This document shows positions 1 through 64,000 of a stretch of 64,000 nucleotides of DNA, one piece after another. A model generated the notes under the pieces. That model was not told the origin of the DNA, ran no database searches, and worked only from the letters and a program-made list of their open reading frames with translations. The DNA lies in the NCBI RefSeq assembly GCF_003052295.1, contig NZ_QBLC01000001.1, positions 537,489 through 601,488 of the forward strand, in the 5' to 3' direction. The DNA is from Trichococcus paludicola. Lineage in GTDB: Bacteria > Bacillota > Bacilli > Lactobacillales > Aerococcaceae. The translations under genes and the position numbers were made by a program. The stretch's first letter is position 1. Each line of letters opens with the position of its first letter.

Positions 1-243
1 CGAACCGAATTTGGCAGCTCTAAATGGACGCTATTCGGCGTCTTGTATCAAACTACTTTGGCTTATGTCTTGGCCTTCATCATCAATCAGCTCGGATCCG
101 TAATCGTGTTGGGCATGCCTTTCGGGTTGGGAGCCAGCATAGCTGCTGCAACAGCGGCAATATTGCTGTTCCTGGTCGTCAGACCCGCGCCTAAAAAAGC
201 TTCCCCGATGTGGGGCAGCTTAGCGAAACCGATGGTCAAATAG
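1..243 (+). CDS. feoB: Ferrous iron transport protein B, C-terminal end (partial)
   Basis: The reading frame is open from the first base, so this is the 3' end of a gene that starts outside the window. The residues before the first possible TTG start read SSKWTLFGVLYQT, which resembles the conserved C-terminal SWKWT...YQT segment of FeoB, followed by two hydrophobic membrane segments and a short basic tail ending in KPMVK. FeoB is the GTP-driven ferrous iron permease of the cytoplasmic membrane. The next gene starts 18 bp later and looks like the small Cys-rich FeoB partner of Firmicutes, which supports the call. The GTPase domain is not visible here. Confidence 0.85.
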   Translation, partial: RTEFGSSKWTLFGVLYQTTLAYVLAFIINQLGSVIVLGMPFGLGASIAAATAAILLFLVVRPAPKKASPMWGSLAKPMVK

Positions 244-261
244 GAAGAGGAGGAATAACTT

Positions 262-522
262 ATGAATGTTCAATCTTGGATTGTTTTATTGTTGTTTATG
301 AGCCTGATGGGGTACATCTTATTCCGTCAAATCCGTTTGATCGCGAGCGGCAGGAAGAAATGCAATGCCTGCACCGTAACGGTTTGTCCGATGAATGAGC
401 CTGCTCCGGTAGAGGCTGAGGCCAACTGTATTGCCGGCACCGCACTGATGGTCCATCTTGGTGTTGCGCAAGTGAACACGTCGGCAGAAAAGCACTGCCC
501 TACCTCCCAAATCATCAAATAA
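262..522 (+). CDS. FeoB-associated Cys-rich membrane protein
   Basis: An 86-residue protein with one N-terminal membrane helix (about residues 5-22), a short basic stretch (GRKK) and then a Cys cluster, CNACTVTVC. This is the layout of the small FeoB-associated Cys-rich proteins that follow feoB in Firmicutes, thought to replace the enterobacterial FeoC. The start has the ribosome binding site GGAAGAGGAGGAA. The tail of about 45 residues after the Cys cluster is longer than I expect for the family and holds two more Cys. It is probably cotranscribed with feoB, because an intrinsic terminator follows this gene and there is none between the two. The exact role is inferred from position. Confidence 0.75.
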   Translation: MNVQSWIVLLLFMSLMGYILFRQIRLIASGRKKCNACTVTVCPMNEPAPVEAEANCIAGTALMVHLGVAQVNTSAEKHCPTSQIIK

Positions 523-536
523 TAAAAATGAACAGC

Positions 537-584
537 AAAAAAAGTCGGTGCCTCAATCAAAAACGATTGAGGCGCCGACTTTTT
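537..584 (+). terminator. Intrinsic terminator of feoB operon, possibly bidirectional
   Basis: The arms GTCGGTGCCTCAATC and GATTGAGGCGCCGAC enclose a 6-nt loop, with A5 before and T5 after the stem. It lies between the convergent feo operon and the hemerythrin gene, so it can serve both strands. Confidence 0.9.
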
Positions 585-657
585 AACTGGGGATAAGGCC
601 GGCTTCTCCGGCAATAAGAAAACATTCACCCGGAAGCTCAGCCGGCCGCAACAGCCT

Positions 658-1890
658 TCATTCGGAAAGATGCCGTTTTGCCCCTGTCAGGTCCCGGATG
701 GATTTGGCCTGCTGCACATATTCCAGGACGCCCATATAAGTGCCGTTCTCATCGCGGAGCGCGCAATAATTCACGACGATGAACTTCCCGTTTTCCTCAT
801 ACCACATAGTTTCCTGGTCTTTCTTTCCCGATTTCAGGTCCGAAACCAGTTGCCTCATGAGCGCGACGCTCTTTGGAGGATGGCAGTTATCTACTTGCCT
901 TCCCAGTGCGGATTTCGTGCGCATGAAAATTTTCTCGTCTGGTCCGTCATTGTAATATTTCACGATGCCATCCGCATCGATGAAGGTGAGCTCCAACGGT
1001 AATCTGTTCAATATCATTTCCAGCTCCTTCACCGTCAGAAAGCCGGTACCAAAGGCGATGTTGCCCTCTGGAATGGAACCCATTGCTACTTCTGTTTCAA
1101 AAGCGGCGCGTTCAGGCAGCCATTGCGATTCCGGGTGGATGATACAATAACCAATCTCATCCGACTCAGCAGCAATCTTCAGCCAATCGTCTTCAGTGAA
1201 AGAGTCGGATACCATCGGCAAAAGGATGTCTTCCTCTTTGATGAACATCTCCTTCATTTCCTGCTGAAGCGTTTCGAAGGTCACTTTGAGGGAATCCAGC
1301 TGTCTTTCTTCCAACAACCATTTAAATTTCTTGTACTGTCCTCGGATCTCGTCGTCCACCCCCCACATCACTTTCGGTGGAGCGGTCATGCCGTAGCGCT
1401 CCATGATCGGGAAAATGGCATATTCTTTACGCGCGTAATGCTTATCGAAGCCCCAGAGGATATCCAGTTGCCTGAGCAGCCCGGTTTCCAGAGCTGAATC
1501 ATGGTCAGCCAGATAACTTTCCAAGAGGCGCGCAATCCGATCGAGAGTCGCTTCTATGGCCACATTTTCTTCCTTCAGCACCCGGATCGGATGCCCTGGT
1601 TTCTCGCTATCCGGAGAGGGGGCTTGCCCATAGGTCACTGCATCGGCAAATAAATCGGCGTGGATCGAGCAAAGCCGCTGGATCTCCTCGACTGCGATGC
1701 CTTGTTCGATCAGCCTACGCTCCAACATCGAAATTTCCAGAGCGCTGACCGTCGCGAAATGTTCCTGGAATTTCTTCTTGATCTGTTCGTAGTCATCGCC
1801 TGCATGGAGACGAAGAATCAGATCCTTCAAAATTGCTTGGCGATGCTCCGATTCTTCTTCCCGGGTGCTTTTTTTGATATCTTCTTCCAT
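658..1890 (-). CDS. DUF438 / hemerythrin-like / PAS domain protein
   Basis: A 410-residue cytosolic protein with three recognisable parts. Residues 1-80 are helical and match the DUF438 type. Residues about 95-240 form a hemerythrin-like four-helix bundle; GHPIRVLKEEN, DKHYARKEY and KEEDILLP carry the His and Glu positions expected to bind a di-iron centre. The C-terminal ~110 residues resemble a PAS domain (ELTFIDADGIVKYYND, ending MGVLEYVQ). Such proteins are taken to be redox, oxygen or NO sensors or repair factors; no output domain is present. The ATG at 1890 follows GAGGGG at good spacing. It is transcribed towards the feo terminator and appears monocistronic. Specific ligand and partner are unknown. 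Confidence 0.85.
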   Translation of the reverse strand: MEEDIKKSTREEESEHRQAILKDLILRLHAGDDYEQIKKKFQEHFATVSALEISMLERRLIEQGIAVEEIQRLCSIHADLFADAVTYGQAPSPDSEKPGHPIRVLKEENVAIEATLDRIARLLESYLADHDSALETGLLRQLDILWGFDKHYARKEYAIFPIMERYGMTAPPKVMWGVDDEIRGQYKKFKWLLEERQLDSLKVTFETLQQEMKEMFIKEEDILLPMVSDSFTEDDWLKIAAESDEIGYCIIHPESQWLPERAAFETEVAMGSIPEGNIAFGTGFLTVKELEMILNRLPLELTFIDADGIVKYYNDGPDEKIFMRTKSALGRQVDNCHPPKSVALMRQLVSDLKSGKKDQETMWYEENGKFIVVNYCALRDENGTYMGVLEYVQQAKSIRDLTGAKRHLSE

Positions 1891-2088
1891 TGTGATCCCC
1901 TCGCTTGACTTTATTCATCCCGAAGCAGAAGGCAGTTGAATTCAGGGTCCAAAAACAGTCTAAATATACACAAGGATTCATTTCCATTGTTAATCCCATT
2001 TTAGTGCGATTACTGACGCAAGACAAACGATACGGTTATGAAGTAGGAAATATTTTTAGACCTAGAGGAAAGAAAGACACTGCCGGCA

Positions 2089-2097
2089 TGCTATAAT
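2089..2097 (+). promoter_or_regulatory. Extended -10 promoter upstream of Nudix gene
   Basis: TGCTATAAT is a textbook extended -10 element; no good -35 is visible at 17 bp. A second TATAAT lies at 2182-2187, just before the ribosome binding site AAAGGGAG of the Nudix gene. Confidence 0.5.
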
Positions 2098-2208
2098 ATT
2101 TCATATTGTTCTAGGAGTGAATAATCAACGCCGACTCCTTTTTGGAGATTGGGGTATGACTCTGGATGAAGCGAACGGAATTATAATCGGAAAGGGAGTA
2201 CAAAATAG

Positions 2209-2739
2209 ATGAATTATTGCATGGAATGCGGAACAGAACTGGAAGGGAAATTTCTGGAGAACGAAGGGAATATTCCTTATTGCAATAGTTGTGAGGGGTA
2301 TCGATTCCCTGTGTTCAACACGGCTGTCAGCATGGTCATCCTGAATAAGGAACAAAATAAAATTTTGTTGATCAAACAGTACGGCGGGGAGGATTATATT
2401 CTCTGTGCGGGATACGTCAATAAAGGCGAGGATGCGGAACAGGCAGCGGCCCGTGAAATCGCCGAAGAGCTCGGGCTGCAAACGGTTGGAGTGCGCTACA
2501 ATAAAAGTGAATATTTTGAAAAAAACAACACATTGATGCTGAATTTTTCCTGCATCGTCGCGAACGAGCACCTTGATGGCATGACGGATGAAGTTGATCA
2601 GGCGGAATGGTTTTCCATCGAAACGGCGCAGACAAACATCAAAAAAGGCAGTTTGGCTCAGCGCTTCCTGGAAAACTATTTGGAAAAAAGCCACGGGCTG
2701 GAGCCATTTACTGTTGTGAAGGATTCCTTAGCAGTATAG
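2209..2739 (+). CDS. Nudix hydrolase with N-terminal zinc ribbon
   Basis: A 176-residue protein. Two CxxC pairs (Cys4/Cys7 and Cys25/Cys28) form a zinc ribbon, as in NudC-type NADH pyrophosphatases. The Nudix box is complete: the Gly of GYVNKGE, then REIAEELGL, fits GX5EX7REUXEEXGU. The rest is a standard Nudix fold. The family cleaves nucleoside diphosphates linked to another moiety, using Mg2+ bound by the Nudix glutamates; the zinc ribbon suggests an NAD(H)-like or capped-nucleotide substrate, but it is shorter than typical NudC (about 260 residues) and the substrate cannot be read from sequence. It has its own promoter and terminator, so it is probably monocistronic. Confidence 0.85.
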   Translation: MNYCMECGTELEGKFLENEGNIPYCNSCEGYRFPVFNTAVSMVILNKEQNKILLIKQYGGEDYILCAGYVNKGEDAEQAAAREIAEELGLQTVGVRYNKSEYFEKNNTLMLNFSCIVANEHLDGMTDEVDQAEWFSIETAQTNIKKGSLAQRFLENYLEKSHGLEPFTVVKDSLAV

Positions 2740-2763
2740 TTCAGGAATTAATTTGGTGCAAAC

Positions 2764-2806
2764 AAAAAAAGTTTCGGTTTTGACGTTCAAAACCGAAACT
2801 TTTTTT
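2764..2806 (+). terminator. Intrinsic terminator after Nudix gene (bidirectional)
   Basis: GTTTCGGTTTTGA and TCAAAACCGAAAC flank a 3-nt loop, with A7 before and T7 after. It can also end transcription of the convergent L25 gene. Confidence 0.9.
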
Positions 2807-2877
2807 GTAGGTAAGCCTAAACTTGATGAAACCTGTAAGTGTGCCAATCAAGTTTTTACGCTTATCTGATTTAAAGA

Positions 2878-3474
2878 TTATTCAGTGACTTTTTCAGCTT
2901 CTTCGGCTGGAGCTTCTTCTTCTTCAACCTCTTCGGCTACTGGAGCAGAAACGACAACAACCGCTTCCTCTAGGTCGGTAAGGATTGAAATGTCTGCATC
3001 CACTTTGATATCGGCAACTGTTAAAGTATCACCGATGGTCATTTCATTAACAGCGATTTGGAATTCGGTAGGGACATTGGTAGCTTCCGTTTCGATTTCC
3101 AATTCGTTCAATGTTTGAGTCAAGACACCTTCTTTGACGTCTTCACTACCGACCAAGTGAATCGGAACAGTCATCGTCAATTTTTGGCCTTTTGTGATTA
3201 CTTGCAATTCGACGTTTTGGATTTCATTCTTCAGGGCAGCCTGTTGGATGTCCTTAAGGATGACTTGCAACGTTTTTCCGCCGGATATGCTGACTTCAAA
3301 AATCGCATTTTTACCTAATTGCTTGAGCACTTCGTCAAAATCTTTTGCATCAAGTAATACTGGAGTTGCTTCAACATCTTTACCATAGATGACTGCAGTC
3401 AGTTTCTTGTCCAATCTTGCACGCTTTGCTGCAGATGAGCCAACTTTTTCGCGTTTCTCTACTTGTAATTTCAT
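2878..3474 (-). CDS. rplY: 50S ribosomal protein L25 / general stress protein Ctc
   Basis: 198 residues. The N-terminal ~95 residues are the L25 5S-rRNA-binding domain (MKLQVEKREKVGSSAAKRAR... AVIYGKD). The second half is the TL5/Ctc-type beta domain, and an acidic Glu/Ala-rich tail follows. This is the long, two-domain form. I place the start at Met 3474, not at the upstream in-frame codon at 3546, because AGGAGGAAAACAT lies directly before it and the family begins there. In Bacillus the orthologue ctc is stress induced; here no sigma-B type promoter is evident. It is monocistronic between two terminators or long gaps. Confidence 0.93.
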   Translation of the reverse strand: MKLQVEKREKVGSSAAKRARLDKKLTAVIYGKDVEATPVLLDAKDFDEVLKQLGKNAIFEVSISGGKTLQVILKDIQQAALKNEIQNVELQVITKGQKLTMTVPIHLVGSEDVKEGVLTQTLNELEIETEATNVPTEFQIAVNEMTIGDTLTVADIKVDADISILTDLEEAVVVVSAPVAEEVEEEEAPAEEAEKVTE

Positions 3475-3727
3475 ATGTTTTCCTCCTGGAAGTATACCTG
3501 TACTGGCTTGGATTTGAGCTGGATATAGAAAATATAACGTCAGCAAATAGATAGTACCTCTATAGCATACCGCATCTCAGGCCAGATAGCTAACGATAAG
3601 CCTTTTGCTTCCTCTGGTTTCAAGCTTTTGACGCAAGGGTTTACCCTGATAAAGCGTTGCTGTATAGCGAAAGCTTGGGGTCCGAAAAAACATTCCGAAT
3701 GACCAAGCTTTCGTCATGTGTTTTTGT

Positions 3728-4708
3728 TTATTGTGCATATAAGTAAGTCATCACATCTGAGCCGATTGCCTCGAATACCGGTGCGGCTTCATCGGTCGCG
3801 TTTTGCCAACCATCCGTCAAGACGGCTACGATATAATTCTGGCCGTCCATCGACAGGATCCCGGCATCGTGAGATACGTCATCCAACAAGCCGGTTTTGT
3901 GAGCAAAGCTTACTTTATCAGTGAGGCCGGTGTTCAGGGCATAAACGAGTTCCTGGTTGCCCAATAGTCGGAGAAAGTACGCTGTGCTGGATTCTGAAAG
4001 CAATTCGCCATCCAACAGGCGTTCCAATAAGAAAGCCACTTCGGCTGGGGTTGTTTCCAGATCGCCATTGTAATAGACGCCGTCGGATTCCAGATAAGGG
4101 TTAAAACTCGTGGAAACAAAACCTTGTTCATGGATAAAGGTCTCGATATTTTCCCATCCGATCAGATGCGCAAGTTCCTTTGCGGGTTCATTTGCCGAAA
4201 CAGTGATGGTGCTGGTCAGGTAATCGTCGATCGTTGCGCCATCCGCCATCTGATCCTGCAGGGAAAATGCACCGGCATCGACCTGTTCAAGGATAGCGTA
4301 GGTCAGAAACAATTTGTACAGGCTCGCACTGGTGAAGACGCGGGACGCGTTGGTCGTGACGGCTTCGCCGGTCTGCTCATTGATGAGGACAAAGCCAAGC
4401 TGGCCAGGGTAGGTTGCATTCAGATCATTCAAATCTGCCGCTAAATCTTCTCCGGCTGTCGATATAATCGTGCTGCTCTGGAGAAGCGCATTTGCTTGCG
4501 CTATGCTGGTCTCATCAGCTTCAAATACTTCATCAGTCCCTTCATCAACCGCGTATGCGACATCTGTCGTTAGGGTCTGGGCTGATGCGGAACTTTCCCC
4601 TTCTTGGGAATTTGCCAAATCCCACAATAGGAACGTGACGCAACCTGCAAGGAACATAGTAGATAGGAAAAGCGCATATTTTTTCTTTAATTTTTTTCTT
4701 TTTTTCAT
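3728..4708 (-). CDS. Membrane-anchored class A beta-lactamase-like serine hydrolase
   Basis: A 326-residue protein with a very basic N-terminus and one membrane helix (residues 10-29), then a Ser/Glu-rich linker and an extracellular serine beta-lactamase-fold domain from about residue 80. The SxxK motif is SLYK (in TSASLYKLF), an SxN-like motif is SAN, and KTG occurs in HKTGLLDD. I do not find the ExxLN omega-loop motif carrying the deacylating Glu166 of true class A beta-lactamases, so a peptidoglycan-related or other hydrolase role is as likely as antibiotic resistance. AGAGG precedes the start. It lies downstream of, and in the same direction as, the polyphosphate block, 107 bp after the Cthe_2159-type lipoprotein gene. 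Confidence 0.8.
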   Translation of the reverse strand: MKKRKKLKKKYALFLSTMFLAGCVTFLLWDLANSQEGESSASAQTLTTDVAYAVDEGTDEVFEADETSIAQANALLQSSTIISTAGEDLAADLNDLNATYPGQLGFVLINEQTGEAVTTNASRVFTSASLYKLFLTYAILEQVDAGAFSLQDQMADGATIDDYLTSTITVSANEPAKELAHLIGWENIETFIHEQGFVSTSFNPYLESDGVYYNGDLETTPAEVAFLLERLLDGELLSESSTAYFLRLLGNQELVYALNTGLTDKVSFAHKTGLLDDVSHDAGILSMDGQNYIVAVLTDGWQNATDEAAPVFEAIGSDVMTYLYAQ

Positions 4709-4815
4709 AGCAATTACCTCTTCTGGGGCTAATTTCTGCCAATGACCGGAAAGAGGGAAAGGTTGGCCTCTTTTCCAGATCGCTCGGCTAGGAAAGATAT
4801 TTTTTTGATGTATGT

Positions 4816-6690
4816 TTATTTCACGGATGCACCGGATACGGGCATTGAGTTGCCACCCATGCCACCCATTTGTCCGCCGCTTTCTTCAGTTGTGGCGCTG
4901 ACCTCGACGGTGGATGAACCGCCGCTAAAGGACGTATCTTCATAGATACCGGTAGTGGATTCTCCGGAAACTGTTCCGCCAGTTGTGATTGTGTAGGCAG
5001 ATCCGTTGACCAGGTCAGGACTAGAGAATACAAGCGACTGAGCCGTTGTAGAAGCCTCAAAGGTCATGATCACTTCTCCGTCCGGCCCAGTGATTTGGAT
5101 GGCTTCATCCGCAGCCAATGGGATAGAGGATGTGAACAGGAAGCTTTGGGTTGAGGTCGAAGAAGGGCTCATCGCCATTCCGGAGCTGCCGACCCCAATC
5201 AGAGTGCCGCCATTCATGTTGAACGTGCTGTCGTAATCCAACGTACCGTTCATGCTGTCGGTCGGACCGTTGACGATCACGGTACCATCGTTCATTTCGA
5301 TGCTACCGTTGCTGTCGAGTCCATCGCCGCTAGCGTTTACCACTAGGGTACCGCTATTGATAGTCAAGCGTCCTGCTCCTTCTGCGGTCGAGGTGAACGT
5401 GTTTTCGCCAGGGCGTCCGCTGACGGCCGACGCATCGTTTCCACCGGCTGTGTTTACACCGTCATCCGTTGATGTCAAAGTGATGTCTCCGCCATTCAGC
5501 GTGATTTCGGTAGCTTCGATACCTTCATAACTTTGATTGATACTAAAGGTTCCGTCATCGATTGTCAAGGTGTTGTCGGCATGGATACCATCATCCCCAG
5601 AAGCAATCGTGAAGTCTCCGCCTGTGATTTGGATTGTGTCATTGGTATGGATGGAGTCATCGGATGTGTCCAAGACGAAGGTACCGCCGGAAATCACTAA
5701 TGATCCTGTCGCTTTCAAACCTTTGGCACTAGTTGTTTCTTCAGTGGTAGTTGTGGCTTCGTCTTCAGCAGGTGTTGCCCATGTTCCCCAAGCTTCGCTC
5801 TCCGTACTGCTATTCGCGCTGCCGCCGTCGGTTGTAATCGTAAAGTCTCCACCAAGGATCTGCAGATCTGTTGCGGCTTGGATGCCGTCGGAAGCTGCCT
5901 TAATAGCGAAGGTACCTGATTCGATCGTCAAAGTTCCTTTGCCTTCTTCTTCTTCATTTGTGGACTGTAGTCCGTCGCCGCCTGCATTGATCGTGAAAGT
6001 ACCGGAACTGATGAAGAGCGAATCGCTTCCTTTGATTGCGTCGCCGACAGAAGTGATCTCATAGGTTCCTTCTGCGATGGTCACATCATCTTTACCTTTG
6101 ATGGCATGAGCATAATTGGCATCGACGATCAATGTTCCCGTTCCGTTCAGGATAAGGTCGGATTTGCTGAACAGGGTCGCGTCCGGCTCGTCTTCACTGT
6201 CTTCGAAGGTATAGGTTGCTCCGTCGCTTAAAGTATTGGTCGTGCCTTCAACTAAAGTGATGGTCGCAGAGTTGGCGCTTTTCACATAGATGGCAGCTCC
6301 GGTGGAATTCGTGATGGCAGCCCCGTCTAGAACGATCTGGACATCGGCTTCATCGACTGTTTCGACACGGACTTGGCCTTCGCTCAAGGTTCCGCTAAGG
6401 ATATACGTACCTGGTTGCGTGATGGTCAGGATGGAACCATCAGCTGCAGCTCCGGATCCATCGACTGTGATCGTCTGATCGGAAAAACTGATTGCTGTGC
6501 TGTTTTTTTCTGAATAACTGGAGTCTGGCACAAGGGTGGATTCAACGGTCGCCTCAGTGGTCGAGACGGCACTGGATGCTGTAGTGGTGCTTGCTTCCGT
6601 CGAGCAAGCGGTCAATAAGGCAAGTGTGCCTGTTAGGGTGAGGATTTGTGTAAGCGGTCTATTCTTTAAATTAATTATAGTACTTTTCAT
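4816..6690 (-). CDS. Cthe_2159-type carbohydrate-binding lipoprotein
   Basis: 624 residues. A lipoprotein signal with lipobox LLTAC (Cys29) anchors it outside the membrane. The body is built of repeated short strands such as SGGTFVLDTSDDSIHTNDT and DDGIHADNTLTIDDGTF, typical of the parallel beta-helix of the Cthe_2159 family (DUF4353), whose founding member binds polygalacturonate. The end is Gly/Met-rich (GGQMGGMGG). It follows the DUF4956 and VTC polymerase genes on the same strand; these three families often occur together, so the protein may work with polyphosphate or with an anionic surface polymer. Calcium binding by the many D-D-G turns is likely for the fold. Substrate here is unknown. 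Confidence 0.85.
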   Translation of the reverse strand: MKSTIINLKNRPLTQILTLTGTLALLTACSTEASTTTASSAVSTTEATVESTLVPDSSYSEKNSTAISFSDQTITVDGSGAAADGSILTITQPGTYILSGTLSEGQVRVETVDEADVQIVLDGAAITNSTGAAIYVKSANSATITLVEGTTNTLSDGATYTFEDSEDEPDATLFSKSDLILNGTGTLIVDANYAHAIKGKDDVTIAEGTYEITSVGDAIKGSDSLFISSGTFTINAGGDGLQSTNEEEEGKGTLTIESGTFAIKAASDGIQAATDLQILGGDFTITTDGGSANSSTESEAWGTWATPAEDEATTTTEETTSAKGLKATGSLVISGGTFVLDTSDDSIHTNDTIQITGGDFTIASGDDGIHADNTLTIDDGTFSINQSYEGIEATEITLNGGDITLTSTDDGVNTAGGNDASAVSGRPGENTFTSTAEGAGRLTINSGTLVVNASGDGLDSNGSIEMNDGTVIVNGPTDSMNGTLDYDSTFNMNGGTLIGVGSSGMAMSPSSTSTQSFLFTSSIPLAADEAIQITGPDGEVIMTFEASTTAQSLVFSSPDLVNGSAYTITTGGTVSGESTTGIYEDTSFSGGSSTVEVSATTEESGGQMGGMGGNSMPVSGASVK

Positions 6691-6743
6691 GGGATAAATC
6701 TCCTATTCTAGTGTGTTTTTTAGTTGATTGGATTTGCGTTTCT

Positions 6744-6993
6744 ATGTCTAGCTTCACGGGTTAGCCCTTCGGAAAGGGTAAAGGAACCCCTTGTCTCTGT
6801 GAGCCAAGGATACTGTGCGACTAACCTGCTGACGCAGGAAGTCTCTCAGCATATTGCGCTCTACGATGCTCAGTTGCATGGGAGTCTTAGGGATTCATCC
6901 CTTAGAGTCCCAGTACAAGGTGACCGTAGGGAACGTTGCAAGTCATGATTTCCTAAAATTCTTTCAGGGCTGAGCGAACCTGTTCAGCTTTTC
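6744..6993 (+). repeat. Family A dispersed palindromic element, copy 1 (long form)
   Basis: A 250-bp element nearly identical to copy 2 at 7721-7970. The left end is TCTAGCTTCACGGGTTAGCC and the right end CTGTTCAGCTTTTC; the ends are imperfect inverted repeats (AGCTtcACGGGTT against AGCTgaACGGGTT). It contains the small hairpin CCTGC-TGAC-GCAGG and a longer one with arms GGGAGTCTTAGGGAT and ATCCCTTAGAGTCCC. It fills the gap between the DUF4956 gene and the lipoprotein gene, and its right end lies directly against the DUF4956 stop codon (6994-6996). In the mRNA of that operon it would be read as the reverse complement. Confidence 0.9.
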
Positions 6994-7668
6994 CTATCCG
7001 GCTTGGTTGCCGTTGTAGCTGACCAAAGTGGCGTTTTGGACGCCTTCGATGGCGCTCAATTCATTCATGAAGCTTGTTTCGTTGTTCTTGACTTTTACTT
7101 CATAGATCAATTCCGGTTGACCGTCCGTGATGCTCTTGGATTTAACGATGATTTTTCCGAAACGGTTTTTGATGATTTCGGTGGCCTGCAATTCAGCATT
7201 CTCATTCTCCAACTGCAACATCAAGATGTAAGGGGCCGAAGAATCGACTTTTCCTGTCAGAACGAGCAGGATGACAGTGATGAATGCAGATCCGAGGAAA
7301 GCCAGAGAATACAAGCCAGCTCCTAGGATGATGCCGACGCTGATCGACCAGAAGAGGAAGACCAGGTCAAGCGGCTCCTTGATGGCGGTACGGAAGCGGA
7401 CGATGGAAAGGGCACCGACCATCCCTAGGGAAAGGACAACGTTGGAGGTTACAGCCAGGATGACGAAAGTGGTCAGGACCGACAATAGTACCAACGACGT
7501 GTTGAAGGGTTTCGAATACATGACGCCGGCGTAGGTTTTTTTATAGATGAAGAAGATGAATAGTCCTATGAAGAGCGCCGATAGCAGGGAAACTGAAGCC
7601 GCCGCGATGGAAAAGTCGGCAGTTTCTTCCAAAAAGCTGTTTTTAATGATATCTGTAAATGTTGTCAT
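6994..7668 (-). CDS. DUF4956 membrane protein of the polyphosphate polymerase block
   Basis: 224 residues with about four N-terminal membrane helices (within residues 20-140; the motif SLGMVGALSIVRFRTAIKEP is characteristic), then a cytosolic domain of about 80 residues with a ferredoxin-like pattern. It matches the DUF4956 family, usually encoded next to VTC-type polyphosphate polymerases, as here. Its function is not established; a role as membrane partner or channel of the polymerase is inferred from this linkage. Family A elements lie on both sides. The start follows an AGGAGGAAT ribosome binding site. Confidence 0.85.
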   Translation of the reverse strand: MTTFTDIIKNSFLEETADFSIAAASVSLLSALFIGLFIFFIYKKTYAGVMYSKPFNTSLVLLSVLTTFVILAVTSNVVLSLGMVGALSIVRFRTAIKEPLDLVFLFWSISVGIILGAGLYSLAFLGSAFITVILLVLTGKVDSSAPYILMLQLENENAELQATEIIKNRFGKIIVKSKSITDGQPELIYEVKVKNNETSFMNELSAIEGVQNATLVSYNGNQAG

Positions 7669-7720
7669 GTGAATATTCCTCCTGGTGTGGTTTAAAATAA
7701 TATTCCCTGCTTCTTATATG

Positions 7721-7970
7721 ATGTCTAGCTTCACGGGTAAGCCCTTCGGAAAGGATAGAGGAACCCCTTGTCTCTGCGAGCCAAGGATACTATTCGACTA
7801 CCCTGCTGACGCAGGAAGTCTCTCAGCATATTGCGCTCTACTATGCTCAGGTGCATGGGACTTTTAGCGATTCATCCCCTAGAGTCCCAGTACAAGGTGA
7901 CCGTAGGGAACGTTGCGTGGCACGATTTCCTAAAATTCTTTCAGGGCTGAGCGAACCCGTTCAGCTTTTC
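7721..7970 (+). repeat. Family A dispersed palindromic element, copy 2 (long form)
   Basis: A 250-bp copy, close to copy 1 over its whole length and with the same internal hairpins. It occupies nearly the whole gap between the VTC polymerase gene and the DUF4956 gene; the right end (TTCAGCTTTTC) touches the polymerase stop codon at 7971-7973. Differences from copy 1 are scattered single bases, which suggests related but not freshly duplicated copies. Confidence 0.9.
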
Positions 7971-8657
7971 TCAAATTTGGTTTAAATGTCTTCCAATTAC
8001 GTATTTTGAATGCGAGGTGCTGTTTGTTTCTTCTGTCTGCACCAGGCTTTGGATCCATCCCGGCAGATAGTTGTCGAATTTTACTTCCAGTACACAATCG
8101 ATCCCGGGTTCCCTTATTCCGATTCGGCCATCGTGGAAGAAAGAGGAAACTTGTGTGCTGGCGTGCATATCAAAATCGAGTGTGATGCGCGTATTCCCGG
8201 GGCCATAGGCGAAGGCTTCGCGTTCGTAAGTGATGATCACTTTTGGTTCCATGCATTGGCTCTTGCACTTGGCATAAAATTCTTGGAGCAACGGGTGGCT
8301 GGCATCGGTAAGGCAGTCATATTTTTTTTGGATAAGCTGATCGGCCACTTCTTTCGTAATGCAGGCGCTCTGTTTATAACCGACAGCGCCATCCTTGACT
8401 TTTTTTTCCAGGCGGATAAAGGAAGCGTCGTTGTTGTAATAACGGATCCGAAATTTTTCGCGATAGCTGCGGCCATCCTCTTTGTCCCAAAAAGCATCAT
8501 CATAAATCGTGTCAAAATAGAGACTCCTGATGCTGTAACTGTTGCCTACTGAATTCTCGTCATGTTTTAGGACCTTTCTCAGACGGCTAGTGAGGATGAC
8601 TTTGTTCTTTTGGGAAATTTCGTGTTTGAATTCATTGCGGTAGCATATTTCGCTCAT
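7971..8657 (-). CDS. VTC-domain polyphosphate polymerase
   Basis: 228 residues, covering one VTC domain (the catalytic tunnel domain of yeast Vtc4, of the CYTH/TTM superfamily). Basic residues and acidic metal ligands line alternate strands: YRNEFKHEI at the start, KFRIRYYNN, IRLEKKVKDGAVGYKQ, VIITYEREAF, RITLDFDM and VLEVKFDNYLP. The family makes polyphosphate from ATP at the membrane. It has no membrane segment of its own, which fits the adjacent DUF4956 membrane protein as a partner. It is first in a minus-strand block followed by DUF4956 and Cthe_2159 genes. A PPK1 is encoded separately at 58.3 kb. Confidence 0.88.
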   Translation of the reverse strand: MSEICYRNEFKHEISQKNKVILTSRLRKVLKHDENSVGNSYSIRSLYFDTIYDDAFWDKEDGRSYREKFRIRYYNNDASFIRLEKKVKDGAVGYKQSACITKEVADQLIQKKYDCLTDASHPLLQEFYAKCKSQCMEPKVIITYEREAFAYGPGNTRITLDFDMHASTQVSSFFHDGRIGIREPGIDCVLEVKFDNYLPGWIQSLVQTEETNSTSHSKYVIGRHLNQI

Positions 8658-8810
8658 AACGCTCGACCTCGTTTCTTGTTTCTCTTGATGTCCTTATTCT
8701 ATGCCGATTTGGGAAACAATTCTCCGTAAACAGGGCTGAGAGTTGTTGTAAAAATGGGGCAAATTGAGCGGAAAGATGCGTAAAGTTGAAAGAGTGTCGA
8801 ATCCCAACAC

Positions 8811-8859
8811 AAAAAAGGACCGAAACGCTGGCCTATGGGGGCGGGCAGCGTTTCGGTCC
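8811..8859 (-). terminator. Intrinsic terminator of the two-component operon
   Basis: On the minus strand, GGACCGAAACGCTG and CAGCGTTTCGGTCC enclose a 15-nt loop and are followed by T6. It separates the regulator/kinase operon from the VTC block, so that block needs its own promoter in 8658-8810; I see no clear one. Confidence 0.9.
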
Positions 8860-8875
8860 GTGTTCTTATATTCTA

Positions 8876-10300
8876 TTAATTAGATTTGTTTTGTTGCGGC
8901 AGGATGATCGTGAAAGTTGTTCCTTTTGCGGAGGACATGACTTCAATGCGTCCACCATAGGTCTGCACGATCGATTGGACGATGGAGAGCCCAATGCCGT
9001 GCACGCCTTTATTTCCTTTGTAGAAGCGGTCGAAAATATGCGGCAGATCTGTCTTGGAAATCGGTTCGCCATCATTGTAGATTGTGATCATGATCCTGTT
9101 GTCTATCTCCTTGCAGCCCAAGCGGATGACGCTTGTTGCGTAACGAAGGGCGTTAGAGATGAGATTCTGGAAGGCCCGCTCAAAATCCCGTTCGTCATAG
9201 TGGAACAGGACAGGGGCTTTCTGGAAGTCGAATTGCATCTGCAGATTTTTCTGATCGCTGACGCTGGCGTAGCGTTCCGCGGTATATCCCAAGGTCTCAC
9301 GAATGTCATTTGTGCTGGTCAATCGATCCGATGAACGGGTCTCCAATCGCGACAGGTAGAGGATATCCTCTACAAGCGTACCCAGTTTGTCGGTCTCGTT
9401 CTTGATTGCGATGGCGCCTTTTTTGTCATCTATGATGCCGACTTCGATGCCTTCTGCATTTGTCTTGATGATCTGTAATGGAGTCCGCAGTTCATGGGAA
9501 GCGTTCTGGAAGAACGTGCGCTGATCGGCGTCGTACAGCTTGAGTTTTTTGGTGGTCTCGTTCATGGTCGTCTTCAGTTCATGAAGCTCCAGATCGACGA
9601 ATTCCTCATCAATCGTCTGGTAGTTTCCTTCGCCAATTTCTTTCGCGAACAAGGCTAGCGTCTGCAACGGTTTCGTGATTCGTGAAACGAGCAGATAGGT
9701 GATGGTGGCGATGGTCACCAGTCCAATCAGCATGATGATCAAAAGGATCTGATTCAGGTTCTGCTCGAAGACGAACAGATCGGACATATTCAGGAAGAAT
9801 ACCGCATAGGTCCCTTCCTCCTCAGCGTTGGGAGCGATGGAATAATAGTAAAGATTATCCTCCAATTCCAAATTCCCATCGGCTGTCAATGCCAGCCTGA
9901 TATCGGAGCTTTCCAGTCCGGAAACGAAATTCGTCAAAGCATCATCCTCACTGAATCCCGTATCCTGAATCTGCGGGAACAGTATTTCAAAATCTTCGGA
10001 AATGATCGTCTTTTGGACACTGGAAGCGAAAGCCGTATGCGGTTCAGGATTTTTTTCCCGGGGCTCATCCACCATCGTCCCATCCGATGCAGCGGGTTCC
10101 GGGTCCAACTTTTTGTCCCCATCGAAGGGGCGCTCGATGTAATTTTGTCTCGCTTCGGCAAGTAGGGAGTCCGCCGTCTTTTCGATGTATTGGGTGAAGA
10201 AAAAATTGAACACCAGATAAATGAAGGCAAAGACAGCCGCCAACAATAAGGTGACGGTCGTCAGAAGCCGGATCTTCAAACTTTTTTTTGATGTCTTCAT
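8876..10300 (-). CDS. Two-component sensor histidine kinase
   Basis: 474 residues: first membrane helix near residues 11-33, an extracellular sensor region of roughly 130 residues rich in Asp and Glu, second helix, HAMP domain (RITKPLQTLALFAKEI), HisKA with phospho-acceptor His in ASHELRTPLQ, then an ATPase domain with N box FQNLISNALRYA and G2 motif HGIGLSIVQ. I use ATG 10300, not the upstream in-frame start at 10339, because it overlaps the regulator stop as ATGA and has AAGGAG at suitable distance. It acts with the response regulator just upstream. The signal is unknown; the neighbouring polyphosphate and surface genes are possible targets by position only. Confidence 0.92.
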   Translation of the reverse strand: MKTSKKSLKIRLLTTVTLLLAAVFAFIYLVFNFFFTQYIEKTADSLLAEARQNYIERPFDGDKKLDPEPAASDGTMVDEPREKNPEPHTAFASSVQKTIISEDFEILFPQIQDTGFSEDDALTNFVSGLESSDIRLALTADGNLELEDNLYYYSIAPNAEEEGTYAVFFLNMSDLFVFEQNLNQILLIIMLIGLVTIATITYLLVSRITKPLQTLALFAKEIGEGNYQTIDEEFVDLELHELKTTMNETTKKLKLYDADQRTFFQNASHELRTPLQIIKTNAEGIEVGIIDDKKGAIAIKNETDKLGTLVEDILYLSRLETRSSDRLTSTNDIRETLGYTAERYASVSDQKNLQMQFDFQKAPVLFHYDERDFERAFQNLISNALRYATSVIRLGCKEIDNRIMITIYNDGEPISKTDLPHIFDRFYKGNKGVHGIGLSIVQSIVQTYGGRIEVMSSAKGTTFTIILPQQNKSN

Positions 10301-10998
10301 CCTGTAGACGACTCCTTCACGGTGAAGCCGAATCCCCAAACAGTCTCAATCTCGACTGTGGAACCGGCCAGTTTTTTGCGCAGTCGCCTGACCGTATCGT
10401 CGCAGGCCCGCGTCTCGATGTCCTTGCCGTAGCCCCAAATCGAATCCAAAAGTTCATCCCTGGAAACGGCGCGGTTTTTGTTTTCTATAAGATAAACGAA
10501 CACATTGTATTCATTCGGTGTCAGGTTGAGCAATGCACCATTCTGTTTGACGGACATAGCGGCCAGATCGATTTCGATATCACCGATCCGGAGTGTCGCT
10601 TCTTCCTGACGGACCGGCAGGCGTTCCTGATCCATCTTGATGCGGCGCAGCATCGCCTTCACGCGCATATTCAGGGCGATGGCACTGAACGGTTTTGTGA
10701 AATAATCATCGCTGCCCAAGTTGATGCCCGTCGCATAATCCATGTCACTGTCTTTTGCGGTCAGGATGATGATCGGCACCGAACTCGCATCGCGGATTTT
10801 TTTGGTGATTTCGAAGCCGCTCGATCCCGGCATCATCACATCCAGGATGACCAGGTCCGGTTGTTTGTTCAGGAAAGCATCGTAGAGCAGGTCGCCATTG
10901 GGAAAGTCGGAGACCACATAGCCCTCGCTCTCCAGAAACGTCTTCACCGTCAAACGGATGCCATCTTCATCTTCTGCAATATATATCTCTTCATTCAT
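10297..10998 (-). CDS. OmpR/PhoB-family response regulator
   Basis: 233 residues. Receiver domain with the acidic pair E9/D10, phospho-acceptor Asp53 in LVILDVMMPG, and Lys in YFTKPF; a linker; then a winged-helix DNA-binding domain from about residue 135 (LTPNEYNVFVYLIENKNRAVSRDELL, ending WGFGFTV). It is the first gene of a two-gene operon with the kinase (4-bp overlap), ended by the terminator at 8811-8859. Its DNA sites are not recognisable here. Confidence 0.93.
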   Translation of the reverse strand: MNEEIYIAEDEDGIRLTVKTFLESEGYVVSDFPNGDLLYDAFLNKQPDLVILDVMMPGSSGFEITKKIRDASSVPIIILTAKDSDMDYATGINLGSDDYFTKPFSAIALNMRVKAMLRRIKMDQERLPVRQEEATLRIGDIEIDLAAMSVKQNGALLNLTPNEYNVFVYLIENKNRAVSRDELLDSIWGYGKDIETRACDDTVRRLRKKLAGSTVEIETVWGFGFTVKESSTG

Positions 10999-11145
10999 AA
11001 TTTAATCCACCCCATTCTTGTATCCAGTATAACCGATTTTCATTGGGAAGATTACGAAAAACTGTGGCAATTCTGCAGAAAATGCAATGGGCAAAGCCTA
11101 TTTGACAGCTCTTTTAAAATTAGATGGCATATCGCTCGGACAAAC

Positions 11146-11154
11146 TGGTAAAAT
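11146..11154 (+). promoter_or_regulatory. Extended -10 promoter of acetyltransferase gene
   Basis: TGGTAAAAT about 60 bp before the start codon. A TTGACA occurs further up at 11102-11107 but at the wrong distance for this -10. Confidence 0.4.
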
Positions 11155-11213
11155 AGCATATAGTCCTTCGAGAAGTCGGGCTGTGAATTTTTGATTTTTG
11201 GAGGAATAAACAA

Positions 11214-11714
11214 ATGACCTTTACACATAGAAACGCAACTTTAGACGATGTGGAAGATATCGTCGCCATCTACAACCAGACGATCCCCAGCCGGATGGTG
11301 ACGGCCGATCTGGAACCGGTGACCGTCAAACAAAAAATGGGCTGGTTCCTGGACCATTCGCCCAGCTACAGACCAATCTGGGTTTTTGAAGAGGATGGGA
11401 AAATCTGTGCTTGGGTGAGCTTTCAGGCTTTCCACGAGCGCGCTGCCTACGACAAGACGGCGGAATTGAGCATCTATATCCATGAAGACTACCGCGGTAA
11501 AAAAATGGGCACGCAGATCATGGAAACAGTATTGGCTGCTTGCGACGAGTTGGATATCACCAATTTGGTCTGCCTCATCTTCGGCCACAATGCACCAAGC
11601 ATCGGGTTGATGAAAAAATTTGGCTTTGAACAATGGGGATATTTACCAAGAGTAGCCGAGCTCGACGGCATCGAACGCGACCTCGTCTATTTGGGCAAAA
11701 GAGTGCGCGACTGA
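11214..11714 (+). CDS. GNAT acetyltransferase, phosphinothricin acetyltransferase-like
   Basis: 166 residues forming a single GNAT domain. The acetyl-CoA pyrophosphate loop is RGKKMG in the segment YRGKKMGTQIME, and the pattern IYNQTIPSR...TAD near the N-terminus with GFEQWGYLPRVAELDG near the C-terminus is that of the Pat/YncA group, which acetylates phosphinothricin, methionine sulfone or similar amines. The native substrate is not predictable. The start follows TTGGAGGAA. It is probably monocistronic. Confidence 0.85.
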   Translation: MTFTHRNATLDDVEDIVAIYNQTIPSRMVTADLEPVTVKQKMGWFLDHSPSYRPIWVFEEDGKICAWVSFQAFHERAAYDKTAELSIYIHEDYRGKKMGTQIMETVLAACDELDITNLVCLIFGHNAPSIGLMKKFGFEQWGYLPRVAELDGIERDLVYLGKRVRD

Positions 11715-11937
11715 CCTTAGGAGCGGCAGCTGATGGGATGATGTTCCGTTGCCGATTCCGTTTTGCGGGTACAGGAACACGCGTCAATTATCTATCGTAA
11801 GCGACTATGTTGAGGATCGCTCATGATAATTCTGTTGATATATTGTTAACATTGCGTTATTTTTATTGCGGCCTCCATCCTTTTAGTATAATTAGTAAGT
11901 AAGTTTTGAAAATTATTTTATAAAGGATGGATGGAGC

Positions 11938-12831
11938 ATGTGGTTTTTATTTGCGATAGTTTCCGTTTTGGCTTGGGGCACAGCGGATTTGTTTTATAAA
12001 AAGGGAAGCAATCCGAAAGATAGATACAGTTATCTGAAGATCGTCATCATGGTTGGTGCGGTCATGGGTATCCATGCGGTCTATGTCATGCTGACTTCGG
12101 GCGTGGTCTACGATCCGAGCAACATGATCACCTATCTGCCGGTTTCGGCGTTGTACATCTTATCGATGGCGGTCGGTTATGCCGGATTGCGTTTTCTGGA
12201 ATTATCGATTTCTTCACCTGTACAGAACTCGTCCGGCGCGATATCGGGCTTGCTGACTTTCATTTTTCTGGGGCAATCGATGACCGGTTTGCAGTTTTTT
12301 GCGGTAGGCTTGATCACGATCGGCGTCATCTTACTGTCGGTATTCGAACAGCGGTTTGCCGAGGCGGAACGGAAAGAGAACAAGGCAATGGTGGATCGTA
12401 AGTACAAATACGGCGCGATTGCTTTGTTGTTCCCTCTGGGTTATGCATTGATCGATTCCCTTGGGACATTCGCGGATGCGTGGGTCTTCGACCGAGGAAT
12501 GGATGAAATGCAAGCGAACATTTCCTATGAATTGACTTGGTTGATCGTAGCTGTTGTGGCTTGGATCTATCTTATCTTGATCAAGAAGGAAACCTTTGCC
12601 TTGCGCGATCAGAAAGACCGCGGTTTGGCAGCGATCTTTGAAACATTAGGGCAGTTTTTCTATGTTTTTGCGATCAGCGCAAATGCAGTCATCGTTGCGC
12701 CGCTGATTTCTTCCTATAGTATGGTTTCTGTCATCCTTTCGCGGATCTTTTTGAAAGAAAAACTGACCGCAAAACAATACGCAGTCATCGCGATGATCAT
12801 GGTTGGGATCTTTATCTTAGGATTCGAGTAA
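11938..12831 (+). CDS. EamA/DMT-superfamily transporter
   Basis: 297 residues with about ten predicted membrane helices arranged as two five-helix repeats; each half ends in an EamA-like signature (YAGLRFLELSISSPVQNSSGAISGLLTF and ANAVIVAPLISSYSMVSVILSRIFLKEKLT). A cytosolic loop rich in charged residues (FAEAERKENKAMVDRK) separates the halves. DMT proteins move small metabolites or drugs across the cytoplasmic membrane; the substrate is not readable. A terminator follows, so it is a single-gene unit. Confidence 0.85.
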   Translation: MWFLFAIVSVLAWGTADLFYKKGSNPKDRYSYLKIVIMVGAVMGIHAVYVMLTSGVVYDPSNMITYLPVSALYILSMAVGYAGLRFLELSISSPVQNSSGAISGLLTFIFLGQSMTGLQFFAVGLITIGVILLSVFEQRFAEAERKENKAMVDRKYKYGAIALLFPLGYALIDSLGTFADAWVFDRGMDEMQANISYELTWLIVAVVAWIYLILIKKETFALRDQKDRGLAAIFETLGQFFYVFAISANAVIVAPLISSYSMVSVILSRIFLKEKLTAKQYAVIAMIMVGIFILGFE

Positions 12832-12880
12832 ACCTAACGATGATATAACTAAGGGCGTCACTAACATTGCTGTATAGGCA

Positions 12881-12928
12881 AAAGAAGAGCACTTCTCCTC
12901 GTTACATATGAGAGAAGTGTTCTTCTTT
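12881..12928 (+). terminator. Intrinsic terminator after EamA gene
   Basis: Arms AAAGAAGAGCACTTCTC and GAGAAGTGTTCTTCTTT with a 12-14 nt loop. The T-run is short, so efficiency is uncertain. Confidence 0.75.
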
Positions 12929-13041
12929 AGCGTATGTATTTCTATTTGTCGGGTTTGACGGATTAAGATGTCAGAGCTGTTAGGCTCCACCAAACTGCTT
13001 ATTTATCAGAAAAAAATCCAGTTATTATTGCAAAAAAGCTT

Positions 13042-13093
13042 AATAATTCAGCTGAAATACCGACAATGGTATCGTATGACTATGCGATATAAT
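13042..13093 (+). promoter_or_regulatory. motAB promoter region
   Basis: TATAAT lies at 13088-13093, about 20 bp before the start codon. Slightly upstream, TAAT-N15-CCGACAAT (about 13042-13067) faintly resembles the flagellar sigma-28 pattern TAAA-N15-CCGATAT. Which of the two is used cannot be told from sequence. Confidence 0.35.
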
Positions 13094-13113
13094 ATAACGG
13101 AGGTAAAAATTCA

Positions 13114-13926
13114 ATGGGTGTCATAATTGCATTGGTGGTAAGCTTTGGTGCGTTAATTATTGGTTTTTTAGGAGAAGGCGGACACGTTGGTGCATTGATA
13201 TCATGGACACCTGCTCTGATTGTTTTTGGTGGTACAATAGGAAGTTCCATGCTCGCTTTTCCGATGAGCGATTTAAAAAAAATTGGGCGTATTATGAAAT
13301 CAGGATTATTGTATGAGCACAGGGATTTACACCAACTGGTCGCATATTTTTATGAATTATCGGTCAAAAGTAAGAAAGACGGCCTATTGAGTTTAGAATC
13401 CGAGGTATCACTGAATCAGGATGCCGATCCTTTTTTGAAAAAAGGGATTCAATCGCTGGTTGATGGAGAATCATATGAATCGATAAGCGATTCGCTTGGT
13501 AATGAAATCGATCGCATAGAAGAAAGACATAAAATTGGGGCCGCGATTTTTAATTCTGCAGGCGGGACAGCACCTACCATGGGGATTGTGGGTACCGTTT
13601 TGGGACTGGTGCATGTACTTGAAGGATTGGCTGAAGCAGATATGTCGAGTTTAGGAAAAAGCATTGCATCAGCTTTCCTTGCAACGTTATACGGATTAGC
13701 AAGTGCAAACCTTATTTTTCTGCCAATGGGTAACCGATTGAAAATAAATAATCAAAAAGAGCTCTTAGAAAAAGAATTAATATTGGAAGGCGTTTTATTA
13801 TTAGAAAAAAGAGTGAGCCCTAAAACTATTCAAGAAAAATTAATGGGTTTTCTGAATGGCGATGAAAAAGACGAGAAAAGTGGCTCAAATGTGGCTGTTG
13901 CTAAAGAAGTGGTGAGTGCTACATGA
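13114..13926 (+). CDS. motA: Flagellar motor stator protein MotA
   Basis: 270 residues with four membrane helices (about residues 1-22, 30-50, and two near 145-200) and a large cytosolic loop between helices 2 and 3 that contacts the rotor. The conserved segments GVVGTVLGLVHVL-like (MGIVGTVLGLVHVLEGL) and ASAFLATLYGLASANLIFLP identify MotA. With MotB it forms the H+ or Na+ channel that drives rotation. GGAGG precedes the ATG. It overlaps motB by 4 bp (ATGA). No other flagellar gene is in the window. Confidence 0.95.
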   Translation: MGVIIALVVSFGALIIGFLGEGGHVGALISWTPALIVFGGTIGSSMLAFPMSDLKKIGRIMKSGLLYEHRDLHQLVAYFYELSVKSKKDGLLSLESEVSLNQDADPFLKKGIQSLVDGESYESISDSLGNEIDRIEERHKIGAAIFNSAGGTAPTMGIVGTVLGLVHVLEGLAEADMSSLGKSIASAFLATLYGLASANLIFLPMGNRLKINNQKELLEKELILEGVLLLEKRVSPKTIQEKLMGFLNGDEKDEKSGSNVAVAKEVVSAT

Positions 13927-14705
13927 GTAGACGCAAGAAGAAAGAAGATGAACACGATAACAGCGAAAGATGGCTTCTTTCTTATGCAGATTTCATCACT
14001 TTATTAATGATTTTTTTTGTTGTCATGTATGCTATGAGCCGAATGGATCAAGGCGATTCGTCAAAGTTGAAGCATTCCATCAGCGCTGAGTTCGGCGCGA
14101 TATTTGAAGACAATGGCGGAGAAAAACCAGTCGATATAGGAGACGAAATATCATCGGGGCAACATGCAGAGCAGGCGAATTCGCAGACAAGGGAAAATGA
14201 AGAAGGCGCGACGTTATCGGAAGGCGAAAAACAAGAGCAAGTCAAGGAACTGATTGATGAATACATAGCCGAAAATTCATTATCGGATGATATCACAACC
14301 TCGATTGAAACAAGAGGATTGGTCGTAAGTTTTAATGGCTCGATGTTCTTCGAAAGCGGTGAAGCAGAGATTAAAACAGAACAGATTCCCAGTCTTGTGG
14401 AAGTAGCAAAAGTATTAAATCAACCTTTCTTAGAACAGAGTTATATAAGGGTGGAAGGCTATACAGATAACATACCCATGAAGAATGAGAAATTTGATTC
14501 GAACTGGGATCTTTCGGTAATGCGCGCAAGCAATGTTGCAAAAGCGATCATCGATCAATCCGGTATCGATCCGACAAAAGTATCTGCAGTTGGATATGGC
14601 GAATATCGCCCGACAGGAGATAACAATACTTCCGAAGGCCGCGCCCAGAATAGAAGAGTGGACATACTAATTCTGGATTCGGAGTTCAACGATACTGAGA
14701 GATGA
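13923..14705 (+). CDS. motB: Flagellar motor stator protein MotB
   Basis: 260 residues: short basic N-terminus, one membrane helix with the ion-binding Asp23 in WLLSYADFITLLMIFF, a linker containing a Glu/Gln-rich stretch, and a C-terminal OmpA-like peptidoglycan-binding domain (YIRVEGYTDNIPM, NWDLSVMRASNVAKAI, GRAQNRRVDILI). It anchors the MotAB stator to the wall. The start codon overlaps the motA stop. The pair is followed by an inverted repeat at 14715-14766 (TTCTGGGG/CCCCAGAA) and a terminator. Confidence 0.95.
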   Translation: MSRRKKKEDEHDNSERWLLSYADFITLLMIFFVVMYAMSRMDQGDSSKLKHSISAEFGAIFEDNGGEKPVDIGDEISSGQHAEQANSQTRENEEGATLSEGEKQEQVKELIDEYIAENSLSDDITTSIETRGLVVSFNGSMFFESGEAEIKTEQIPSLVEVAKVLNQPFLEQSYIRVEGYTDNIPMKNEKFDSNWDLSVMRASNVAKAIIDQSGIDPTKVSAVGYGEYRPTGDNNTSEGRAQNRRVDILILDSEFNDTER

Positions 14706-14848
14706 TTAAATAAATTCTGGGGAACACCTAAAGCGTGGCGATTTCCTGAAGATGAATACCCCAGAAAATCAGTTAATTGGGATATTCATAAATATAAAAT
14801 ATTTAGAGCACATTCAATGAGTGCAAGAGAATGGCCTCTAGAGGTGGC

Positions 14849-14880
14849 AAAAAGCGGTCGGCTGGGGTGGTCGCTTTTTT
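14849..14880 (+). terminator. Intrinsic terminator downstream of motB
   Basis: AAAAAGCGG and the reverse arm GTCGCTTTTTT around a GC-rich loop, ending in T6. It lies 144 bp after the motB stop. Confidence 0.75.
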
Positions 14881-14907
14881 GCGTTGTAACAGAGTACTTG
14901 GGAACTA

Positions 14908-15035
14908 AGGGGGGCACTCGTTCTCCGGCCAGATGAGGCTTAGTCGGATTGCCGGAAGAGGATGGGTGCTTCAAATCCGGAGATCGGTAATCTGGCCGGA
15001 GAAGCCCCCTGAATATTTTCCTCCAAATCAGGGGG
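14908..15035 (+). repeat. Family B CCGG hairpin cluster, locus 1
   Basis: The 14-bp perfect arms TTCTCCGGCCAGAT (14921-14934) and ATCTGGCCGGAGAA (14990-15003) are extended outwards by GGGGGGC/GCCCCC, with an inner CGGATT/AATCCG stem. Immediately after comes a second hairpin, CCCCCTGA (15005-15012) with TCAGGGGG (15028-15035). Together with the terminator before it this fills the gap 14706-15142; no gene is supported there. Confidence 0.75.
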
Positions 15036-15142
15036 AAGACATTTTCACCAGAGCTGTCATTCCTTTAACATCCTTCCTTTTTGTGGATTTCGATAAAATA
15101 TAGGATAATAACAGTGAGAGAATGCGAAGGAAGGGAACTCAT

Positions 15143-16051
15143 ATGGAACTGCCGGTAAAAGCAGAAAAAAGGAAGGGTTTGTTTGGTCTCAGCCTGGCTG
15201 GAGGCGGCCTGAAGTCCTTTGCGCAGCTTGCCGTCCTTCATGATCTCGAGAAGCATCACGTCAAAATCGACGCCGTCGCAGGCACCTCGATGGGGGCGGT
15301 CGTAGCTGCTTTGGTGGCCTGCGGACTAACGGCATCCGAGATCGAGGAAACCTTATTGGAAGAGGAACGGGAATTTGCGGATCGCGGCGTTTTCAGCAGG
15401 CCTGCCTATCTGCTCTTTCAGCATGTGCGCGAACACAATAACGGCTTCGTTGAATTGCAGAGTCTGCAGCAGATGGCGTGTCAATTGTTTGAAAAAATCG
15501 GCTGCCGGATGCTTTCCGACTGCCGGTTGCCTGTCGCAATAACGACCGTCGACATCCATACAAGCGAGTTGATTGTTTTCACCAACAAACCGGAATTTTT
15601 CACGAGTCTGACCGGAGATTGGCTCATCTACCCGGAGGATATCGAATTGGGAAAGGCCGTGGCAGCATCCTGTGCATTTCCGCTGGTCTTTTCTACTGCG
15701 GAAATCGACGGTAGACAGTTGGTTGATGGCGGGGTGATGATGAATTTGCCTATTCCTCTTTTTGATCGTTCGCTCTTCAGCGTGTTGATGTCCGTATCGA
15801 TGATCTATGATGCGGTCGACCGGCAACTGGAATCGCCGTTCAATGTCGCGATCCAAAGTTTGGATATCTTGATCCGGCAGATGGATCGCCAAATGACGAA
15901 GCAGGCGGATATCCAGGTGAACTTCCCGATAGAACCCCAGCTTGTTTTTAAAGTAGGTGCCGGTCCGGAAGTCATCGCCATCGCTAATGGGATGCTGCGG
16001 AATAATCCAATCGACTACAGAATGTTGGAAACACATCGACAGCAGGGATGA
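15143..16051 (+). CDS. Patatin-like phospholipase
   Basis: 302 residues. The patatin motifs are all visible: the oxyanion loop GGGLKS, nucleophile Ser in GTSMG, and the catalytic Asp in VDGGVMMNLP. No signal peptide is seen, so the enzyme is cytosolic or membrane-associated; it resembles bacterial RssA/YlbK-type single-domain patatins that hydrolyse acyl esters. I place the start at Met 15143 because AAGGAAGGG sits 7-8 bases before it; the upstream in-frame ATG at 15122 lacks one. Physiological substrate unknown. Confidence 0.88.
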   Translation: MELPVKAEKRKGLFGLSLAGGGLKSFAQLAVLHDLEKHHVKIDAVAGTSMGAVVAALVACGLTASEIEETLLEEEREFADRGVFSRPAYLLFQHVREHNNGFVELQSLQQMACQLFEKIGCRMLSDCRLPVAITTVDIHTSELIVFTNKPEFFTSLTGDWLIYPEDIELGKAVAASCAFPLVFSTAEIDGRQLVDGGVMMNLPIPLFDRSLFSVLMSVSMIYDAVDRQLESPFNVAIQSLDILIRQMDRQMTKQADIQVNFPIEPQLVFKVGAGPEVIAIANGMLRNNPIDYRMLETHRQQG

Positions 16052-16077
16052 GGACGAAGAGGAATAAAGCTGCGCAG

Positions 16078-16171
16078 CCAGCCGGAAGGAGGTCCGCAAC
16101 TCCGGCGAGCAACGCCTAACCGGAGTTGAGGCGGCCTGCCTTCGACAGCCAGCTGGCGCTTCCGCCCTCCT
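16078..16171 (+). repeat. Family B CCGG hairpin cluster, locus 2
   Basis: CAACTCCGG (from 16097) and CCGGAGTTG (to 16128) form one hairpin. It is followed by a weaker GGCGG/CCGCC pair. It lies between the convergent patatin and MetE-like genes. Confidence 0.6.
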
Positions 16172-16186
16172 AGACTGAATCGCACC

Positions 16187-16219
16187 AAAAAAACGCACAA
16201 TCGGCTGATTGTGCGTTTT
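16187..16219 (-). terminator. Intrinsic terminator of the MetE-like gene
   Basis: ACGCACAATC and GATTGTGCGT around a 4-nt loop; on the minus strand T7 follows. Plus-strand use (TTTT) is possible for the patatin gene. Confidence 0.9.
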
Positions 16220-16235
16220 CGCCTACATATAATGA

Positions 16236-17336
16236 TTAGTCTTCGGGCCAAACTTCTTTGGCGATTTCCACAACGTGGCGTACTTTAGCCCATTGTTCTT
16301 CTTCCGTCAGCAAGTTGCCTTCTTCGGTGGAGGCGAATCCGCATTGCGGGCTCAACGCCAATTGATCCAAAGGAACGTATTTGCTGGCTTCTTTGATGCG
16401 GGCTTTGATTTCTTCTTTGTCTTCCAATTCAGCTGTCTTCGAAGTGACCAGGCCTAATACGATACGGCCTTTGCCTTTGAAGAAAGCAAGTGGCTCGAAG
16501 CCGCCGGAACGATCGGTATCATACTCCAGGAAGTAACCGTCAAAGCTTGTTTGTCCAAACAATTCTTCTGCGATCGGATCATATGCGCCTTCCAATGAGT
16601 GGTGGGATTTGTAATTGCCGCGACAGACATGTGTCGTTAAGATAAGATCAGCAGGTTTTGCTTCGATGATGGCTTGAACATTCTCAGCAGCAACGCGTTT
16701 GGAAGCTTTATACTCTTCCGAATCATTCGCAAAGTTGCAAAGGAAGCCCCAGTGCACATCGTCCAATTGCAGATAACGACAGCCCAGGTCGTAGAAAGCT
16801 TGGACAGCGTCGATGTAGGCTTGTTGCACGTCCGCTTGGTACGCTTCAACCGAAGGATAGATCTCTTCGTTGCGGTAGCCTGGATAGAAAACTTCGTTCG
16901 GGCTAGGGATCGTGAATTTCGCCACGCCTTGGTCACCGACGATTTCGTTCAATGATTTGAAAGCAGCCAGGAAAGGGTGGTTCGGATTGAAGGAGATTTT
17001 GCCGACGTTACGGAAGGCGTACTTGCGGACTTCCACATCCCCGAAGTCATAGCCGTGTTCCGGTACATAGCCTTCAAATCCGTTCAGGTTTTCGATGAAA
17101 TCGATATGCCACCAAGAGCGACGGAATTCGCCGTCAGTGAAACCTTTCAAGCCGTTTTCCTTTTGATCTTTGACCAATTTCGTGATTTCTTTCGTTTCCA
17201 CTTGGTCCAAAGCGGCTGCGTCGATTTCGCCGGCTGCAAATTTCAAGCGTGCTTCCTTCAATGGTTCTGTGCGTAAAAAGCTCCCTACCTGGTCGGCTCT
17301 GAATGGTAACGTTGTTGTCTTTTGTGCTGTTGTCAT
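16236..17336 (-). CDS. MetE C-terminal-like methyltransferase (YxjG/YxjH type)
   Basis: 366 residues, about half the length of full MetE and matching its catalytic C-terminal barrel. The segment THVCRGNYKSHH and LSPQCGFAS supply the His/Cys/Cys expected to bind the catalytic zinc that activates homocysteine. The group includes Bacillus YxjG/YxjH, which make methionine by methyl transfer to homocysteine; the methyl donor of the short enzymes is less certain than for MetE. A methionine-type T-box leader with its own promoter lies directly upstream, which confirms a methionine role. It is monocistronic and ends at the terminator 16187-16219. Confidence 0.88.
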   Translation of the reverse strand: MTTAQKTTTLPFRADQVGSFLRTEPLKEARLKFAAGEIDAAALDQVETKEITKLVKDQKENGLKGFTDGEFRRSWWHIDFIENLNGFEGYVPEHGYDFGDVEVRKYAFRNVGKISFNPNHPFLAAFKSLNEIVGDQGVAKFTIPSPNEVFYPGYRNEEIYPSVEAYQADVQQAYIDAVQAFYDLGCRYLQLDDVHWGFLCNFANDSEEYKASKRVAAENVQAIIEAKPADLILTTHVCRGNYKSHHSLEGAYDPIAEELFGQTSFDGYFLEYDTDRSGGFEPLAFFKGKGRIVLGLVTSKTAELEDKEEIKARIKEASKYVPLDQLALSPQCGFASTEEGNLLTEEEQWAKVRHVVEIAKEVWPED

Positions 17337-17383
17337 GTTAGTTTCCTTCTTTCAATTTTTATTTTTTTGTCAAACGATATTGT

Positions 17384-17690
17384 ACAGTAAAAAAATACGC
17401 CCCCGCACATTGCTGTGCAAGGACGTATGATTGCTCATCGTGATACCACCTTGGTTCAGGGTATGCTCGCGCATACCCCCTCAGTCAGTACGCAAGACGA
17501 CCGTTCTGTCTTGTTATACTGCGGCATTGTAACGTATGCGGACGTGGTTTGCTGAGGCCCTAAGGCGTTCGCAAACCAATCACTCTAAGACCATTTTCTG
17601 GATGACTTTCCTGTCCTCTTCTCAGCTGCCGAGGTTCTCTGTGCATTTCCGTTATCCGTACTCTTCTTTTCACCGTGAGGTTGTTTGAAT
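17384..17690 (-). ncRNA. T-box leader, probably tRNA-Met responsive
   Basis: Read on the minus strand, the leader begins near 17690. It carries the AGAGAACC start of stem I, then a specifier region GAAAATGG whose ATG (17592-17594) would be the Met codon. The hallmark T-box sequence AACCAAGGTGGTATCACG lies near 17440-17457. It ends in a terminator: TACGTCCTTGCACA, loop, TGTGCGGGGGCGTA, then T7 at about 17390. Uncharged tRNA-Met should pair with the specifier and T-box to form the antiterminator and switch on the MetE-like gene. The specifier assignment rests on position and gene function. Confidence 0.88.
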
Positions 17691-17698
17691 TTATATAC

Positions 17699-17727
17699 AT
17701 AATAACAACACGATTAGTAAGTGTCAA
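17699..17727 (-). promoter_or_regulatory. Promoter of the T-box/MetE-like transcript
   Basis: On the minus strand TTGACA (17727-17722), a 17-bp spacer and TATTAT (17704-17699). Only about 20 bp separate it from the preceding ArAE gene stop. Confidence 0.8.
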
Positions 17728-17746
17728 ATTTTTTCTCATGGAAAAT

Positions 17747-18718
17747 TCATTTTTTTGTAATTATTTCTTCTGCGTACTCTTCGTAGAACATTTTTTTCGT
17801 CTGGATGAAGCGTCTGAAGTCGTTCAGCAACTGGAACAGGATGGCACGGTTTTCGAACTCCGCACGGGTGGCCGGCAACTCGCTTTCGCGGAATGATTGC
17901 AGCAATGAATCGATGTCCTCCATCAGATAAATCCCGGTGTTCTGCTCATGCAGTTGGGCTGCAGTCAGGAAGAACAGGCCAGCCAAAATCTTATTTTCGC
18001 TTGTCGGCAGCGCGCACAAGCCGAGGTTTGTGGCCATATATTTCAGGATGGTGACCTGCTCGCTGCGCATATCGAAGTAGCGGATATTATAGGTCGATTG
18101 GTCCAGCAACTGATTGTCGAATTCGGCATAAACGACCTGCCTGTATTTTTCCAATTGATCATCCAATTCGTCCAATAACCGGCTTTGATTGCGGTCCTCC
18201 CCCTCGCGAAGGGCGACGCTGAAACTGTGCAGCACTTCCTTCATTTGCGTCTCCACTTGTTCCCGAAGCAAAATGATCTGGCTCGCTTTGGAGGGCATAT
18301 ACAGATTGAATAAAATAGCCACGCCGGCGCCGATCATCATCAGGGCGAGTTCGTTCAGTAGCCAAGGAAAGCTTGTCTGCTTTTCCAGCAACAGATGCGT
18401 CACAAGCACCGAACAAGGCGCGATGCCGGATTGAAGATTGAAACGGTAGGCCAAAGGTACGTAAAACAACAGGTAGACGCCAAATACGACGATGTGAAAG
18501 CCGAAGAGGCGGAACAGGATCGTCGCGATTGTCAATGCCAGCACCGTGGAGGCAATCCGCTGCAGTGCCGTCAGAACGGAGGATTTTTTGGTGTCCAGCA
18601 CGCTGAGGATCGCGATGACCCCGGCTGCAACGGAATAATTCAACTGGAAAAATTGCGCAATCAGAATGGCGATGACTGTGGCAAAAGCGATTTTGATGGT
18701 GCGATGGTTCAAACTCAT
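17747..18718 (-). CDS. Aromatic acid exporter (ArAE) family membrane protein
   Basis: 323 residues. Four to five closely packed membrane helices in the first ~145 residues (KIAFATVIAILIAQFF, YSVAAGVIAILSVLDTKKSS, STVLALTIATILF and others) are followed by a cytosolic helical domain (residues about 150-320) of the ArAE_1_C type. Homologues are annotated as exporters of aromatic acids; direct evidence for a substrate is lacking. I take ATG 18718 as start, eight bases after AAGGAG; the GTG nine bases upstream overlaps the ribosome binding site. There is no obvious terminator before the next promoter. Confidence 0.8.
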   Translation of the reverse strand: MSLNHRTIKIAFATVIAILIAQFFQLNYSVAAGVIAILSVLDTKKSSVLTALQRIASTVLALTIATILFRLFGFHIVVFGVYLLFYVPLAYRFNLQSGIAPCSVLVTHLLLEKQTSFPWLLNELALMMIGAGVAILFNLYMPSKASQIILLREQVETQMKEVLHSFSVALREGEDRNQSRLLDELDDQLEKYRQVVYAEFDNQLLDQSTYNIRYFDMRSEQVTILKYMATNLGLCALPTSENKILAGLFFLTAAQLHEQNTGIYLMEDIDSLLQSFRESELPATRAEFENRAILFQLLNDFRRFIQTKKMFYEEYAEEIITKK

Positions 18719-18949
18719 GGGCGACACTCCTTTCCTCTAGAATAGTGGATTTTGATGCTTTTGACCAGTGTTTTCGGAAGCAGGGAAATCGGGGCTTAAT
18801 TTACGCCAAAAAAGGATTTTCTAATCAAAAAAACACTATATCTCGTTTTACAGGCATGGTATGATACTAAATGTTGTTCCGCGAACTAGCGGACCGGAAG
18901 TTGGAAAAAATACGGAAATAATCAGATAACACCAAAGGAAGGGATATGA

Positions 18950-19630
18950 TTGAGCGTGCTTGTAATGGCCGGAATGATAGGTGCTGGAAAGTCGACCTAC
19001 ACTGAAATGATTTCAAGAAGATTGGGGACGGAGGCCTTTTTCGAAAGCGTCGATTACAATCCAATCTTGGACAAATTTTATGATAATCCACAAAAATGGG
19101 CCTTCAGTCTTCAAATATATTTCTTGAATACGCGTTTCCGCAGCATCAAGGCTGCTTTGACCGATGACAATAATGTCTTGGATCGTTCCATTTATGAGGA
19201 CGCTCTGTTTACGCGGGTCAACCATCTGCAAGGCAACATCTCCCAAGAAGAGATGGATATCTACAACGACCTGTTGGCCAACATGATGGAAGAACTGGAA
19301 GGAATGCCCAAAAAAGCGCCGGATTTGCTGATCTATCTGGATGGTTCATTCGATACGATTTTGGATCACATCCGCAAGCGCGGTCGTGAATTTGAGCAGA
19401 TTGAGGACGATGCCGAGTTATTGGCCTACTATGAATTGCTTTTCAAAAATTATGAGCAATGGTATCAGGAGTACGATCAAAGTCCAAAAATCAAAATCAA
19501 CATCGATACGTACGACATCGTCAATAACAGCGGTGACGAAGAGCAGGTCATGGCCATCATCGAAAAAGCGCTATTGGAAGTCCGCGGCGAAGAGGCCGAA
19601 TTGACTTTTGTAGGAAGCAATATCGTATAA
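18950..19630 (+). CDS. Deoxynucleoside kinase (dGK/dCK family)
   Basis: 226 residues. P-loop GMIGAGKST, the DRS motif with following YED in VLDRSIYEDALF, and a LID-region RKRGREFEQ identify the deoxyguanosine/deoxyadenosine/deoxycytidine kinase family of Firmicutes, which phosphorylates salvaged deoxynucleosides with ATP. Lactobacillales often have a paired dAK/dGK; only one copy is here. The start is TTG at 18950, six bases after AAAGGAAGGG; an overlapping ATG at 18946 is out of frame. Ended by the terminator at 19656. Confidence 0.9.
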   Translation: MSVLVMAGMIGAGKSTYTEMISRRLGTEAFFESVDYNPILDKFYDNPQKWAFSLQIYFLNTRFRSIKAALTDDNNVLDRSIYEDALFTRVNHLQGNISQEEMDIYNDLLANMMEELEGMPKKAPDLLIYLDGSFDTILDHIRKRGREFEQIEDDAELLAYYELLFKNYEQWYQEYDQSPKIKINIDTYDIVNNSGDEEQVMAIIEKALLEVRGEEAELTFVGSNIV

Positions 19631-19655
19631 GTGACTGATCGTTCAGGTTGTCATC

Positions 19656-19695
19656 AAACAGCAGCAGTGCCGGTCGGTGCAGCTGCTGTTTTTTT
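19656..19695 (+). terminator. Intrinsic terminator after deoxynucleoside kinase
   Basis: AACAGCAGC and GCTGCTGTT arms around a loop that itself contains GTGC/GCAC-like pairing, followed by T7. Confidence 0.9.
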
Positions 19696-19802
19696 GGCGA
19701 GAAGGCATAAATTTTTCGCGACGGACTGAAGTATATTCTTGGTTTATATACTATAATTAAGAAATGGATTTAAACGACAGTTGAAGAGGATGGAACCAGA
19801 CG

Positions 19803-20393
19803 ATGGCGGCGGATAGGGCAGAACAAGCAGTGAATGTGGAGCAATGGCAAGCAATCAACGAACGGGATCAGCGTTTTGATGGAGAATTCTTTTACGCGGA
19901 CAGGAATACGCAATTGTACTGCAAGCCGTCCTGTCCTTCCCGGCTTCCGAAATTCAACCATGTCTGCATTTTTATTTCAGCCGAGGCTGCCGAGGCGCAT
20001 GGCTATAGACCTTGCCGCAGATGCAAACCTAACGGCCTGGCCGTTACGGATCTGGAATGGGCTGGTCAGGCCGAACGCTTTATCCACAGCCATTATCCAA
20101 ATCCCTTGAGCGTGAATCGTATTGCCGAAGCCTGTCATGGACCCTCGTCGGAACTGCAGCAGATCTTCATCCGAATCTATGGCGTTTCGTTGATGGATTA
20201 TTTGGATCGTGTCCGGATGGATCAAGCGCGCTATTTGCTGATTCATTCGGGACGCTTCATCAAGCAGATAGCGGAACTGGTCGGGATGTCCTCAGCGGCG
20301 GAATTTTCCCGCAAATTCAAGGAAAAGGAAGGCATGGCGCCGACCTTATACCGCCGGCGCGTGCGCAAGCGCGAAAGAGAGCAACGGTCCTGA
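19803..20393 (+). CDS. adaA: AdaA-type methylphosphotriester-DNA alkyltransferase/regulator
   Basis: 196 residues. The N-terminal Ada zinc domain has Cys40, Cys44, Cys71 and Cys74 (YCKPSCPSR and RPCRRCK), spaced as in E. coli Ada; one of the cysteines (Cys40 by alignment) takes the methyl group from a DNA phosphotriester. An AraC-type double helix-turn-helix fills residues about 95-185. This corresponds to Bacillus AdaA, which becomes an activator when methylated. The methylguanine transferase (AdaB/Ogt) that often follows is absent here, so any regulated gene lies elsewhere. Start codon choice is moderate; GAGG lies nearby. Confidence 0.9.
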   Translation: MAADRAEQAVNVEQWQAINERDQRFDGEFFYADRNTQLYCKPSCPSRLPKFNHVCIFISAEAAEAHGYRPCRRCKPNGLAVTDLEWAGQAERFIHSHYPNPLSVNRIAEACHGPSSELQQIFIRIYGVSLMDYLDRVRMDQARYLLIHSGRFIKQIAELVGMSSAAEFSRKFKEKEGMAPTLYRRRVRKREREQRS

Positions 20394-20429
20394 CGACCTA
20401 CTATAGTAAAAACAAAATAAATTGAGAGC

Positions 20430-20477
20430 AAAACAGCAGGCTCACCGATCAGCGGTAAGTTGCTGTTTTTTGTTTTT
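20430..20477 (+). terminator. Intrinsic terminator after adaA
   Basis: AAAACAGCA and TGCTGTTTT with an internal ACCG/CGGT stem in the loop, followed by TTGTTTTT. Confidence 0.85.
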
Positions 20478-20489
20478 GGTTAAAATCAT

Positions 20490-20518
20490 TTGACACAAAA
20501 CGTCTACAGATGTAAACT
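20490..20518 (+). promoter_or_regulatory. copYAZ promoter with cop box operator
   Basis: TTGACA (20490-20495), 17-bp spacer and TAAACT. Inside the spacer, TACAGATGTA (20505-20514) is an exact match to the CopY operator TACANNTGTA, so bound repressor would block polymerase directly. Only one box is visible. Confidence 0.88.
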
Positions 20519-20558
20519 TACTTCAGAAGCAAGAACCAACAACGAAAGGATGAAAAAA

Positions 20559-21035
20559 ATGACCGATTCGACACAGAAGAAGATAACCGACGCTGAATGG
20601 GAAGTGATGCGGGTTGTCTGGACAAACGGGAAAGCGACCAGCCGAGAGATCATTTCGGTTTTGCAGGAAAAAATGGATTGGAAACAAGCCACCGTCAAAA
20701 CGTTGATCGGAAGACTCGTCGACAAAGGTTTGTTGGCGACGGAACCAATCGGCAATAAATTCATCTACAGCGCAAACGTATCCGAACAGGAAAGCGTTGG
20801 CGGCGCTACCGAAGACCTTTTAGCGCATGTCTGCACGAAAAAAGTCGGCAGCACGATAGCCGAACTGATCGAAAGAGCGACACTGAGCCATGCTGATGTT
20901 GCCCTTTTGGAAAAAGTGATCGACGCCAAAAAACGGATGGCAGTCGACGAAGTGAAGTGCATGTGCACGCCAGGACAATGCAACTGCAAACAAACCGGTT
21001 GCGTACATAAGGAGGAATTGCCCAATGGAAAATAA
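20559..21035 (+). CDS. copY: Copper-responsive repressor CopY
   Basis: 158 residues. An N-terminal BlaI/MecI-type winged helix (TDAEWEVMRVVW... VKTLIGRLVDKGLL) binds the cop box in its own promoter; the C-terminal CMCTPGQCNC is the CxCx4CxC motif where Cu(I) displaces Zn(II) and releases DNA. The start is taken at ATG 20559, 7-8 bases after AAAGGA; other in-frame ATGs lie at 20550 and 20490, the latter inside the promoter. Its end overlaps copA by 11 bp, so the two are translationally coupled. Confidence 0.93.
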   Translation: MTDSTQKKITDAEWEVMRVVWTNGKATSREIISVLQEKMDWKQATVKTLIGRLVDKGLLATEPIGNKFIYSANVSEQESVGGATEDLLAHVCTKKVGSTIAELIERATLSHADVALLEKVIDAKKRMAVDEVKCMCTPGQCNCKQTGCVHKEELPNGK

Positions 21036-23490
21036 AAGTTATGATATAGAAGGCATGAGTTGTGCATCGTGCTCACAGGCCGTGGAAAAAGCGGCCGCAA
21101 AAGTTGCAGGCGTTAAGGAAGCGACCGTCAACTTGGCGACCGAGAAGCTGACGGTTGCTGTCGATGAAAGCCATTTTTCAGAAGAAATTCTGAAGAATGC
21201 CGTCGATGCAGCGGGCTACGTTATGGTGGCAAACAAAAAGGAAAAGACATTTCTGATCGAAGGCATGAGTTGTGCTTCGTGTTCCCAAACCGTGGAAAAA
21301 GTCACTAGAGCCGTCAATGGCGTCTCTGATGCATCCGTGAACTTGGCTACCGAAAAAATGGTCGTCTCTTACGATCCGACCGTTCTTCATGCGGGGGATA
21401 TCGAAAAAGTCGTGGCCGAAGCCGGCTACAAGGCTATCGAAGAGAGTGCTACTATAGAAGAAAGCGACCAAAACCAAGCGAAAAAAGAAAAGCACATCAG
21501 AAATATGTGGAGACGTTTTTGGCTCTCGGCAGTATTCACGCTTCCGCTTCTGTATCTCGCGATGGGCCACATGCTGGGCTTGCCGTTGCCGATGAGCCTC
21601 CATCCGAATATGTATCCTGTCACGTTCGCGCTCACGCAGCTTGTGCTGACGATTCCAGTGATGGTGCTGGGGACGAAATTTTTTACAGTAGGATTCAAGT
21701 CCTTGTTCAAAGGCCACCCGAATATGGACTCGCTGGTGGCATTGGGGACCAGTACTGCCTTTCTGTATAGTCTATATGGCACATTTGCGGCAATCGGAGG
21801 GAACAACGAACTTGTCATGAACTTGTACTACGAATCGGCAGCTGTCATATTGACGCTGATCACGCTCGGGAAGTACTTCGAGGCCGTTTCAAAAGGCAAG
21901 ACATCGGAGGCCATCAAAAAACTGATGGGCTTGGCTCCTAAGACAGCCCGCGTCATCCGTGATGGCAATGAGCAGGAGATTAAACTGGATGCTGTCATGG
22001 TAGGGGACATTTTGGTTGTCCGCCCAGGCGAGAAAATGGCTGTCGATGGGAAAGTGACGGAAGGCCTGACATCCGTCGATGAATCGATGCTGACAGGTGA
22101 GAGCATGCCGGTGGAGAAAAAAGCGGGTGATGTGATCATTGGCGGCAGCATCAATAAAAACGGAACGATCCAATACCGTGCCGAAAAAGTCGGGAAAGAT
22201 ACGGCCCTTGCGCAGATCATCAAGTTGGTGGAAGATGCCCAAGGTTCAAAAGCGCCGATCGCAAAACTGGCTGATACGATTTCGGGCTATTTTGTTCCGA
22301 TCGTCATCGTGCTCGCTGTTCTGGCCGGGCTGGCTTGGTACTTCCTGGGACAAGAATCCTGGATTTTTGCACTGACCATAACGATTTCGGTATTAGTAAT
22401 CGCTTGTCCTTGCGCTTTGGGCTTGGCGACACCGACCGCCATCATGGTGGGTACCGGCAAGGGTGCCGAAAACGGTGTGCTGATCAAAAGCGGGACGGCT
22501 CTGGAAGTGACCCATAAAATCCAGACAATCGTTTTCGATAAGACGGGGACGATCACCGAAGGAAAACCGAAAGTGACGGATGTTCTGGTCCGTGAAGGGC
22601 TGGATCCAGATGAATTGTTGCTGCTGGCTGCATCGGCTGAAAAAGGGTCGGAGCATCCACTTGGAGAAGCCATCGTTCGCGATGCCGAGGAGAAAGAGCT
22701 GTCTTTGTTGAAACCATCCGCCTTCAATGCGCTGCCGGGCTTCGGTATTGCTGTCACAATCGATGGGAAAGAGCTTCTGTTGGGAAATGAAAAATTGATG
22801 CTGAACCATGCAATCGGACTCGGTTCATTTGCCGAAACCTCCCACACGCTGGCGGAACAAGGCAAGACACCGATGTACATCGCAATGGATGGGGAATTGG
22901 CCGGCATCATCGCCGTTGCCGATACTGTGAAAGCAAGCAGTGCGGCCGCAATCAAGAAACTGCGTGGTATGGGTATCGAAATCGCGATGATAACAGGCGA
23001 CAATAAGCGTACGGCACAAGCCATCGCCAAACAAGTCGGCATTGACCGTGTCTTGAGTGAAGTATTGCCTGAAGACAAAGCGGAAGAAGTCAAGAAGCTG
23101 CAACAGGGCGGCCGCAAGGTCGCCATGGTCGGAGACGGCGTCAATGATGCACCGGCCTTGGCCCAAGCCGACATAGGCATCGCCATCGGATCGGGGACGG
23201 ACGTCGCCATTGAATCGGCGGACATCGTGCTGATGAAGAGCGACCTGATGGCAGTAGCCACAGCTGTTGAACTCAGCAAAGCGACCATCAAAAACATCAA
23301 GGAGAATCTGTTCTGGGCATTCGCCTATAATGTCCTGGGCATTCCTGTCGCAATGGGAATCCTGCACGTCTTCGGAGGTCCCTTGCTGAATCCGATGATC
23401 GCCGGAGCAGCGATGAGTTTCAGCTCGGTGTCGGTTGTATTGAATGCATTACGTCTGAAAGGATTCAAACCCTCCGTCTCAAAACGGTAA
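21025..23490 (+). CDS. copA: Copper-exporting P1B-type ATPase
   Basis: 821 residues. Two N-terminal heavy-metal-binding domains each carry GMSCASC (residues about 8-14 and 76-82). Eight membrane helices follow, with the transport motif CPC in ACPCALGLATP, TGES in the actuator domain, phosphorylation motif DKTGT, nucleotide-binding HP in SEHPLGE, and GDGVNDAPAL in the hinge; YN and MSFSSVSV occur in the last helices. These are the signatures of Cu(I) exporters. It removes copper from the cytosol and receives it from CopZ. AAGGAGGAA lies inside the end of copY. Confidence 0.96.
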   Translation: MENKSYDIEGMSCASCSQAVEKAAAKVAGVKEATVNLATEKLTVAVDESHFSEEILKNAVDAAGYVMVANKKEKTFLIEGMSCASCSQTVEKVTRAVNGVSDASVNLATEKMVVSYDPTVLHAGDIEKVVAEAGYKAIEESATIEESDQNQAKKEKHIRNMWRRFWLSAVFTLPLLYLAMGHMLGLPLPMSLHPNMYPVTFALTQLVLTIPVMVLGTKFFTVGFKSLFKGHPNMDSLVALGTSTAFLYSLYGTFAAIGGNNELVMNLYYESAAVILTLITLGKYFEAVSKGKTSEAIKKLMGLAPKTARVIRDGNEQEIKLDAVMVGDILVVRPGEKMAVDGKVTEGLTSVDESMLTGESMPVEKKAGDVIIGGSINKNGTIQYRAEKVGKDTALAQIIKLVEDAQGSKAPIAKLADTISGYFVPIVIVLAVLAGLAWYFLGQESWIFALTITISVLVIACPCALGLATPTAIMVGTGKGAENGVLIKSGTALEVTHKIQTIVFDKTGTITEGKPKVTDVLVREGLDPDELLLLAASAEKGSEHPLGEAIVRDAEEKELSLLKPSAFNALPGFGIAVTIDGKELLLGNEKLMLNHAIGLGSFAETSHTLAEQGKTPMYIAMDGELAGIIAVADTVKASSAAAIKKLRGMGIEIAMITGDNKRTAQAIAKQVGIDRVLSEVLPEDKAEEVKKLQQGGRKVAMVGDGVNDAPALAQADIGIAIGSGTDVAIESADIVLMKSDLMAVATAVELSKATIKNIKENLFWAFAYNVLGIPVAMGILHVFGGPLLNPMIAGAAMSFSSVSVVLNALRLKGFKPSVSKR

Positions 23491-23522
23491 GGGAATATCA
23501 TATATAGAGAAAAGAGGAAACG

Positions 23523-23735
23523 ATGATGGAAAAAGAATTGATGCTTGAAGGAATGAAATGCGATGGCTGCGTAGCGACAGTCAAAGAGAAATTCTCTGCG
23601 ATTGCAGGTGTGGAAGAGGTAACAGTTGATCTGGAAGGAAAGAAAGCAACAGTCAAGACGAACCAAGACATTTCCGAAGTGACTTTCAATGAAGCATTAT
23701 CCGGAACGAAATTCAAAGTAACCGGCAGCAAATAA
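23523..23735 (+). CDS. copZ: Copper chaperone CopZ
   Basis: A 70-residue single heavy-metal-associated domain with the Cu(I) site MKCDGC near residue 11. It carries copper to CopA and CopY. It lies 32 bp after copA behind AGAGG and is the last gene before the terminator, giving the order copY-copA-copZ. Two adjacent ATGs (23523, 23526) could both serve as start. Confidence 0.93.
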   Translation: MMEKELMLEGMKCDGCVATVKEKFSAIAGVEEVTVDLEGKKATVKTNQDISEVTFNEALSGTKFKVTGSK

Positions 23736-23753
23736 GTAAAAATAATGCACAGG

Positions 23754-23785
23754 CTCCCTCAATGATTGCTGAGGGAGTTTTTTTT
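23754..23785 (+). terminator. Intrinsic terminator of cop operon
   Basis: CTCCCTCA and TGAGGGAG with an 8-nt loop and T8. Confidence 0.93.
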
Positions 23786-23879
23786 CGCACAAATTTGTAC
23801 ATTTTTTCTATTTGGCTATTGTAGCGATCACAATTTAGGAGTAGAATGAAACATGCAGTCCGGTCGAACAGACCAGCAT

Positions 23880-23950
23880 GCGGGCGTAGTTTAGTGGTAA
23901 AATGCGACCTTCCCAAGGTCATGTCGCGGGTCCGATTCCCGTCGCCCGCT
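23880..23950 (+). tRNA. tRNA-Gly, anticodon CCC
   Basis: Acceptor arms GCGGGCG (23880-23886) and CGCCCGC (23943-23949), D-arm with GTGGTAA, anticodon loop TTCCCAA giving anticodon CCC, and T-arm CGGGTCCGATTCCCG. CCA is not encoded; the next bases are TTACGG. The outermost anticodon-stem pair appears to be a C-A mismatch. It closely resembles E. coli tRNA-Gly(CCC). Confidence 0.93.
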
Positions 23951-23970
23951 TACGGAATTGAATGCATCTT

Positions 23971-24002
23971 AACCTTACCGATAAATTCGGTAAGGTTTTT
24001 TT
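23971..24002 (+). terminator. Intrinsic terminator after tRNA-Gly
   Basis: AACCTTACCGA and TCGGTAAGGTT with a 5-nt loop, then T7. Confidence 0.93.
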
Positions 24003-24453
24003 ATTTATGTTTACAATAAGCAAATGTTTTGTAATAATTTTTGGGCATTAAAAGCGGATTAGGTCCGATCTGCTTGAGAAATGACACGCATTGAAACATA
24101 TGTTACAGCTGTAACCACTGATAAATCAGTGGTTTGGATATTTTTTGACAGGAAGTTTGTGAAAAAAGACAGCTATTGTGCCAATTGTTACAAATTGATT
24201 TTCTATATTACGACAGCGTAATATTTGACTTATGTTTGTAAAGTAAACAGTTATTTGAGACAGTCACGTTAAGATGGAATAACAAAGAATGTATTTTTAA
24301 CTTTGGCGGTTTGATTCATGATAGGATTGTCTCTGTTGAAAGAACTCCGATCGAGACCTGGATAAATACTTCATTTATCAAATAAAAAAGGTCATGAAGA
24401 GTATAAATTGCAATACGAAAACATTGCGAAGAGAAGAAAGGGACAAAACACAC
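24003..24453 (+). promoter_or_regulatory. Long upstream region of the LysM protein gene
   Basis: 450 bp without a gene. Visible structure: a hairpin with arms AACCACTGA/TCAGTGGTT (24113-24134) followed after a few bases by T6, resembling a terminator; the palindrome TTACAGCTGTAA (24101-24112 region); and a perfect 8-bp inverted repeat ATATTACG-acag-CGTAATAT (24205-24224). No confident promoter is seen. The region is AT-rich and I cannot match it to a known riboswitch. Confidence 0.45.
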
Positions 24454-25272
24454 ATGAAAAACTTCAAATCTAGATTATTCGTAACGAGCGCAACTTTAGC
24501 AGCCATCGGTTTTATGGCAACAGCGAACCCTACACAAGCAAACGCAACAGAATATACTTCATCCACTTGGACAGCACGTACAGCAGACCAAATCAAAGCA
24601 GATATCCAAAACTTGGAGAGCGGCAGCAAATACACTTTCCAATGGGGCGATACTTTATCAGCAATCGCATTGGCGACTGACGTATCAGTGAATGCCTTAG
24701 TTGATGTCAATAGCATCGGAAATGCAGACATGATCATTGCCGGCAACGCAATCGTATTGTCAGCGGACCATAACATCGTGACTGTTGAACAAGACTCAGA
24801 AGTGAAGAGCTACGATGTCAGCTCTGAAGAAGCGGTGGAAGTTGAAACACCCGTTGAAGCAGTTGAAGAAGTTCAAACAGCTACACCAGTTGCAGCACCA
24901 ATTGCAGCACCCGCTGTAGAAACATATGTTGAGCCAGCCCCAGTAGCACAAACGGCAGCAACGATTTACCAAGCAAGCTACTTCTTGTATCAAGTAGTCC
25001 AAGCAGAAGCAGGTCCAAGCTACCAAGAAAAATTGAACGTTGCATCTGTTATCATGAACCGTGTTGAATCTGGAATCTGGGGCGGAACGACTATTGATGC
25101 TGTATTGTATGCATCAGGTCAATTCTCAGTAGTTTCAAACGGAGCTGCATCAGCAGAAGTACCGACTGCTGACACAATCCAAGCAGTAAATGAAGTATTG
25201 AACGGTTACCGTTCAACTTCAGCACAAAGCTTCCGTGCTTCAGGCGATGGCGTAACAAACGTATTCTTCTAA
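24454..25272 (+). CDS. Secreted LysM protein with SleB-like cell wall hydrolase domain
   Basis: 272 residues. Signal peptide with cleavage likely after ANA (about residue 31). A LysM peptidoglycan-binding domain follows (YTFQWGDTLSAIALATDVSVNALVDVNSI), then a Glu/Val/Pro/Ala-rich spacer (residues about 130-175), then a domain matching the C-terminal half of SleB/CwlJ-type hydrolases (YQVVQAEAGPSYQEKLNVASVIMNRVESGIWG...QFSVVSNG), where Glu in AEAG would be catalytic. Such domains occur in Firmicutes that do not sporulate. Met 24454 is chosen as start because the signal peptide begins there; AAAGGG lies upstream at long spacing. Probable role: remodelling of peptidoglycan. Confidence 0.85.
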   Translation: MKNFKSRLFVTSATLAAIGFMATANPTQANATEYTSSTWTARTADQIKADIQNLESGSKYTFQWGDTLSAIALATDVSVNALVDVNSIGNADMIIAGNAIVLSADHNIVTVEQDSEVKSYDVSSEEAVEVETPVEAVEEVQTATPVAAPIAAPAVETYVEPAPVAQTAATIYQASYFLYQVVQAEAGPSYQEKLNVASVIMNRVESGIWGGTTIDAVLYASGQFSVVSNGAASAEVPTADTIQAVNEVLNGYRSTSAQSFRASGDGVTNVFF

Positions 25273-25304
25273 AAAATATAAACAATTCTGATAGTACAAA
25301 ATAT

Positions 25305-25336
25305 AAAGCTGGACCCACTGCGGGTTCAGCTTTTTT
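25305..25336 (+). terminator. Intrinsic terminator after LysM protein gene
   Basis: AAAGCTGGACCC and GGGTTCAGCTTT around a 5-nt loop, then further T residues. Confidence 0.9.
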
Positions 25337-25441
25337 GATGTGACACCCTTATCCTTACAACAGTAACCATGCGCTCCTTGTGAGGAGTCGCCTGCTGATA
25401 TAGAATAAGGAGGAACTATTCAGCGAAAGTAGGAGAAAGTT

Positions 25442-25801
25442 ATGAAAATAAAGCAGTACAGTGAGTTATTATTCTATATTCCGTTGACGTTGCTGATGAT
25501 AGCTGACTTCTTTCCGGACTCCTATCTGTCCAACGGCTTTGTGATGAAAGTGAACATCGGGGTGTTGGTCGCATTGTTCGTTCTGTCCATCGTTCTGAAA
25601 CGATCCCGGAATGTCGATGATGCCCAAAAAATCAATGGGCAAATTTTTGCACTGGTCTATTTATTGTCTTTGATGGCATTGTTGACGCTGCTCGGCGGGA
25701 CCTCACAATCAGGATTCGGCTTCGACAATGTTGTTGTCTGGTTGGTGGTGCTCATCTCGATTGCCGAAATCATCTCAAAAAAGAAAAAATTGAATCACTG
25801 A
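25442..25801 (+). CDS. Small hypothetical membrane protein
   Basis: 119 residues with four hydrophobic segments (about residues 8-24, 34-51, 68-84 and 94-110) and a C-terminal lysine cluster KKKKLNH, so the C-terminus is probably cytosolic. I do not recognise the family. TAGAAT and AAGGAGG occur some 40 bp upstream, but the immediate ribosome binding site is AGGAGAAAG. It ends at a shared terminator facing the convergent HD gene. Confidence 0.65.
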   Translation: MKIKQYSELLFYIPLTLLMIADFFPDSYLSNGFVMKVNIGVLVALFVLSIVLKRSRNVDDAQKINGQIFALVYLLSLMALLTLLGGTSQSGFGFDNVVVWLVVLISIAEIISKKKKLNH

Positions 25802-25807
25802 ATAAAG

Positions 25808-25863
25808 AAAGAAGCCGAAGAGGAATTCCGATAAAAGCGGAAGTTCTCTTGGGCTTCTTTTTA
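25808..25863 (+). terminator. Bidirectional terminator between membrane protein and HD gene
   Basis: Arms beginning AAAGAAGCC and ending GGCTTCTTT, with further pairing GAGGAATTCCG/CGGAAGTTCTC inside. T5 on the plus side and T-rich on the minus side serve both converging genes. Confidence 0.9.
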
Positions 25864-25872
25864 AATTTACAC

Positions 25873-26409
25873 TTAAATGTTGATGTTCAAGTTTACCGGA
25901 CTAAATTTGGAAACCAGATTGCGGATACGGGATCCAGCGATTCCTTTGATCGGTTCGACGACTTCTCTGATTGCGACATATTTGTCTACGTATGTTACGA
26001 CAAAACTTTCTTTGTAACGCGGCAGACCGCAACGGCTCACCAGGAACATATGCTTGAGGATGATATCACGCTCCAGGGAGCTGATTTCAGTGATGCGGCA
26101 AGCATTTTCGCAAGCGATTTTCGGATGGGCATCTGCATGAGCACCGATATTCAGCTGCGCGACAGCATCACGATCTTCATGGAAGAAGTCGTGCAACAAA
26201 CCGGCACGTGCAGTGGAACGGGTATCCAGATTCCATTTTTTTGCAAGCTGGTAACTCTTGTAGGATACGCGGATCGAATGTTCCAAACGATTGGTGAAGT
26301 GGTGGTGGGTAATGGTCTCCATGTGCAATAATTCTTCGTGATAGATGAGATCTTCGACCAAAGCAACATATTCAACATCATTTTTCCAATGGGATTGTGT
26401 CATCTGCAT
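25873..26409 (-). CDS. HD-domain phosphohydrolase
   Basis: 178 residues. The metal-binding pattern of HD hydrolases is visible: His in NRLEHSIRV, then HD in GLLHDFFHED, and a later Asp in VTYVDKYV. The family cleaves phosphate esters of nucleotides or related compounds; the substrate is unknown. The frame is open up to 26547, but I choose ATG 26409 because the conserved domain starts soon after (HWKNDVEYVALVEDLIYHEE) and AAAGGA lies upstream, though at a long 13-base spacing. Confidence 0.8.
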   Translation of the reverse strand: MQMTQSHWKNDVEYVALVEDLIYHEELLHMETITHHHFTNRLEHSIRVSYKSYQLAKKWNLDTRSTARAGLLHDFFHEDRDAVAQLNIGAHADAHPKIACENACRITEISSLERDIILKHMFLVSRCGLPRYKESFVVTYVDKYVAIREVVEPIKGIAGSRIRNLVSKFSPVNLNINI

Positions 26410-26641
26410 GCTTATTCTATCATCCTTTATGTAAGTAGTTGTGTTTTTATTTTTCATGATGCCCATACTATACACCCACAGCAGAAAAAATGGAAGGGAC
26501 TCATTGTGTTTTTCTTCACTTTTACTAATTTTTAAATTGTTTGTCATTTGGCTGTCACATCCGCTATTTTGCGAATTGGCGTGTACTTTTAGGAATTCCA
26601 GAGTAGAATAGGGAATATAAGAACGGGAAGGGGCGTCGAAT

Positions 26642-27496
26642 ATGGAAAAAGTGGAAGGACCTTATCACTTATTGAACGATGAACTAGTAAAAAATACTGA
26701 CGGCGAAAGCTATCCGGAATTTGAAGGCCGGACGGTATACGAAGTCATCCGTGTCGAGGATGGGATTGCGATATTTTTGGAGGATCATCTGGATCGTTTT
26801 TTCCGGTCCGCTGCTTATCTGGATTTACCACTACCAGCTACGGCGGAATCCATTGAGAACCGTGTCTATCGCCTGATAGCTGCCAATCAGGTGGGGAATC
26901 AGAACCTTAAGTTCATTCTGGGGAAAACATCAAAAAGCGAAAGCATTTTGTGGATCTTTTTCACCCAGAGCATCTACCCGCCAAAAAGCTATTATGAAGA
27001 GGGCATCGCGACGAGCCTGTTCCGTATCGAACGATTGGATCCGAACATCAAGCTTGTCCGTTCGGATTACCAGAAAGCCGTGCTGCAGGAACGGGCAGAT
27101 AAAGACGTTTATGAGCTGTTGCTTGTGGATGGAAATGAGGAAATCACGGAGGGCAGCCGCACGAATGTCTTTTTTGTGAAAGGAAAAGAATTATACACGC
27201 CCCCTGCAAAAGCGGTACTCTTGGGAATCGTCCGCAAAAAAGTATTCGAAATCTGTGAAAAAAGAGGGATTCCGATCAATGAGACAGCCATCCCCGTCGA
27301 GTGGGTCAATGATGCTGAAGGAGCCTTCGTTTCAGGAACCGGAAACAACGTGCTGCCGATATCAAAAATCGGAACGGTTGCGATTCCGACGATGGACAAT
27401 CTGATTGTGCGTACAATCATGGCAGATTATGCCGAAATGGTCAGAGTGTATAAGGAAGAAAAGAAACATAAAAAAAACATTGTTACCCTTTGTTGA
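26642..27496 (+). CDS. PLP-dependent class IV aminotransferase
   Basis: 284 residues of fold-type IV. The catalytic Lys is in VRSDYQKAVLQ and the PLP-ring contact Glu in EEITEGSRTNVFFV; VVSGTG-like FVSGTGNNVLPI closes the phosphate-binding site. The group contains branched-chain aminotransferase, D-amino-acid aminotransferase and aminodeoxychorismate lyase (PabC); sequence alone does not decide. No pab or ilv gene is adjacent. AAGGGG precedes the ATG. A terminator follows. Confidence 0.82.
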   Translation: MEKVEGPYHLLNDELVKNTDGESYPEFEGRTVYEVIRVEDGIAIFLEDHLDRFFRSAAYLDLPLPATAESIENRVYRLIAANQVGNQNLKFILGKTSKSESILWIFFTQSIYPPKSYYEEGIATSLFRIERLDPNIKLVRSDYQKAVLQERADKDVYELLLVDGNEEITEGSRTNVFFVKGKELYTPPAKAVLLGIVRKKVFEICEKRGIPINETAIPVEWVNDAEGAFVSGTGNNVLPISKIGTVAIPTMDNLIVRTIMADYAEMVRVYKEEKKHKKNIVTLC

Positions 27497-27547
27497 TATC
27501 AAGTTGACAAGAAGCGCGCCAGCGGTTAAACTGAATACAGCATTGAG

Positions 27548-27578
27548 ACCATCACTTCGGTTCAAGTGGTGGTTTTTT
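27548..27578 (+). terminator. Intrinsic terminator after aminotransferase
   Basis: ACCATCACTT and AAGTGGTGGT (one G-T pair) around CGGTTC, then T6. Confidence 0.88.
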
Positions 27579-27673
27579 ATATTCTAGAAAAGTATAAGAT
27601 TATTTTGTAATCAAAAGTGCATCACCATAGGTGTTTTACAGGATAGCAAACTATTCTATGCATCTCAACATGG

Positions 27674-27862
27674 TGGCTAGCTTCACGGGTTAGCCCTTCG
27701 GAAATTAGATAAATCTGACCCATTGCGCTCTACGATGCTCATTTGCATGGGATTCTTAGGGATTCATCCCTTAGAATCCCAGTATAAGGTGACCGTAGGG
27801 AACGTTGCGAGGCCAGATTTCCTAAATTTCTTTCAGGGCTGAGCGAACCCGTTCAGCTTTTC
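27674..27862 (+). repeat. Family A dispersed palindromic element, copy 3 (medium form)
   Basis: A 189-bp copy. The left end GGCTAGCTTCACGGGTTAGC and right end CCCGTTCAGCTTTTC match copies 1 and 2. It lacks the ~80-bp left insert of the long form; instead TTAGATAAATCTG pairs with CAGATTTCCTAA nearer the right end. The GGGATTCTTAGGGAT/ATCCCTTAGAATCCC hairpin is present. It lies upstream of birA; here no gene stop codon touches the right end. Confidence 0.9.
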
Positions 27863-27884
27863 TTAAAGAGAATGGAGGGAAAGA

Positions 27885-28877
27885 ATGTCAACAAAGGAGA
27901 AAGTCCTCCAGTTTCTGGAGCAGCATAAAGGCGAAAGCATTTCCGGCCAAGATTTGGCTGATCAATTGGAAGTATCCAGAACATCTGTGTGGAAAGCAAT
28001 CAATGGCCTGAAAAAAGAAGGCTATCAAATAGAAGCAACTACGAATAAGGGGTATCAGCTGTCCGTTGAAAGCGACTTGTTGTCGGAGGCAGCCATTGTA
28101 CCACTGTTATCAGAAGCGCTGAAAGATCACCGGATCATCGCACATAAAACGATTGATTCGACCAACCTTGAGGCCAAACGGATCGTCAATGAAGAAGCGA
28201 CCTTCGAAGGCGTGATCTTATCTGAAGAACAGACAAAAGGCAGAGGGCGCTTAGGTAGAGTTTTCTACTCGCCGAGCGAATCGGGCTTGTACATGAGTTT
28301 GGTGTTGAAGCCGGTCGCTGATCTGGATAACGCCACTTTGATCACGACTGCCGCCGCTGTGGCCGTCTGTCAAGCAATCGAAACATTGACCGGAAAAGAA
28401 CCACAAATCAAATGGGTGAACGACATCTTCATGGATGGCAGGAAAGTCTGCGGCATCCTGACGGAAGGGATCATGGATATGGAATCGCGGACGATCGGAA
28501 CGATCATTTTAGGGATCGGCCTGAACTTCCGGGCGCCTGAAACGGATTTTCCGGATGAAATCCAGTCAATCGCCGGCACCTTGTTCGATTCAAAAAATGC
28601 CGTGGTGACACGGAACCAAATGGCCGCCGAAATACTCAATCGTTTTTACGTCCTTTACCCTGATTTGGCATCCCGTTCCTACCTGGACGAGTACCGCAAG
28701 CGTTGCTTCGTCTTGGGTGAACAAGTTACTTTCCCGCAAGGAAACGAAACGATCGAAGCCAAAGCGATCGCGATTGATGACGATGGCGGACTTATTGTAG
28801 CATTGCCGGATGGGGAAACGAAAACCCTGACCTATGGCGAAATCAGCATCAAAATCAAAAAGAGAGAAGGAAATTAA
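27885..28877 (+). CDS. birA: Bifunctional biotin-protein ligase / biotin repressor
   Basis: 330 residues. N-terminal helix-turn-helix (SGQDLADQLEVSRTSVWKAINGLKKEGY), central ligase domain with biotin/ATP loop GRGRLGR and KWVND, and a small SH3-like C-terminal domain. It makes biotinoyl-AMP, biotinylates carboxylases and can repress biotin genes. GGAGGGAAAGA precedes the ATG, which lies 22 bp after a family A repeat. bioY follows with a single base between stop and start, so they form one operon for biotin uptake and use. No canonical BirA operator palindrome is visible upstream. Confidence 0.95.
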   Translation: MSTKEKVLQFLEQHKGESISGQDLADQLEVSRTSVWKAINGLKKEGYQIEATTNKGYQLSVESDLLSEAAIVPLLSEALKDHRIIAHKTIDSTNLEAKRIVNEEATFEGVILSEEQTKGRGRLGRVFYSPSESGLYMSLVLKPVADLDNATLITTAAAVAVCQAIETLTGKEPQIKWVNDIFMDGRKVCGILTEGIMDMESRTIGTIILGIGLNFRAPETDFPDEIQSIAGTLFDSKNAVVTRNQMAAEILNRFYVLYPDLASRSYLDEYRKRCFVLGEQVTFPQGNETIEAKAIAIDDDGGLIVALPDGETKTLTYGEISIKIKKREGN

Positions 28878-28878
28878 C

Positions 28879-29406
28879 ATGAAATTATCAACAAGAGATT
28901 TGACCCAAATAAGCATATTTGCAGCTTTGACATTCGTCAGCGGCTTCCTGAGCATCCCCGTCGGACCCGTTCCGATCACTTTGCAGACACTTTTGGTGCT
29001 GCTGACCGGATTCTTCCTGCGTCCGAAAGCTGCCTTTTTTGCGCAACTGCTGCCTTTGTTACTGAAATTGTTGCTTGGAGGATTCCAAGCCTTTTTGACT
29101 CCTAGCTTCGGGTTTGTGTTTGGATTTATTGCAGCGGCTACTTTGATTTCCTATCTCGTGCATAATAAAGAAGGAAGCTTCTTGAATTATGGGATCGCAG
29201 CTGTTGCCGGCACGATCGTCATGTACGCAATCGGTTTGCCTTACATGGCGATGATCCTGAATGTTGTCATGGGCAATCAATTCGACTTGGCCGCAATTTT
29301 CCAGATGGGCATGTTGTTATTCATTCCGGGGGACATCGCTAAAGCCGTTTTGGCCATCATCCTGGCTGATCGTTTAAAAGGTCGTGTGCGCGTATTCCAA
29401 CATTGA
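28879..29406 (+). CDS. bioY: Biotin transporter substrate-binding component BioY
   Basis: 175 residues with about six membrane helices. SIPVGPVPITLQTLLVLLTGFFLRPKAAF is the conserved N-terminal region of BioY, the S component of ECF-type biotin transporters; GDIAKAVLAIILADRL is typical of the end. The energy-coupling module (EcfAAT) must be encoded elsewhere. The start follows AGAAGGAA within the end of birA. Confidence 0.95.
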   Translation: MKLSTRDLTQISIFAALTFVSGFLSIPVGPVPITLQTLLVLLTGFFLRPKAAFFAQLLPLLLKLLLGGFQAFLTPSFGFVFGFIAAATLISYLVHNKEGSFLNYGIAAVAGTIVMYAIGLPYMAMILNVVMGNQFDLAAIFQMGMLLFIPGDIAKAVLAIILADRLKGRVRVFQH

Positions 29407-29436
29407 TTTAGGTTTTTGCAAAAAAATAACTGATTC

Positions 29437-29479
29437 AAAAACATCCAAAACCGTTGTCTGACGGGGCTGGATGTTTTTT
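29437..29479 (+). terminator. Intrinsic terminator of birA-bioY
   Basis: AAAAACATCCA and TGGATGTTTTT with a 20-nt loop. Confidence 0.85.
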
Positions 29480-29514
29480 CTTAAAAAAATATCTCGAATT
29501 CGTGAATATATAAC

Positions 29515-29565
29515 TTGAAATACATTTCGGGATGTGGCATAATGATATTAAGCTTACGAAATGTA
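29515..29565 (+). promoter_or_regulatory. Promoter and flanking inverted repeat of FMN reductase gene
   Basis: TTGAAA (29515-29520), 17-bp spacer and CATAAT (29538-29543), with TG one base before the -10. A perfect 9-bp inverted repeat, TACATTTCG (29521-29529) and CGAAATGTA (29557-29565), brackets the -10. ATATCTCGAATT occurs twice, at 29489-29500 and 29636-29647. Both are operator candidates. Confidence 0.6.
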
Positions 29566-29710
29566 AGAGAGATGAAGGTGAGTCCTTCATTGAAAAACAA
29601 GTGATGGAGGAAAAAAATTGGAAAATACATCTATGATATCTCGAATTAGTAATGCTTTATTTGGAAATAAAAATACAACAATAACAACAGACGAAAAGGG
29701 GAAAACAACT

Positions 29711-30268
29711 ATGAAAATCGGAATTATCTCAGGAAGCGTACGTGAAGGAAGAAACTCAGCAGCAGTATCAGAATGGATCCATGAATTTGCCGAAAAACGC
29801 AATGACGGCGGCATCGAATACGAAATCGTTGCTTTAGCAAATTATGACTTGCCTCTATTGGGCGCTAAATTACCGGAAGACCGTCAAGCGGCAGCTGGCG
29901 CAGCGATCCAAGCTTGGTCAGAAAAAATGGCTTCATTTGACGGATATGTGTTTGTGACACCTGAATACAACCATGCAGTCGGTGGCGCTTTGAAAAATGC
30001 ATTGGATTTCCTGAAGCCTGAAGTTACCGATAAAGCAGCCGGATTTGTAGGATACGGAAGCTTGGGCGGAGCCCGCGCTCACGAAAACATGCGTGTTATC
30101 CTTGGTGAATTGAGTGTAGCAACTGTGCACACAACAGTAAACTTCTCATTGATGACTGATTTTGAGAACATGAGCAATTTTGTGCCGAACGATTATCATG
30201 CAGGCAATGCAACAGCGATGTTCAACGAATTGATCAAATGGTCCGGAGCATTGAAAACTATCCGCTAA
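29711..30268 (+). CDS. NADPH-dependent FMN reductase family flavoprotein
   Basis: 185 residues from Met 29711. Flavodoxin-like fold with phosphate-binding loop SGSVREGRNS, the PEYNHAVGGALKNALD motif and a GYGSLGGARA loop, as in chromate/azo/quinone reductases of the ArsH-YhdA group. It reduces flavin or quinone-like acceptors with NADPH. There is an in-frame upstream TTG at 29618 with a perfect GGAGG seven bases before it, which would add 31 residues unlike the family; the internal start has AAAAGGGG. The conserved domain starts at 29711, hence this choice. Confidence 0.85.
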   Translation: MKIGIISGSVREGRNSAAVSEWIHEFAEKRNDGGIEYEIVALANYDLPLLGAKLPEDRQAAAGAAIQAWSEKMASFDGYVFVTPEYNHAVGGALKNALDFLKPEVTDKAAGFVGYGSLGGARAHENMRVILGELSVATVHTTVNFSLMTDFENMSNFVPNDYHAGNATAMFNELIKWSGALKTIR

Positions 30269-30296
30269 TAGTACAGAAGAATATGAATAATGAGAG

Positions 30297-30326
30297 GAGG
30301 CCGCCATTGTTACATGGTGGTCTTTT
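30297..30326 (+). terminator. Intrinsic terminator after FMN reductase
   Basis: GGCCGCCAT and ATGGTGGTC-type arms around a 6-nt loop, then T4. Confidence 0.75.
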
Positions 30327-30364
30327 CGCATTCTCGGACAAATGCTTCCTTCACCTTTCGTCCA

Positions 30365-30393
30365 TTGATTTTCTGAAAGCAAGCGTCTATACT
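30365..30393 (+). promoter_or_regulatory. Promoter of DUF554 gene
   Basis: TTGATT, 17-bp spacer, TATACT, about 80 bp before the start codon. Confidence 0.6.
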
Positions 30394-30473
30394 GAAACGT
30401 ACTGAGCTTGCAGAAAAGCAAGTATTCGAATCACGTAATCAGGATACACGTTACAACAGTTGGAGGAGATAAA

Positions 30474-31160
30474 GTGGTTTTGTTGGGAAGTTTGGTCAAC
30501 AGCGCTGCCATCGTTTTGGGAGGCAGCATCGGTCTGGTTTTGAAGAAAGGTTTATCGGATAGGTTAGCCAACGCGGTGATGAACGCTTTGGCACTATGCG
30601 TGTTATATATAGGTGTCAGTGGCATGTTGAAAGGTGAAAATGTTTTGATTACCATTCTGTCGATGGTTGCGGGTACTTTGGTAGGCGATGGACTCCAGTT
30701 GGATAAAAAAATCAATCAGCTCGGGGACGCAATCGAGAAGATGGTTGCTTCACCTAACGAAGGGGTTTCAGTTTCAAAAGGTTTTGTGACGGCAAGTCTG
30801 TTGTTCTGTGTGGGCGCGATGGCAATCGTCGGTGCACTACAGAGCGGTCTGACCGGAAATCATGATACGCTTTTCGCGAAGTCCCTGATCGACGGCATCG
30901 CAGCCATCGTGATGGCATCCAGCTTGGGCATAGGTGTATTGCTTTCAGCCGGGCTGATCCTAATTTATGAAGGCGGCATTTCGCTTTTTGCCAACGTCCT
31001 TGCGCCGCTTTTGACGGATTCTGTGATCAACGAAATGACCTGCGTGGGCTCGCTCCTGATTGTCGGCCTGGCTTTGAACATGTTGAAGCTGACGGATCTG
31101 AAAATCATGAACTATGCGCCGGCAGTCTTTTTCCCGATTCTTTTCGGATTATTTATGTGA
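30474..31160 (+). CDS. DUF554 membrane protein (YdfK/YqgA family)
   Basis: 228 residues with about seven membrane helices. GSLVNSAAIVLGGSIGLVLKKGL at the start and FCVGAMAIVGALQSGLTG in the middle are typical of DUF554. The family is a predicted transporter or membrane protein of unknown function. The start is GTG 30474, five to seven bases behind GGAGGAG; the upstream in-frame codon at 30408 has no ribosome binding site and would add hydrophilic residues. Terminator follows directly. Confidence 0.85.
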   Translation: MVLLGSLVNSAAIVLGGSIGLVLKKGLSDRLANAVMNALALCVLYIGVSGMLKGENVLITILSMVAGTLVGDGLQLDKKINQLGDAIEKMVASPNEGVSVSKGFVTASLLFCVGAMAIVGALQSGLTGNHDTLFAKSLIDGIAAIVMASSLGIGVLLSAGLILIYEGGISLFANVLAPLLTDSVINEMTCVGSLLIVGLALNMLKLTDLKIMNYAPAVFFPILFGLFM

Positions 31161-31169
31161 TTGCAGAAT

Positions 31170-31198
31170 AAAGACGTTCCCCAGTGGGCGTCTTTTTT
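31170..31198 (+). terminator. Intrinsic terminator after DUF554 gene
   Basis: AAAGACG..CCC and GGGCGTCTTT arms with a 4-nt loop, then T residues. Confidence 0.85.
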
Positions 31199-31219
31199 GT
31201 ATAACGACTCTGACTCCCT

Positions 31220-31225
31220 TATAAT
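31220..31225 (+). promoter_or_regulatory. -10 element of SRAP gene
   Basis: TATAAT 38 bp before the start codon; no clear -35 and no LexA box seen. Confidence 0.4.
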
Positions 31226-31262
31226 CGGTATCAAGGAAAGCCATCGGAAAGGGGACGGGACT

Positions 31263-31838
31263 ATGTGCGGACGTTATGCACTTGAAGCGACAAAGAGGGA
31301 GCTATGGGAAAGGTACCTGTTGGGGGAAATGGCAGAGGATGTCGAAGAGCGTGCGGAAATATTTCCGACCAACAGCACACCGCTGATAGTGCCGGGCAAC
31401 GAGTTGGTCCATCATCGTTGGGGCTTTGTGGAGCCTTTCGCGAAGCGCCCTTTGATAAATGCCAGAGCGGAAACAATCCTTGAAAAACCTACGTTCAGCC
31501 AGCCGTTCCGGACAGCGCGTTGTCTGGTTCCGGCGACTGCATTCTTTGAATGGGAGAAAGTCGGAGAAGAAAAGCTGAAACGGAAAATTGCCGTATCGGA
31601 TATCCCAGTTTTTTCGATGGCTGGCATATTGAAGACGTATCAGGATGAAAATGGAAAAACTTTCACGGCTTTTTCCATCATCACAACTGCCGCCAATGAA
31701 CAGATGCGTGCCATCCATGATCGCATGCCGGTGATACTGGAACCTGAAGATGAAGCCTTTTATCTGGATCAGAAGGCTGACCCAAAGCTAGTTTTGAAGT
31801 TGCTGAAACCTACAGAACATCGCCTGCTGATCGAATGA
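31263..31838 (+). CDS. SRAP-domain protein (YedK/HMCES type)
   Basis: 191 residues. It starts MCGRYAL; Cys2 becomes the N-terminal residue after Met removal and forms a thiazolidine crosslink to abasic sites in single-stranded DNA. NARAET and HDRMPVIL carry the Asn, Glu and His of the active site, and RCLVPATAFFEW is the family core. It shields abasic sites during replication. The ATG lies at 31263, after AAAGGGGACGGG. It appears to be a single-gene unit. Confidence 0.92.
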   Translation: MCGRYALEATKRELWERYLLGEMAEDVEERAEIFPTNSTPLIVPGNELVHHRWGFVEPFAKRPLINARAETILEKPTFSQPFRTARCLVPATAFFEWEKVGEEKLKRKIAVSDIPVFSMAGILKTYQDENGKTFTAFSIITTAANEQMRAIHDRMPVILEPEDEAFYLDQKADPKLVLKLLKPTEHRLLIE

Positions 31839-31892
31839 GTAATCGTTAATTCTTTAAAATGAGAATACGCTAATCGGAATTTAATTTAATCG

Positions 31893-31921
31893 TTGACATC
31901 CTTATTTAATTCTTATAAACT
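31893..31921 (+). promoter_or_regulatory. Promoter of leader/ABC substrate-binding gene
   Basis: TTGACA (31893-31898), 17-bp spacer, TAAACT. Just upstream, TAAAATGAGAATACG-N-TAAT (31855-31874) repeats a sequence found at the leu promoter (33429-33448). Confidence 0.7.
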
Positions 31922-31953
31922 GAAAGCAAATAACTAATGTGCTAGAAGGATTT

Positions 31954-31995
31954 ATGCAAACGCAAACAAAAGTGCCGCAGTCCCATCATCAGTAA
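31954..31995 (+). CDS. Possible 13-residue leader peptide
   Basis: ATG after AGAAGGA (spacing only about three bases) encodes MQTQTKVPQSHHQ and stops at TAA (31993-31995). The stop codon overlaps the first bases of the terminator stem that follows, so a ribosome at the end of the peptide would sit on the hairpin. It contains His-His and four Gln but no amino acid run as clear as in the leu leader. Whether it is translated is inference. Confidence 0.4.
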   Translation: MQTQTKVPQSHHQ

Positions 31996-32032
31996 AAGCC
32001 CATTTGGATAATTCTATCTGAATGGGCTTTTT
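31994..32032 (+). terminator. Terminator inside leader of ABC substrate-binding gene
   Basis: AAAAGCCCATT and AATGGGCTTTT with a 16-nt loop and T5. It stands between the promoter at 31893 and the lipoprotein gene at 32102, so it is a potential attenuator. Confidence 0.88.
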
Positions 32033-32101
32033 CGTACTAGGGACTAGCGATTGATTGCCTAAGCAGTTCTCGCACAAAATCAAAAAATAGGGGGAAATGA
32101 A

Positions 32102-33109
32102 ATGATTGGAATGGATTGGAAAAAGAAAGTAGCGACAACCTTGGCACTGACTTCTGCCTTATTGCTTGGTGCATGCGCCGGCGGTACAGAAGAAGCGACG
32201 GATTCTTCCGCAGCAAGCTCAACAGTATCAGCGGATGCTGTGCGTATCGGAATCCTGCAGATCCTTGAACACGAATCCTTATCGGCAGCACGCGCAGGTT
32301 TCTTGGAAGTTTTGGAGGAAGCCGGTTATGATGAAGGCGACAATCTGATCGTGGATTACCAAAATGCCCAGGGTGACCAAGCCAACCTGCAGAGTATGGC
32401 AGAGCGTTTAGCCGGCAACAATGACCTCATTTTAGGGATTTCGACACCAGCTTCACAAGCAATAGCAAACGCTGAAAAAGAAAATGCAGTCCTGTTCACT
32501 GCCGTAACCGATCCGATCGATGCCGGGCTTGTGGCAAGTGCCGAAGAGCCGGGTGCAAACATCACCGGAACAAGCGACCAAGCACCGATGGACAAACAGA
32601 TCGAATTGTTGTTGTCGATCGTACCTAGTGCGGAAACAGTCGGTATCATCTTCAACTCCAGCGAGATGAATTCAATTGTACAGAGCGATCAAGCGAAAGC
32701 CTTGTTGGAAGCAGCAGGCGTGAACGTCGAAATCATGACGGTAACTTCCACAAATGATGTCCAACAGGTGATGGAGTCATTGGTACAAAAAGTGGATGCG
32801 ATTTATATCCCAACGGACAATACATTATCCAGCACGATGGCTACAGTCGGCCAAATCGCTATGGAAGCCAAAATCCCGGTCATCCCTGGTGCGACTGAAA
32901 TGGTTGAAGCTGGCGGATTGGCTACTTACGGCATCGACTTCAAGGAATTAGGACGCCAAACAGGCGAAATGGCTTTACAGATTCTTGAAGAAGGCAAGCT
33001 TCCTTCCGAATTACCGGTCCAATTCCCTGAGACGCTGCAATTGGTCATAAATGAAGAGATGGCTGAAGCATTGGGCATCGATCCAGACAGCATCAAATTG
33101 CCGGAATAA
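32102..33109 (+). CDS. ABC transporter substrate-binding lipoprotein (TrpX-like)
   Basis: 335 residues. Lipoprotein signal with lipobox LLGAC (Cys25), then a Ser/Ala-rich linker and a two-lobe periplasmic-binding fold of the ABC_sub_bind type (VRIGILQILEHESLSAARAGFLEVLEEAGY, ... AVTDPIDAGLVAS, YIPTDNTLSSTM, ATYGIDFKELGRQTGEMALQIL). Homologues (TrpX/YtrF-like) belong to transporters with a permease and an ATPase, often for amino acids such as tryptophan. Those partner genes are missing: a terminator and then the leu leader follow. The ligand is unknown. AGGGGG lies seven bases before the ATG. Confidence 0.88.
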   Translation: MIGMDWKKKVATTLALTSALLLGACAGGTEEATDSSAASSTVSADAVRIGILQILEHESLSAARAGFLEVLEEAGYDEGDNLIVDYQNAQGDQANLQSMAERLAGNNDLILGISTPASQAIANAEKENAVLFTAVTDPIDAGLVASAEEPGANITGTSDQAPMDKQIELLLSIVPSAETVGIIFNSSEMNSIVQSDQAKALLEAAGVNVEIMTVTSTNDVQQVMESLVQKVDAIYIPTDNTLSSTMATVGQIAMEAKIPVIPGATEMVEAGGLATYGIDFKELGRQTGEMALQILEEGKLPSELPVQFPETLQLVINEEMAEALGIDPDSIKLPE

Positions 33110-33118
33110 ATTATCCAT

Positions 33119-33161
33119 TAAAAAACGAGGCTTTTCCACTGTGTGGGAGCTTCGTTTTTTT
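33119..33161 (+). terminator. Intrinsic terminator after ABC substrate-binding gene
   Basis: AAAAAACGAGGCT and AGCTTCGTTTTTT arms with an inner CCA/TGG pair. Confidence 0.9.
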
Positions 33162-33187
33162 GTACTTTCCCGGATTTTATCGCTCTG

Positions 33188-33315
33188 CTCCGGCGAGGCT
33201 TCCCTCGCCGGAGTTTGACTAACTTTAAGAGTTGCCTCCTCCGGTGAGTGCGGCTTCGTTGGAGGAGAGGCCGCAAGTTACCGGCGAGCTCCGGTGAAAG
33301 GAGCCTAACCGGAGC
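33188..33315 (+). repeat. Family B CCGG hairpin cluster, locus 3
   Basis: Three units. The first is perfect: CTCCGGCGAG (33188-33197), 6-nt loop, CTCGCCGGAG (33204-33213). The second is CCTCCGGTGAG...CGTTGGAGG (about 33236-33275). The third is CTCCGGTGA...TAACCGGAG (about 33289-33315). It lies between a terminator and the leu promoter. Confidence 0.75.
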
Positions 33316-33405
33316 TAAGGGACCGCACGCAGCCTATCGCAGTCCACTAAGCTCCCCCGATTCCGCACACCGTCACATGATTTTGTAAGGAAACAGCAAA
33401 AGGGG

Positions 33406-33434
33406 TTGACAAAAGAAGCCGCTTTGCATAAAAT
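33406..33434 (+). promoter_or_regulatory. leuABCD promoter
   Basis: TTGACA (33406-33411), 17-bp spacer, TAAAAT (33429-33434). The sequence TAAAATGAGAATACG that includes the -10 recurs at 31855. Confidence 0.88.
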
Positions 33435-33451
33435 GAGAATACGATAATAAA

Positions 33452-33466
33452 AATTAACGAAAAATT
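33452..33466 (+). promoter_or_regulatory. Possible CodY box at leu promoter
   Basis: AATTAACGAAAAATT matches 11 of 15 positions of the CodY consensus AATTTTCWGAAAATT and lies just after the likely transcription start. CodY controls leu genes in related bacteria; the match here is only fair. Confidence 0.35.
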
Positions 33467-33498
33467 AGAAGGCTACAAAAAAAGAGGAGGGGATCGTC

Positions 33499-33570
33499 AT
33501 GGAAGATGCAAACGTATCAGATAACGTAATCATGGGGACAACCCCTTCTTTTAACAGCTTATTATTATAG
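33499..33570 (+). CDS. leuL: leu operon leader peptide
   Basis: A 23-codon open frame behind GAGGAGGGG, ending in three consecutive leucine codons (TTA TTA TTA) and TAG. It is followed by mutually exclusive RNA hairpins, so it is the sensor of leucyl-tRNA supply in a classical transcription attenuator. The use of TTA codons makes it sensitive to that leucine tRNA in particular. Confidence 0.85.
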   Translation: MEDANVSDNVIMGTTPSFNSLLL

Positions 33571-33692
33571 CAGGGCTTGGACACTGAAATATCAGTCGTT
33601 TGAGCCCTGCTTGGCATTGACAAATAATGGGGCTGAAGCGATTATTTATTGACCTTCGAAATGCATCCATTATTTGTGGATGCATTTTTTTT
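33570..33692 (+). promoter_or_regulatory. leu transcription attenuator
   Basis: Segment 1-2 hairpin: GCAGGGCT (33570-33577) with AGCCCTGC (33603-33610). Antiterminator: CAAATAATGG (33621-33630) pairs perfectly with CCATTATTTG (33667-33676). Terminator: ATGCATCCA (33661-33669) pairs with TGGATGCAT (33677-33685), followed by T7. Antiterminator and terminator share 33667-33669 and adjacent bases, so only one can form. A ribosome stalled at the Leu codons of the leader covers segment 1 and would favour the antiterminator. Confidence 0.88.
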
Positions 33693-33756
33693 CGAAATTT
33701 ACTCTTATTTATTTTTAATCAAACAAAAAAACGAAAAAGAACCGGAGGAAAAGACC

Positions 33757-35313
33757 ATGACGGAAAAACAGTACATTCAATTCTTTGATACGACCCTGCG
33801 CGATGGGGAACAGACACCTGGTGTGAACTTCAATACGAAGGAAAAGGTGCAGATTGCCTTGCAGATGGAAAAATGGGGGATCGATGTTATTGAAGCAGGA
33901 TTCCCGATCTCTTCAGAAGGCGACTTTGAAGCGGTAAAGGCGATTGCCAGTGCTGTCAAAAACATGACGGTAGCAGGTCTTGCCCGCTGTAACGAAAAAG
34001 ACATCGATGCGGCCTACGATGCTTTGAGGGATGCAGTCGATCCTCAGATCCATATTTTTATCGCGACCAGCCCCATCCACATGGAATACAAACTGAAAAT
34101 GAGCAAAGAAGAAGTACTGGCCTCAGTAGCCCATCATATTGCCTACGCCAAATCCAAATTTGAGAAAGTCCAATTCTCGCCGGAGGATGCGACCCGTAGT
34201 GATTGGGACTTCCTGGTTGAAGTCATTAATCTGGCCATCGAAAAAGGCGCAACAGTCATCAATATCCCTGACACGGTTGGCTACACCAATCCGACTGAGT
34301 TCGGCAACCTGTTCAAATACCTGAAGCAAAACGTAACCCGCTTTGATGATGTGATCTTCTCTTCCCATTGCCACGACGATCTGGGTATGGCAACGGCTAA
34401 TGCCCTGGCTGCAGTCGAAAACGGCGCGCTGCGGGTGGAAGGGACCATCAACGGCATCGGCGAACGTGCTGGGAATACGGCACTCGAGGAAGTTGCAGTC
34501 GCTCTTCACATCCGCAAAAACTATTATGAAAAAGAAACCGGTATGGTTCTGAAGGAAACGAAGCGCACGAGCGATTTGGTCAGCCGCCTTTCTGGTATGC
34601 CGATTCCGCGCAATAAAGCCGTCATCGGTGGTAATGCCTACGCACACGAATCAGGTATCCACCAGGATGGTGTTCTGAAGAATCCGGAAACCTACGAAAT
34701 CATCACGCCGCAATTGGTTGGTGTGGAGCACAATTCGTTGCCGTTGGGTAAACTTTCAGGCCGTCACGCCTTTGTGGATCGGATTGCGCAAATGGGCTAT
34801 GAAATCAGCGACCCCGCAGAAATCAAAATATTGTTCGCCCGTTTCAAAGAACTGGCTGACAAGAAGAAAAACGTGACCGAAGAGGATATTCATGCATTGA
34901 TGGTCGGCAAATCAATCGAGGACGAATCAGCCTACGAGTTGAAACGCCTGCAAGTGCAGTTTGTGAAGGATGGTATCCAAGGAGCCATCGTCGGCATCCA
35001 GGACAAACGCAACAAAGACGCGAAGATGCAGGATTCGGCAACCGGGTCAGGAAGCATCGAAGCCATCTACAACACTATCAACCGCATCCTAGACCAAGAA
35101 ATCATTTTGAAGGAATACAACATCGAAGCCATCACGGGTGGTAAAGATGCGCAAGCAGAAGTGCATGTGGTCGTGGAGGATGAGGACGGCAAGAGCTATA
35201 ACGGCACAGGCATCGACTTCGACGTCCTGACGGCATCAGCGAAAGCGTATATCCAAGCCAGCGAGAAAGCAAAAAATAAACAGACAATAGAAAAAGTATC
35301 AGCACATTTCTGA
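33757..35313 (+). CDS. leuA: 2-isopropylmalate synthase
   Basis: 518 residues. The HMGL-like barrel begins with [17 protein letters not shown] (catalytic Arg and metal Asp), with HCHDDLGMA supplying metal-binding His residues and HESGIHQDG the later active-site region; the C-terminal ~120 residues are the regulatory LeuA dimer domain that binds leucine. It condenses acetyl-CoA with 2-oxoisovalerate, the first step of leucine synthesis. The start at 33757 follows CCGGAGGAAAA; the frame is open further up through the attenuator but that part is non-coding. First structural gene of leuABCD. Confidence 0.97.
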
Positions 35314-35331
35314 TGAGGGGGAAAAAGTAAG

Positions 35332-36378
35332 ATGAATTATACGATTGCAGCATTGCCCGGAGATGGCATTGGACCAGAAATAATGGAAAGCGGACTGATT
35401 TTGCTGGAAACACTCGGCAAAAAATTTCAACATGAATTCAACGTGACGGTTTACCCATTCGGAGGAGCCGGAATTGATGAGACCGGCGATCCGATTCCAC
35501 CACAAACAATCAAAGGCTGTTCCGAAGCTGACGCGATCCTTTTGGCCGCAATCGGCGGACCGAAATGGGAAAAAGCCGAGAAAACGCCGGAAGATGGCCT
35601 GTTGCAATTGCGTAAGACTTTGGGACTTTTCTCGAATATCCGCCCGATTTCAGTGAGCGACAGCATCGCCCACCTGTCCCCGTTGAAGACGGAACGCGTT
35701 AAAGGAACTGACTTTATCGTTGTCCGCGAATTGACAGGCGGCTTGTACTTCGGCCAGCCGAAGCATTGGAATGATGAGGAAGCGACAGATACTCTCTTCT
35801 ATAAGAAGAGCGAAATCGATCGGATCGTCCGCCAAGCTTTTGACATCGCGATGACGCGCAGCAAAAAACTGACTTCCGTCGATAAAGCGAACGTATTGGC
35901 CAGCAGCAAACTGTGGCGCAAAACAGTCAATGAAATCGCAACAGAGTATCCGGAAGTTACCGTCGATCATTTGTATGTCGATGCGGCTTCGATGAAAATT
36001 ATCCAGGATCCGACTTCATTCGATGTCATCGTTACGGAAAACATGTTCGGGGACATTCTTAGCGACGAAGCATCCGTCATCACAGGCTCATTGGGGATGC
36101 TGCCTTCCGGAAGCCATGCGGTGTCCGGTCCATCCTTATATGAACCGATCCATGGATCCGCACCGGACATCGCCGGAAAAAACACCGCGAACCCGATGTC
36201 GATGATCCTGTCCGTTGCCATGATGCTGCGCCAAAGCTTCCAGCTGCATGAAGAGGCGGATGCGCTTGAAAAAGCGGCCGCTGAAGTGATGGAGGCCGGT
36301 TTCCTGACGGCTGATCTGGGTGGCACGACGACAACGACAGCATTTACTGAACAAGTGAAAGCCATTTTGGAAAAGTGA
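35332..36378 (+). CDS. leuB: 3-isopropylmalate dehydrogenase
   Basis: 348 residues, normal length for the family. GDGIGPEIM at the N-terminus, the substrate-binding Arg region RKTLGLFSNIRP and RELTGGLYFG, the metal-binding Asp in NMFGDILSDEASVITGSLG, and the NAD-binding HGSAPDIAGKNTANP are present. It oxidises and decarboxylates 3-isopropylmalate with NAD+. It lies 18 bp after leuA behind GAGGGGG. Confidence 0.97.
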   Translation: MNYTIAALPGDGIGPEIMESGLILLETLGKKFQHEFNVTVYPFGGAGIDETGDPIPPQTIKGCSEADAILLAAIGGPKWEKAEKTPEDGLLQLRKTLGLFSNIRPISVSDSIAHLSPLKTERVKGTDFIVVRELTGGLYFGQPKHWNDEEATDTLFYKKSEIDRIVRQAFDIAMTRSKKLTSVDKANVLASSKLWRKTVNEIATEYPEVTVDHLYVDAASMKIIQDPTSFDVIVTENMFGDILSDEASVITGSLGMLPSGSHAVSGPSLYEPIHGSAPDIAGKNTANPMSMILSVAMMLRQSFQLHEEADALEKAAAEVMEAGFLTADLGGTTTTTAFTEQVKAILEK

Positions 36379-36393
36379 AGGGGAGTACACAAT

Positions 36394-37782
36394 ATGAGCA
36401 GAACACTTTTTGATAAACTTTGGGACAGACACGTTATTACAGGACCAGAAGGTGAACCACAACTGTTGTATGTGGACCTGCACTTGATCCATGAAGTCAC
36501 TTCACCACAAGGCTTCGATGGCTTGCGCGAAACCAATCGCCCAGTCCGCCGCCCTGATAAAACGATCGCAACAGTCGATCACAATGTGCCAACTGAAGAT
36601 ATCTTCAACATCAAGGATCTGATTTCGAAGAAACAGATTGAAGCGCTGCAGAAGAATTGCGAAGAATTCAACATCCCGTTGATGGATATCGGAACAGCTA
36701 ATCAAGGAATCGTGCACATGGTCGGACCGGAATTGGGCGCAACCCAACCAGGGAAGATTGTCGTCTGCGGAGATTCTCATACGGCTACGCACGGTGCTTT
36801 CGGAGCGATGGCATTCGGTATCGGCAGCTCGGAAGTTGAGCATGTGTTTGCAACCCAGTCGATTTGGCAGAAGAAACCGAAATCGATGGGTGTCAAAATC
36901 ACCGGGAAAATGCCTGCAGGCGTCTATGCGAAAGATATCATTCTGCACCTGATCGCGACTTACGGTACAGCCTTCGGGAGCGGCTACGCGATTGAATTCT
37001 ACGGGGATACCGTGGAAGCTTTGACGATGGAGGAACGGATGACGATCTGCAATATGTCCATCGAATTCGGGGCTAAAATCGGCATGATGGCGCCGGATCA
37101 GACGACCTATGATTATCTGCGCGGCCGCCGTTATGCACCAGAAAACATGGAGAAAGCCATTGCCGATTGGGAGACGCTGAAGAGCGATCCGGATGCTGTC
37201 TATGATACTGACATCTCCATCGAAGTTTCCGATTTGGCGCCTTATGTAACATGGGGAACAAACCCAGGCATGGGCGTGCAATTCGGCGAAAAATTCCCTG
37301 AAATCCAGGACAAGAATGACGAGCGCGCATATAACTACATGGATCTGCAACCTGGCCAAACAGCTGAAGAAATTCCCTTGGGCTTTGTCTTCATCGGCTC
37401 CTGTACGAATGCACGTCTGTCCGATCTGATCGAAGCCGCGAAGTACGTCAAGGGCGGCAAAGTTCCTGCTCACATCCAGGCTATGGTCGTTCCGGGCAGC
37501 CGGACAGTCCGTGATGCAGCCGCAGAGTTGGGCTTGGACAAAATCTTCATCGATGCAGGATTTGAATGGCGCGAACCAGGTTGCTCGGCTTGTTTGGGGA
37601 TGAACCCGGATAAAGTGCCTGCAGGCGTACACTGTGCCTCGACTTCCAACCGTAACTTCGAAGGCCGTCAAGGGAAGGGTTCGCGGACGCACTTGGTCAG
37701 CCCGGCCATGGCAGGCGCTGCAGCAGTGAACGGTAAATTTGTGGACATCAGAAAGGAAGCAGTGACTTATGGAGCCAATTAA
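36394..37782 (+). CDS. leuC: 3-isopropylmalate dehydratase large subunit
   Basis: 462 residues of the aconitase superfamily. The three Cys ligands of the [4Fe-4S] cluster are in GSCTNAR and in [24 protein letters not shown] and [12 protein letters not shown] are further family motifs. With LeuD it isomerises 2- to 3-isopropylmalate. Its 3' end overlaps leuD by 14 bp, which fits tight coupling of the two subunits. Confidence 0.97.
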
Positions 37783-38356
37783 AGTACATAACGGTAAAAC
37801 CGTTGCCTTGATGAACAACAACATCGACACCGACCAAATCATCCCAAAAGTATTTCTGAAACGGATCGAAAAAACGGGCTTCGGCGCTTTCGTTTTTGAT
37901 GAATGGCGTTTCCTGAAAAACGGCGACCCGAATCCGGAGTTCCCTTTGAACGATGCCGACCGCCAAGAAGCAACGATCCTCGTAACAGGGGATAACTTCG
38001 GCTGCGGCTCTTCCCGTGAACATGCCGCTTGGGCATTGAAGGATTACCGTTTCCGCGTCATCATCGCCGGCAGTTACAGCGATATCTTCTACATGAATTC
38101 CTTGAAGAACGGTTTGTTGTTGATCGAATTGCCGCAGGACCAACGTGACGCTTTGGCGCAAGTGCCGGCGGATGAAACCATCCAGATCGACTTGCCGAAC
38201 CAAGTGGTGAGAACCAGCACAGCGGAGTATCCGTTCGCCATCGATCCGACTTGGAAGCACAAATTGGAAAACGGCATCGACGACATCACCGAAACGATGG
38301 CCTATAAAGATGAGATCGATGCGTATGAAGCAAAATGGGACAATATTTACGCATAA
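37769..38356 (+). CDS. leuD: 3-isopropylmalate dehydratase small subunit
   Basis: 195 residues. [11 protein letters not shown] at the N-terminus and [17 protein letters not shown] in the swivel domain identify LeuD. Its ribosome binding site (GAAAGGAAG) lies inside leuC. It is the last gene of the operon; valine/isoleucine (ilv) genes are not in the window. Confidence 0.97.
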
Positions 38357-38361
38357 TCGAA

Positions 38362-38410
38362 GAAGCGAGAAATTTCCTTCAATTGGAGGGAAATTCTCGC
38401 TTGTTTTTTT
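38362..38410 (+). terminator. Intrinsic terminator of leuABCD
   Basis: AAGCGAGAA..TTTCC and GGAAATTCTCGCTT arms, followed by GT7. Confidence 0.9.
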
Positions 38411-38503
38411 GAAGTGTTGTAAGATGGAGGTGCGTCCGGGCATGTCAAATATGACGATATGTTGTCGTTGTCGCTAAAAAAACATTATCCGATACTGCTT
38501 TAT

Positions 38504-38512
38504 GTTATAATA
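38504..38512 (+). promoter_or_regulatory. Extended -10 promoter of carboxynorspermidine operon
   Basis: TGTTATAAT about 95 bp before the start codon; the -35 is poor. Confidence 0.5.
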
Positions 38513-38606
38513 TCTTGTCTGTCGTTAAGCCCCGATTTGAGGATATCTGCAGAAAAAGGCCCGCAGGATGGATGAATGAATTTTCCCTACAGGAGGAATG
38601 AATAAG

Positions 38607-39818
38607 ATGAGTAGAGCTTTAATTATTGGTGCCGGTGGCGTTTCCAACGTCGTATGCCATAAATGTGCCCAAAATTCAGAAGTGTTCGAAGAATTTATGA
38701 TTGCCAGTCGTACAAAATCAAAATGCGATGAAATCAAAGATCGGATCGAAAGCGGCATTTATGCGGGACGTTCCAAAATCACTACGGCCCAAGTGGATGC
38801 GAACAACGTTCCTGAATTAGTGGCGCTGATCAATGAATACAAACCGGATATCGTGATTAATGTGGCTTTGCCATACCAAGACTTGACCATCATGGATGCC
38901 TGTCTTGAAACAAAAACAGATTATGTCGACACAGCGAACTATGAACCGGAAGATACAGCTAAATTTGAATACAAATGGCAATGGGATTACCGCGAGCGTT
39001 TCGAAAAAGCTGGCATCACCGCTTTATTGGGATCCGGCTTTGATCCGGGCGTAACGAGCGTATTCTCTGCCTATGCACAAAAACACCATTTCGACGAAAT
39101 CCATACAATCGATATCCTGGATTGCAACGGCGGCGACCATGGTTATCCATTCGCGACCAACTTCAATCCGGAAATCAACATCCGCGAAGTGACCGCCAAC
39201 GGCAGTTATTGGGAAAATGGTAAATGGATCGAAACGGAACCGATGGAAATCAAACGCGAATATAATTTCGACCAAGTCGGCCAGAAGGATATGTACTTGC
39301 TGCACCACGAAGAAATCGAATCTTTGGCTTTGAACATCAAAGGCATCAAACGCATCCGTTTCTTCATGACTTTCGGCGAAAGCTACCTGACACATTTGAA
39401 AGTGTTGGAGAACGTCGGTATGACGTCCATCGTGCCGATTGAATTCGAAGGCAAACAAATTGTGCCGCTGCAATTCCTGAAAGCCGTATTGCCTGATCCT
39501 GCTTCATTGGGACCGCGCACCAAAGGCAAAACGAACATCGGTAACATCTTCACCGGCATCAAAGACGGCAAGGAAAAGACATACTACATCTACAACGTCT
39601 GCGACCATGAAGCATGCTACAAGGAAGTCGGCTCGCAAGCTGTTTCCTACACAACCGGCGTCCCTGCGATGATCGGGGCAGCTATGGTCTTGACCGGGCA
39701 ATGGAAGAAACCAGGTGTGTACAACATCGAAGAATTCAATCCGGATCCATTCATGGAAGCGTTGAACGTCTATGGCTTGCCTTGGCAAGAGGACTTCAAT
39801 CCTACCTTGGTCGATTAG
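38607..39818 (+). CDS. Carboxy(nor)spermidine dehydrogenase (saccharopine dehydrogenase family)
   Basis: 403 residues. N-terminal Rossmann fold with ALIIGAGGVSNVVCHKCAQ (GxGxxG-like), then the saccharopine-dehydrogenase C-terminal domain (GSGFDPGVTSVFSAYA, CNGGDHGYPF). Length, motifs and the decarboxylase gene nine bases downstream point to the enzyme that joins a diamine with aspartate semialdehyde to carboxyspermidine or carboxynorspermidine, not to lysine metabolism. Start at ATG 38607, nine bases after AGGAGGA; the ATG at 38598 is too close to it. Which diamine is used is not decided by sequence. Confidence 0.9.
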   Translation: MSRALIIGAGGVSNVVCHKCAQNSEVFEEFMIASRTKSKCDEIKDRIESGIYAGRSKITTAQVDANNVPELVALINEYKPDIVINVALPYQDLTIMDACLETKTDYVDTANYEPEDTAKFEYKWQWDYRERFEKAGITALLGSGFDPGVTSVFSAYAQKHHFDEIHTIDILDCNGGDHGYPFATNFNPEINIREVTANGSYWENGKWIETEPMEIKREYNFDQVGQKDMYLLHHEEIESLALNIKGIKRIRFFMTFGESYLTHLKVLENVGMTSIVPIEFEGKQIVPLQFLKAVLPDPASLGPRTKGKTNIGNIFTGIKDGKEKTYYIYNVCDHEACYKEVGSQAVSYTTGVPAMIGAAMVLTGQWKKPGVYNIEEFNPDPFMEALNVYGLPWQEDFNPTLVD

Positions 39819-39827
39819 GAGGTACGG

Positions 39828-40967
39828 ATGGATACAACAATCGATTTCCAAGCCTTGCCGACACCCAGCTATGTGGTGGATGAAACCTTATTGCGCCGCA
39901 ATCTGGAAATTCTGAAATCGGTCAAGGATCAGACGGGCTGCAAGATTTTGTTGGCCCAGAAAGCTTTTTCGATGTATCATTTCTACCCTTTGGTCGCGGA
40001 GTATCTGGACGGCACGACCGCTAGCTCTGTCCACGAAGCGCAATTGGGTCATGAAGAATTCGGCAAAGAGACCCATGTCTTTGCGCCGGCTTTCAAAAAG
40101 GAAGAAATGGAGGCGTTGCTCCCGATAGTGGATCACATCGTCTTCAATTCCCCTAACCAAGTGAAGCTGTATGCCGAAATGGTTAAGAACAGCGATCGCT
40201 CAATCGAAATCGGCCTGCGCGTCAATCCGGAGCTGTCCACTCAGGACTATGCACTCTATGACCCAGCCAGTCCGTTTTCCCGGTTGGGTACGACGGCTGT
40301 CAATTTCGATGAAAGCCAAGTCGAACTATTGGATGGTCTGCATTTCCACACCCTTTGCGAACAGGGTTCCGATGCCTTGGAAGCGACACTTGTCGCATTC
40401 GAAGAGAAATTTGGGAAATACCTGCATGGCATGAAATGGGTGAACTTCGGAGGCGGACACCATATCACCAAAGAAGGCTACGACATCGCCAAGTTGGTGA
40501 AAATCGTCAATCACATCAAAGAGAAATATGACGTGCAAGTCTACTTGGAACCTGGCGAAGCGATTGCATTGAATGCGGGCTTCCTGGTTGCGAGTGTGCT
40601 GGAGACGACCTATAACCAGATGAACCTGGCCATTCTGGATACATCGGCAACTTGCCACATGCCTGACGTATTGGAAATGCCTTACCGTCCGTTCATCATC
40701 GATTCAGGTGAAGCGGATGAAAAGGCGCACACGTACCGTTTGGGCGGGCAGACTTGCTTGGCAGGGGACGTCATCGGGGATTATTCCTTCGATGAGCCTT
40801 TGAAGGCGGGTGATCGCCTGATTTTCACTGACATGGCCATCTACTCCATGGTGAAGAACACGACCTTCAACGGCATCCAATTGCCGGCCATCGCGGCCCA
40901 TACGGTCAAAGACGGCACGAAAGTCATCAAGACCTTTGGATACGAAGATTTCAAATCACGACTATAG
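39828..40967 (+). CDS. nspC: Carboxynorspermidine/carboxyspermidine decarboxylase
   Basis: 379 residues of the fold-III PLP decarboxylase family. The PLP Lys is in KILLAQKAFSMYHFYP; GGGHHITKEGYD and EPGEAIALNAGFLVA bind cofactor phosphate and substrate, and CLAGDVIGDYSF carries the cross-subunit Cys/Asp. It removes CO2 from the product of the preceding dehydrogenase to yield spermidine or norspermidine. AGGAGG precedes the ATG. Two-gene operon ending at 41009. Confidence 0.93.
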   Translation: MDTTIDFQALPTPSYVVDETLLRRNLEILKSVKDQTGCKILLAQKAFSMYHFYPLVAEYLDGTTASSVHEAQLGHEEFGKETHVFAPAFKKEEMEALLPIVDHIVFNSPNQVKLYAEMVKNSDRSIEIGLRVNPELSTQDYALYDPASPFSRLGTTAVNFDESQVELLDGLHFHTLCEQGSDALEATLVAFEEKFGKYLHGMKWVNFGGGHHITKEGYDIAKLVKIVNHIKEKYDVQVYLEPGEAIALNAGFLVASVLETTYNQMNLAILDTSATCHMPDVLEMPYRPFIIDSGEADEKAHTYRLGGQTCLAGDVIGDYSFDEPLKAGDRLIFTDMAIYSMVKNTTFNGIQLPAIAAHTVKDGTKVIKTFGYEDFKSRL

Positions 40968-40982
40968 AGTTTTGAATAGGGG

Positions 40983-41009
40983 AGCTGTCTCTGATGAGGC
41001 AGCTTTTTT
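40983..41009 (+). terminator. Intrinsic terminator after nspC
   Basis: AGCTGTCTC and GAGGCAGCT with loop TGAT, then T6. Confidence 0.92.
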
Positions 41010-41012
41010 GCT

Positions 41013-41222
41013 GTCCTCCGGCCAACGGAGGCTTGGCCGGAGGTGAGAACAGCATCCATATGGTGTCCTCCGACGAGCAGAAGCTCAGCGGAGAAGAGAC
41101 CGATCATTACCGGTCTGCTCCGGCGAACAAGGACTCGCCGGAGGAGTGGGGGACCCAATTGGCTATCCTCCGGGGAAAGAGTGTTCGCCGGAGCTGGGAC
41201 ACGCAATTCAGGCATATCCTCC
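41013..41222 (+). repeat. Family B CCGG hairpin cluster, locus 4
   Basis: Four hairpin units in tandem over 210 bp. Unit 1 is perfect: CCTCCGGCCA (41015-41024) and TGGCCGGAGG (41034-41043). Unit 2 is CTCCGACGAG...CTCAGCGGAG. Unit 3 is CTCCGGCGA...TCGCCGGAG. Unit 4 is CTCCGGGGAA...TTCGCCGGAG. Spacers between units show no evident similarity. Together with the nspC terminator and the next promoter it accounts for the 367-bp gap. Confidence 0.8.
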
Positions 41223-41259
41223 AAAAACTAAATAAGCCTGTGATAAATTTTTTGTTAAA

Positions 41260-41288
41260 GTGACAAAGCCGGATAGGTTCGGTATAAT
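41260..41288 (+). promoter_or_regulatory. Promoter of CapA-family gene
   Basis: GTGACA, 17-bp spacer, TATAAT; the start codon follows 46 bp later. Confidence 0.75.
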
Positions 41289-41334
41289 CAAATTGTCTAA
41301 TATTGCGCAGAACTCCAGTAGAAAGGGGAATGAC

Positions 41335-42513
41335 ATGAGGGGAAAAATGTTAGTGACATCGTTGGCCGTACTGGGTTTATGGGGGTGCGCGGATCAACCG
41401 GATACGGTTTCTGAAGTTGTATCCGTGGATACCTCTACCGAACAAAAGGATGTACTTACCGAAAAAGATGAGGCAAAAGTAATTTCCTTCATCGGAGTCG
41501 GTGACAATTTGATCCACGATTCCGTTTTCCGGGATGCGGAACTGGCGGACGGAACCTACGATTTCAAGTCTATCTACGAGAATGTGGTGGAGGATATCGA
41601 AGAAGCCGATATTGCTTTCCTGAACCAAGAAACGATCAGTGCCGGGGATGATTATGCCTATTCCGGCTATCCGGCGTTCAATACACCGCCCGAAATCGCT
41701 CAGGACATGAGTGATCTAGGCTTTGATTTGGTCAACGGCGCAACGAACCATGCATTGGATTATGATTATCCTGGCGCCCTCAATTCCCTAGCCGTCTGGA
41801 ATGAACAGGAGGATGTCGTCTACACGGGCATTTATGAGAGTCAGGCGGACCGTGATGAAATCCGGACAATCGAGAGGGAAGGCGTTACGTTCTCTTTCTT
41901 GACCTATACATACGGGACGAATGGCATTCTGCCCGATACCTCCTATCGTGTTTCATTCTTTGATGAAGCACTGATTCGCCAGGATGTATCCAATGCCAAA
42001 AACGTCAGTGATGTCGTTATCGTATCGGCACATTGGGGTGATGAAAACACGCAGGAAGTCAATGACATGCAGCGCACTTATGCACAATTATTCGCCGATT
42101 TGGAGGTCGATGTCGTTATCGGTACCCATCCGCATATCCTTCAACCGATCGAGTGGGTGACAGGCGTGAATCAAAATCAAACACTGGTGGTCTATTCACT
42201 GGGAAATTTCATCGCGCATTCGCTTACTGATTACAATACGCTCGGCGGCATGGTGACTTTTGATTTTGTCGTTGCTGATGACGACGATATAACCGTCGAA
42301 AACGTCCAATTCGAGCCTACCGTTTCGCATTATGTGGCGGATCCGGGAAATGTCGAGAACTCAAGACGTGATTTCAAAATCTATAAGTTGGAAGACTACT
42401 CGGAAGAGTTGGCCTCAGAGCATGGGTTGAACGGTTATGAAGGCTTGGAAATAACGCCGGAAAACTATCTTTCCATCGTGAAGAACGTCATTCCAGCAGA
42501 AATGCTGGAGTGA
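41335..42513 (+). CDS. CapA-family (PGA_cap) lipoprotein
   Basis: 392 residues. Short lipoprotein signal with lipobox LWGC (Cys18), then a metallophosphatase-like PGA_cap domain: GVGDNLIHDSV, NQETIS, NGATNHALDYD, SAHWGDE, GTHPHILQP and YSLGNFIAH supply the expected metal-binding residues. CapA proteins take part in poly-gamma-glutamate capsule anchoring or synthesis in Bacillus; in species without capBC, as seems the case around this gene, their role is unclear and may be a surface phosphoesterase. Start at 41335 behind GAAAGGGG; upstream in-frame codons belong to the promoter. Single-gene unit. Confidence 0.85.
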   Translation: MRGKMLVTSLAVLGLWGCADQPDTVSEVVSVDTSTEQKDVLTEKDEAKVISFIGVGDNLIHDSVFRDAELADGTYDFKSIYENVVEDIEEADIAFLNQETISAGDDYAYSGYPAFNTPPEIAQDMSDLGFDLVNGATNHALDYDYPGALNSLAVWNEQEDVVYTGIYESQADRDEIRTIEREGVTFSFLTYTYGTNGILPDTSYRVSFFDEALIRQDVSNAKNVSDVVIVSAHWGDENTQEVNDMQRTYAQLFADLEVDVVIGTHPHILQPIEWVTGVNQNQTLVVYSLGNFIAHSLTDYNTLGGMVTFDFVVADDDDITVENVQFEPTVSHYVADPGNVENSRRDFKIYKLEDYSEELASEHGLNGYEGLEITPENYLSIVKNVIPAEMLE

Positions 42514-42662
42514 TCAAAGAAGTACCGTAAAATGACTTACTGATAGGAAATCTAAATTATTAAAAAAAAATTTCCACTGGAAAGTTTTTGCCGGAGATCA
42601 TGTGGATGTAACTGCGGCTTTTTTCATTCATAGTGGGTTTAGGGATTTCATTTTTTCGAGAC

Positions 42663-42689
42663 GGCGCCTTAGCTTAGGGCGCCTTTTTT
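42663..42689 (+). terminator. Intrinsic terminator in the 42514-42847 gap
   Basis: GGCGCC (42663-42668) and GGCGCC (42678-42683) with a short inner TTAG/TTAG-type stem, then T6. A weaker GCCG/CGGC hairpin with T6 lies at about 42588-42617. Nothing else is recognisable in the gap. Confidence 0.75.
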
Positions 42690-42847
42690 ATTTGGCGCAA
42701 AATCCAGGCCATAGGATACTGTACGAAAAGTACGACCTGAGTTGCTCTTTTTACTGATGTTGTTATCTTTTGTGAAACGACCTGAATGATGTTAAGATGA
42801 ATATGAAAGCGATGACAGTTTTTTTGTGGTTTAAGGGGGAATGAGCT

Positions 42848-43516
42848 ATGGATAAGGAAGTTCATCAACTGGTCGAAATCGCTGAAATTGCGATGCAGGC
42901 GAACGATTTTGCTCATGCTGAGAAAAAATACATCGATGCTTTATATTTATTGGATGATCCCAAATCTGATGAATATCAAAAAGTCGTAAACAAGTTGGCC
43001 AAGTGCTATACTGCACAGAAAAATTTTGCTGGTGCCAAAGAATGTCTTGAAGAATTGTTATTTTATGCGAAGAAAAACAAAGACCTGGAGAAGGAAGCCG
43101 AGTATCTTCATTCCTTGGCGGTGAATACCCGTTCCATGGAGGAATACGATTTGGCGTCTCTGATGTGTGAGGAAGAGATTACTTTCAGGCTGACGCATTT
43201 CCCTGATGATTATTGCGGGTTGGCCCGAAGCTATCATGAAGCGGCCATGCTGTCATTGTTGCAGAGAAGTCCGATCAAAAGCAAAATTAATCTGGACAAG
43301 GCGAAACAGTATGCCGATAAATCTGAAAATGAGGAATGTCAGGCCGGCATCATGCGCGGGCTGGGTGATTATCATTTTACCCTCAATGAATTGGAAAGAG
43401 CCCGGGATTCCTACCTGGAAAGCCATGCCTTATACATGGAAAATAAAAATGAAGAAGCGGCAGATGAATTGTTGGCAAGGTTGAAGCGCGTTGAGGACGT
43501 TCAGGGAGAACAGTAA
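42848..43516 (+). CDS. Tetratricopeptide-repeat protein
   Basis: 222 residues, almost all helical, with at least four TPR-like helix pairs (for example AEIAMQANDFAHAEKKYIDAL, LAKCYTAQKNFAGAKECLEELL, MRGLGDYHFTLNELERARDSYLES). There is no signal peptide, enzymatic domain or helix-turn-helix, so it is probably a cytosolic adaptor. I cannot assign a partner. GGGGGAATGAGCT precedes the ATG. It converges with the HAD gene; no strong terminator separates them. Confidence 0.75.
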   Translation: MDKEVHQLVEIAEIAMQANDFAHAEKKYIDALYLLDDPKSDEYQKVVNKLAKCYTAQKNFAGAKECLEELLFYAKKNKDLEKEAEYLHSLAVNTRSMEEYDLASLMCEEEITFRLTHFPDDYCGLARSYHEAAMLSLLQRSPIKSKINLDKAKQYADKSENEECQAGIMRGLGDYHFTLNELERARDSYLESHALYMENKNEEAADELLARLKRVEDVQGEQ

Positions 43517-43589
43517 TGGGCAGATTTAGACTGCACAAATCCATTCTTATAAAGAAAAAAGCAACCCGTTTCCAGATTGCCTACATTTT

Positions 43590-44213
43590 TTACAGAATAG
43601 ATAAAATATCTGAAGGTGACTTGAAGATGTGATCGGCATCGAAGCCTTCTGACGTATGCGAGCCCCATTCCGCCAAGCCGAATGCAACAGCGGCATTGCG
43701 TGCGCATTGATTGTCATAAATGGAATCCCCGATGTAGATGGCTTCATTTTCGGCAACGCCTAATCTGCGCAAACATTCGGTCAAAGGTTGACCGGAAGGC
43801 TTGTGTTCTTCGGTATCGCTGGATGTGATGATGACATCAAAATAGTCATCCAAACCATATGGCGTGATGTTCAGCTCGTAACTCTCTTTTGTCTTGGAGG
43901 TGACAATGCCCAGCAGGTGATTGTTTTCCTTCAAATAACGCAACGTATCTTCCATTCCGGCAAAGATACTCACGCTGTCCGCATAAGTTTTCGACCGCGC
44001 GCTCCACTTCGGATGCAGATCGGCAGCTTGTTCAGGTGTGAAGCCCAAAGATTGCAAGCCTTCCATGCCCGGTATGCCGAAAATCGTACGCATGTCTTCC
44101 GATGTTGCATGTCTTCCGGCGTGTTCCTTAAGGACATCATCCAGACCTCTGAAAATGGAATCTTCGGTGTCCACAATTGTACCGTCGACGTCAAAAATAA
44201 ATGTATGAATCAT
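43590..44213 (-). CDS. HAD-superfamily phosphatase
   Basis: 207 residues. HAD motif I FDVDGTIVDT, motif II Thr/Ser in GIVTSKTK, motif III Lys in HKPSGQPL and motif IV GDSIYDNQCARNA. Cap insertion after motif I places it with subfamily IA enzymes such as phosphoglycolate phosphatase, PpaX and beta-phosphoglucomutase. Substrate not predictable. The start at 44213 follows AAGGGAGC; the frame is open to 44297 but without support. Single gene. Confidence 0.87.
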   Translation of the reverse strand: MIHTFIFDVDGTIVDTEDSIFRGLDDVLKEHAGRHATSEDMRTIFGIPGMEGLQSLGFTPEQAADLHPKWSARSKTYADSVSIFAGMEDTLRYLKENNHLLGIVTSKTKESYELNITPYGLDDYFDVIITSSDTEEHKPSGQPLTECLRRLGVAENEAIYIGDSIYDNQCARNAAVAFGLAEWGSHTSEGFDADHIFKSPSDILSIL

Positions 44214-44327
44214 ATAAACAGCTCCCTTGAAATAGTCCATATCATTATAGCACAGCTTGGAACAGTAATAAAACAGTCCGGATTGATGCAAAGGCATTAA
44301 AATAAGGTTACAATGTACCGTGTTCGT

Positions 44328-44356
44328 TTGGAAACTGGGCCAATTGGTTATATACT
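44328..44356 (+). promoter_or_regulatory. Promoter of HTH-PfkB gene
   Basis: TTGGAA, 17-bp spacer, TATACT, 80 bp before the start codon. Confidence 0.7.
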
Positions 44357-44436
44357 ATACCTTTAGGAGCAGGAACTGTTGCTAAAAGAATAATGTCGGC
44401 GTTGCCGAGTTTTTATAGAGTAAGGGGAATTGAAAC

Positions 44437-45567
44437 ATGGCTTTAAACGAGAAAGAATCAAAAATACTGAGCTACATTAAGGAAAATCCTTTCATTTCGC
44501 AGCAAGATTTAGCTACAAAGATTGGCTTGTCACGTCCCGCGGTGGCAAACATCATTTCCGGCTTAGTGAGACGGGGATACCTTTTGGGGAAAGCCTATGT
44601 CATCAATGACACGCGACCAATCGTCTGCATCGGTGCTGCCTGCATTGATCGCCGCTATTTTGTGGAAGGCGGCCTTATTCATGGACAATCGAACAATGTC
44701 ACCTCACAGACTTCAATCGGAGGAGTTGCTCTCAGTATCGCTGAGAATCTGGGCAGGTTGCAGGAAGATGTTGTCATGCTATCTTTAGTCGGTGACGATG
44801 CAGAATGGCATACGATCGAAGAATCCATGCGCCCATTGATGAAGACGTCTGAAGTTGAAATGGTTCCTGGCTTTTCGACTGGCACGTTTATGGAAGTCAT
44901 CGACGAATCGGGCAAAATGATCATCGGATTGGCAGAGATGGATATCTATGAATACATGCAGCCTAAATGGTTGTTGAAACATCTGGCGACGCTGAAGCGG
45001 GCGAAGACGATCATAATCGATTCGAATTGTCCGAAAGAAAGCGTGGAGCACTTGCTTGAGATAGGTGCAAAGTACAATATTCCAGTCGCCCTAGTCAGCG
45101 CATCCTTGCTGAAGCTTTATAATATCCCGGAAAATCTAAAAGGATTGAAACTGCTCATCACAAAGCATGACGAAACCGAGAAACACTTCGGGATCGAAAT
45201 CAAGGATGATGCATCCTTGCGTGAAGCCTTGCAACTTTGGATGGACCAAGGCGTTCAACATGTCATCATCACCAGAAATAGTCAGAGCGTCGGCTATGCC
45301 AGCGGAAAATACGGCATGCACGTCTACGACCTCAAGAACAGCGATAAAGACAGTGACACCTACATCTGGGGAACGAACGAGGCGCTTTGTGCCGGAATCG
45401 TTTATTCCTACTTGAGGACTGATGATATTACGGAAATGATCCAGACTGGCTTGGTGAATGCAATCATGTCATCAAAATCAGCCTACAAAGTTCGCCCTAA
45501 CTTATCCCAAGCGACCCTCCGAAAAGATGTTAAAGAGATCGGTCAATTGGAAAGCAGAGAAATTTAG
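44437..45567 (+). CDS. Helix-turn-helix / PfkB-like sugar-kinase-fold protein
   Basis: 376 residues. Residues 1-60 form a MarR/Lrp-like winged helix (ESKILSYIKENPFISQQDLATKIGLSRPAVANIISGLVRRGYLLG). The rest has the ribokinase fold, closest in layout to pseudouridine kinases that carry an N-terminal HTH. The two PfkB signatures are altered: GGVALSIAENLGRL lacks the usual Asn in GG.ARN, and the second signature reads WGTNEALCAG where GAGDAF with the catalytic Asp is expected. It may therefore be a weak or inactive kinase acting as a sugar-sensing regulator. No pseudouridine glycosidase gene is adjacent. Confidence 0.78.
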   Translation: MALNEKESKILSYIKENPFISQQDLATKIGLSRPAVANIISGLVRRGYLLGKAYVINDTRPIVCIGAACIDRRYFVEGGLIHGQSNNVTSQTSIGGVALSIAENLGRLQEDVVMLSLVGDDAEWHTIEESMRPLMKTSEVEMVPGFSTGTFMEVIDESGKMIIGLAEMDIYEYMQPKWLLKHLATLKRAKTIIIDSNCPKESVEHLLEIGAKYNIPVALVSASLLKLYNIPENLKGLKLLITKHDETEKHFGIEIKDDASLREALQLWMDQGVQHVIITRNSQSVGYASGKYGMHVYDLKNSDKDSDTYIWGTNEALCAGIVYSYLRTDDITEMIQTGLVNAIMSSKSAYKVRPNLSQATLRKDVKEIGQLESREI

Positions 45568-45642
45568 ATGGATAAGAGCTATCACTTCAGGTGAAATGAA
45601 GCTATCCCCCGCTGAGATGTTGATAGGGGTAACAAGATAACT

Positions 45643-45672
45643 AAAAAAGAGCCTGCCATCCGGGCTCTTTTT
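45643..45672 (+). terminator. Intrinsic terminator after HTH-PfkB gene
   Basis: AAAAAGAGCC and GGCTCTTTTT with a short loop. Confidence 0.92.
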
Positions 45673-45787
45673 GGTTTGTAAATTTATCAACCGAAGGGCG
45701 GCTAATCTTTTGTTTCTTCCGTAAGTATAGTAAAATATGAGTAAGGAAAGCGTTTTCTGGTTGATTATTCCAAAGGAGTGAGTTTGA

Positions 45788-46201
45788 ATGAATCATTATA
45801 AAAACATATTGATCCCGGTGGACGGATCGGAGGCTTCGATCAAGGCGTTCAAACAGGCGGTCCATATCGCTGAAAGGAACGATGCTGCGCTTTATCTTAT
45901 TGCGATACTGGATAAACAGAACAATGCCGAAGAAGCCGCACAGCTGCAGAAAGACAAGGACTCTTTATTCGATGAATTGGACAGATTCGCGCGGGCAAAC
46001 GGGGTCGCGGTACACAAGGAAATGCGCTCAGGAAACGCTAAGGAAATGATTGCGAAGACGCTTGTGGAAGAATGGAATTGTGATTTGATTGTAATGGGTG
46101 CGACCGGTAAGGGCACCATCGCAAAATTGGTGGTCGGATCGGTGACGAACCATGTCATCAAACATGCGCCGTGTGATGTATTAATTGTAAAGGAAAATTG
46201 A
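45788..46201 (+). CDS. Universal stress protein, UspA family
   Basis: 137 residues forming one Usp domain. It begins with NILIPVDGSEAS and ends with the ATP-binding pattern GATGKG-N8-GS (VMGATGKGTIAKLVVGSVTNHVIKHAPCDVLIVK, read in parts), so it is of the nucleotide-binding type. Such proteins accumulate under stress; the molecular role is poorly defined. TAAAAT at 45731-45736 is a likely -10 and AAAGGAG the ribosome binding site. Single gene, converging with sbcC. Confidence 0.92.
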   Translation: MNHYKNILIPVDGSEASIKAFKQAVHIAERNDAALYLIAILDKQNNAEEAAQLQKDKDSLFDELDRFARANGVAVHKEMRSGNAKEMIAKTLVEEWNCDLIVMGATGKGTIAKLVVGSVTNHVIKHAPCDVLIVKEN

Positions 46202-46235
46202 TCAGACGCTTTTGAACCAACGAATCAGGAGACGC

Positions 46236-46270
46236 AAAAAAGTCCAGTTACGTAAATGTAGCTGGACTTT
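46236..46270 (-). terminator. Intrinsic terminator of sbcDC (also usable by usp)
   Basis: AGTCCAGTTAC and GTAGCTGGACT around a 6-nt loop; T6 follows on the minus strand, a poorer TTTCCTTT on the plus strand. Confidence 0.85.
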
Positions 46271-46277
46271 CCTTTGT

Positions 46278-49200
46278 CTAGAGGATAATTTTTGCGGTAC
46301 TGCCTTCCGCCGTGCGGTTGACTTCGATGTGGACCGGTATCCGCGTCTTCAATTCCTCGACGTGTGAGATGATCCCGACCAAACGTCCACTGCTGTTCAG
46401 GGAGAACAGCGCTTCGATTGCGGAATCCAATGATTCGGGATCCAGTGAACCGAAGCCTTCATCGATGAACAGTGTATCGATCTGGATGCCGCCGCTTCGA
46501 CTTTGCATCACGTCGCTGAGTCCAAGCGCAAGCGCAAGGGATGCCTTGAAGCTTTCACCGCCTGATAACGTTTTGACACTGCGGGTTTGCCCTGTGTAAT
46601 GGTCGAATACATCCAGGTCCAGACCCTTGGCTCCGGCACCTTTTCCTATGTCCTCCTTGCGCAACAACAGATAGCGGTTGTTGGTCATTTGTTGGAAGCG
46701 CAGGTTGGCGGCTTCGATGATTTCTTCATAATAGATTGCCAGCACATAGCGTTCGAAGGAAATATAGTCGGTTTCTTTGGTACCGTTGGCGATATCAGAC
46801 AATGTCCTGTATTTTTGGTAATCGGCAATGATCTGCTGCTGCTTTTTGTAGATTGCGGCGATTTCTTGGTCCGCTTTTTTGAGCATTTGGATGTCGCCTG
46901 CGAGCTGGTCTTTTTGCTCTTCCGACTCGCGGATGGCATTGTCGAGAAGTACTTTTTGATCGGCATAGGAAGCAATTGACTGATCCTGATCCAGTGCTGC
47001 TGCGGCTTTCCTTTGATCGTGCAAACGGGTCGCAGTGACGTTCAGGTCGTCTTCATGCGCGCGTATTTTTTTCTGGAGATCCAGACACAGTGACTTGTCC
47101 AAAATCAGCTGGTTGAAAGGCTCTTCCAGACCGGCAGCGGCCAACATGGTTGCATATACCGCTTCAGCATCCAGCAAAGCAGTGGTGGCTTCCTCTACCT
47201 GAGCTGAGTAGGTGGTGCGGTTGGCAAGGCAGACTGCTGTCTGTTTCTCGAGTTCCAGCAGCTCGGTTTTCAGTTTGTTGTAGTCGCTTGTGCCAGTTTC
47301 AATCTTTTCGTTCAGCTGCAGAATCTCTTTTTGAACGGTTGCGAGCTCCTTGTCGCCCAGAACTTGTTTATCCTGGTCAATCTCGACCAGCAGATCCCGG
47401 GAAAGGGTTTCGTTCAAGAGCAACGTCTGCTGAAGGGCAAGGCAGTTCTTGTCGATTTCTTGCAGCTTCGCTTCGGTGTCGGTTTGCTCTTTGAAGAGGG
47501 CCTCTTCTTCATTAAGTACTTTCTGCAGCTTTTTCAGCTCCAACAGGAATGCTTTTTCTGATGCGATCTCCTTATCGCGTATTTCTCTCTGTTCTTCCTT
47601 GTAGATTTCGAAAGTTTCAGATAGAACGGCGAACTCATCGAATAGGTCAGCCAGTTGTTTGCTGATGCCGGAAAGTTCCGCAGTTGCCTGTTGGTAATCC
47701 GCATAGGCCTGATTCCGTTTCTTCTCCAGCAGCTCCCGTTCCTGATCCGAGAGTGTCTCCGCCGTTTTTTGCGCGGGTGCGGGATGCTCCGGTGAACCGC
47801 AGACAACACATGCTTCTCCGCCAACCAACTGTTCGGCTAAGATGCCGGCGATGTTGCGGTTGTATAGGAGGGTTTCATCCTTGAACTGTTGATCGATCGT
47901 CATGTATTCTTTTTCGAGATTCAGGAATCGCGCGGCTTTTGCACGTTGGTCATCCAGTAATTTTTGGGTTTGGGCAATCCTCTTGTGGAGCTGGTCGGCT
48001 TGCTGCACCTTCATTCTGCAAGCACTCAATTGCTCTTGGATGATGGAGGTGTCCTTTTGAGCCTGGTTCACAGCCGCAAGCTTCTGCTGGCACTGTTCCT
48101 GATTTTCTTTTTGGGCTTGTTTGAGTTCCATTTGTTTCTGCAGTTCTTTCGTGGCATCGCTGCAGACTTGTTGGCATCTGGTAAGTTCTTTTTCTTTCTT
48201 CGCCAATGCAATAAGCTGCTTTTCCTGTTCCTTCACAGCGTCGACCTGCTCACGCAAGCTTGGAATCAGGGAAAGGGCACGTTCAGCTGCTTCGAACGCC
48301 GGTTTTTTATCGTGTGCAGCCTGATTCAATTGGTCAAAAAGATCGTCATTTTGTTTGGCTTGTTCCTGTTTTGCATTCTGGTTTCTGGATGCTGCAACGC
48401 ACAGCAATCTTTTTTCCTCGGCTTTGACGGCTTGTTCATGGCGATTCAATTGCCTTTTCCAATCGACAACAAAAGCCTCTTCTTCCTCAAGAACTTTCTG
48501 CCTTGCCTCCAGCTGGGCGATGTCTTCCAGCAGTTTGATGGTATCGGAAGCGGATTGGCTTTGTGAACGCAAACCCGTGAGCTGCCGTTCTTTGGCGTTG
48601 CGTTCTTCTTCGAGCGCCGCCAGCAGTTCAGCGATCCGAACTAGGATGCGCTCGGTGTCCTGCAAGATGAGTACTTCCTGCAGGGCGTCATCGTTTATTC
48701 CGGAAGCAAAGGAATAGGCGGTCTGCAGGGAATCATGGGCGGAAGTCGCTTGGCTCTGGAGCGATCTGGCTTTCTCCTTCAGTTCCTCCTGGAAACTTTT
48801 CAAGATTTCGGTCCCGAAGATGTTCCGGAAGATCGTCTCTTTTTCGTTGCTGTTCGATTCCAGCAGTTTTTTGAATTCCCCTTGCGGCAGCATGACGATC
48901 TGTTTGAACTGCTCATAGTTCAAGGAAAGCAACTGCTCTATTTCCGCATTGGCATCGCGCGCTTTTGTCGTCACGGTGTCATCGTGATAAAAGGCCACAT
49001 CAGCCAAAAGATTGATGATTTTCCCGCTCTTCCCAGGACCCATCTGGGCAGGGGAACGTCGGACTCGGTAAGTCTTCCCGTTGTATTCGAAGGTCAGATC
49101 GACGTAGCAGACCGACTCCTCCGTTGCGAACTGGGATTTGAATGTGTCCTTTTCCCGACTGCTGCCGCTGGCGACGTCGTAAAGGGCGTAGGCAATGGCG

Positions 49201-49337
49201 TCGAAAATCGTGGTTTTGCCGGCACCAGTTGGCCCGCTCACCAGGAACAGCGTCTGGTTCTGGAATTGCGTGAAGTCCAATACGATCTTTTCTTTGTATG
49301 GCCCGAAGGCACTCACTTCTAATCTTAAGGGTCTCAT
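46278..49337 (-). CDS. sbcC: Exonuclease SbcC, ATPase subunit
   Basis: 1019 residues, the normal size. Walker A GPTGAGKTT lies at residues 35-43, two long coiled-coil arms flank a zinc hook with CVVC (in GGEACVVCGSPEHP), and the C-terminal lobe has the ABC signature LSGGESFKASLALALGLSD and Walker B DTLFIDEGFGSLD. With SbcD it forms the MRN-like complex that opens hairpins and protein-blocked DNA ends. The ATG lies directly after the sbcD stop (TAG ATG), so translation is coupled. Confidence 0.97.
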   Translation of the reverse strand: MRPLRLEVSAFGPYKEKIVLDFTQFQNQTLFLVSGPTGAGKTTIFDAIAYALYDVASGSSREKDTFKSQFATEESVCYVDLTFEYNGKTYRVRRSPAQMGPGKSGKIINLLADVAFYHDDTVTTKARDANAEIEQLLSLNYEQFKQIVMLPQGEFKKLLESNSNEKETIFRNIFGTEILKSFQEELKEKARSLQSQATSAHDSLQTAYSFASGINDDALQEVLILQDTERILVRIAELLAALEEERNAKERQLTGLRSQSQSASDTIKLLEDIAQLEARQKVLEEEEAFVVDWKRQLNRHEQAVKAEEKRLLCVAASRNQNAKQEQAKQNDDLFDQLNQAAHDKKPAFEAAERALSLIPSLREQVDAVKEQEKQLIALAKKEKELTRCQQVCSDATKELQKQMELKQAQKENQEQCQQKLAAVNQAQKDTSIIQEQLSACRMKVQQADQLHKRIAQTQKLLDDQRAKAARFLNLEKEYMTIDQQFKDETLLYNRNIAGILAEQLVGGEACVVCGSPEHPAPAQKTAETLSDQERELLEKKRNQAYADYQQATAELSGISKQLADLFDEFAVLSETFEIYKEEQREIRDKEIASEKAFLLELKKLQKVLNEEEALFKEQTDTEAKLQEIDKNCLALQQTLLLNETLSRDLLVEIDQDKQVLGDKELATVQKEILQLNEKIETGTSDYNKLKTELLELEKQTAVCLANRTTYSAQVEEATTALLDAEAVYATMLAAAGLEEPFNQLILDKSLCLDLQKKIRAHEDDLNVTATRLHDQRKAAAALDQDQSIASYADQKVLLDNAIRESEEQKDQLAGDIQMLKKADQEIAAIYKKQQQIIADYQKYRTLSDIANGTKETDYISFERYVLAIYYEEIIEAANLRFQQMTNNRYLLLRKEDIGKGAGAKGLDLDVFDHYTGQTRSVKTLSGGESFKASLALALGLSDVMQSRSGGIQIDTLFIDEGFGSLDPESLDSAIEALFSLNSSGRLVGIISHVEELKTRIPVHIEVNRTAEGSTAKIIL

Positions 49338-50471
49338 CTAATCTTTCCTTCCCAAAGCGGCAAAGACATCCGCAACGATTTTTTGACCGGATTCATCCAA
49401 TTCGATGGCGCGGTATTGCTCATAAAAGTCCTTGAACAGATCCGGGTACGACAGCTGTTGTAGATCCTCCCGGTTATGCTGCAAGGCCACTGATTCGGTC
49501 TCTCTCCGGCTGACGTATTCAAGGCCCATCGCCTGCGGATAGCGACGGCGCAATTGGTTCATCGCATCCAGCACATATTCCGTATCCTCCAGTTCAAAAA
49601 ACAGGTAATCGTCGGATTGGCCGTTCATCAACTCGGAAAATGTGCTTCTGATCGTGCGCATATCGCGCAAAGGCTTGATGCGGAGGGGTTCGATTTCCAG
49701 TTTGCCTTTTTCTATCGTTACGATACTCGTCTGCTTTTGATGCGGGGTTTCCGATTTTGAATACTTCAGGATCGAGCCGCTATACCGGACTTTGTCGTTT
49801 TTGACTTTCTGGGCCTTGTGCAGATGGCCCAGAGCGACGTAATCAAAGTCCTCGAACAGCGACACATCCACGTATTCGGAAGTGCCGATGCTGAGCGGAC
49901 GTTCGGAATCGGAGGGCTCGCTCGTGTCGTTTCCGGCTTGGATCACATAGCCGTGCGCAATCAGGATGTTTACTTCATCCGGGTTCATCGTTGCTTTGAT
50001 GGTCGCCAACTGCGCACGAACGGCATCCTCCATATTTTTGATGGTGTCATCTTGAAGCGTTTCCCGGACATAGACGTGATCCGCAAAGGGCAGCAGATAG
50101 AAGTTGGTTCCCTGGAAGGCAACTTTTCGGATGGCCTCTTTCTTCATGGTTCCTTCTATATAGAGGCGGCTCTCGGCCAGCAGATCGGCGGCATATTCGA
50201 TCCGCTCGTTGCTGTCGTGGTTGCCGGCGATGACGAATACAGGCACGCCCAATTCCTTCACCATCCTGGTCAGCGTCCGGTTGGCAAGCGCCACCGCTTC
50301 TTTCGACGGCAAAGCGCGGTCGTAAAGGTCTCCGGCCATGATGATCGCATCGATTTCTTTTTCTTTGAGTGTTTCTATCAGGTTCATCAAGTAATGGCGC
50401 TGGTCATCCAGCATGGAAAAATCATTGACGATTTTGCCCAGATGCCAATCGGCTGTATGCAGTATTCTCAT
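49338..50471 (-). CDS. sbcD: Exonuclease SbcD, nuclease subunit
   Basis: 377 residues. The calcineurin-like phosphodiesterase motifs are complete: TADWHLG, AGDLYDR, GNHDSNER, and later AHGY and ALGHLHKAQ provide the two Mn2+ sites. The C-terminal part is the cap domain that contacts DNA and SbcC. Start at 50471 (MRILHTADWHLGK), with GGAGAC upstream; the frame extends to 50558 but the family starts here. First gene of the sbcD-sbcC operon. Confidence 0.96.
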   Translation of the reverse strand: MRILHTADWHLGKIVNDFSMLDDQRHYLMNLIETLKEKEIDAIIMAGDLYDRALPSKEAVALANRTLTRMVKELGVPVFVIAGNHDSNERIEYAADLLAESRLYIEGTMKKEAIRKVAFQGTNFYLLPFADHVYVRETLQDDTIKNMEDAVRAQLATIKATMNPDEVNILIAHGYVIQAGNDTSEPSDSERPLSIGTSEYVDVSLFEDFDYVALGHLHKAQKVKNDKVRYSGSILKYSKSETPHQKQTSIVTIEKGKLEIEPLRIKPLRDMRTIRSTFSELMNGQSDDYLFFELEDTEYVLDAMNQLRRRYPQAMGLEYVSRRETESVALQHNREDLQQLSYPDLFKDFYEQYRAIELDESGQKIVADVFAALGRKD

Positions 50472-50691
50472 GGGAAAGTCTCCTGTCCATCGGGTTAGTA
50501 TTTGTAATAAAAAAGTTGCGCGTATCTTATCGGTAAGGCAAATAAGTTCATCTACCATTATAACAGACTATCCTGGAGGCGAGCAGGGACAAATGCAGTG
50601 GAGTGAGTGAAATGCTAGTGATGTGGACGCTTTTGGGCTATAGTATGGATATGAAGATCAGGATAATAAAGCAGTTGAAGGAGGAGCCGAA

Positions 50692-51477
50692 ATGGATCTG
50701 GGATTAACGAACAAAGTGGCGCTGGTCATTGCTTCGAGCCAAGGATTGGGCAAGGCAGTGGCGAAGGAACTCGTCAAAGAAGGCGCGCACGTCATGCTCA
50801 CGAGCAGAAGCGAAGACAAGTTGGCTGAAGTGAAAGAAGAACTGGAAGCCTTGCATGGCGGAAAGGTCGCTTATTTTCCTTGCGACATCACCAAAAATGA
50901 GGATATCCAGAAGCTGGTGGCAAGGACGCATGAAGTGTTCGGGAAAATTGATATCTTGTTGAACAACGCAGGCGGTCCGCCAAGCGGGACATTCGATTCT
51001 TTTTCCGATGAGGCTTGGCAACAGGCTTTCGAATTGAACCTGTTGAGCTACATCCGGATCATCCGCGAAGTGCTGCCCGATCTGCGCAAAGAGGGCGGTC
51101 GCATCGTCAATATCGCTTCGATTTCGGTGAAGACGCCGTTGCCTAATCTGGTGCTTTCCAATACGTTCCGGAACGGCATCGTCGGCCTGAGCAAGACGCT
51201 TGCCGATGAACTGGCGCCTGACAATATCCTTGTGAATGTCGTTGCACCGGGAAAAATCGCAACCGATCGCCTGAAGTATCTGAATGAAGCGAACGCCAAA
51301 GCGAAAGAGTTGCCATTAACGGAAGTCGACAAGAACGCGATTGCAGGCATTCCTTTGGGCCGTTACGGTACACCGGAAGAATTCGCGAAAGCCGTCGTTT
51401 TCCTTCTTTCCGAGGCGAATACGTACATCACCGGCAGCACACTATATGTGGATGGCGGGGCAGTCAAAGCGATTTGA
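50692..51477 (+). CDS. Atypical short-chain dehydrogenase/reductase
   Basis: 261 residues, Rossmann fold of FabG-like size with NNAGG and PCDIT motifs and the C-terminal YITGSTLYVDGG. Two canonical features are changed: the cofactor loop reads ASSQGLGKAVA (Ala-Ser for the first Gly of TGxxxGxG) and the catalytic YxxxK is absent, the region after Ser being PNLVLSNTFRNGIVGL. A recognised BKR-like SDR subgroup shares such changes. It may bind NAD(P)H but act on an unusual substrate or by other residues. AAGGAGG precedes the ATG; the deacetylase gene follows after 38 bp, so an operon is likely. Confidence 0.85.
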   Translation: MDLGLTNKVALVIASSQGLGKAVAKELVKEGAHVMLTSRSEDKLAEVKEELEALHGGKVAYFPCDITKNEDIQKLVARTHEVFGKIDILLNNAGGPPSGTFDSFSDEAWQQAFELNLLSYIRIIREVLPDLRKEGGRIVNIASISVKTPLPNLVLSNTFRNGIVGLSKTLADELAPDNILVNVVAPGKIATDRLKYLNEANAKAKELPLTEVDKNAIAGIPLGRYGTPEEFAKAVVFLLSEANTYITGSTLYVDGGAVKAI

Positions 51478-51515
51478 AGCCGAACCGCCATCCGAAACAG
51501 ACAGGAGAATGAAAT

Positions 51516-52283
51516 ATGGGACAAGTAATCATCAACGCAGACGATTTTGGTCTCACAAATGGCGTGAACTACGGCATCATCGACAGTTTTTTGTACGGCA
51601 TCACCACCTCGACGACTCTGCTGGCGAACGGAGCCGCATTCGATCATGCAGTGGAATTGTCATCCGATCATCCGGATCTGGAAATCGGGGTTCATCTGAA
51701 TTTGACGCTCGGGAAGCCACTATTGCCTGATGCAGACAGCATCAGTGCCAATGGGCGTTTCCAAACTCGGGAATATGTGCAGCAACATGCGGCGTCGCTG
51801 GATTTGGATGAAGTTTATGCGGAGTGGCATGCGCAGATCGAAAAGGTGCGCAAAGCGGGCATCAAACCAACGCATTTGGATTCGCACCACCATGTGCATA
51901 TGGTGGAGCCGCTCAACAAAGTCATCCTGTCGTTGGCGATCCAGTACGATTTGCCGATCCGGGACCACTTTGAAGGCAGCCATGGGGTATTGCACACGGA
52001 TCGTCAATTCGATCTCGGTTTTGCAGCTGAAAAACCGCAGGCTGAATTAGGGATGAGCGTGATGGAAAAATTGGATGACATCATGGCCGTCTTGGAAAAA
52101 GAAGACACCTCGATTGAATTGATCGTCCATCCCGGTTATGTCGACGCAAGTCTTGAACGCGTGAGCAGTCTTCAAAAAGAACGGGCCTACATGGCGGAAT
52201 TTTTGATGCATTCCGACTTTGCAGATCGGATTCGGGAAGATGAGGCAATCCAGTTGATTTCGTACTCTGAATTGAAAGAATAA
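51516..52283 (+). CDS. ChbG/YdjC-family carbohydrate deacetylase
   Basis: 255 residues. Metal-binding and catalytic motifs NADDFGLT (Asp pair), GVHLNLT and THLDSHHHVHM are all present, and IELIVHPGYVD lies near the end. ChbG removes the acetyl group from chitobiose or its phosphate; other members act on related N-acetyl sugars. No chitobiose PTS or glycosidase is adjacent, so the substrate is open. AGGAGAATGAA precedes the start. Probably cotranscribed with the SDR gene. Confidence 0.9.
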   Translation: MGQVIINADDFGLTNGVNYGIIDSFLYGITTSTTLLANGAAFDHAVELSSDHPDLEIGVHLNLTLGKPLLPDADSISANGRFQTREYVQQHAASLDLDEVYAEWHAQIEKVRKAGIKPTHLDSHHHVHMVEPLNKVILSLAIQYDLPIRDHFEGSHGVLHTDRQFDLGFAAEKPQAELGMSVMEKLDDIMAVLEKEDTSIELIVHPGYVDASLERVSSLQKERAYMAEFLMHSDFADRIREDEAIQLISYSELKE

Positions 52284-52342
52284 AGATGCTTGTGATAAAG
52301 GCAGCTCCGATCAGGGGTTGCCTTTTTACATTTATTACTAAA

Positions 52343-52357
52343 TTATAATTATTATCA
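52343..52357 (+). promoter_or_regulatory. PerR/Fur-like box upstream of fetAB-like operon
   Basis: TTATAATTATTATCA matches the PerR box TTATAATNATTATAA at 13 of 14 defined positions and equally the Fur 7-1-7 box TGATAATNATTATCA at 13 of 14. It lies 122 bp before the ATPase gene. A possible -10 TAGAAT is at 52383-52388. Confidence 0.6.
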
Positions 52358-52479
52358 TTAGTGAAAATGGAGGAAGTAGTGATAGAATAGAGGAATGAAG
52401 TATAGCCAATCTGTACAGCGATTTTTGGTGTTCGCAACAGTTTCGGCCGCAATTTGAATGATAAAGGAGTAATTTAAAA

Positions 52480-53133
52480 ATGGCATTATTGGAAATGGAA
52501 CATCTGAGTTTTGTGTCAGACGGCAAAGTCATTCTGGACGACATCACCTATTCGCTGGAGGAGGGTGAGTTTCTCTCGATAACCGGCCCGTCCGGAAGCG
52601 GCAAAAGCACACTGTTGAAAATCATCGCGACGATCCTTTCGCGTACTGAAGGCGAAATACGCTACCATGGCAAAACGCTGGATGCGTACGAACCCACCGA
52701 ATACCGCAAGGAGGTTTCCTATACGTTCCAGACACCCGTTTTGTTCGGAAAAACCGTACGTGATAATTTGGTCTTTCCTTACGAAATCCGCAAAAAAGAA
52801 TTTGATGAAAAGAAAGCCATATCCTATTTAGAGTCGCTCGGGCTGCCGAAGGAATACTTGGATAAAGAAATCAATACCTTGTCCGGCGGGGAAAAACAAC
52901 GAGTCGCTTTGATACGTAATGTCTTGTTTCAACCGAAAATCCTCTTGCTCGATGAAGTGACGAGCGCCTTGGATGAAGCGAATCGCCAAATCATCTGGAA
53001 ATGGCTCGAGGAAATGCGGGAGCATGCCGATATGACGATCATCATGGTCAGCCATAATGAGGAAGAATCCAGCTTGGCGGATAAGAACATCCATATCGTT
53101 GCAGGTAAAATCGTAAAAGGAGAGGGGAATTAA
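52480..53133 (+). CDS. ABC transporter ATPase, FetA/YbbL type
   Basis: 217 residues, a single nucleotide-binding domain: Walker A GPSGSGKST, Q-loop in YTFQTPVLFG, signature LSGGEKQR, Walker B ILLLDEVTSALDE and switch His in VSHNEEE. The YTFQTPVLFGKTVRDNL region is typical of the YbbL/FetA subgroup. One base separates it from the permease gene, so the two form one transporter. E. coli FetAB exports iron and protects against oxidative stress; a PerR/Fur-like box upstream fits the same role here. Confidence 0.88.
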   Translation: MALLEMEHLSFVSDGKVILDDITYSLEEGEFLSITGPSGSGKSTLLKIIATILSRTEGEIRYHGKTLDAYEPTEYRKEVSYTFQTPVLFGKTVRDNLVFPYEIRKKEFDEKKAISYLESLGLPKEYLDKEINTLSGGEKQRVALIRNVLFQPKILLLDEVTSALDEANRQIIWKWLEEMREHADMTIIMVSHNEEESSLADKNIHIVAGKIVKGEGN

Positions 53134-53134
53134 G

Positions 53135-53893
53135 ATGGATCTACAAGTCAGTCCAATCACGCTTATGTTGAGCTTTTCGTTGGTAATGGTGGGAGTCTAC
53201 ATCTCCTACAAAGAAAAATTAGGCACGGCCAAAGACATATTGTACAGCATTGCCAGAGCCGTTGTGCAGTTGATTGCGGTCGGGTACGTGTTGACGTATC
53301 TGTTCAACGTGAACAATACAATCGTTACCTTGGTGATGGTCGCTGTCATCGTCTTCAATGCGTCATGGAATGCCCATAAACGCAGCAACAGTATCCCAAA
53401 TTCCTTGAAGATTTCGCTTATCGCCATCTCTGCTTCAGCGATTTTGACGTTATCCATCTTGGTGCTATCGGGTTCCGTCAAATTTATCCCATCACAGATT
53501 GTGCCGATCACCGGCATGATAGCCGGGAATGCGATGACGACCATCGGCTTGTGCTACCGCAACCTGAATTCCTTGTTCCGTGATCAGCGCCAGCAGATTC
53601 TGGAAAAACTGTCTCTTGGTGCGACTCCGAATCAAGCATCGCGCACAATCTTGAGGGAGACAATCAGATCAGGAATGCAGCCATCCTTGGATTCCGCCAA
53701 AACGGTGGGCATCGTATCCTTGCCGGGCATGATGTCGGGTCTGATGTTTGCCGGTACCGTACCGATGACAGCCATCATGTATCAAATAATGGTGACTTTC
53801 ATGCTGGTGGCGGCGACAAGCATCTCCTCCTACATCGCCTCTTTCTTGGCATACCGCGAATTCTACAACGACAGACAGCAATTGCGCGTCTGA
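53135..53893 (+). CDS. ABC transporter permease, FetB/YbbM (UPF0014) type
   Basis: 252 residues with about six to seven membrane helices. IARAVVQLIAVGYVLTYLF, PITGMIAGNAMTTIGLCYRNL and SLPGMMSGLMFAGTVPMTAIMYQIMV are hallmark segments of the UPF0014/FetB family. It would form the membrane part of the iron exporter with the preceding ATPase. AGGAGAGGGG lies at the end of the ATPase gene. No substrate-binding protein is present, as expected for an exporter. Confidence 0.9.
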   Translation: MDLQVSPITLMLSFSLVMVGVYISYKEKLGTAKDILYSIARAVVQLIAVGYVLTYLFNVNNTIVTLVMVAVIVFNASWNAHKRSNSIPNSLKISLIAISASAILTLSILVLSGSVKFIPSQIVPITGMIAGNAMTTIGLCYRNLNSLFRDQRQQILEKLSLGATPNQASRTILRETIRSGMQPSLDSAKTVGIVSLPGMMSGLMFAGTVPMTAIMYQIMVTFMLVAATSISSYIASFLAYREFYNDRQQLRV

Positions 53894-53973
53894 CGCTTCT
53901 TAGTTTTTCGGTTGGTCCGCTCTGAAAAGTGTGGTATCCTTTCTATTATAAAATTGATTTTGGAGGGAAAACG

Positions 53974-54723
53974 TTGAGCGGATTAATCTATCGCAGCACC
54001 CATCGCATTAAAGGCTATGAATGTGACATCACCGGTGAGATAACTTTGCCATCGCTCGTCAACCTGATGATGGACTTGTCGGGCCAACAAAGCGATTCAC
54101 TCGGGAACACGAATGATCAGATGTCCGAAAGAGGACTCAGTTGGATCATCGTTCAGTACGACATGCAGATCGAACGCATGCCGCACCGAGGCGAAGAAAT
54201 CATTCTGGAAACAGAAGCGATGAGCTATAACCGTTTCTTCACCTATCGCCGCTTCCGAGCTTACGATGAAAGCGAACAACTGTGTGTGGAAGTGATGACG
54301 AACTTCGTCATGATGGACATCGAGACCCGTAAAATGGTCCAGATCCAAAAAGACCTGCTGACCGTCTATCAGGCCGATGAAATCCGGACGATGGTGCGCA
54401 TGCAGAAGCCGATCCAACTGGAGCCGGAAAACCGCAAGGAACAGGATTTCCGCGTCAGATACTTGGATATCGACTACAATCGCCATGTCAACAACGCGAA
54501 ATATTTCGATTGGATCATCAACACGATCGATCCGAAATTCATCATGGATCACCAGATGGCTGCCGTTACGATCAAGTACGAAAAAGAGGTCGAATACGGC
54601 AACAGCATCACCAGCGCCATGTCAATGAAAGAAGCGGAGAACGGCGAAATCATCACCGCGCACCGCATCATGAACGGCGAAGACCTAGCCTGCGAAGCCC
54701 ACATGATCTGGAAAAAAGTTTAG
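53974..54723 (+). CDS. Acyl-ACP thioesterase
   Basis: 249 residues with a double hot-dog fold of the FatA/FatB type. WIIVQYDMQIERMPHRGE in the first half and the catalytic segment RYLDIDYNRHVNNAKYFDW (Asp/Asn/His) in the second are diagnostic. It releases fatty acids from acyl carrier protein. The start is TTG 53974, six bases after GGAGGG; the in-frame ATG at 53929 lies upstream of that site and has no ribosome binding site. A family A element abuts the stop codon. Confidence 0.88.
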   Translation: MSGLIYRSTHRIKGYECDITGEITLPSLVNLMMDLSGQQSDSLGNTNDQMSERGLSWIIVQYDMQIERMPHRGEEIILETEAMSYNRFFTYRRFRAYDESEQLCVEVMTNFVMMDIETRKMVQIQKDLLTVYQADEIRTMVRMQKPIQLEPENRKEQDFRVRYLDIDYNRHVNNAKYFDWIINTIDPKFIMDHQMAAVTIKYEKEVEYGNSITSAMSMKEAENGEIITAHRIMNGEDLACEAHMIWKKV

Positions 54724-54847
54724 AAAAGCGGAACGGGTTCGTTCAGCCCTGAAAGAAATTTAGGAAATCTGGCCCTGAATGAGCATCGTAGAGCGCAATG
54801 GGTCAGATTTATCTAATTTCCGAAGGGCTAACCCGTGAAGCTAGCCA
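54724..54847 (-). repeat. Family A dispersed palindromic element, copy 4 (short form)
   Basis: A 124-bp copy in reverse orientation relative to copies 1-3. Read on the minus strand it has the left end GGCTAGCTTCACGGGTTAGC, TTAGATAAATCTGACCC, the core ATTGCGCTCTACGATGCTCA, GGCCAGATTTCCTAA and the right end CCCGTTCCGCTTTT. Both internal inserts of the long form are missing, leaving almost one long imperfect hairpin. Its right end begins at the first base after the thioesterase stop codon. Confidence 0.9.
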
Positions 54848-54931
54848 ACGTTTTGGGATGCATGGAATATTTTATAACCCTGTGCAACACCAGAGGTGAG
54901 GCACTTTTGGAATTGAAATATTCTATTAAAC

Positions 54932-54975
54932 AAAAAGAGGAACAACCCGAACGCTCGTCGGTTTGTTCCTCTTTT
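54932..54975 (-). terminator. Bidirectional terminator between thioesterase and ABC-F genes
   Basis: AAAAAGAGGAACA and TGTTCCTCTTTTT arms with inner CCGA/TCGG pairing; T5 on both strands. Confidence 0.92.
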
Positions 54976-54986
54976 TCGTGCCGATT

Positions 54987-56621
54987 TTATGCTTGATCTT
55001 TATAAAGTGCGTTGATTCTTGCTTGGACATCCTTATCCGCCAAGAAGTCTTCGTAGGTTGTTTCCATTCTGTCCACGACGCCGTTTGGAGTCACTTCGAT
55101 GATGCGGTTCGCAGTAGTGTTGATGAACTCGTAATCGTGTGAAGTGAACAACAACGCCCCTTTGAAGGCGATCATGCCGTCATTCAAGGCGGTGATGGAT
55201 TCAAGATCCAAGTGGTTCGTCGGATCATCCAATACCAAGACGTTTGCTTTGGTAAGCATCATTTTCGATAGGATGATACGTACTTTTTCTCCCCCGGACA
55301 GGACAGAAACTTTCTTCATGACGTCTTCACCTGAGAACAGCATGCGGCCCAAGAAGCTGCGCAAGAAGGTATTGTCGTCCTCTTCTTTGCCTGCGAATTG
55401 GCGCAACCATTCCAAGATAGTGATGTCGGCAACCGGGAATTCATTCGTGTGGTCCTTCGGCAAGTAGCTTTGTGACGTTGTGACGCCCCATTTGAAGGTA
55501 CCGCCGTCAGCTTCCATTTCACCCATCAAAATTTTGAAGAGGGTGGTAGTAGCGATATCTTTGCGGCTTGCGAAAGCGACTTTATCATTTTTGTTCAAAG
55601 CAAAGCTGATTTTGTCCAAAATTTTGACGCCATCGATTGTCTTGGAAAGGTTCGAAACGATCAGCAAGTCATTACCGATTTCGCGTTCTGGTGTGAAGCC
55701 GACGAAAGGATATTTACGGGATGATGGTTGAATATCATCCAATGTGATTTTATCCAACGTCTTTTTACGTGAAGTCGCTTGTTTGGATTTCGATGCATTT
55801 GCACTGAATCGCGCAATGAAGTCCTGCAACTCCTTGATCTGCTCTTCTTTTTTCGAATTGGAATCGGCTGCTAGTTTAGAAGCCAATTGACTGGATTGCA
55901 TCCAGAAGTCATAGTTACCGACATAAAGTTTGATTTTTCCGAAGTCAACGTCACACATGTGCGTACATACTGTGTTCAGGAAGTGACGGTCATGAGAAAC
56001 AACGATGACAGTGTTAGGGAAGTTGATCAGGAATTCGGATAACCATTCGATGGATTCTTTGTCCAAACCGTTTGTCGGCTCGTCCAATAGCAATACGTCC
56101 GGTTTGCCGAATAATGCTTGCGCCAGCAAAACTTTTACTTTTTGCGGCTCCAATAGGTCGCTCATCTGCTTGAAGTGCAATTCTTCACCGATTCCTAAAC
56201 CTTGCAAGAGACTTGCAGCATCGGATTCGGCTTCCCATCCATCCAATTCGGCAAATTCGCCTTCAAGTTCGCCGGCTCTGATGCCGTCTTCCTCAGTGAA
56301 ATCAGTTTTTGCATAGATGGCATTTTTTTCATCCATGATGGCATAAAGACGTTTGTGACCCATGATGACAGTGTCCAGTACTTGATGGTCTTCGAAGCCA
56401 TAGTGGTTTTGGTTCAGTACAGCTAAACGTTCATTTGGATCCATAATGATATCTCCGGTGGTGGGCTGGATGACGCCTGATAAAATCTTCAAAAAAGTAG
56501 ATTTTCCAGCTCCGTTGGCACCGATGACGCCATAGCAGTTACCAGGGGTGAACTTTAGATTGACATTGTCAAACAGCTTGCGATCGGAAAATTGTAGGCT
56601 GACATTTGATACGGTAATCAT
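54987..56621 (-). CDS. ABC-F family ATPase, YbiT/YkpA type
   Basis: 544 residues, two fused nucleotide-binding domains without membrane segments. NBD1 has an intact Walker A (GANGAGKST) and LLLDEPTNGLD, but its signature region reads MSDLLEPQKVKV. NBD2 has a good signature (LSGGEKVRI), yet its Walker A is ASRKDIATTT with Thr in place of the invariant Lys, and its Walker B reads LVLDDPTNHLD. The linker (KASKSKQATSRKKTLDKI) is of the ribosome-associated ABC-F type. Likely a translation factor; not evidently an antibiotic resistance protein. An extended -10 (TGCTAGAAT, minus strand 56667-56659) lies upstream. Confidence 0.9.
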   Translation of the reverse strand: MITVSNVSLQFSDRKLFDNVNLKFTPGNCYGVIGANGAGKSTFLKILSGVIQPTTGDIIMDPNERLAVLNQNHYGFEDHQVLDTVIMGHKRLYAIMDEKNAIYAKTDFTEEDGIRAGELEGEFAELDGWEAESDAASLLQGLGIGEELHFKQMSDLLEPQKVKVLLAQALFGKPDVLLLDEPTNGLDKESIEWLSEFLINFPNTVIVVSHDRHFLNTVCTHMCDVDFGKIKLYVGNYDFWMQSSQLASKLAADSNSKKEEQIKELQDFIARFSANASKSKQATSRKKTLDKITLDDIQPSSRKYPFVGFTPEREIGNDLLIVSNLSKTIDGVKILDKISFALNKNDKVAFASRKDIATTTLFKILMGEMEADGGTFKWGVTTSQSYLPKDHTNEFPVADITILEWLRQFAGKEEDDNTFLRSFLGRMLFSGEDVMKKVSVLSGGEKVRIILSKMMLTKANVLVLDDPTNHLDLESITALNDGMIAFKGALLFTSHDYEFINTTANRIIEVTPNGVVDRMETTYEDFLADKDVQARINALYKDQA

Positions 56622-56920
56622 TTTTTTACATTCCTCAATTCTTGTTTATAGTCAATTAATTCTAGCATATTCCTGAAAAAATAAAAGGATTTTACATACT
56701 GTTTACAAAAAACGAGTAAGATTGTTTCTTTTGTGGCAATCATTTGTGCTCGTTTATTGTAATATTGCCGTTATTTTGCGGATGACAACCAGTACTCGTG
56801 CGATAGTTTTAAAAATGAGAAATTGGTAAGTTTTTTTCGGTTAGCGCTGCCAATTATAGTAACAGAGGAAATGCCATGATAGAATGAACAAAATTGAAAC
56901 AGAAAGTTGGCTGAGACTTA
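56622..56920. promoter_or_regulatory. Divergent promoter region ABC-F / brnQ
   Basis: AT-rich 299-bp gap. On the minus side TGCTAGAAT (56667-56659) is an extended -10 for the ABC-F gene. On the plus side I see no convincing promoter or CodY box for brnQ. Confidence 0.4.
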
Positions 56921-58267
56921 ATGGATAAGAAATTATCGAATAAAGAATATCTATACATAGGATCTATGCTCTTCGGCTTATTTTTCGGTGCCGGCAACCT
57001 GATTTTCCCGGTCCATATGGGGCAATTGGCTGGTCAAAACTTGATTCCGGCGATATTAGGGTTTATCGTGACGGCAGTGGGGCTGCCGTTTCTGGGTATC
57101 GTGGCGATGGGGCTGTCCGGTAAAGAAAGCCTGCTGGAAATGGCGAGCAAAATCCATCCGAAATACGGGGTGTTCTTCACAGCGGCACTATACCTGACGA
57201 TCGGACCTTTCTTTGCGACGCCGCGTACCGCGACCGTCTCGTTCGAGGCAGCCTTTGCGCCTTATCTGGATCCTTCGATGACAAAAATGGCGTTGTTCCT
57301 GTTCTCGTTGCTTTTCTTCGCGGCGGTGCTGTGGTTCTCACTGAAGCCATCGGAAATTTTGAAATGGGTAGGCAAGGTTCTGAACCCGATTTTCCTGGTA
57401 TTTCTTTCGATTCTGATCCTCTTCGGCTTTTTCGCGCCGATGGGGACAGCGAGTGAAATCCCGGTGGATGCGAGCTATCAGATAGGCGCATTCTTCAAAG
57501 GCTTTTTGGAAGGATACAACACGATGGATGCGCTGGCTTCCTTGGCTTTCGGCATCATCGTCGTAACGACGATCCAAGGCTTGGGCGTCACAAAAACGAC
57601 TACCATCGCGAGGGATACGATAAAAGCCGGAACGATCAGCATGCTGTTGATGGCTGTCATTTACGGTTCGCTGGTTTACTTGGGCGCAACAAGCCGTGGT
57701 GTTTTTGAAATAAGCGACAACGGTGGCATCGCTTTAGCGCAGATCTCAAACGAGTACTTCGGAATGTTTGGAGCTGTCCTGTTTGCGGTCATCATCACCG
57801 TGGCCTGTCTAAAAACAGCAATCGGGTTGATCACGGCCATCAGCGAAACGTTCGTGCTTATGTTTCCCAACTCATTGGACTACAAAAAATACGTCTATCT
57901 TTTCACAGCCATTTCCTTCGGGTTGGCGAATCTGGGCTTGAGCCAGATCATCGCGTTCTCGATTCCGGTGTTGATGTTCCTATATCCACTCGCGATCACT
58001 TTGATTTTACTGTCGATCATGAGCAGCCTGTTCAATGACCGCACGATTGTCTACCAGATGACGACCCTATTCACGTTGCCTTTCGCGACCATTGATTTCC
58101 TGAAAGCTTTGCCGCTAGGAATCAAGGACGCTGTCGGCATGAACGGTGTCATCGCCTGGGCCGATTCAGCGATCCCTTTATCCGATATCGGAATGGGGTG
58201 GCTGATCCCATCCGTAATCGGGTTTGCGATCGGCTTGGCAATTTCGAAAAACAATCAAATAGCCTAA
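56921..58267 (+). CDS. brnQ: Branched-chain amino acid transporter, LIVCS family
   Basis: 448 residues with about twelve membrane helices. The start (YIGSMLFGLFFGAGNLIFPVHMGQLAG) and TTIQGLGVTKTT are typical of BrnQ, which imports leucine, isoleucine and valine with Na+ or H+. The context of leuABCD in the same window fits branched-chain amino acid supply but is 19 kb away. The ribosome binding site is poor (GGCTGAGACTTA). A long terminator follows. Confidence 0.93.
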   Translation: MDKKLSNKEYLYIGSMLFGLFFGAGNLIFPVHMGQLAGQNLIPAILGFIVTAVGLPFLGIVAMGLSGKESLLEMASKIHPKYGVFFTAALYLTIGPFFATPRTATVSFEAAFAPYLDPSMTKMALFLFSLLFFAAVLWFSLKPSEILKWVGKVLNPIFLVFLSILILFGFFAPMGTASEIPVDASYQIGAFFKGFLEGYNTMDALASLAFGIIVVTTIQGLGVTKTTTIARDTIKAGTISMLLMAVIYGSLVYLGATSRGVFEISDNGGIALAQISNEYFGMFGAVLFAVIITVACLKTAIGLITAISETFVLMFPNSLDYKKYVYLFTAISFGLANLGLSQIIAFSIPVLMFLYPLAITLILLSIMSSLFNDRTIVYQMTTLFTLPFATIDFLKALPLGIKDAVGMNGVIAWADSAIPLSDIGMGWLIPSVIGFAIGLAISKNNQIA

Positions 58268-58330
58268 TAACGGCAGAAAAAGAAGATCAAGAGCGCGCAG
58301 CTCTTGACCTTCTTTTTTTCTGCCGTTATT
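58266..58330. terminator. Bidirectional terminator between brnQ and ppk
   Basis: A long palindrome: AATAACGGCAGAAAAAGAAG on the left and CTTCTTTTTTTCTGCCGTT on the right, with TCAAGAGC/GCTCTTGA nearest the loop. It runs into the last codons of ppk. Confidence 0.9.
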
Positions 58331-60464
58331 TCTTGAATCTACGTTGGATTTTTTTTAACCAAGAATCTTTTTCGGAGAGTGTTGGGATTTCTTTTTCTTT
58401 ATTCGCCAGTTCCATGAAGTACTTTTGCGCATCCACCGCTGGCTTGTCGTTGCGGACGTGCCGGTAGGTCCCGTCAGGATATAGTTCGCGCGCTTTCGTG
58501 TTGTCCGCAAGGTAGACATCCATCAAGGAAAGGATTTCCTTCTTGATGGCTTTGTCCAGGATCGGAAACTCTATTTCGACGCGTTTGATCATATTACGGG
58601 TCATCATGTCAGCGGAGGACAGGAAAAGATTTTCATCGCCATTATGATGGAAATAGTAGATCCGGCTATGCTCCAGGAAGCGGCCGACAATGCTGCGGAC
58701 ATGGATGTTTTCGCTGACGCCCGGTACTTGGGGCTTCAGGCAGCAGATGCCGCGGATGATCAGATCGACCCGGATGCCGGCTTGGCTGGCTTCGTACAGT
58801 TTCATGATGACGCGCTTGTCGGTCAAGGAATTCATTTTTGCGAGGATATGCCCATTCCCGAATTGATTGTGGGAGGCGATTTCGTCGTCGATGTACTCAA
58901 TGAATGAATCGCGGATTTCAAAAGGCGACACATGCAGATGATTGTACTCCGGCTGATCCGAATAGCCGCTCAAGTAGTTGAAGAAGTTTGTTGCATCTTC
59001 GCCGATCTCCTTATTTGCGGTGAAGATGGACATATCGGTATAAAGTCTGGCGGTCTTATCGTTATAATTGCCGGTTGCCAGATGGACATATCGAACAATC
59101 CGGTTATGCTGTTTCTTTACGACCATCGTGATTTTGCTGTGGGTCTTCAAGTGGGTCATCCCGTAAAGGACATGAGCACCGGCTTCTTCCAATTCTTTGG
59201 CCCATTGCACATTGTTTTCTTCGTCGAAACGGGCTTTCAGCTCGACAAGCACAGTGACTTGCTTGCCGGATTCGGCTGCAGTCTTCAATCCTTCGATGAT
59301 CGGCGAATCTTTGCTGACACGGTAAAGGGTCTGCTTGATGGCAATCGTATCTTCATCTTCAGCGGCGCTTTTGATGAAATCGACGACCGGATCGAACGAA
59401 TCATAAGGATGGTGCAAGAAGACGTCTTGTTTTTCGACCACATCAAAGATGTCTTTTCCGGTCAGATCTCTTGGTGTTACCGGAGAGAAGCTAGGGTATA
59501 CGTCTTCTGGCGAAGCAATCGCCAGATAGCGCGTCAATTTGCTGAGGAAAGTAAGATCCAACGGGCCATCGATCAGGTAGACATCGCGATCATCAAGATC
59601 CAGTTCAGTCTGCAAAAAACGCACGTCTCCCTGGAGAGACTCGATTGTATCGCGGGTGTCGACTTCAAGTCGGACGGCCATCCCGTTTTTGCGCTTCTTC
59701 AGGTAATCCTGGATGACCAAAAGCAGATCATCCGCACCATCTTCATGCAATTCCAAATCCGCATTGCGGGTGATCCGGCAGCTGAAACTGTTTGTGACGG
59801 TGAAACCTTTGAATAAGGTATGGATGAAATGGCGCACGACGTCTTCCAGCAGGATGATGCCGATGTCGCTTTTGTCCTCATCCAACAAGATGAACCGTTG
59901 CAGCGGAGCGGGAACAGGCACTATCGCAACTCGGGTCGTGTCCTCCTTTTCCAAATTGACAAAAATGTGAATCAGTTTGTTGTTCAGGTTAGGGAAGGGG
60001 CGGTATGCATCGATCCCGAGCGGCGTCAAAGCAGGGAAAATTTGCTCATGGAAAGTTTCTTCTATAATCGCGAATTCACTTTTGGATAGGTCGCTGATTT
60101 TTTTGATGCGGACATTCTTTTCAGCCAATTTATTCAAAAGTTCATAATAGTACTCATATTGTAAGGCGATATTTCCATTGTTTTTATCAGAGATGGCAGA
60201 CAACTGTTCAAGGGGTCTCATATCGGTTTTGCGGTCAGTCATATGGTAGCCAAGTTTGAACTGATCCTGTAATCCGGCAACCCGAACCATGTAGAATTCA
60301 TCAAGATTGGAACTTGCTATGGATAAAAAGTTCAGCTGTTCAAGCAAAGGGTTCTGAGGATCTTTCGCTTCCTCAATGACACGTTTGTTGAAGTCCAGCC
60401 AACTCAACTCTCGATTGAAATAATAATCTGCATGAGCGAGATTGGGTTTACTATCTGATTCCAT
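58326..60464 (-). CDS. ppk: Polyphosphate kinase 1
   Basis: 712 residues. N-terminal domain starts YYFNRELSWLDFNKRVIEEA; the two phospholipase-D-like catalytic domains carry the phospho-acceptor His region THLKTHSKITMVV and EHSRIYYFHH, with GTGNYNDKTARLYTD-type sequence (ATGNYNDKTARLYTD) between. It polymerises the gamma-phosphate of ATP into polyphosphate reversibly. It lies 54 bp after the ppx-like gene, forming a ppx-ppk operon. Start uncertain: ATG 60464 (MESDSK) is taken; ATG 60476 is equally open and neither has a strong ribosome binding site. Confidence 0.95.
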   Translation of the reverse strand: MESDSKPNLAHADYYFNRELSWLDFNKRVIEEAKDPQNPLLEQLNFLSIASSNLDEFYMVRVAGLQDQFKLGYHMTDRKTDMRPLEQLSAISDKNNGNIALQYEYYYELLNKLAEKNVRIKKISDLSKSEFAIIEETFHEQIFPALTPLGIDAYRPFPNLNNKLIHIFVNLEKEDTTRVAIVPVPAPLQRFILLDEDKSDIGIILLEDVVRHFIHTLFKGFTVTNSFSCRITRNADLELHEDGADDLLLVIQDYLKKRKNGMAVRLEVDTRDTIESLQGDVRFLQTELDLDDRDVYLIDGPLDLTFLSKLTRYLAIASPEDVYPSFSPVTPRDLTGKDIFDVVEKQDVFLHHPYDSFDPVVDFIKSAAEDEDTIAIKQTLYRVSKDSPIIEGLKTAAESGKQVTVLVELKARFDEENNVQWAKELEEAGAHVLYGMTHLKTHSKITMVVKKQHNRIVRYVHLATGNYNDKTARLYTDMSIFTANKEIGEDATNFFNYLSGYSDQPEYNHLHVSPFEIRDSFIEYIDDEIASHNQFGNGHILAKMNSLTDKRVIMKLYEASQAGIRVDLIIRGICCLKPQVPGVSENIHVRSIVGRFLEHSRIYYFHHNGDENLFLSSADMMTRNMIKRVEIEFPILDKAIKKEILSLMDVYLADNTKARELYPDGTYRHVRNDKPAVDAQKYFMELANKEKEIPTLSEKDSWLKKIQRRFKK

Positions 60465-60518
60465 TATATTACACATCCGTTCGTTCGATTTGTAAGCTTT
60501 ATTTATAACATAATTTTG

Positions 60519-62057
60519 TTAAATTTTTGTAAATACAATGTTAAGTTTACCACTCAAGAGGCGCTCTATATGCTTTCGTTGACGCTCGGCGCGGTACTCT
60601 TCGGCAAGGATGTCACCTTTATAATAAAGCACCAGATCGTGCCCGTTCTTTGTCTTATTGATTTTGATGTCTTGGATGACCTCCATATGGGAGTCATTGA
60701 TGGCATCAGCGAATTTGATGATGCCGCCGAATGATTGCAGCTGATCAATCTGGGTAACTGTATACCAATCCGTATAGCCCAACAGGTACTGGTTGACGAG
60801 CGACCGATTTTTGAAGCTGGCCAATAAAGCGATGCTTACCCGTTCCTTGTGGCTGATGCCGTTCAAATCGCTGTTGGAAATGATGTAGAAAGTATGCTGC
60901 GAGCTGGCGCCGGTCTCGACGAATTGACCCAGATAATAAAGGTAGCTTCCAAAATGCAACAGTTTTTCCATGTCTGGATTCTTGTCAAAAATTCCCAATC
61001 GGCACAATTCCTCATATAGCATATCGACCAACTTCACTCTTTGCTGGGCGACGTGTGCCAAGGTGTGGTAGCTGGCGGCCAGCCTGCTGACTGTTTGAGC
61101 CGCGATATTGAAAACGCTGAAGGCTTTGTTCTCGTACTTGTTATTGAGAAATTCCATCACGATGCCTTCACGCAAGCCTTTGTTACTGAACAAGAACACG
61201 GGGGCCTTCACTTCATCAAAGAGGGTATTGAATACCACGTTCGCGGGGATGATCAGATCGGTGCGGTCTCGGCTCAGCCCATCCAAATTCTGCAGCTGCG
61301 GAATGCTCAATGACTGGAACAAATCCACTGTCATTTGGAGGTCATTTCGGTACATACGGTAACCGTGCACGCCCGCTAATCGATAATTGACTTGGCGTTG
61401 GTGGACATTTGCGATGCTGCGGGCAGAGCCGCCCATGGCTACAATCGGCACTTGTTTTTTGCTGAGCCATTTGATCGATTTGAATTGCTCTTTCACAAAT
61501 TCCTGCATCTTTTTTATCGCTTTCGGGTCGTTGTGATCTTTGCCGTCGAAGAACATCTGCTTCAAGGTCACGACCCCGAACGGGAAGCTGTGGTATTGCA
61601 GGAGTTCTTTATTTTCATAGTAAGTGACTTCCGTACTGCCGCCACCGATATCGATTGTGATGCCGCTGGGGAATTGGGTCGTATGGAGAACGGCATAATT
61701 CCCATAATAGGCTTCTTTTTCTTCCGGCAACAACATCATTTCGATGCCGGTCTTCTTGCGTACTTGCGCAATAATGTCAGCCCGGTTGGTCGACTGTCGG
61801 ATGGCGGCTGTCGCTACCGGCATCAGCGTGCTGACTTGGTACTGATCAGCAACAGATTTGAAACTTTTCAGGACTTTGATGAGTACATCGATCCCTGCTT
61901 GGGACATCTTTTTCTTTTTGTCCAAATACTGAAACAGTCTTGCGGGGGTCTTAATATTCTGGACCTGGAACATCGTAAAGTGTTCATCGATTTCAAAGAT
62001 GACCAAACGGATAGTGTTGGATCCGATATCGATTAAACCTATTCTCTCTAATAACAT
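60519..62057 (-). CDS. ppx: Exopolyphosphatase / GppA-like phosphatase
   Basis: 512 residues. The ASKHA fold begins with LIDIGSNTIRLVIFE and has the second phosphate loop TIDIGGGSTEV, with the catalytic Glu region LLPEEKEAYYGNYA. The C-terminal ~200 residues contain an HD-like helical domain (YHTLAHVAQQRVKLVD, LHFGSYLYYLGQFVE), as in long Ppx proteins. It degrades polyphosphate or pppGpp. Start at 62057 (MLLERIGLIDIG), six bases after AAGGAG. It is the first gene of the ppx-ppk operon, so synthesis and breakdown are encoded together. Confidence 0.93.
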   Translation of the reverse strand: MLLERIGLIDIGSNTIRLVIFEIDEHFTMFQVQNIKTPARLFQYLDKKKKMSQAGIDVLIKVLKSFKSVADQYQVSTLMPVATAAIRQSTNRADIIAQVRKKTGIEMMLLPEEKEAYYGNYAVLHTTQFPSGITIDIGGGSTEVTYYENKELLQYHSFPFGVVTLKQMFFDGKDHNDPKAIKKMQEFVKEQFKSIKWLSKKQVPIVAMGGSARSIANVHQRQVNYRLAGVHGYRMYRNDLQMTVDLFQSLSIPQLQNLDGLSRDRTDLIIPANVVFNTLFDEVKAPVFLFSNKGLREGIVMEFLNNKYENKAFSVFNIAAQTVSRLAASYHTLAHVAQQRVKLVDMLYEELCRLGIFDKNPDMEKLLHFGSYLYYLGQFVETGASSQHTFYIISNSDLNGISHKERVSIALLASFKNRSLVNQYLLGYTDWYTVTQIDQLQSFGGIIKFADAINDSHMEVIQDIKINKTKNGHDLVLYYKGDILAEEYRAERQRKHIERLLSGKLNIVFTKI

Positions 62058-62357
62058 GAGTGTCTCCTTCTGAATCCCGGATCTTCCAAGATTCCTCACT
62101 TTCCATTTTACTGGAATTCGGTAAGTTTGTCATAAAATTATATTGTTTTCAGTTACTGTTTAGGCAAGAAAGGCAAAATGATGTTACGGAAAGGAATCTT
62201 ATATTACAGAAAAGTTACGAAGCCGCTCGTTATAAGACGAAATGACTGTTGATTGAATCATTTGAAATGAAACAGTAAAAGGAATGCAACCCTCCGTTAA
62301 GGGAAATTCGATATAATAAAGGAGCATTTTCCAACGAGAAAAGAGAGGCGTGAGATT
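62058..62357. promoter_or_regulatory. Divergent region ppx / 3D-domain gene
   Basis: 300 bp without a gene. TATAAT at 62312-62317 is a probable -10 for the 3D-domain gene. No convincing promoter for ppx and no other structure seen. Confidence 0.4.
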
Positions 62358-63569
62358 TTGAATCATAAAAAGCGTATAGGGAAACTGATGTTGGCCGGCT
62401 TGGCAGCAAGTCTGACCCTTTCCATTACACAAGTTCAAGGTTCCACCTTAGATACCTTAACCCAAGAAGAACAAAAGACGGAAGCTCAAATCGCTTCTGT
62501 GGAAGTGACAATAGGTGAAACATTGGCATCAATCAACCTGAAGCAGATGGGGATTGATGACTTGAAGGCACAGATTGTTGCAACTGAAGAAAGCCAAATC
62601 GAAACAAAAGCGGCGATCGAAGCGCAAAAAGAACTTATCGCGTCGCGTAAAGAACAGCTGAAAACGAGGTTAGTTGCCTTGCAGATTTCGGATGCAACGA
62701 AGAATCAGGTATTGATGCTGCTAGATTCCGAAAATTTTGCCGATTTCATCAACAGGGCCTATGTAGTCGGTCAATTGCAGGCTGCCGATAATGAACAAAT
62801 CGAATCTGCCATTTCCGAAGAAGAGAAACTAACGGCATTGGAAGAACAGTTGGCTGAGGAAATCCAATCAGTCAAGGCTGCAGAGAGCCGCCTGAATTCC
62901 GAATCCACTGCGTTGGCGGAAGAATTGACTTCTTTGAAAGGCATCCTTTCCGAAAACCAAACCGTGTTGTCTCAGGTGAAAACGGAGTATGCCGATGAAG
63001 CTGCCCGTTTGGCTGCTGAAGAGGCTCAAGCCAAAGCTGATGCCGAAGCGGCTGCAGTCGCAGCCAAAGCGTCAGAAGAACAACAAGTTGCGGAATCGAG
63101 CAGCGCCGTCACGGTTGCAGAATCAGCGTCGTCGGCAGCTTCCTCTTCCGTTCAAGAGAGTGCTGTCGCATCATCCGCGCAAGCACCGGTTAGCCAAATC
63201 ACAGACAGTTCCGTTGCCGCAGTTGAAACCGTGTCAGTTGTGACTGTAACTACTCCAACAGTGACGGAAACACCTGCTGCCCAGAGCAAGACATTGGTCG
63301 TATCGGCAACAGCCTATTCGCGTCACGAAGCAGGCCTATCCAACTTTACCGCTACAGGCATCGACTTGTCGGTCAATCCGATGGTTATTGCGGTTGATCC
63401 TTCCGTGATCCCGCTGGGAAGCTTAGTCAGCGTACCGGGCTATGGCATCGCGATTGCCGGGGATACCGGTGGAGCGATCATAGGAAATAAAATTGACGTG
63501 CACATGGAAGACCTGAACGCCGCGCTTTCATATGGCAGACAGACTTTGACAATCACCATACTGCAATAA
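62358..63569 (+). CDS. Secreted coiled-coil protein with C-terminal 3D domain
   Basis: 403 residues. Signal peptide with likely cleavage near residue 28 (VQGS). Residues about 30-225 form a long coiled coil similar to the N-terminal part of PcsB/YocH-like wall proteins. An Ala/Ser/Val/Thr-rich low-complexity spacer follows (about 225-310), then the 3D domain with its conserved Asp residues: SATAYSRHEAGLSNFTATGIDL, AVDPSVIPLGS, AGDTGGAI and KIDVHM. The domain has a lytic-transglycosylase-like barrel. Start is TTG with GAGAGG upstream. Probable peptidoglycan remodelling enzyme. Confidence 0.9.
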   Translation: MNHKKRIGKLMLAGLAASLTLSITQVQGSTLDTLTQEEQKTEAQIASVEVTIGETLASINLKQMGIDDLKAQIVATEESQIETKAAIEAQKELIASRKEQLKTRLVALQISDATKNQVLMLLDSENFADFINRAYVVGQLQAADNEQIESAISEEEKLTALEEQLAEEIQSVKAAESRLNSESTALAEELTSLKGILSENQTVLSQVKTEYADEAARLAAEEAQAKADAEAAAVAAKASEEQQVAESSSAVTVAESASSAASSSVQESAVASSAQAPVSQITDSSVAAVETVSVVTVTTPTVTETPAAQSKTLVVSATAYSRHEAGLSNFTATGIDLSVNPMVIAVDPSVIPLGSLVSVPGYGIAIAGDTGGAIIGNKIDVHMEDLNAALSYGRQTLTITILQ

Positions 63570-63574
63570 AAAGG

Positions 63575-63622
63575 AAGAATCGGGCTATCTCACGAGTTGA
63601 AGGGATAGCCCGATTCTTTTTA
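63575..63622 (+). terminator. Intrinsic terminator after 3D-domain gene
   Basis: AAGAATCGGGCTATC and GATAGCCCGATTCTT arms, then T-rich. Confidence 0.93.
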
Positions 63623-63654
63623 ATTTGTTGCAGAGGCTCAACCTCCTGATCTCT

Positions 63655-63800
63655 CCACCTCCCCACCTCCGATGAGCGAAGATTGGCCGGAGGTGAGGGG
63701 ATGGAATCTGTTGCTCCTCCGGCGAGTCTCCCTTCATCGGAAGTCGCATCACGGTCGTCTTTTCAGCTCCGGCCAAGCAAAGGCTTTCCGGAGCTGCGGG
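63655..63800 (+). repeat. Family B CCGG hairpin cluster, locus 5
   Basis: Three units: CACCTCCG...CGGAGGTG (63664-63695), TCCGGCGA...TCATCGGA (about 63717-63743), and CAGCTCCGG...CCGGAGCTG (about 63766-63797). Same consensus as loci 1-4. Confidence 0.75.
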
Positions 63801-63901
63801 GTACATACACGCATGGTCATACTCATCCCCATACACATTCATGTAAGTTCACGTACATGCACGCGCCACCTACCAATCCATTCTCGTTTTCCGTATTTCC
63901 A

Positions 63902-63949
63902 AAAAAACAAAGGTTGCCCCAATATAGTTGAGGCAACCTTTGTTTTTTG
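63902..63949 (+). terminator. Intrinsic terminator preceding the intron
   Basis: AAAACAAAGGTTGCC and GGCAACCTTTGTTTT arms with a loop of about 13 nt and a T-run. The intron start follows within four bases. Confidence 0.92.
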
Positions 63950-63952
63950 TGT

Positions 63953-64000
63953 GTGCGCCCGGCATGGGTGATAACTTGGTGGTGAAAGTCCACTACAGGC
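63953..64000 (+). mobile_element. 5' end of a probable group IIC intron (partial)
   Basis: GTGCGCCCGGCATGGGTG followed by ATAACTTGGTGGTGAAAGTC and CACTACAGGC resembles the 5' end of bacterial group II introns (GUGYG start); as I recall it, the Oceanobacillus iheyensis group IIC intron begins GUGUGCCCGGCAUGGGUG. Location directly after a U-tailed terminator is the known target choice of class C introns. The window ends after 48 bases, so the ribozyme core and any reverse transcriptase are not visible. The boundary may be at 63951 (GTGTG) instead. Confidence 0.75.

Follow-up and report, generated by a model that had tools for sequence, protein, structure and literature searches.

A modular, most likely mobile repeat that probably inserts beside intrinsic terminators in Trichococcus

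By analogy of build, the closest described kind to the repeat reported here is BOX of the pneumococcus, a modular interspersed repeat (PMC3049150). BOX of S. pneumoniae and S. suis, as presented in the part of that paper drawn on here, is a composite of fixed ends and variable inner modules, has a predicted stem-loop, is mostly intergenic and non-autonomous, carries terminal inverted repeats, produces target duplications, and has a strand distribution that follows coding bias, with 60.8% on the leading strand. RUP of S. pneumoniae is described in the same part as simple; it is small, and its end repeats resemble an IS630-type element. SPRITE, also of S. pneumoniae, is small, terminator-like and placed near gene ends, the repeat itself being the terminator (PMC3049150). 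REPINs, considered with their RAYTs, consist in the excerpt used of inverted arms around a spacer with a predicted hairpin, and are non-autonomous and present in many copies (PMC3116915). Group IIC introns insert at intrinsic terminators and have a structured RNA, and replication-linked priming is known for introns without an endonuclease (PMC4424553, in the portion used). The main text of a MITE review (PMC10969869) contained neither 'Enterococcus' nor 'stop codon'.

The repeat shared with BOX the fixed end modules and optional inner modules, the predicted stem-loop, the mostly intergenic position and the non-autonomous state. Unlike BOX, as the cited part of PMC3049150 describes it, the repeat had no terminal inverted repeats, its right end faced terminators and its orientation was mostly against the replication fork; terminator-guided and fork-biased insertion seem to be combined in it, a combination which that part does not report for BOX. 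One 22-nt BOX primer, the sole BOX sequence compared, had no match at up to 3 mismatches in the window (the whole stretch of 64,000 nucleotides that was analysed). The repeat was small like RUP but modular, and its terminator was host sequence adjoining it, unlike in SPRITE. With REPINs it shared the inverted arms around a spacer, the predicted hairpin, the non-autonomous state and the many copies, but Y1 genes were not found in every carrier genome and a terminator rule held at one end. It resembled group IIC introns in its likely insertion at intrinsic terminators and its putative structured RNA, but had no reverse transcriptase inside. Rfam gave only a tRNA in the window at gathering thresholds, and for one large copy (L203), at E up to 10, only matches below the families' thresholds and no group II intron; among the open-access papers listed in the literature searches, none named the repeat family. 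The original remark that no named family fits was thus borne out by Rfam and by the papers listed, and the family is apparently unnamed and widespread.

Four copies had been predicted in the window, in 250-, 189- and 124-bp forms with two inner modules, and places, forms and modules were all as described. They were recovered by reading the sequence and by R1, a covariance model built from alignment A1 of 57 relatives. Copy 1 (6744-6993, minus strand, 250-bp form) lay directly after the TAG stop (6994-6996, minus) of gene 6994-7668, and had the outer arms, the inner-stem left strand, module A (approximately 6873-6940, minus; inner hairpin AACGTTCCCTACGGTCACC...) and module B (approximately 6774-6851, minus; GAGAGACTTCCTGCGTCAGCAGG...), without the long tail. 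Copy 2 (7721-7970, minus, 250-bp form) lay directly after the TGA stop (7971-7973, minus) of gene 7971-8657, with modules A (approximately 7850-7917, minus) and B (approximately 7751-7828, minus) as read from the sequence. Copies 3 and 4 had been described too short; both extended by a conserved tail, and each ended at a terminator-like hairpin. Copy 3 (27580-27862, minus) had a 189-bp core (27674-27862) with module A (approximately 27742-27809, minus) and no module B, and a tail to about 27580, where its right end was touched by an intrinsic-terminator-like hairpin with a T run (27551-27579, plus) behind gene 26642-27496. Copy 4 (54724-54929, plus) had a 124-bp core (54724-54847) without modules and a tail to about 54929, lay directly after the TAG stop (54721-54723) of gene 53929-54723, and was followed just past its right end by an intrinsic-terminator-like hairpin with A and T runs (54932-54976, plus). 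Contact of the GAAAAGC end with the upstream stop codon was found in three of the four copies and failed for copy 3, whose left end lay 5' of a biotin-ligase-like gene (27885-28877) and which was antisense to both adjoining genes.

R1 matched the same four places, at 54724-54842 (plus, E 5e-34), 27679-27861 (minus, E 3.5e-24), 7727-7969 (minus, E 3e-11) and 6750-6992 (minus, E 1.5e-10); a fifth, weak match was the reverse strand of the 54724-54842 copy, and nothing else in the window matched. In the window genome (1.94 Mb, 63% complete, five contigs), 31 BLAST pieces were grouped by eye into about 19 sites. Genes adjoining the window copies matched the Cthe_2159, DUF4956, VTC, aminotransferase class IV, biotin ligase, acyl-ACP thioesterase and ABC transporter families, a mixture that gave no hint of a common function. 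Elsewhere in the window, two 46-bp direct repeats (21046-21301; 87% alike) lay within an 821-aa open reading frame; they may be metal-binding domains, in tandem, of a P-type ATPase.

Read from the GAAAAGC end, the order was left arm, inner-stem left strand (GAAATTTAGGAAATCnnnCC), optional module A and core GAGCATCGTAGAGCGCAAT, then either the inner-stem right strand (GGnnnGATTTATCTAATTTCC) or module B, and last the right arm ending GTGAAGCTAG. Some copies had extra modules after the left arm, and the element at the copy 4 site in G011 was about 250 bp longer than copy 4 of the window. Main core lengths were 119-121, 179-185, 245-256, 316-384 and 438-474 nt. In a second arm type (GCGGnACAAGCC...TGCCTC with GAGGCAGGCTTGGACCGC) the pairing was kept and the letters differed. 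A right arm occurred within 3.5 kb in 116 of the 141 arm matches having enough sequence beyond, and none in 25; many of these 25 were short remnants, and a few had probably matched by chance. The tail (GCATGAAACATTTTGCAAAC...GTGATGCACTTTTG...TTTATACTTTCCTA), missed at the first reading, was present in 69 of 141 arm matches, and 72 distinct tails were counted. An outward promoter in the tail, an impression by eye only, was dropped. Among the arm pairs examined, none enclosed a gene to form a long element with two ends: the pairs above 480 nt were one of 519 nt with an odd inner part and one of 2912 nt with a contig gap of N between. Likewise, 0.8 Mb of G023 held no long arm pair, after a 1942-nt pair holding another left arm was set aside. 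Modules A and B and a third hairpin (TCTAAGCGATT..AATCGCAAGAG) also occurred without arms in intergenic positions of other genera (L324-L328), so that modules seem to move between repeat families.

Copy 2 (250 nt) had a predicted fold of -87 kcal/mol (z -2.8 against shuffles). Both sides changed in 17 of 35 pairs of A1 (Trichococcus), with a covariation score reached by 0 of 500 shuffles, and this covariation collapsed when the structure was slid along the alignment. The CTGGCC-type rows of A1 were misaligned by two columns and partly scored as unpaired; with the inner stem paired by hand, most of them paired (one of 64 sequences not parsed). In A2, 73 distinct rows from five families fitted to the model and hence biased towards it, 32 of 35 pairs changed on both sides. 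On the GAAAAGC strand, G.T cells numbered 32 and A.C cells 5 (42 of 57 rows; one invariant G.T column excluded), and the pair of that excluded column, as G.U, persisted across genera in 63 of the 72 rows that were scored. The excess of G.T over A.C and the kept G.U pair point to this strand, as RNA or single-stranded DNA, and the strand reading from GAAAAGC to GCTAG would then be the one that folds.

Comparison of matching gaps revealed the element at some sites and its absence at others. The copy 2 gap was empty in eight species (G001, G002, G005, G006, G008, G009, G011 and G012) and filled in four: G003, with the second arm type, G004, G007 and G010. In G007 (L188) it held a minimal bare hairpin with a short tail, which made it about 61 nt longer than the empty site; in G010 (L081, on the same contig as L171) the copy 2 left flank was followed by a short-form copy and then by IS-like sequence near the contig end. 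The copy 4 site was filled in G003, G004, G010 and G011, held an arm remnant in G009, and was empty in G001, G002, G005, G006, G008 and G012; G007 had no match to the upstream gene. The copy 3 site was empty in G006 and G012, and filled, with module A missing, in G004 (T. collinsii, L107). Counted per genome, 35 of 145 arm sites had an element-free matching locus among the sequences compared, loci still showing arm or core motifs having been removed beforehand. In genus g12, seventeen 154-nt copies had a mean identity of 98.5%, which suggests a recent burst. The repeat thus had the MITE traits of short length and presence or absence at matching sites and, judged from these comparisons, most likely moves although it carries no gene. 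In L081, from 6421 (compare L277:835), an IS630-like left end directly followed the right arm of a repeat copy, which an IS seems to have entered.

Among 104 distinct Trichococcus copies, 59 lay behind a gene in sense and 45 were antisense to the upstream gene. With the copy as reference, the strands of the flanking genes (upstream first, then downstream), from crude gene calls of at least 80 codons, were ++ in 32, -- in 32, +- in 27 and -+ in 12, with one copy lacking a downstream call. A start within 10 nt of the stop codon, overlaps counted, was found for 43 of the 59 sense copies; as 43 of 104, the stop-codon rule fitted under half of the copies, and stop-codon placement looks like a by-product. 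A 3'-UTR RNA element, the other role originally proposed, taken here as a conserved regulator of the upstream gene, would account for the sense copies close to stop codons and for the strong covariation. It is nevertheless very improbable, and as a general role it was not supported, because 45 of 104 copies were antisense to the upstream gene and matching sites were often empty in sister species; near-identical copies also occurred at many places in one genome.

A terminator-like hairpin at the right end was a steadier rule than the stop codon, and covered both orientations. Of 55 tailed copies, 25 had a hairpin whose foot carries an A run no more than 35 nt from the right end, and 1 had such a hairpin equally close to the left end; the 15 copies lacking a right arm were omitted. 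For comparison, the same test found the hairpin at 84 of 3000 intergenic points chosen at random and, where the points followed stop codons, at 14 of 179 (Fisher test). Many of the 30 tailed copies failing this strict test showed a hairpin by eye. Tailless copies barely followed the rule (right 4 of 34, left 1 of 34). An earlier test, which required the hairpin to have a strict A run and T run at either side, was dropped as too narrow. In g12 (G023), the hairpin was found at the right end in 14 of 32 copies, at the left end in 1 of 32 and at 102 of 4000 random points, after 3 of the 35 full copies, those with another copy following them, were excluded; its foot lay 7-11 nt from the right end in 13 of 14. 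The right-hand gene pointed at the copy in 31 of 35 in G023.

The left flank was AT-rich, with ATAAG as the commonest 5-mer in Trichococcus (42 of 160) and in 24 of 35 copies of G023. All 35 full g12 copies had TA directly before the left end, one nucleotide of play allowed. The right end read TCTA in all 37 g12 rows, with one further copy reading TCGA; in G023 it was nearly constant (CCCCTAGTCTA) and was followed by TAA (23 of 35), CAA (6), TTA (4), TCA (1) or TGA (1). Compared with empty sites, a TA, TAA or ATAA repeat was seen at #139, #129, #123 and L058, and no repeat or a different one at #70, #35 and #124; either duplication of TA or its absence is possible at the junctions.

These junctions bear on the original prediction of a MITE-like element with a TA-rich target, of which mobility and a TA/TAA target were supported by the empty sites and the left flank; terminal inverted repeats were not found. 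End-to-end likeness of two consensus pairs was no better than in shuffles (867 and 1149 of 2000 shuffles reached the observed similarity). A classical MITE, moved by cut and paste by a TA-target DDE transposase of the IS630/Tc1-mariner type, as proposed for RUP, would explain the TA and TCTA at the ends in g12 and the TA-containing repeat that fits several empty sites, and DDE_3 (IS630-type) genes were present in 6 of 13 Trichococcus genomes. This reading is unlikely: besides the missing inverted repeats, DDE_3 was undetected in the other 7 of 13 genomes, all carriers of the repeat, those IS ends that were read did not match the repeat ends, and a TA palindrome explains no single orientation relative to terminator and fork.

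The GAAAAGC strand ran against the fork in 110 of 148 copies in five genomes (p 2.6e-9), with arrays collapsed to one and the origin inferred from dnaA. By genome, the counts were 22 of 26 in G023, 6 of 7 in G091, 32 of 39 in G284, 29 of 43 in G001 and 21 of 33 in G006; G006 and G091 were each non-significant alone, the counts for G023, G091 and G284 cover only the best matches among those listed, and copies shared by descent are not independent. Over 0.8 Mb of G023 read fully, copies were 30 plus and 5 minus and genes 174 plus and 541 minus, and fork direction and gene direction are confounded in the orientation bias.

A bias by the fork would be expected of an element that moves as single-stranded DNA by means of a Y1/HUH transposase or a RAYT, in the manner of REPINs and IS200/IS605 derivatives, as would hairpins near the ends and a target preference on one flank; further, the g12 right flanks did not always repeat the left TAA, and Y1 genes occurred in 12 of 13 Trichococcus genomes. 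Such an element is nonetheless quite unlikely. A Y1 transposase was not found in every carrier, RAYTs and other Y1 genes counted together: G008 (98% complete) had no Y1_Tnp match yet 19 R1 matches. The Y1 element ends, where read, were unlike the repeat ends, as were those of the IS630-type elements. IS608 follows a lagging-template model of single-strand transposition, and the folding strand indicated by the G.U pairs was opposite to that expectation. Of 32 IS630-type and Y1 loci, only L298 carried repeat arms, an IS200-like element beside a copy; a partner IS among these loci was rejected, the ends being unlike.

The G.U-biased, strongly covarying fold and the A-rich right end, which faces a T run on the opposite strand, would also suit a SINE-like retroposon. 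In this reading a structured RNA is copied into the T run that follows a terminator, perhaps via the reverse transcriptase of a group IIC intron. Two group II introns of one type, both found by motif in 400 kb of G006, lay just behind terminator hairpins, and a third (L094:6769-6875, Rfam Intron_gpII) abutted the right end of a copy. Introns and repeat have a common target, which is not proof of a common enzyme. This origin is improbable: the RNA is putative, and no ends shared with the introns were seen. A reverse-transcriptase motif search over 3.5 Mb gave three matches. The left ends in g12 are almost exact, which does not resemble the 5' truncation of target-primed reverse transcription. 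In the copies scanned there was no group II match above threshold, the L094 match adjoining its copy, and the same tool detects real introns. Group II introns start GUGYG, and this start was not seen in the repeat. The fuller version, bacterial SINEs as protein-less structured RNAs copied back into DNA at terminator T runs during replication by a borrowed reverse transcriptase, and growing as they acquire and exchange hairpin modules, is similarly improbable; if true, such elements would be widely distributed among lactic acid bacteria, some genomes having about 100 copies.

The classical MITE, the Y1 element and the RNA-copied element each explain part of the results, and each has a contrary result. 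The explanation that is probably correct is a mobile modular repeat that carries no gene and likely enters TA/TAA sites next to intrinsic terminators, strand-specifically and by means of a separate enzyme. It agrees with the filled and empty matching sites, the tail, the terminator-like hairpins that the right end faces, the TA/TAA at the left flank, the orientation bias against the fork, the compensatory stem changes, the differing module content of matching copies and the head-to-tail arrays. A non-autonomous, BOX-like unit would land beside terminators in a single orientation, and its insertion may rely on a nicked T run or on DNA that is single-stranded at the fork. The stop codon would often be hit because TAA frequently sits between gene and terminator, and a purine following the TA would leave the stop codon intact after insertion. 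The comparisons above linked the repeat to no transposase, recombinase or reverse transcriptase. The repeat would shape gene ends in many genomes of the order and explain odd operon spacers; near-identical copies could help to find the moving enzyme, and a route through RNA or single strands can be tested on the conserved fold and its changeable modules.

In the family, R1 matched in 16 of 76 genomes (13 of 13 Trichococcus, 3 of 63 others) under strict filters with at most 48 candidates scored per genome. Beyond this family, it also recognised the repeat in four others of the same order. Of 345 genomes of the order, 29 matched in a DNA search with a large form, at most 2 candidates being scored per genome; many of these matches were to single modules only. 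In eight genomes selected for a prior match, with at most 150 candidates scored in each, R1 matches numbered 119 (G023), 114 (G284), 91 (G188), 76 (G321), 38 (G091), 20 (G020), 19 (G058) and 2 (G162); loci of G274 (f7), G176 (f6) and G180 (f2) also matched. Two queries each against phages and plasmids gave no match, nor did the arm pattern match viral contigs. Head-to-tail arrays of several units with a period of about 122 bp occurred in G188, G284 and G321 (L333, L337, L339, L353 and L359), which belong to another family of the same order. Among the matches listed, the arm pattern occurred in records named Trichococcus or 'Sedimentibacter sp. SX930'; the latter record, MUZD01000001.1 (L066, L067, L074 and others), appears to be a Trichococcus genome.
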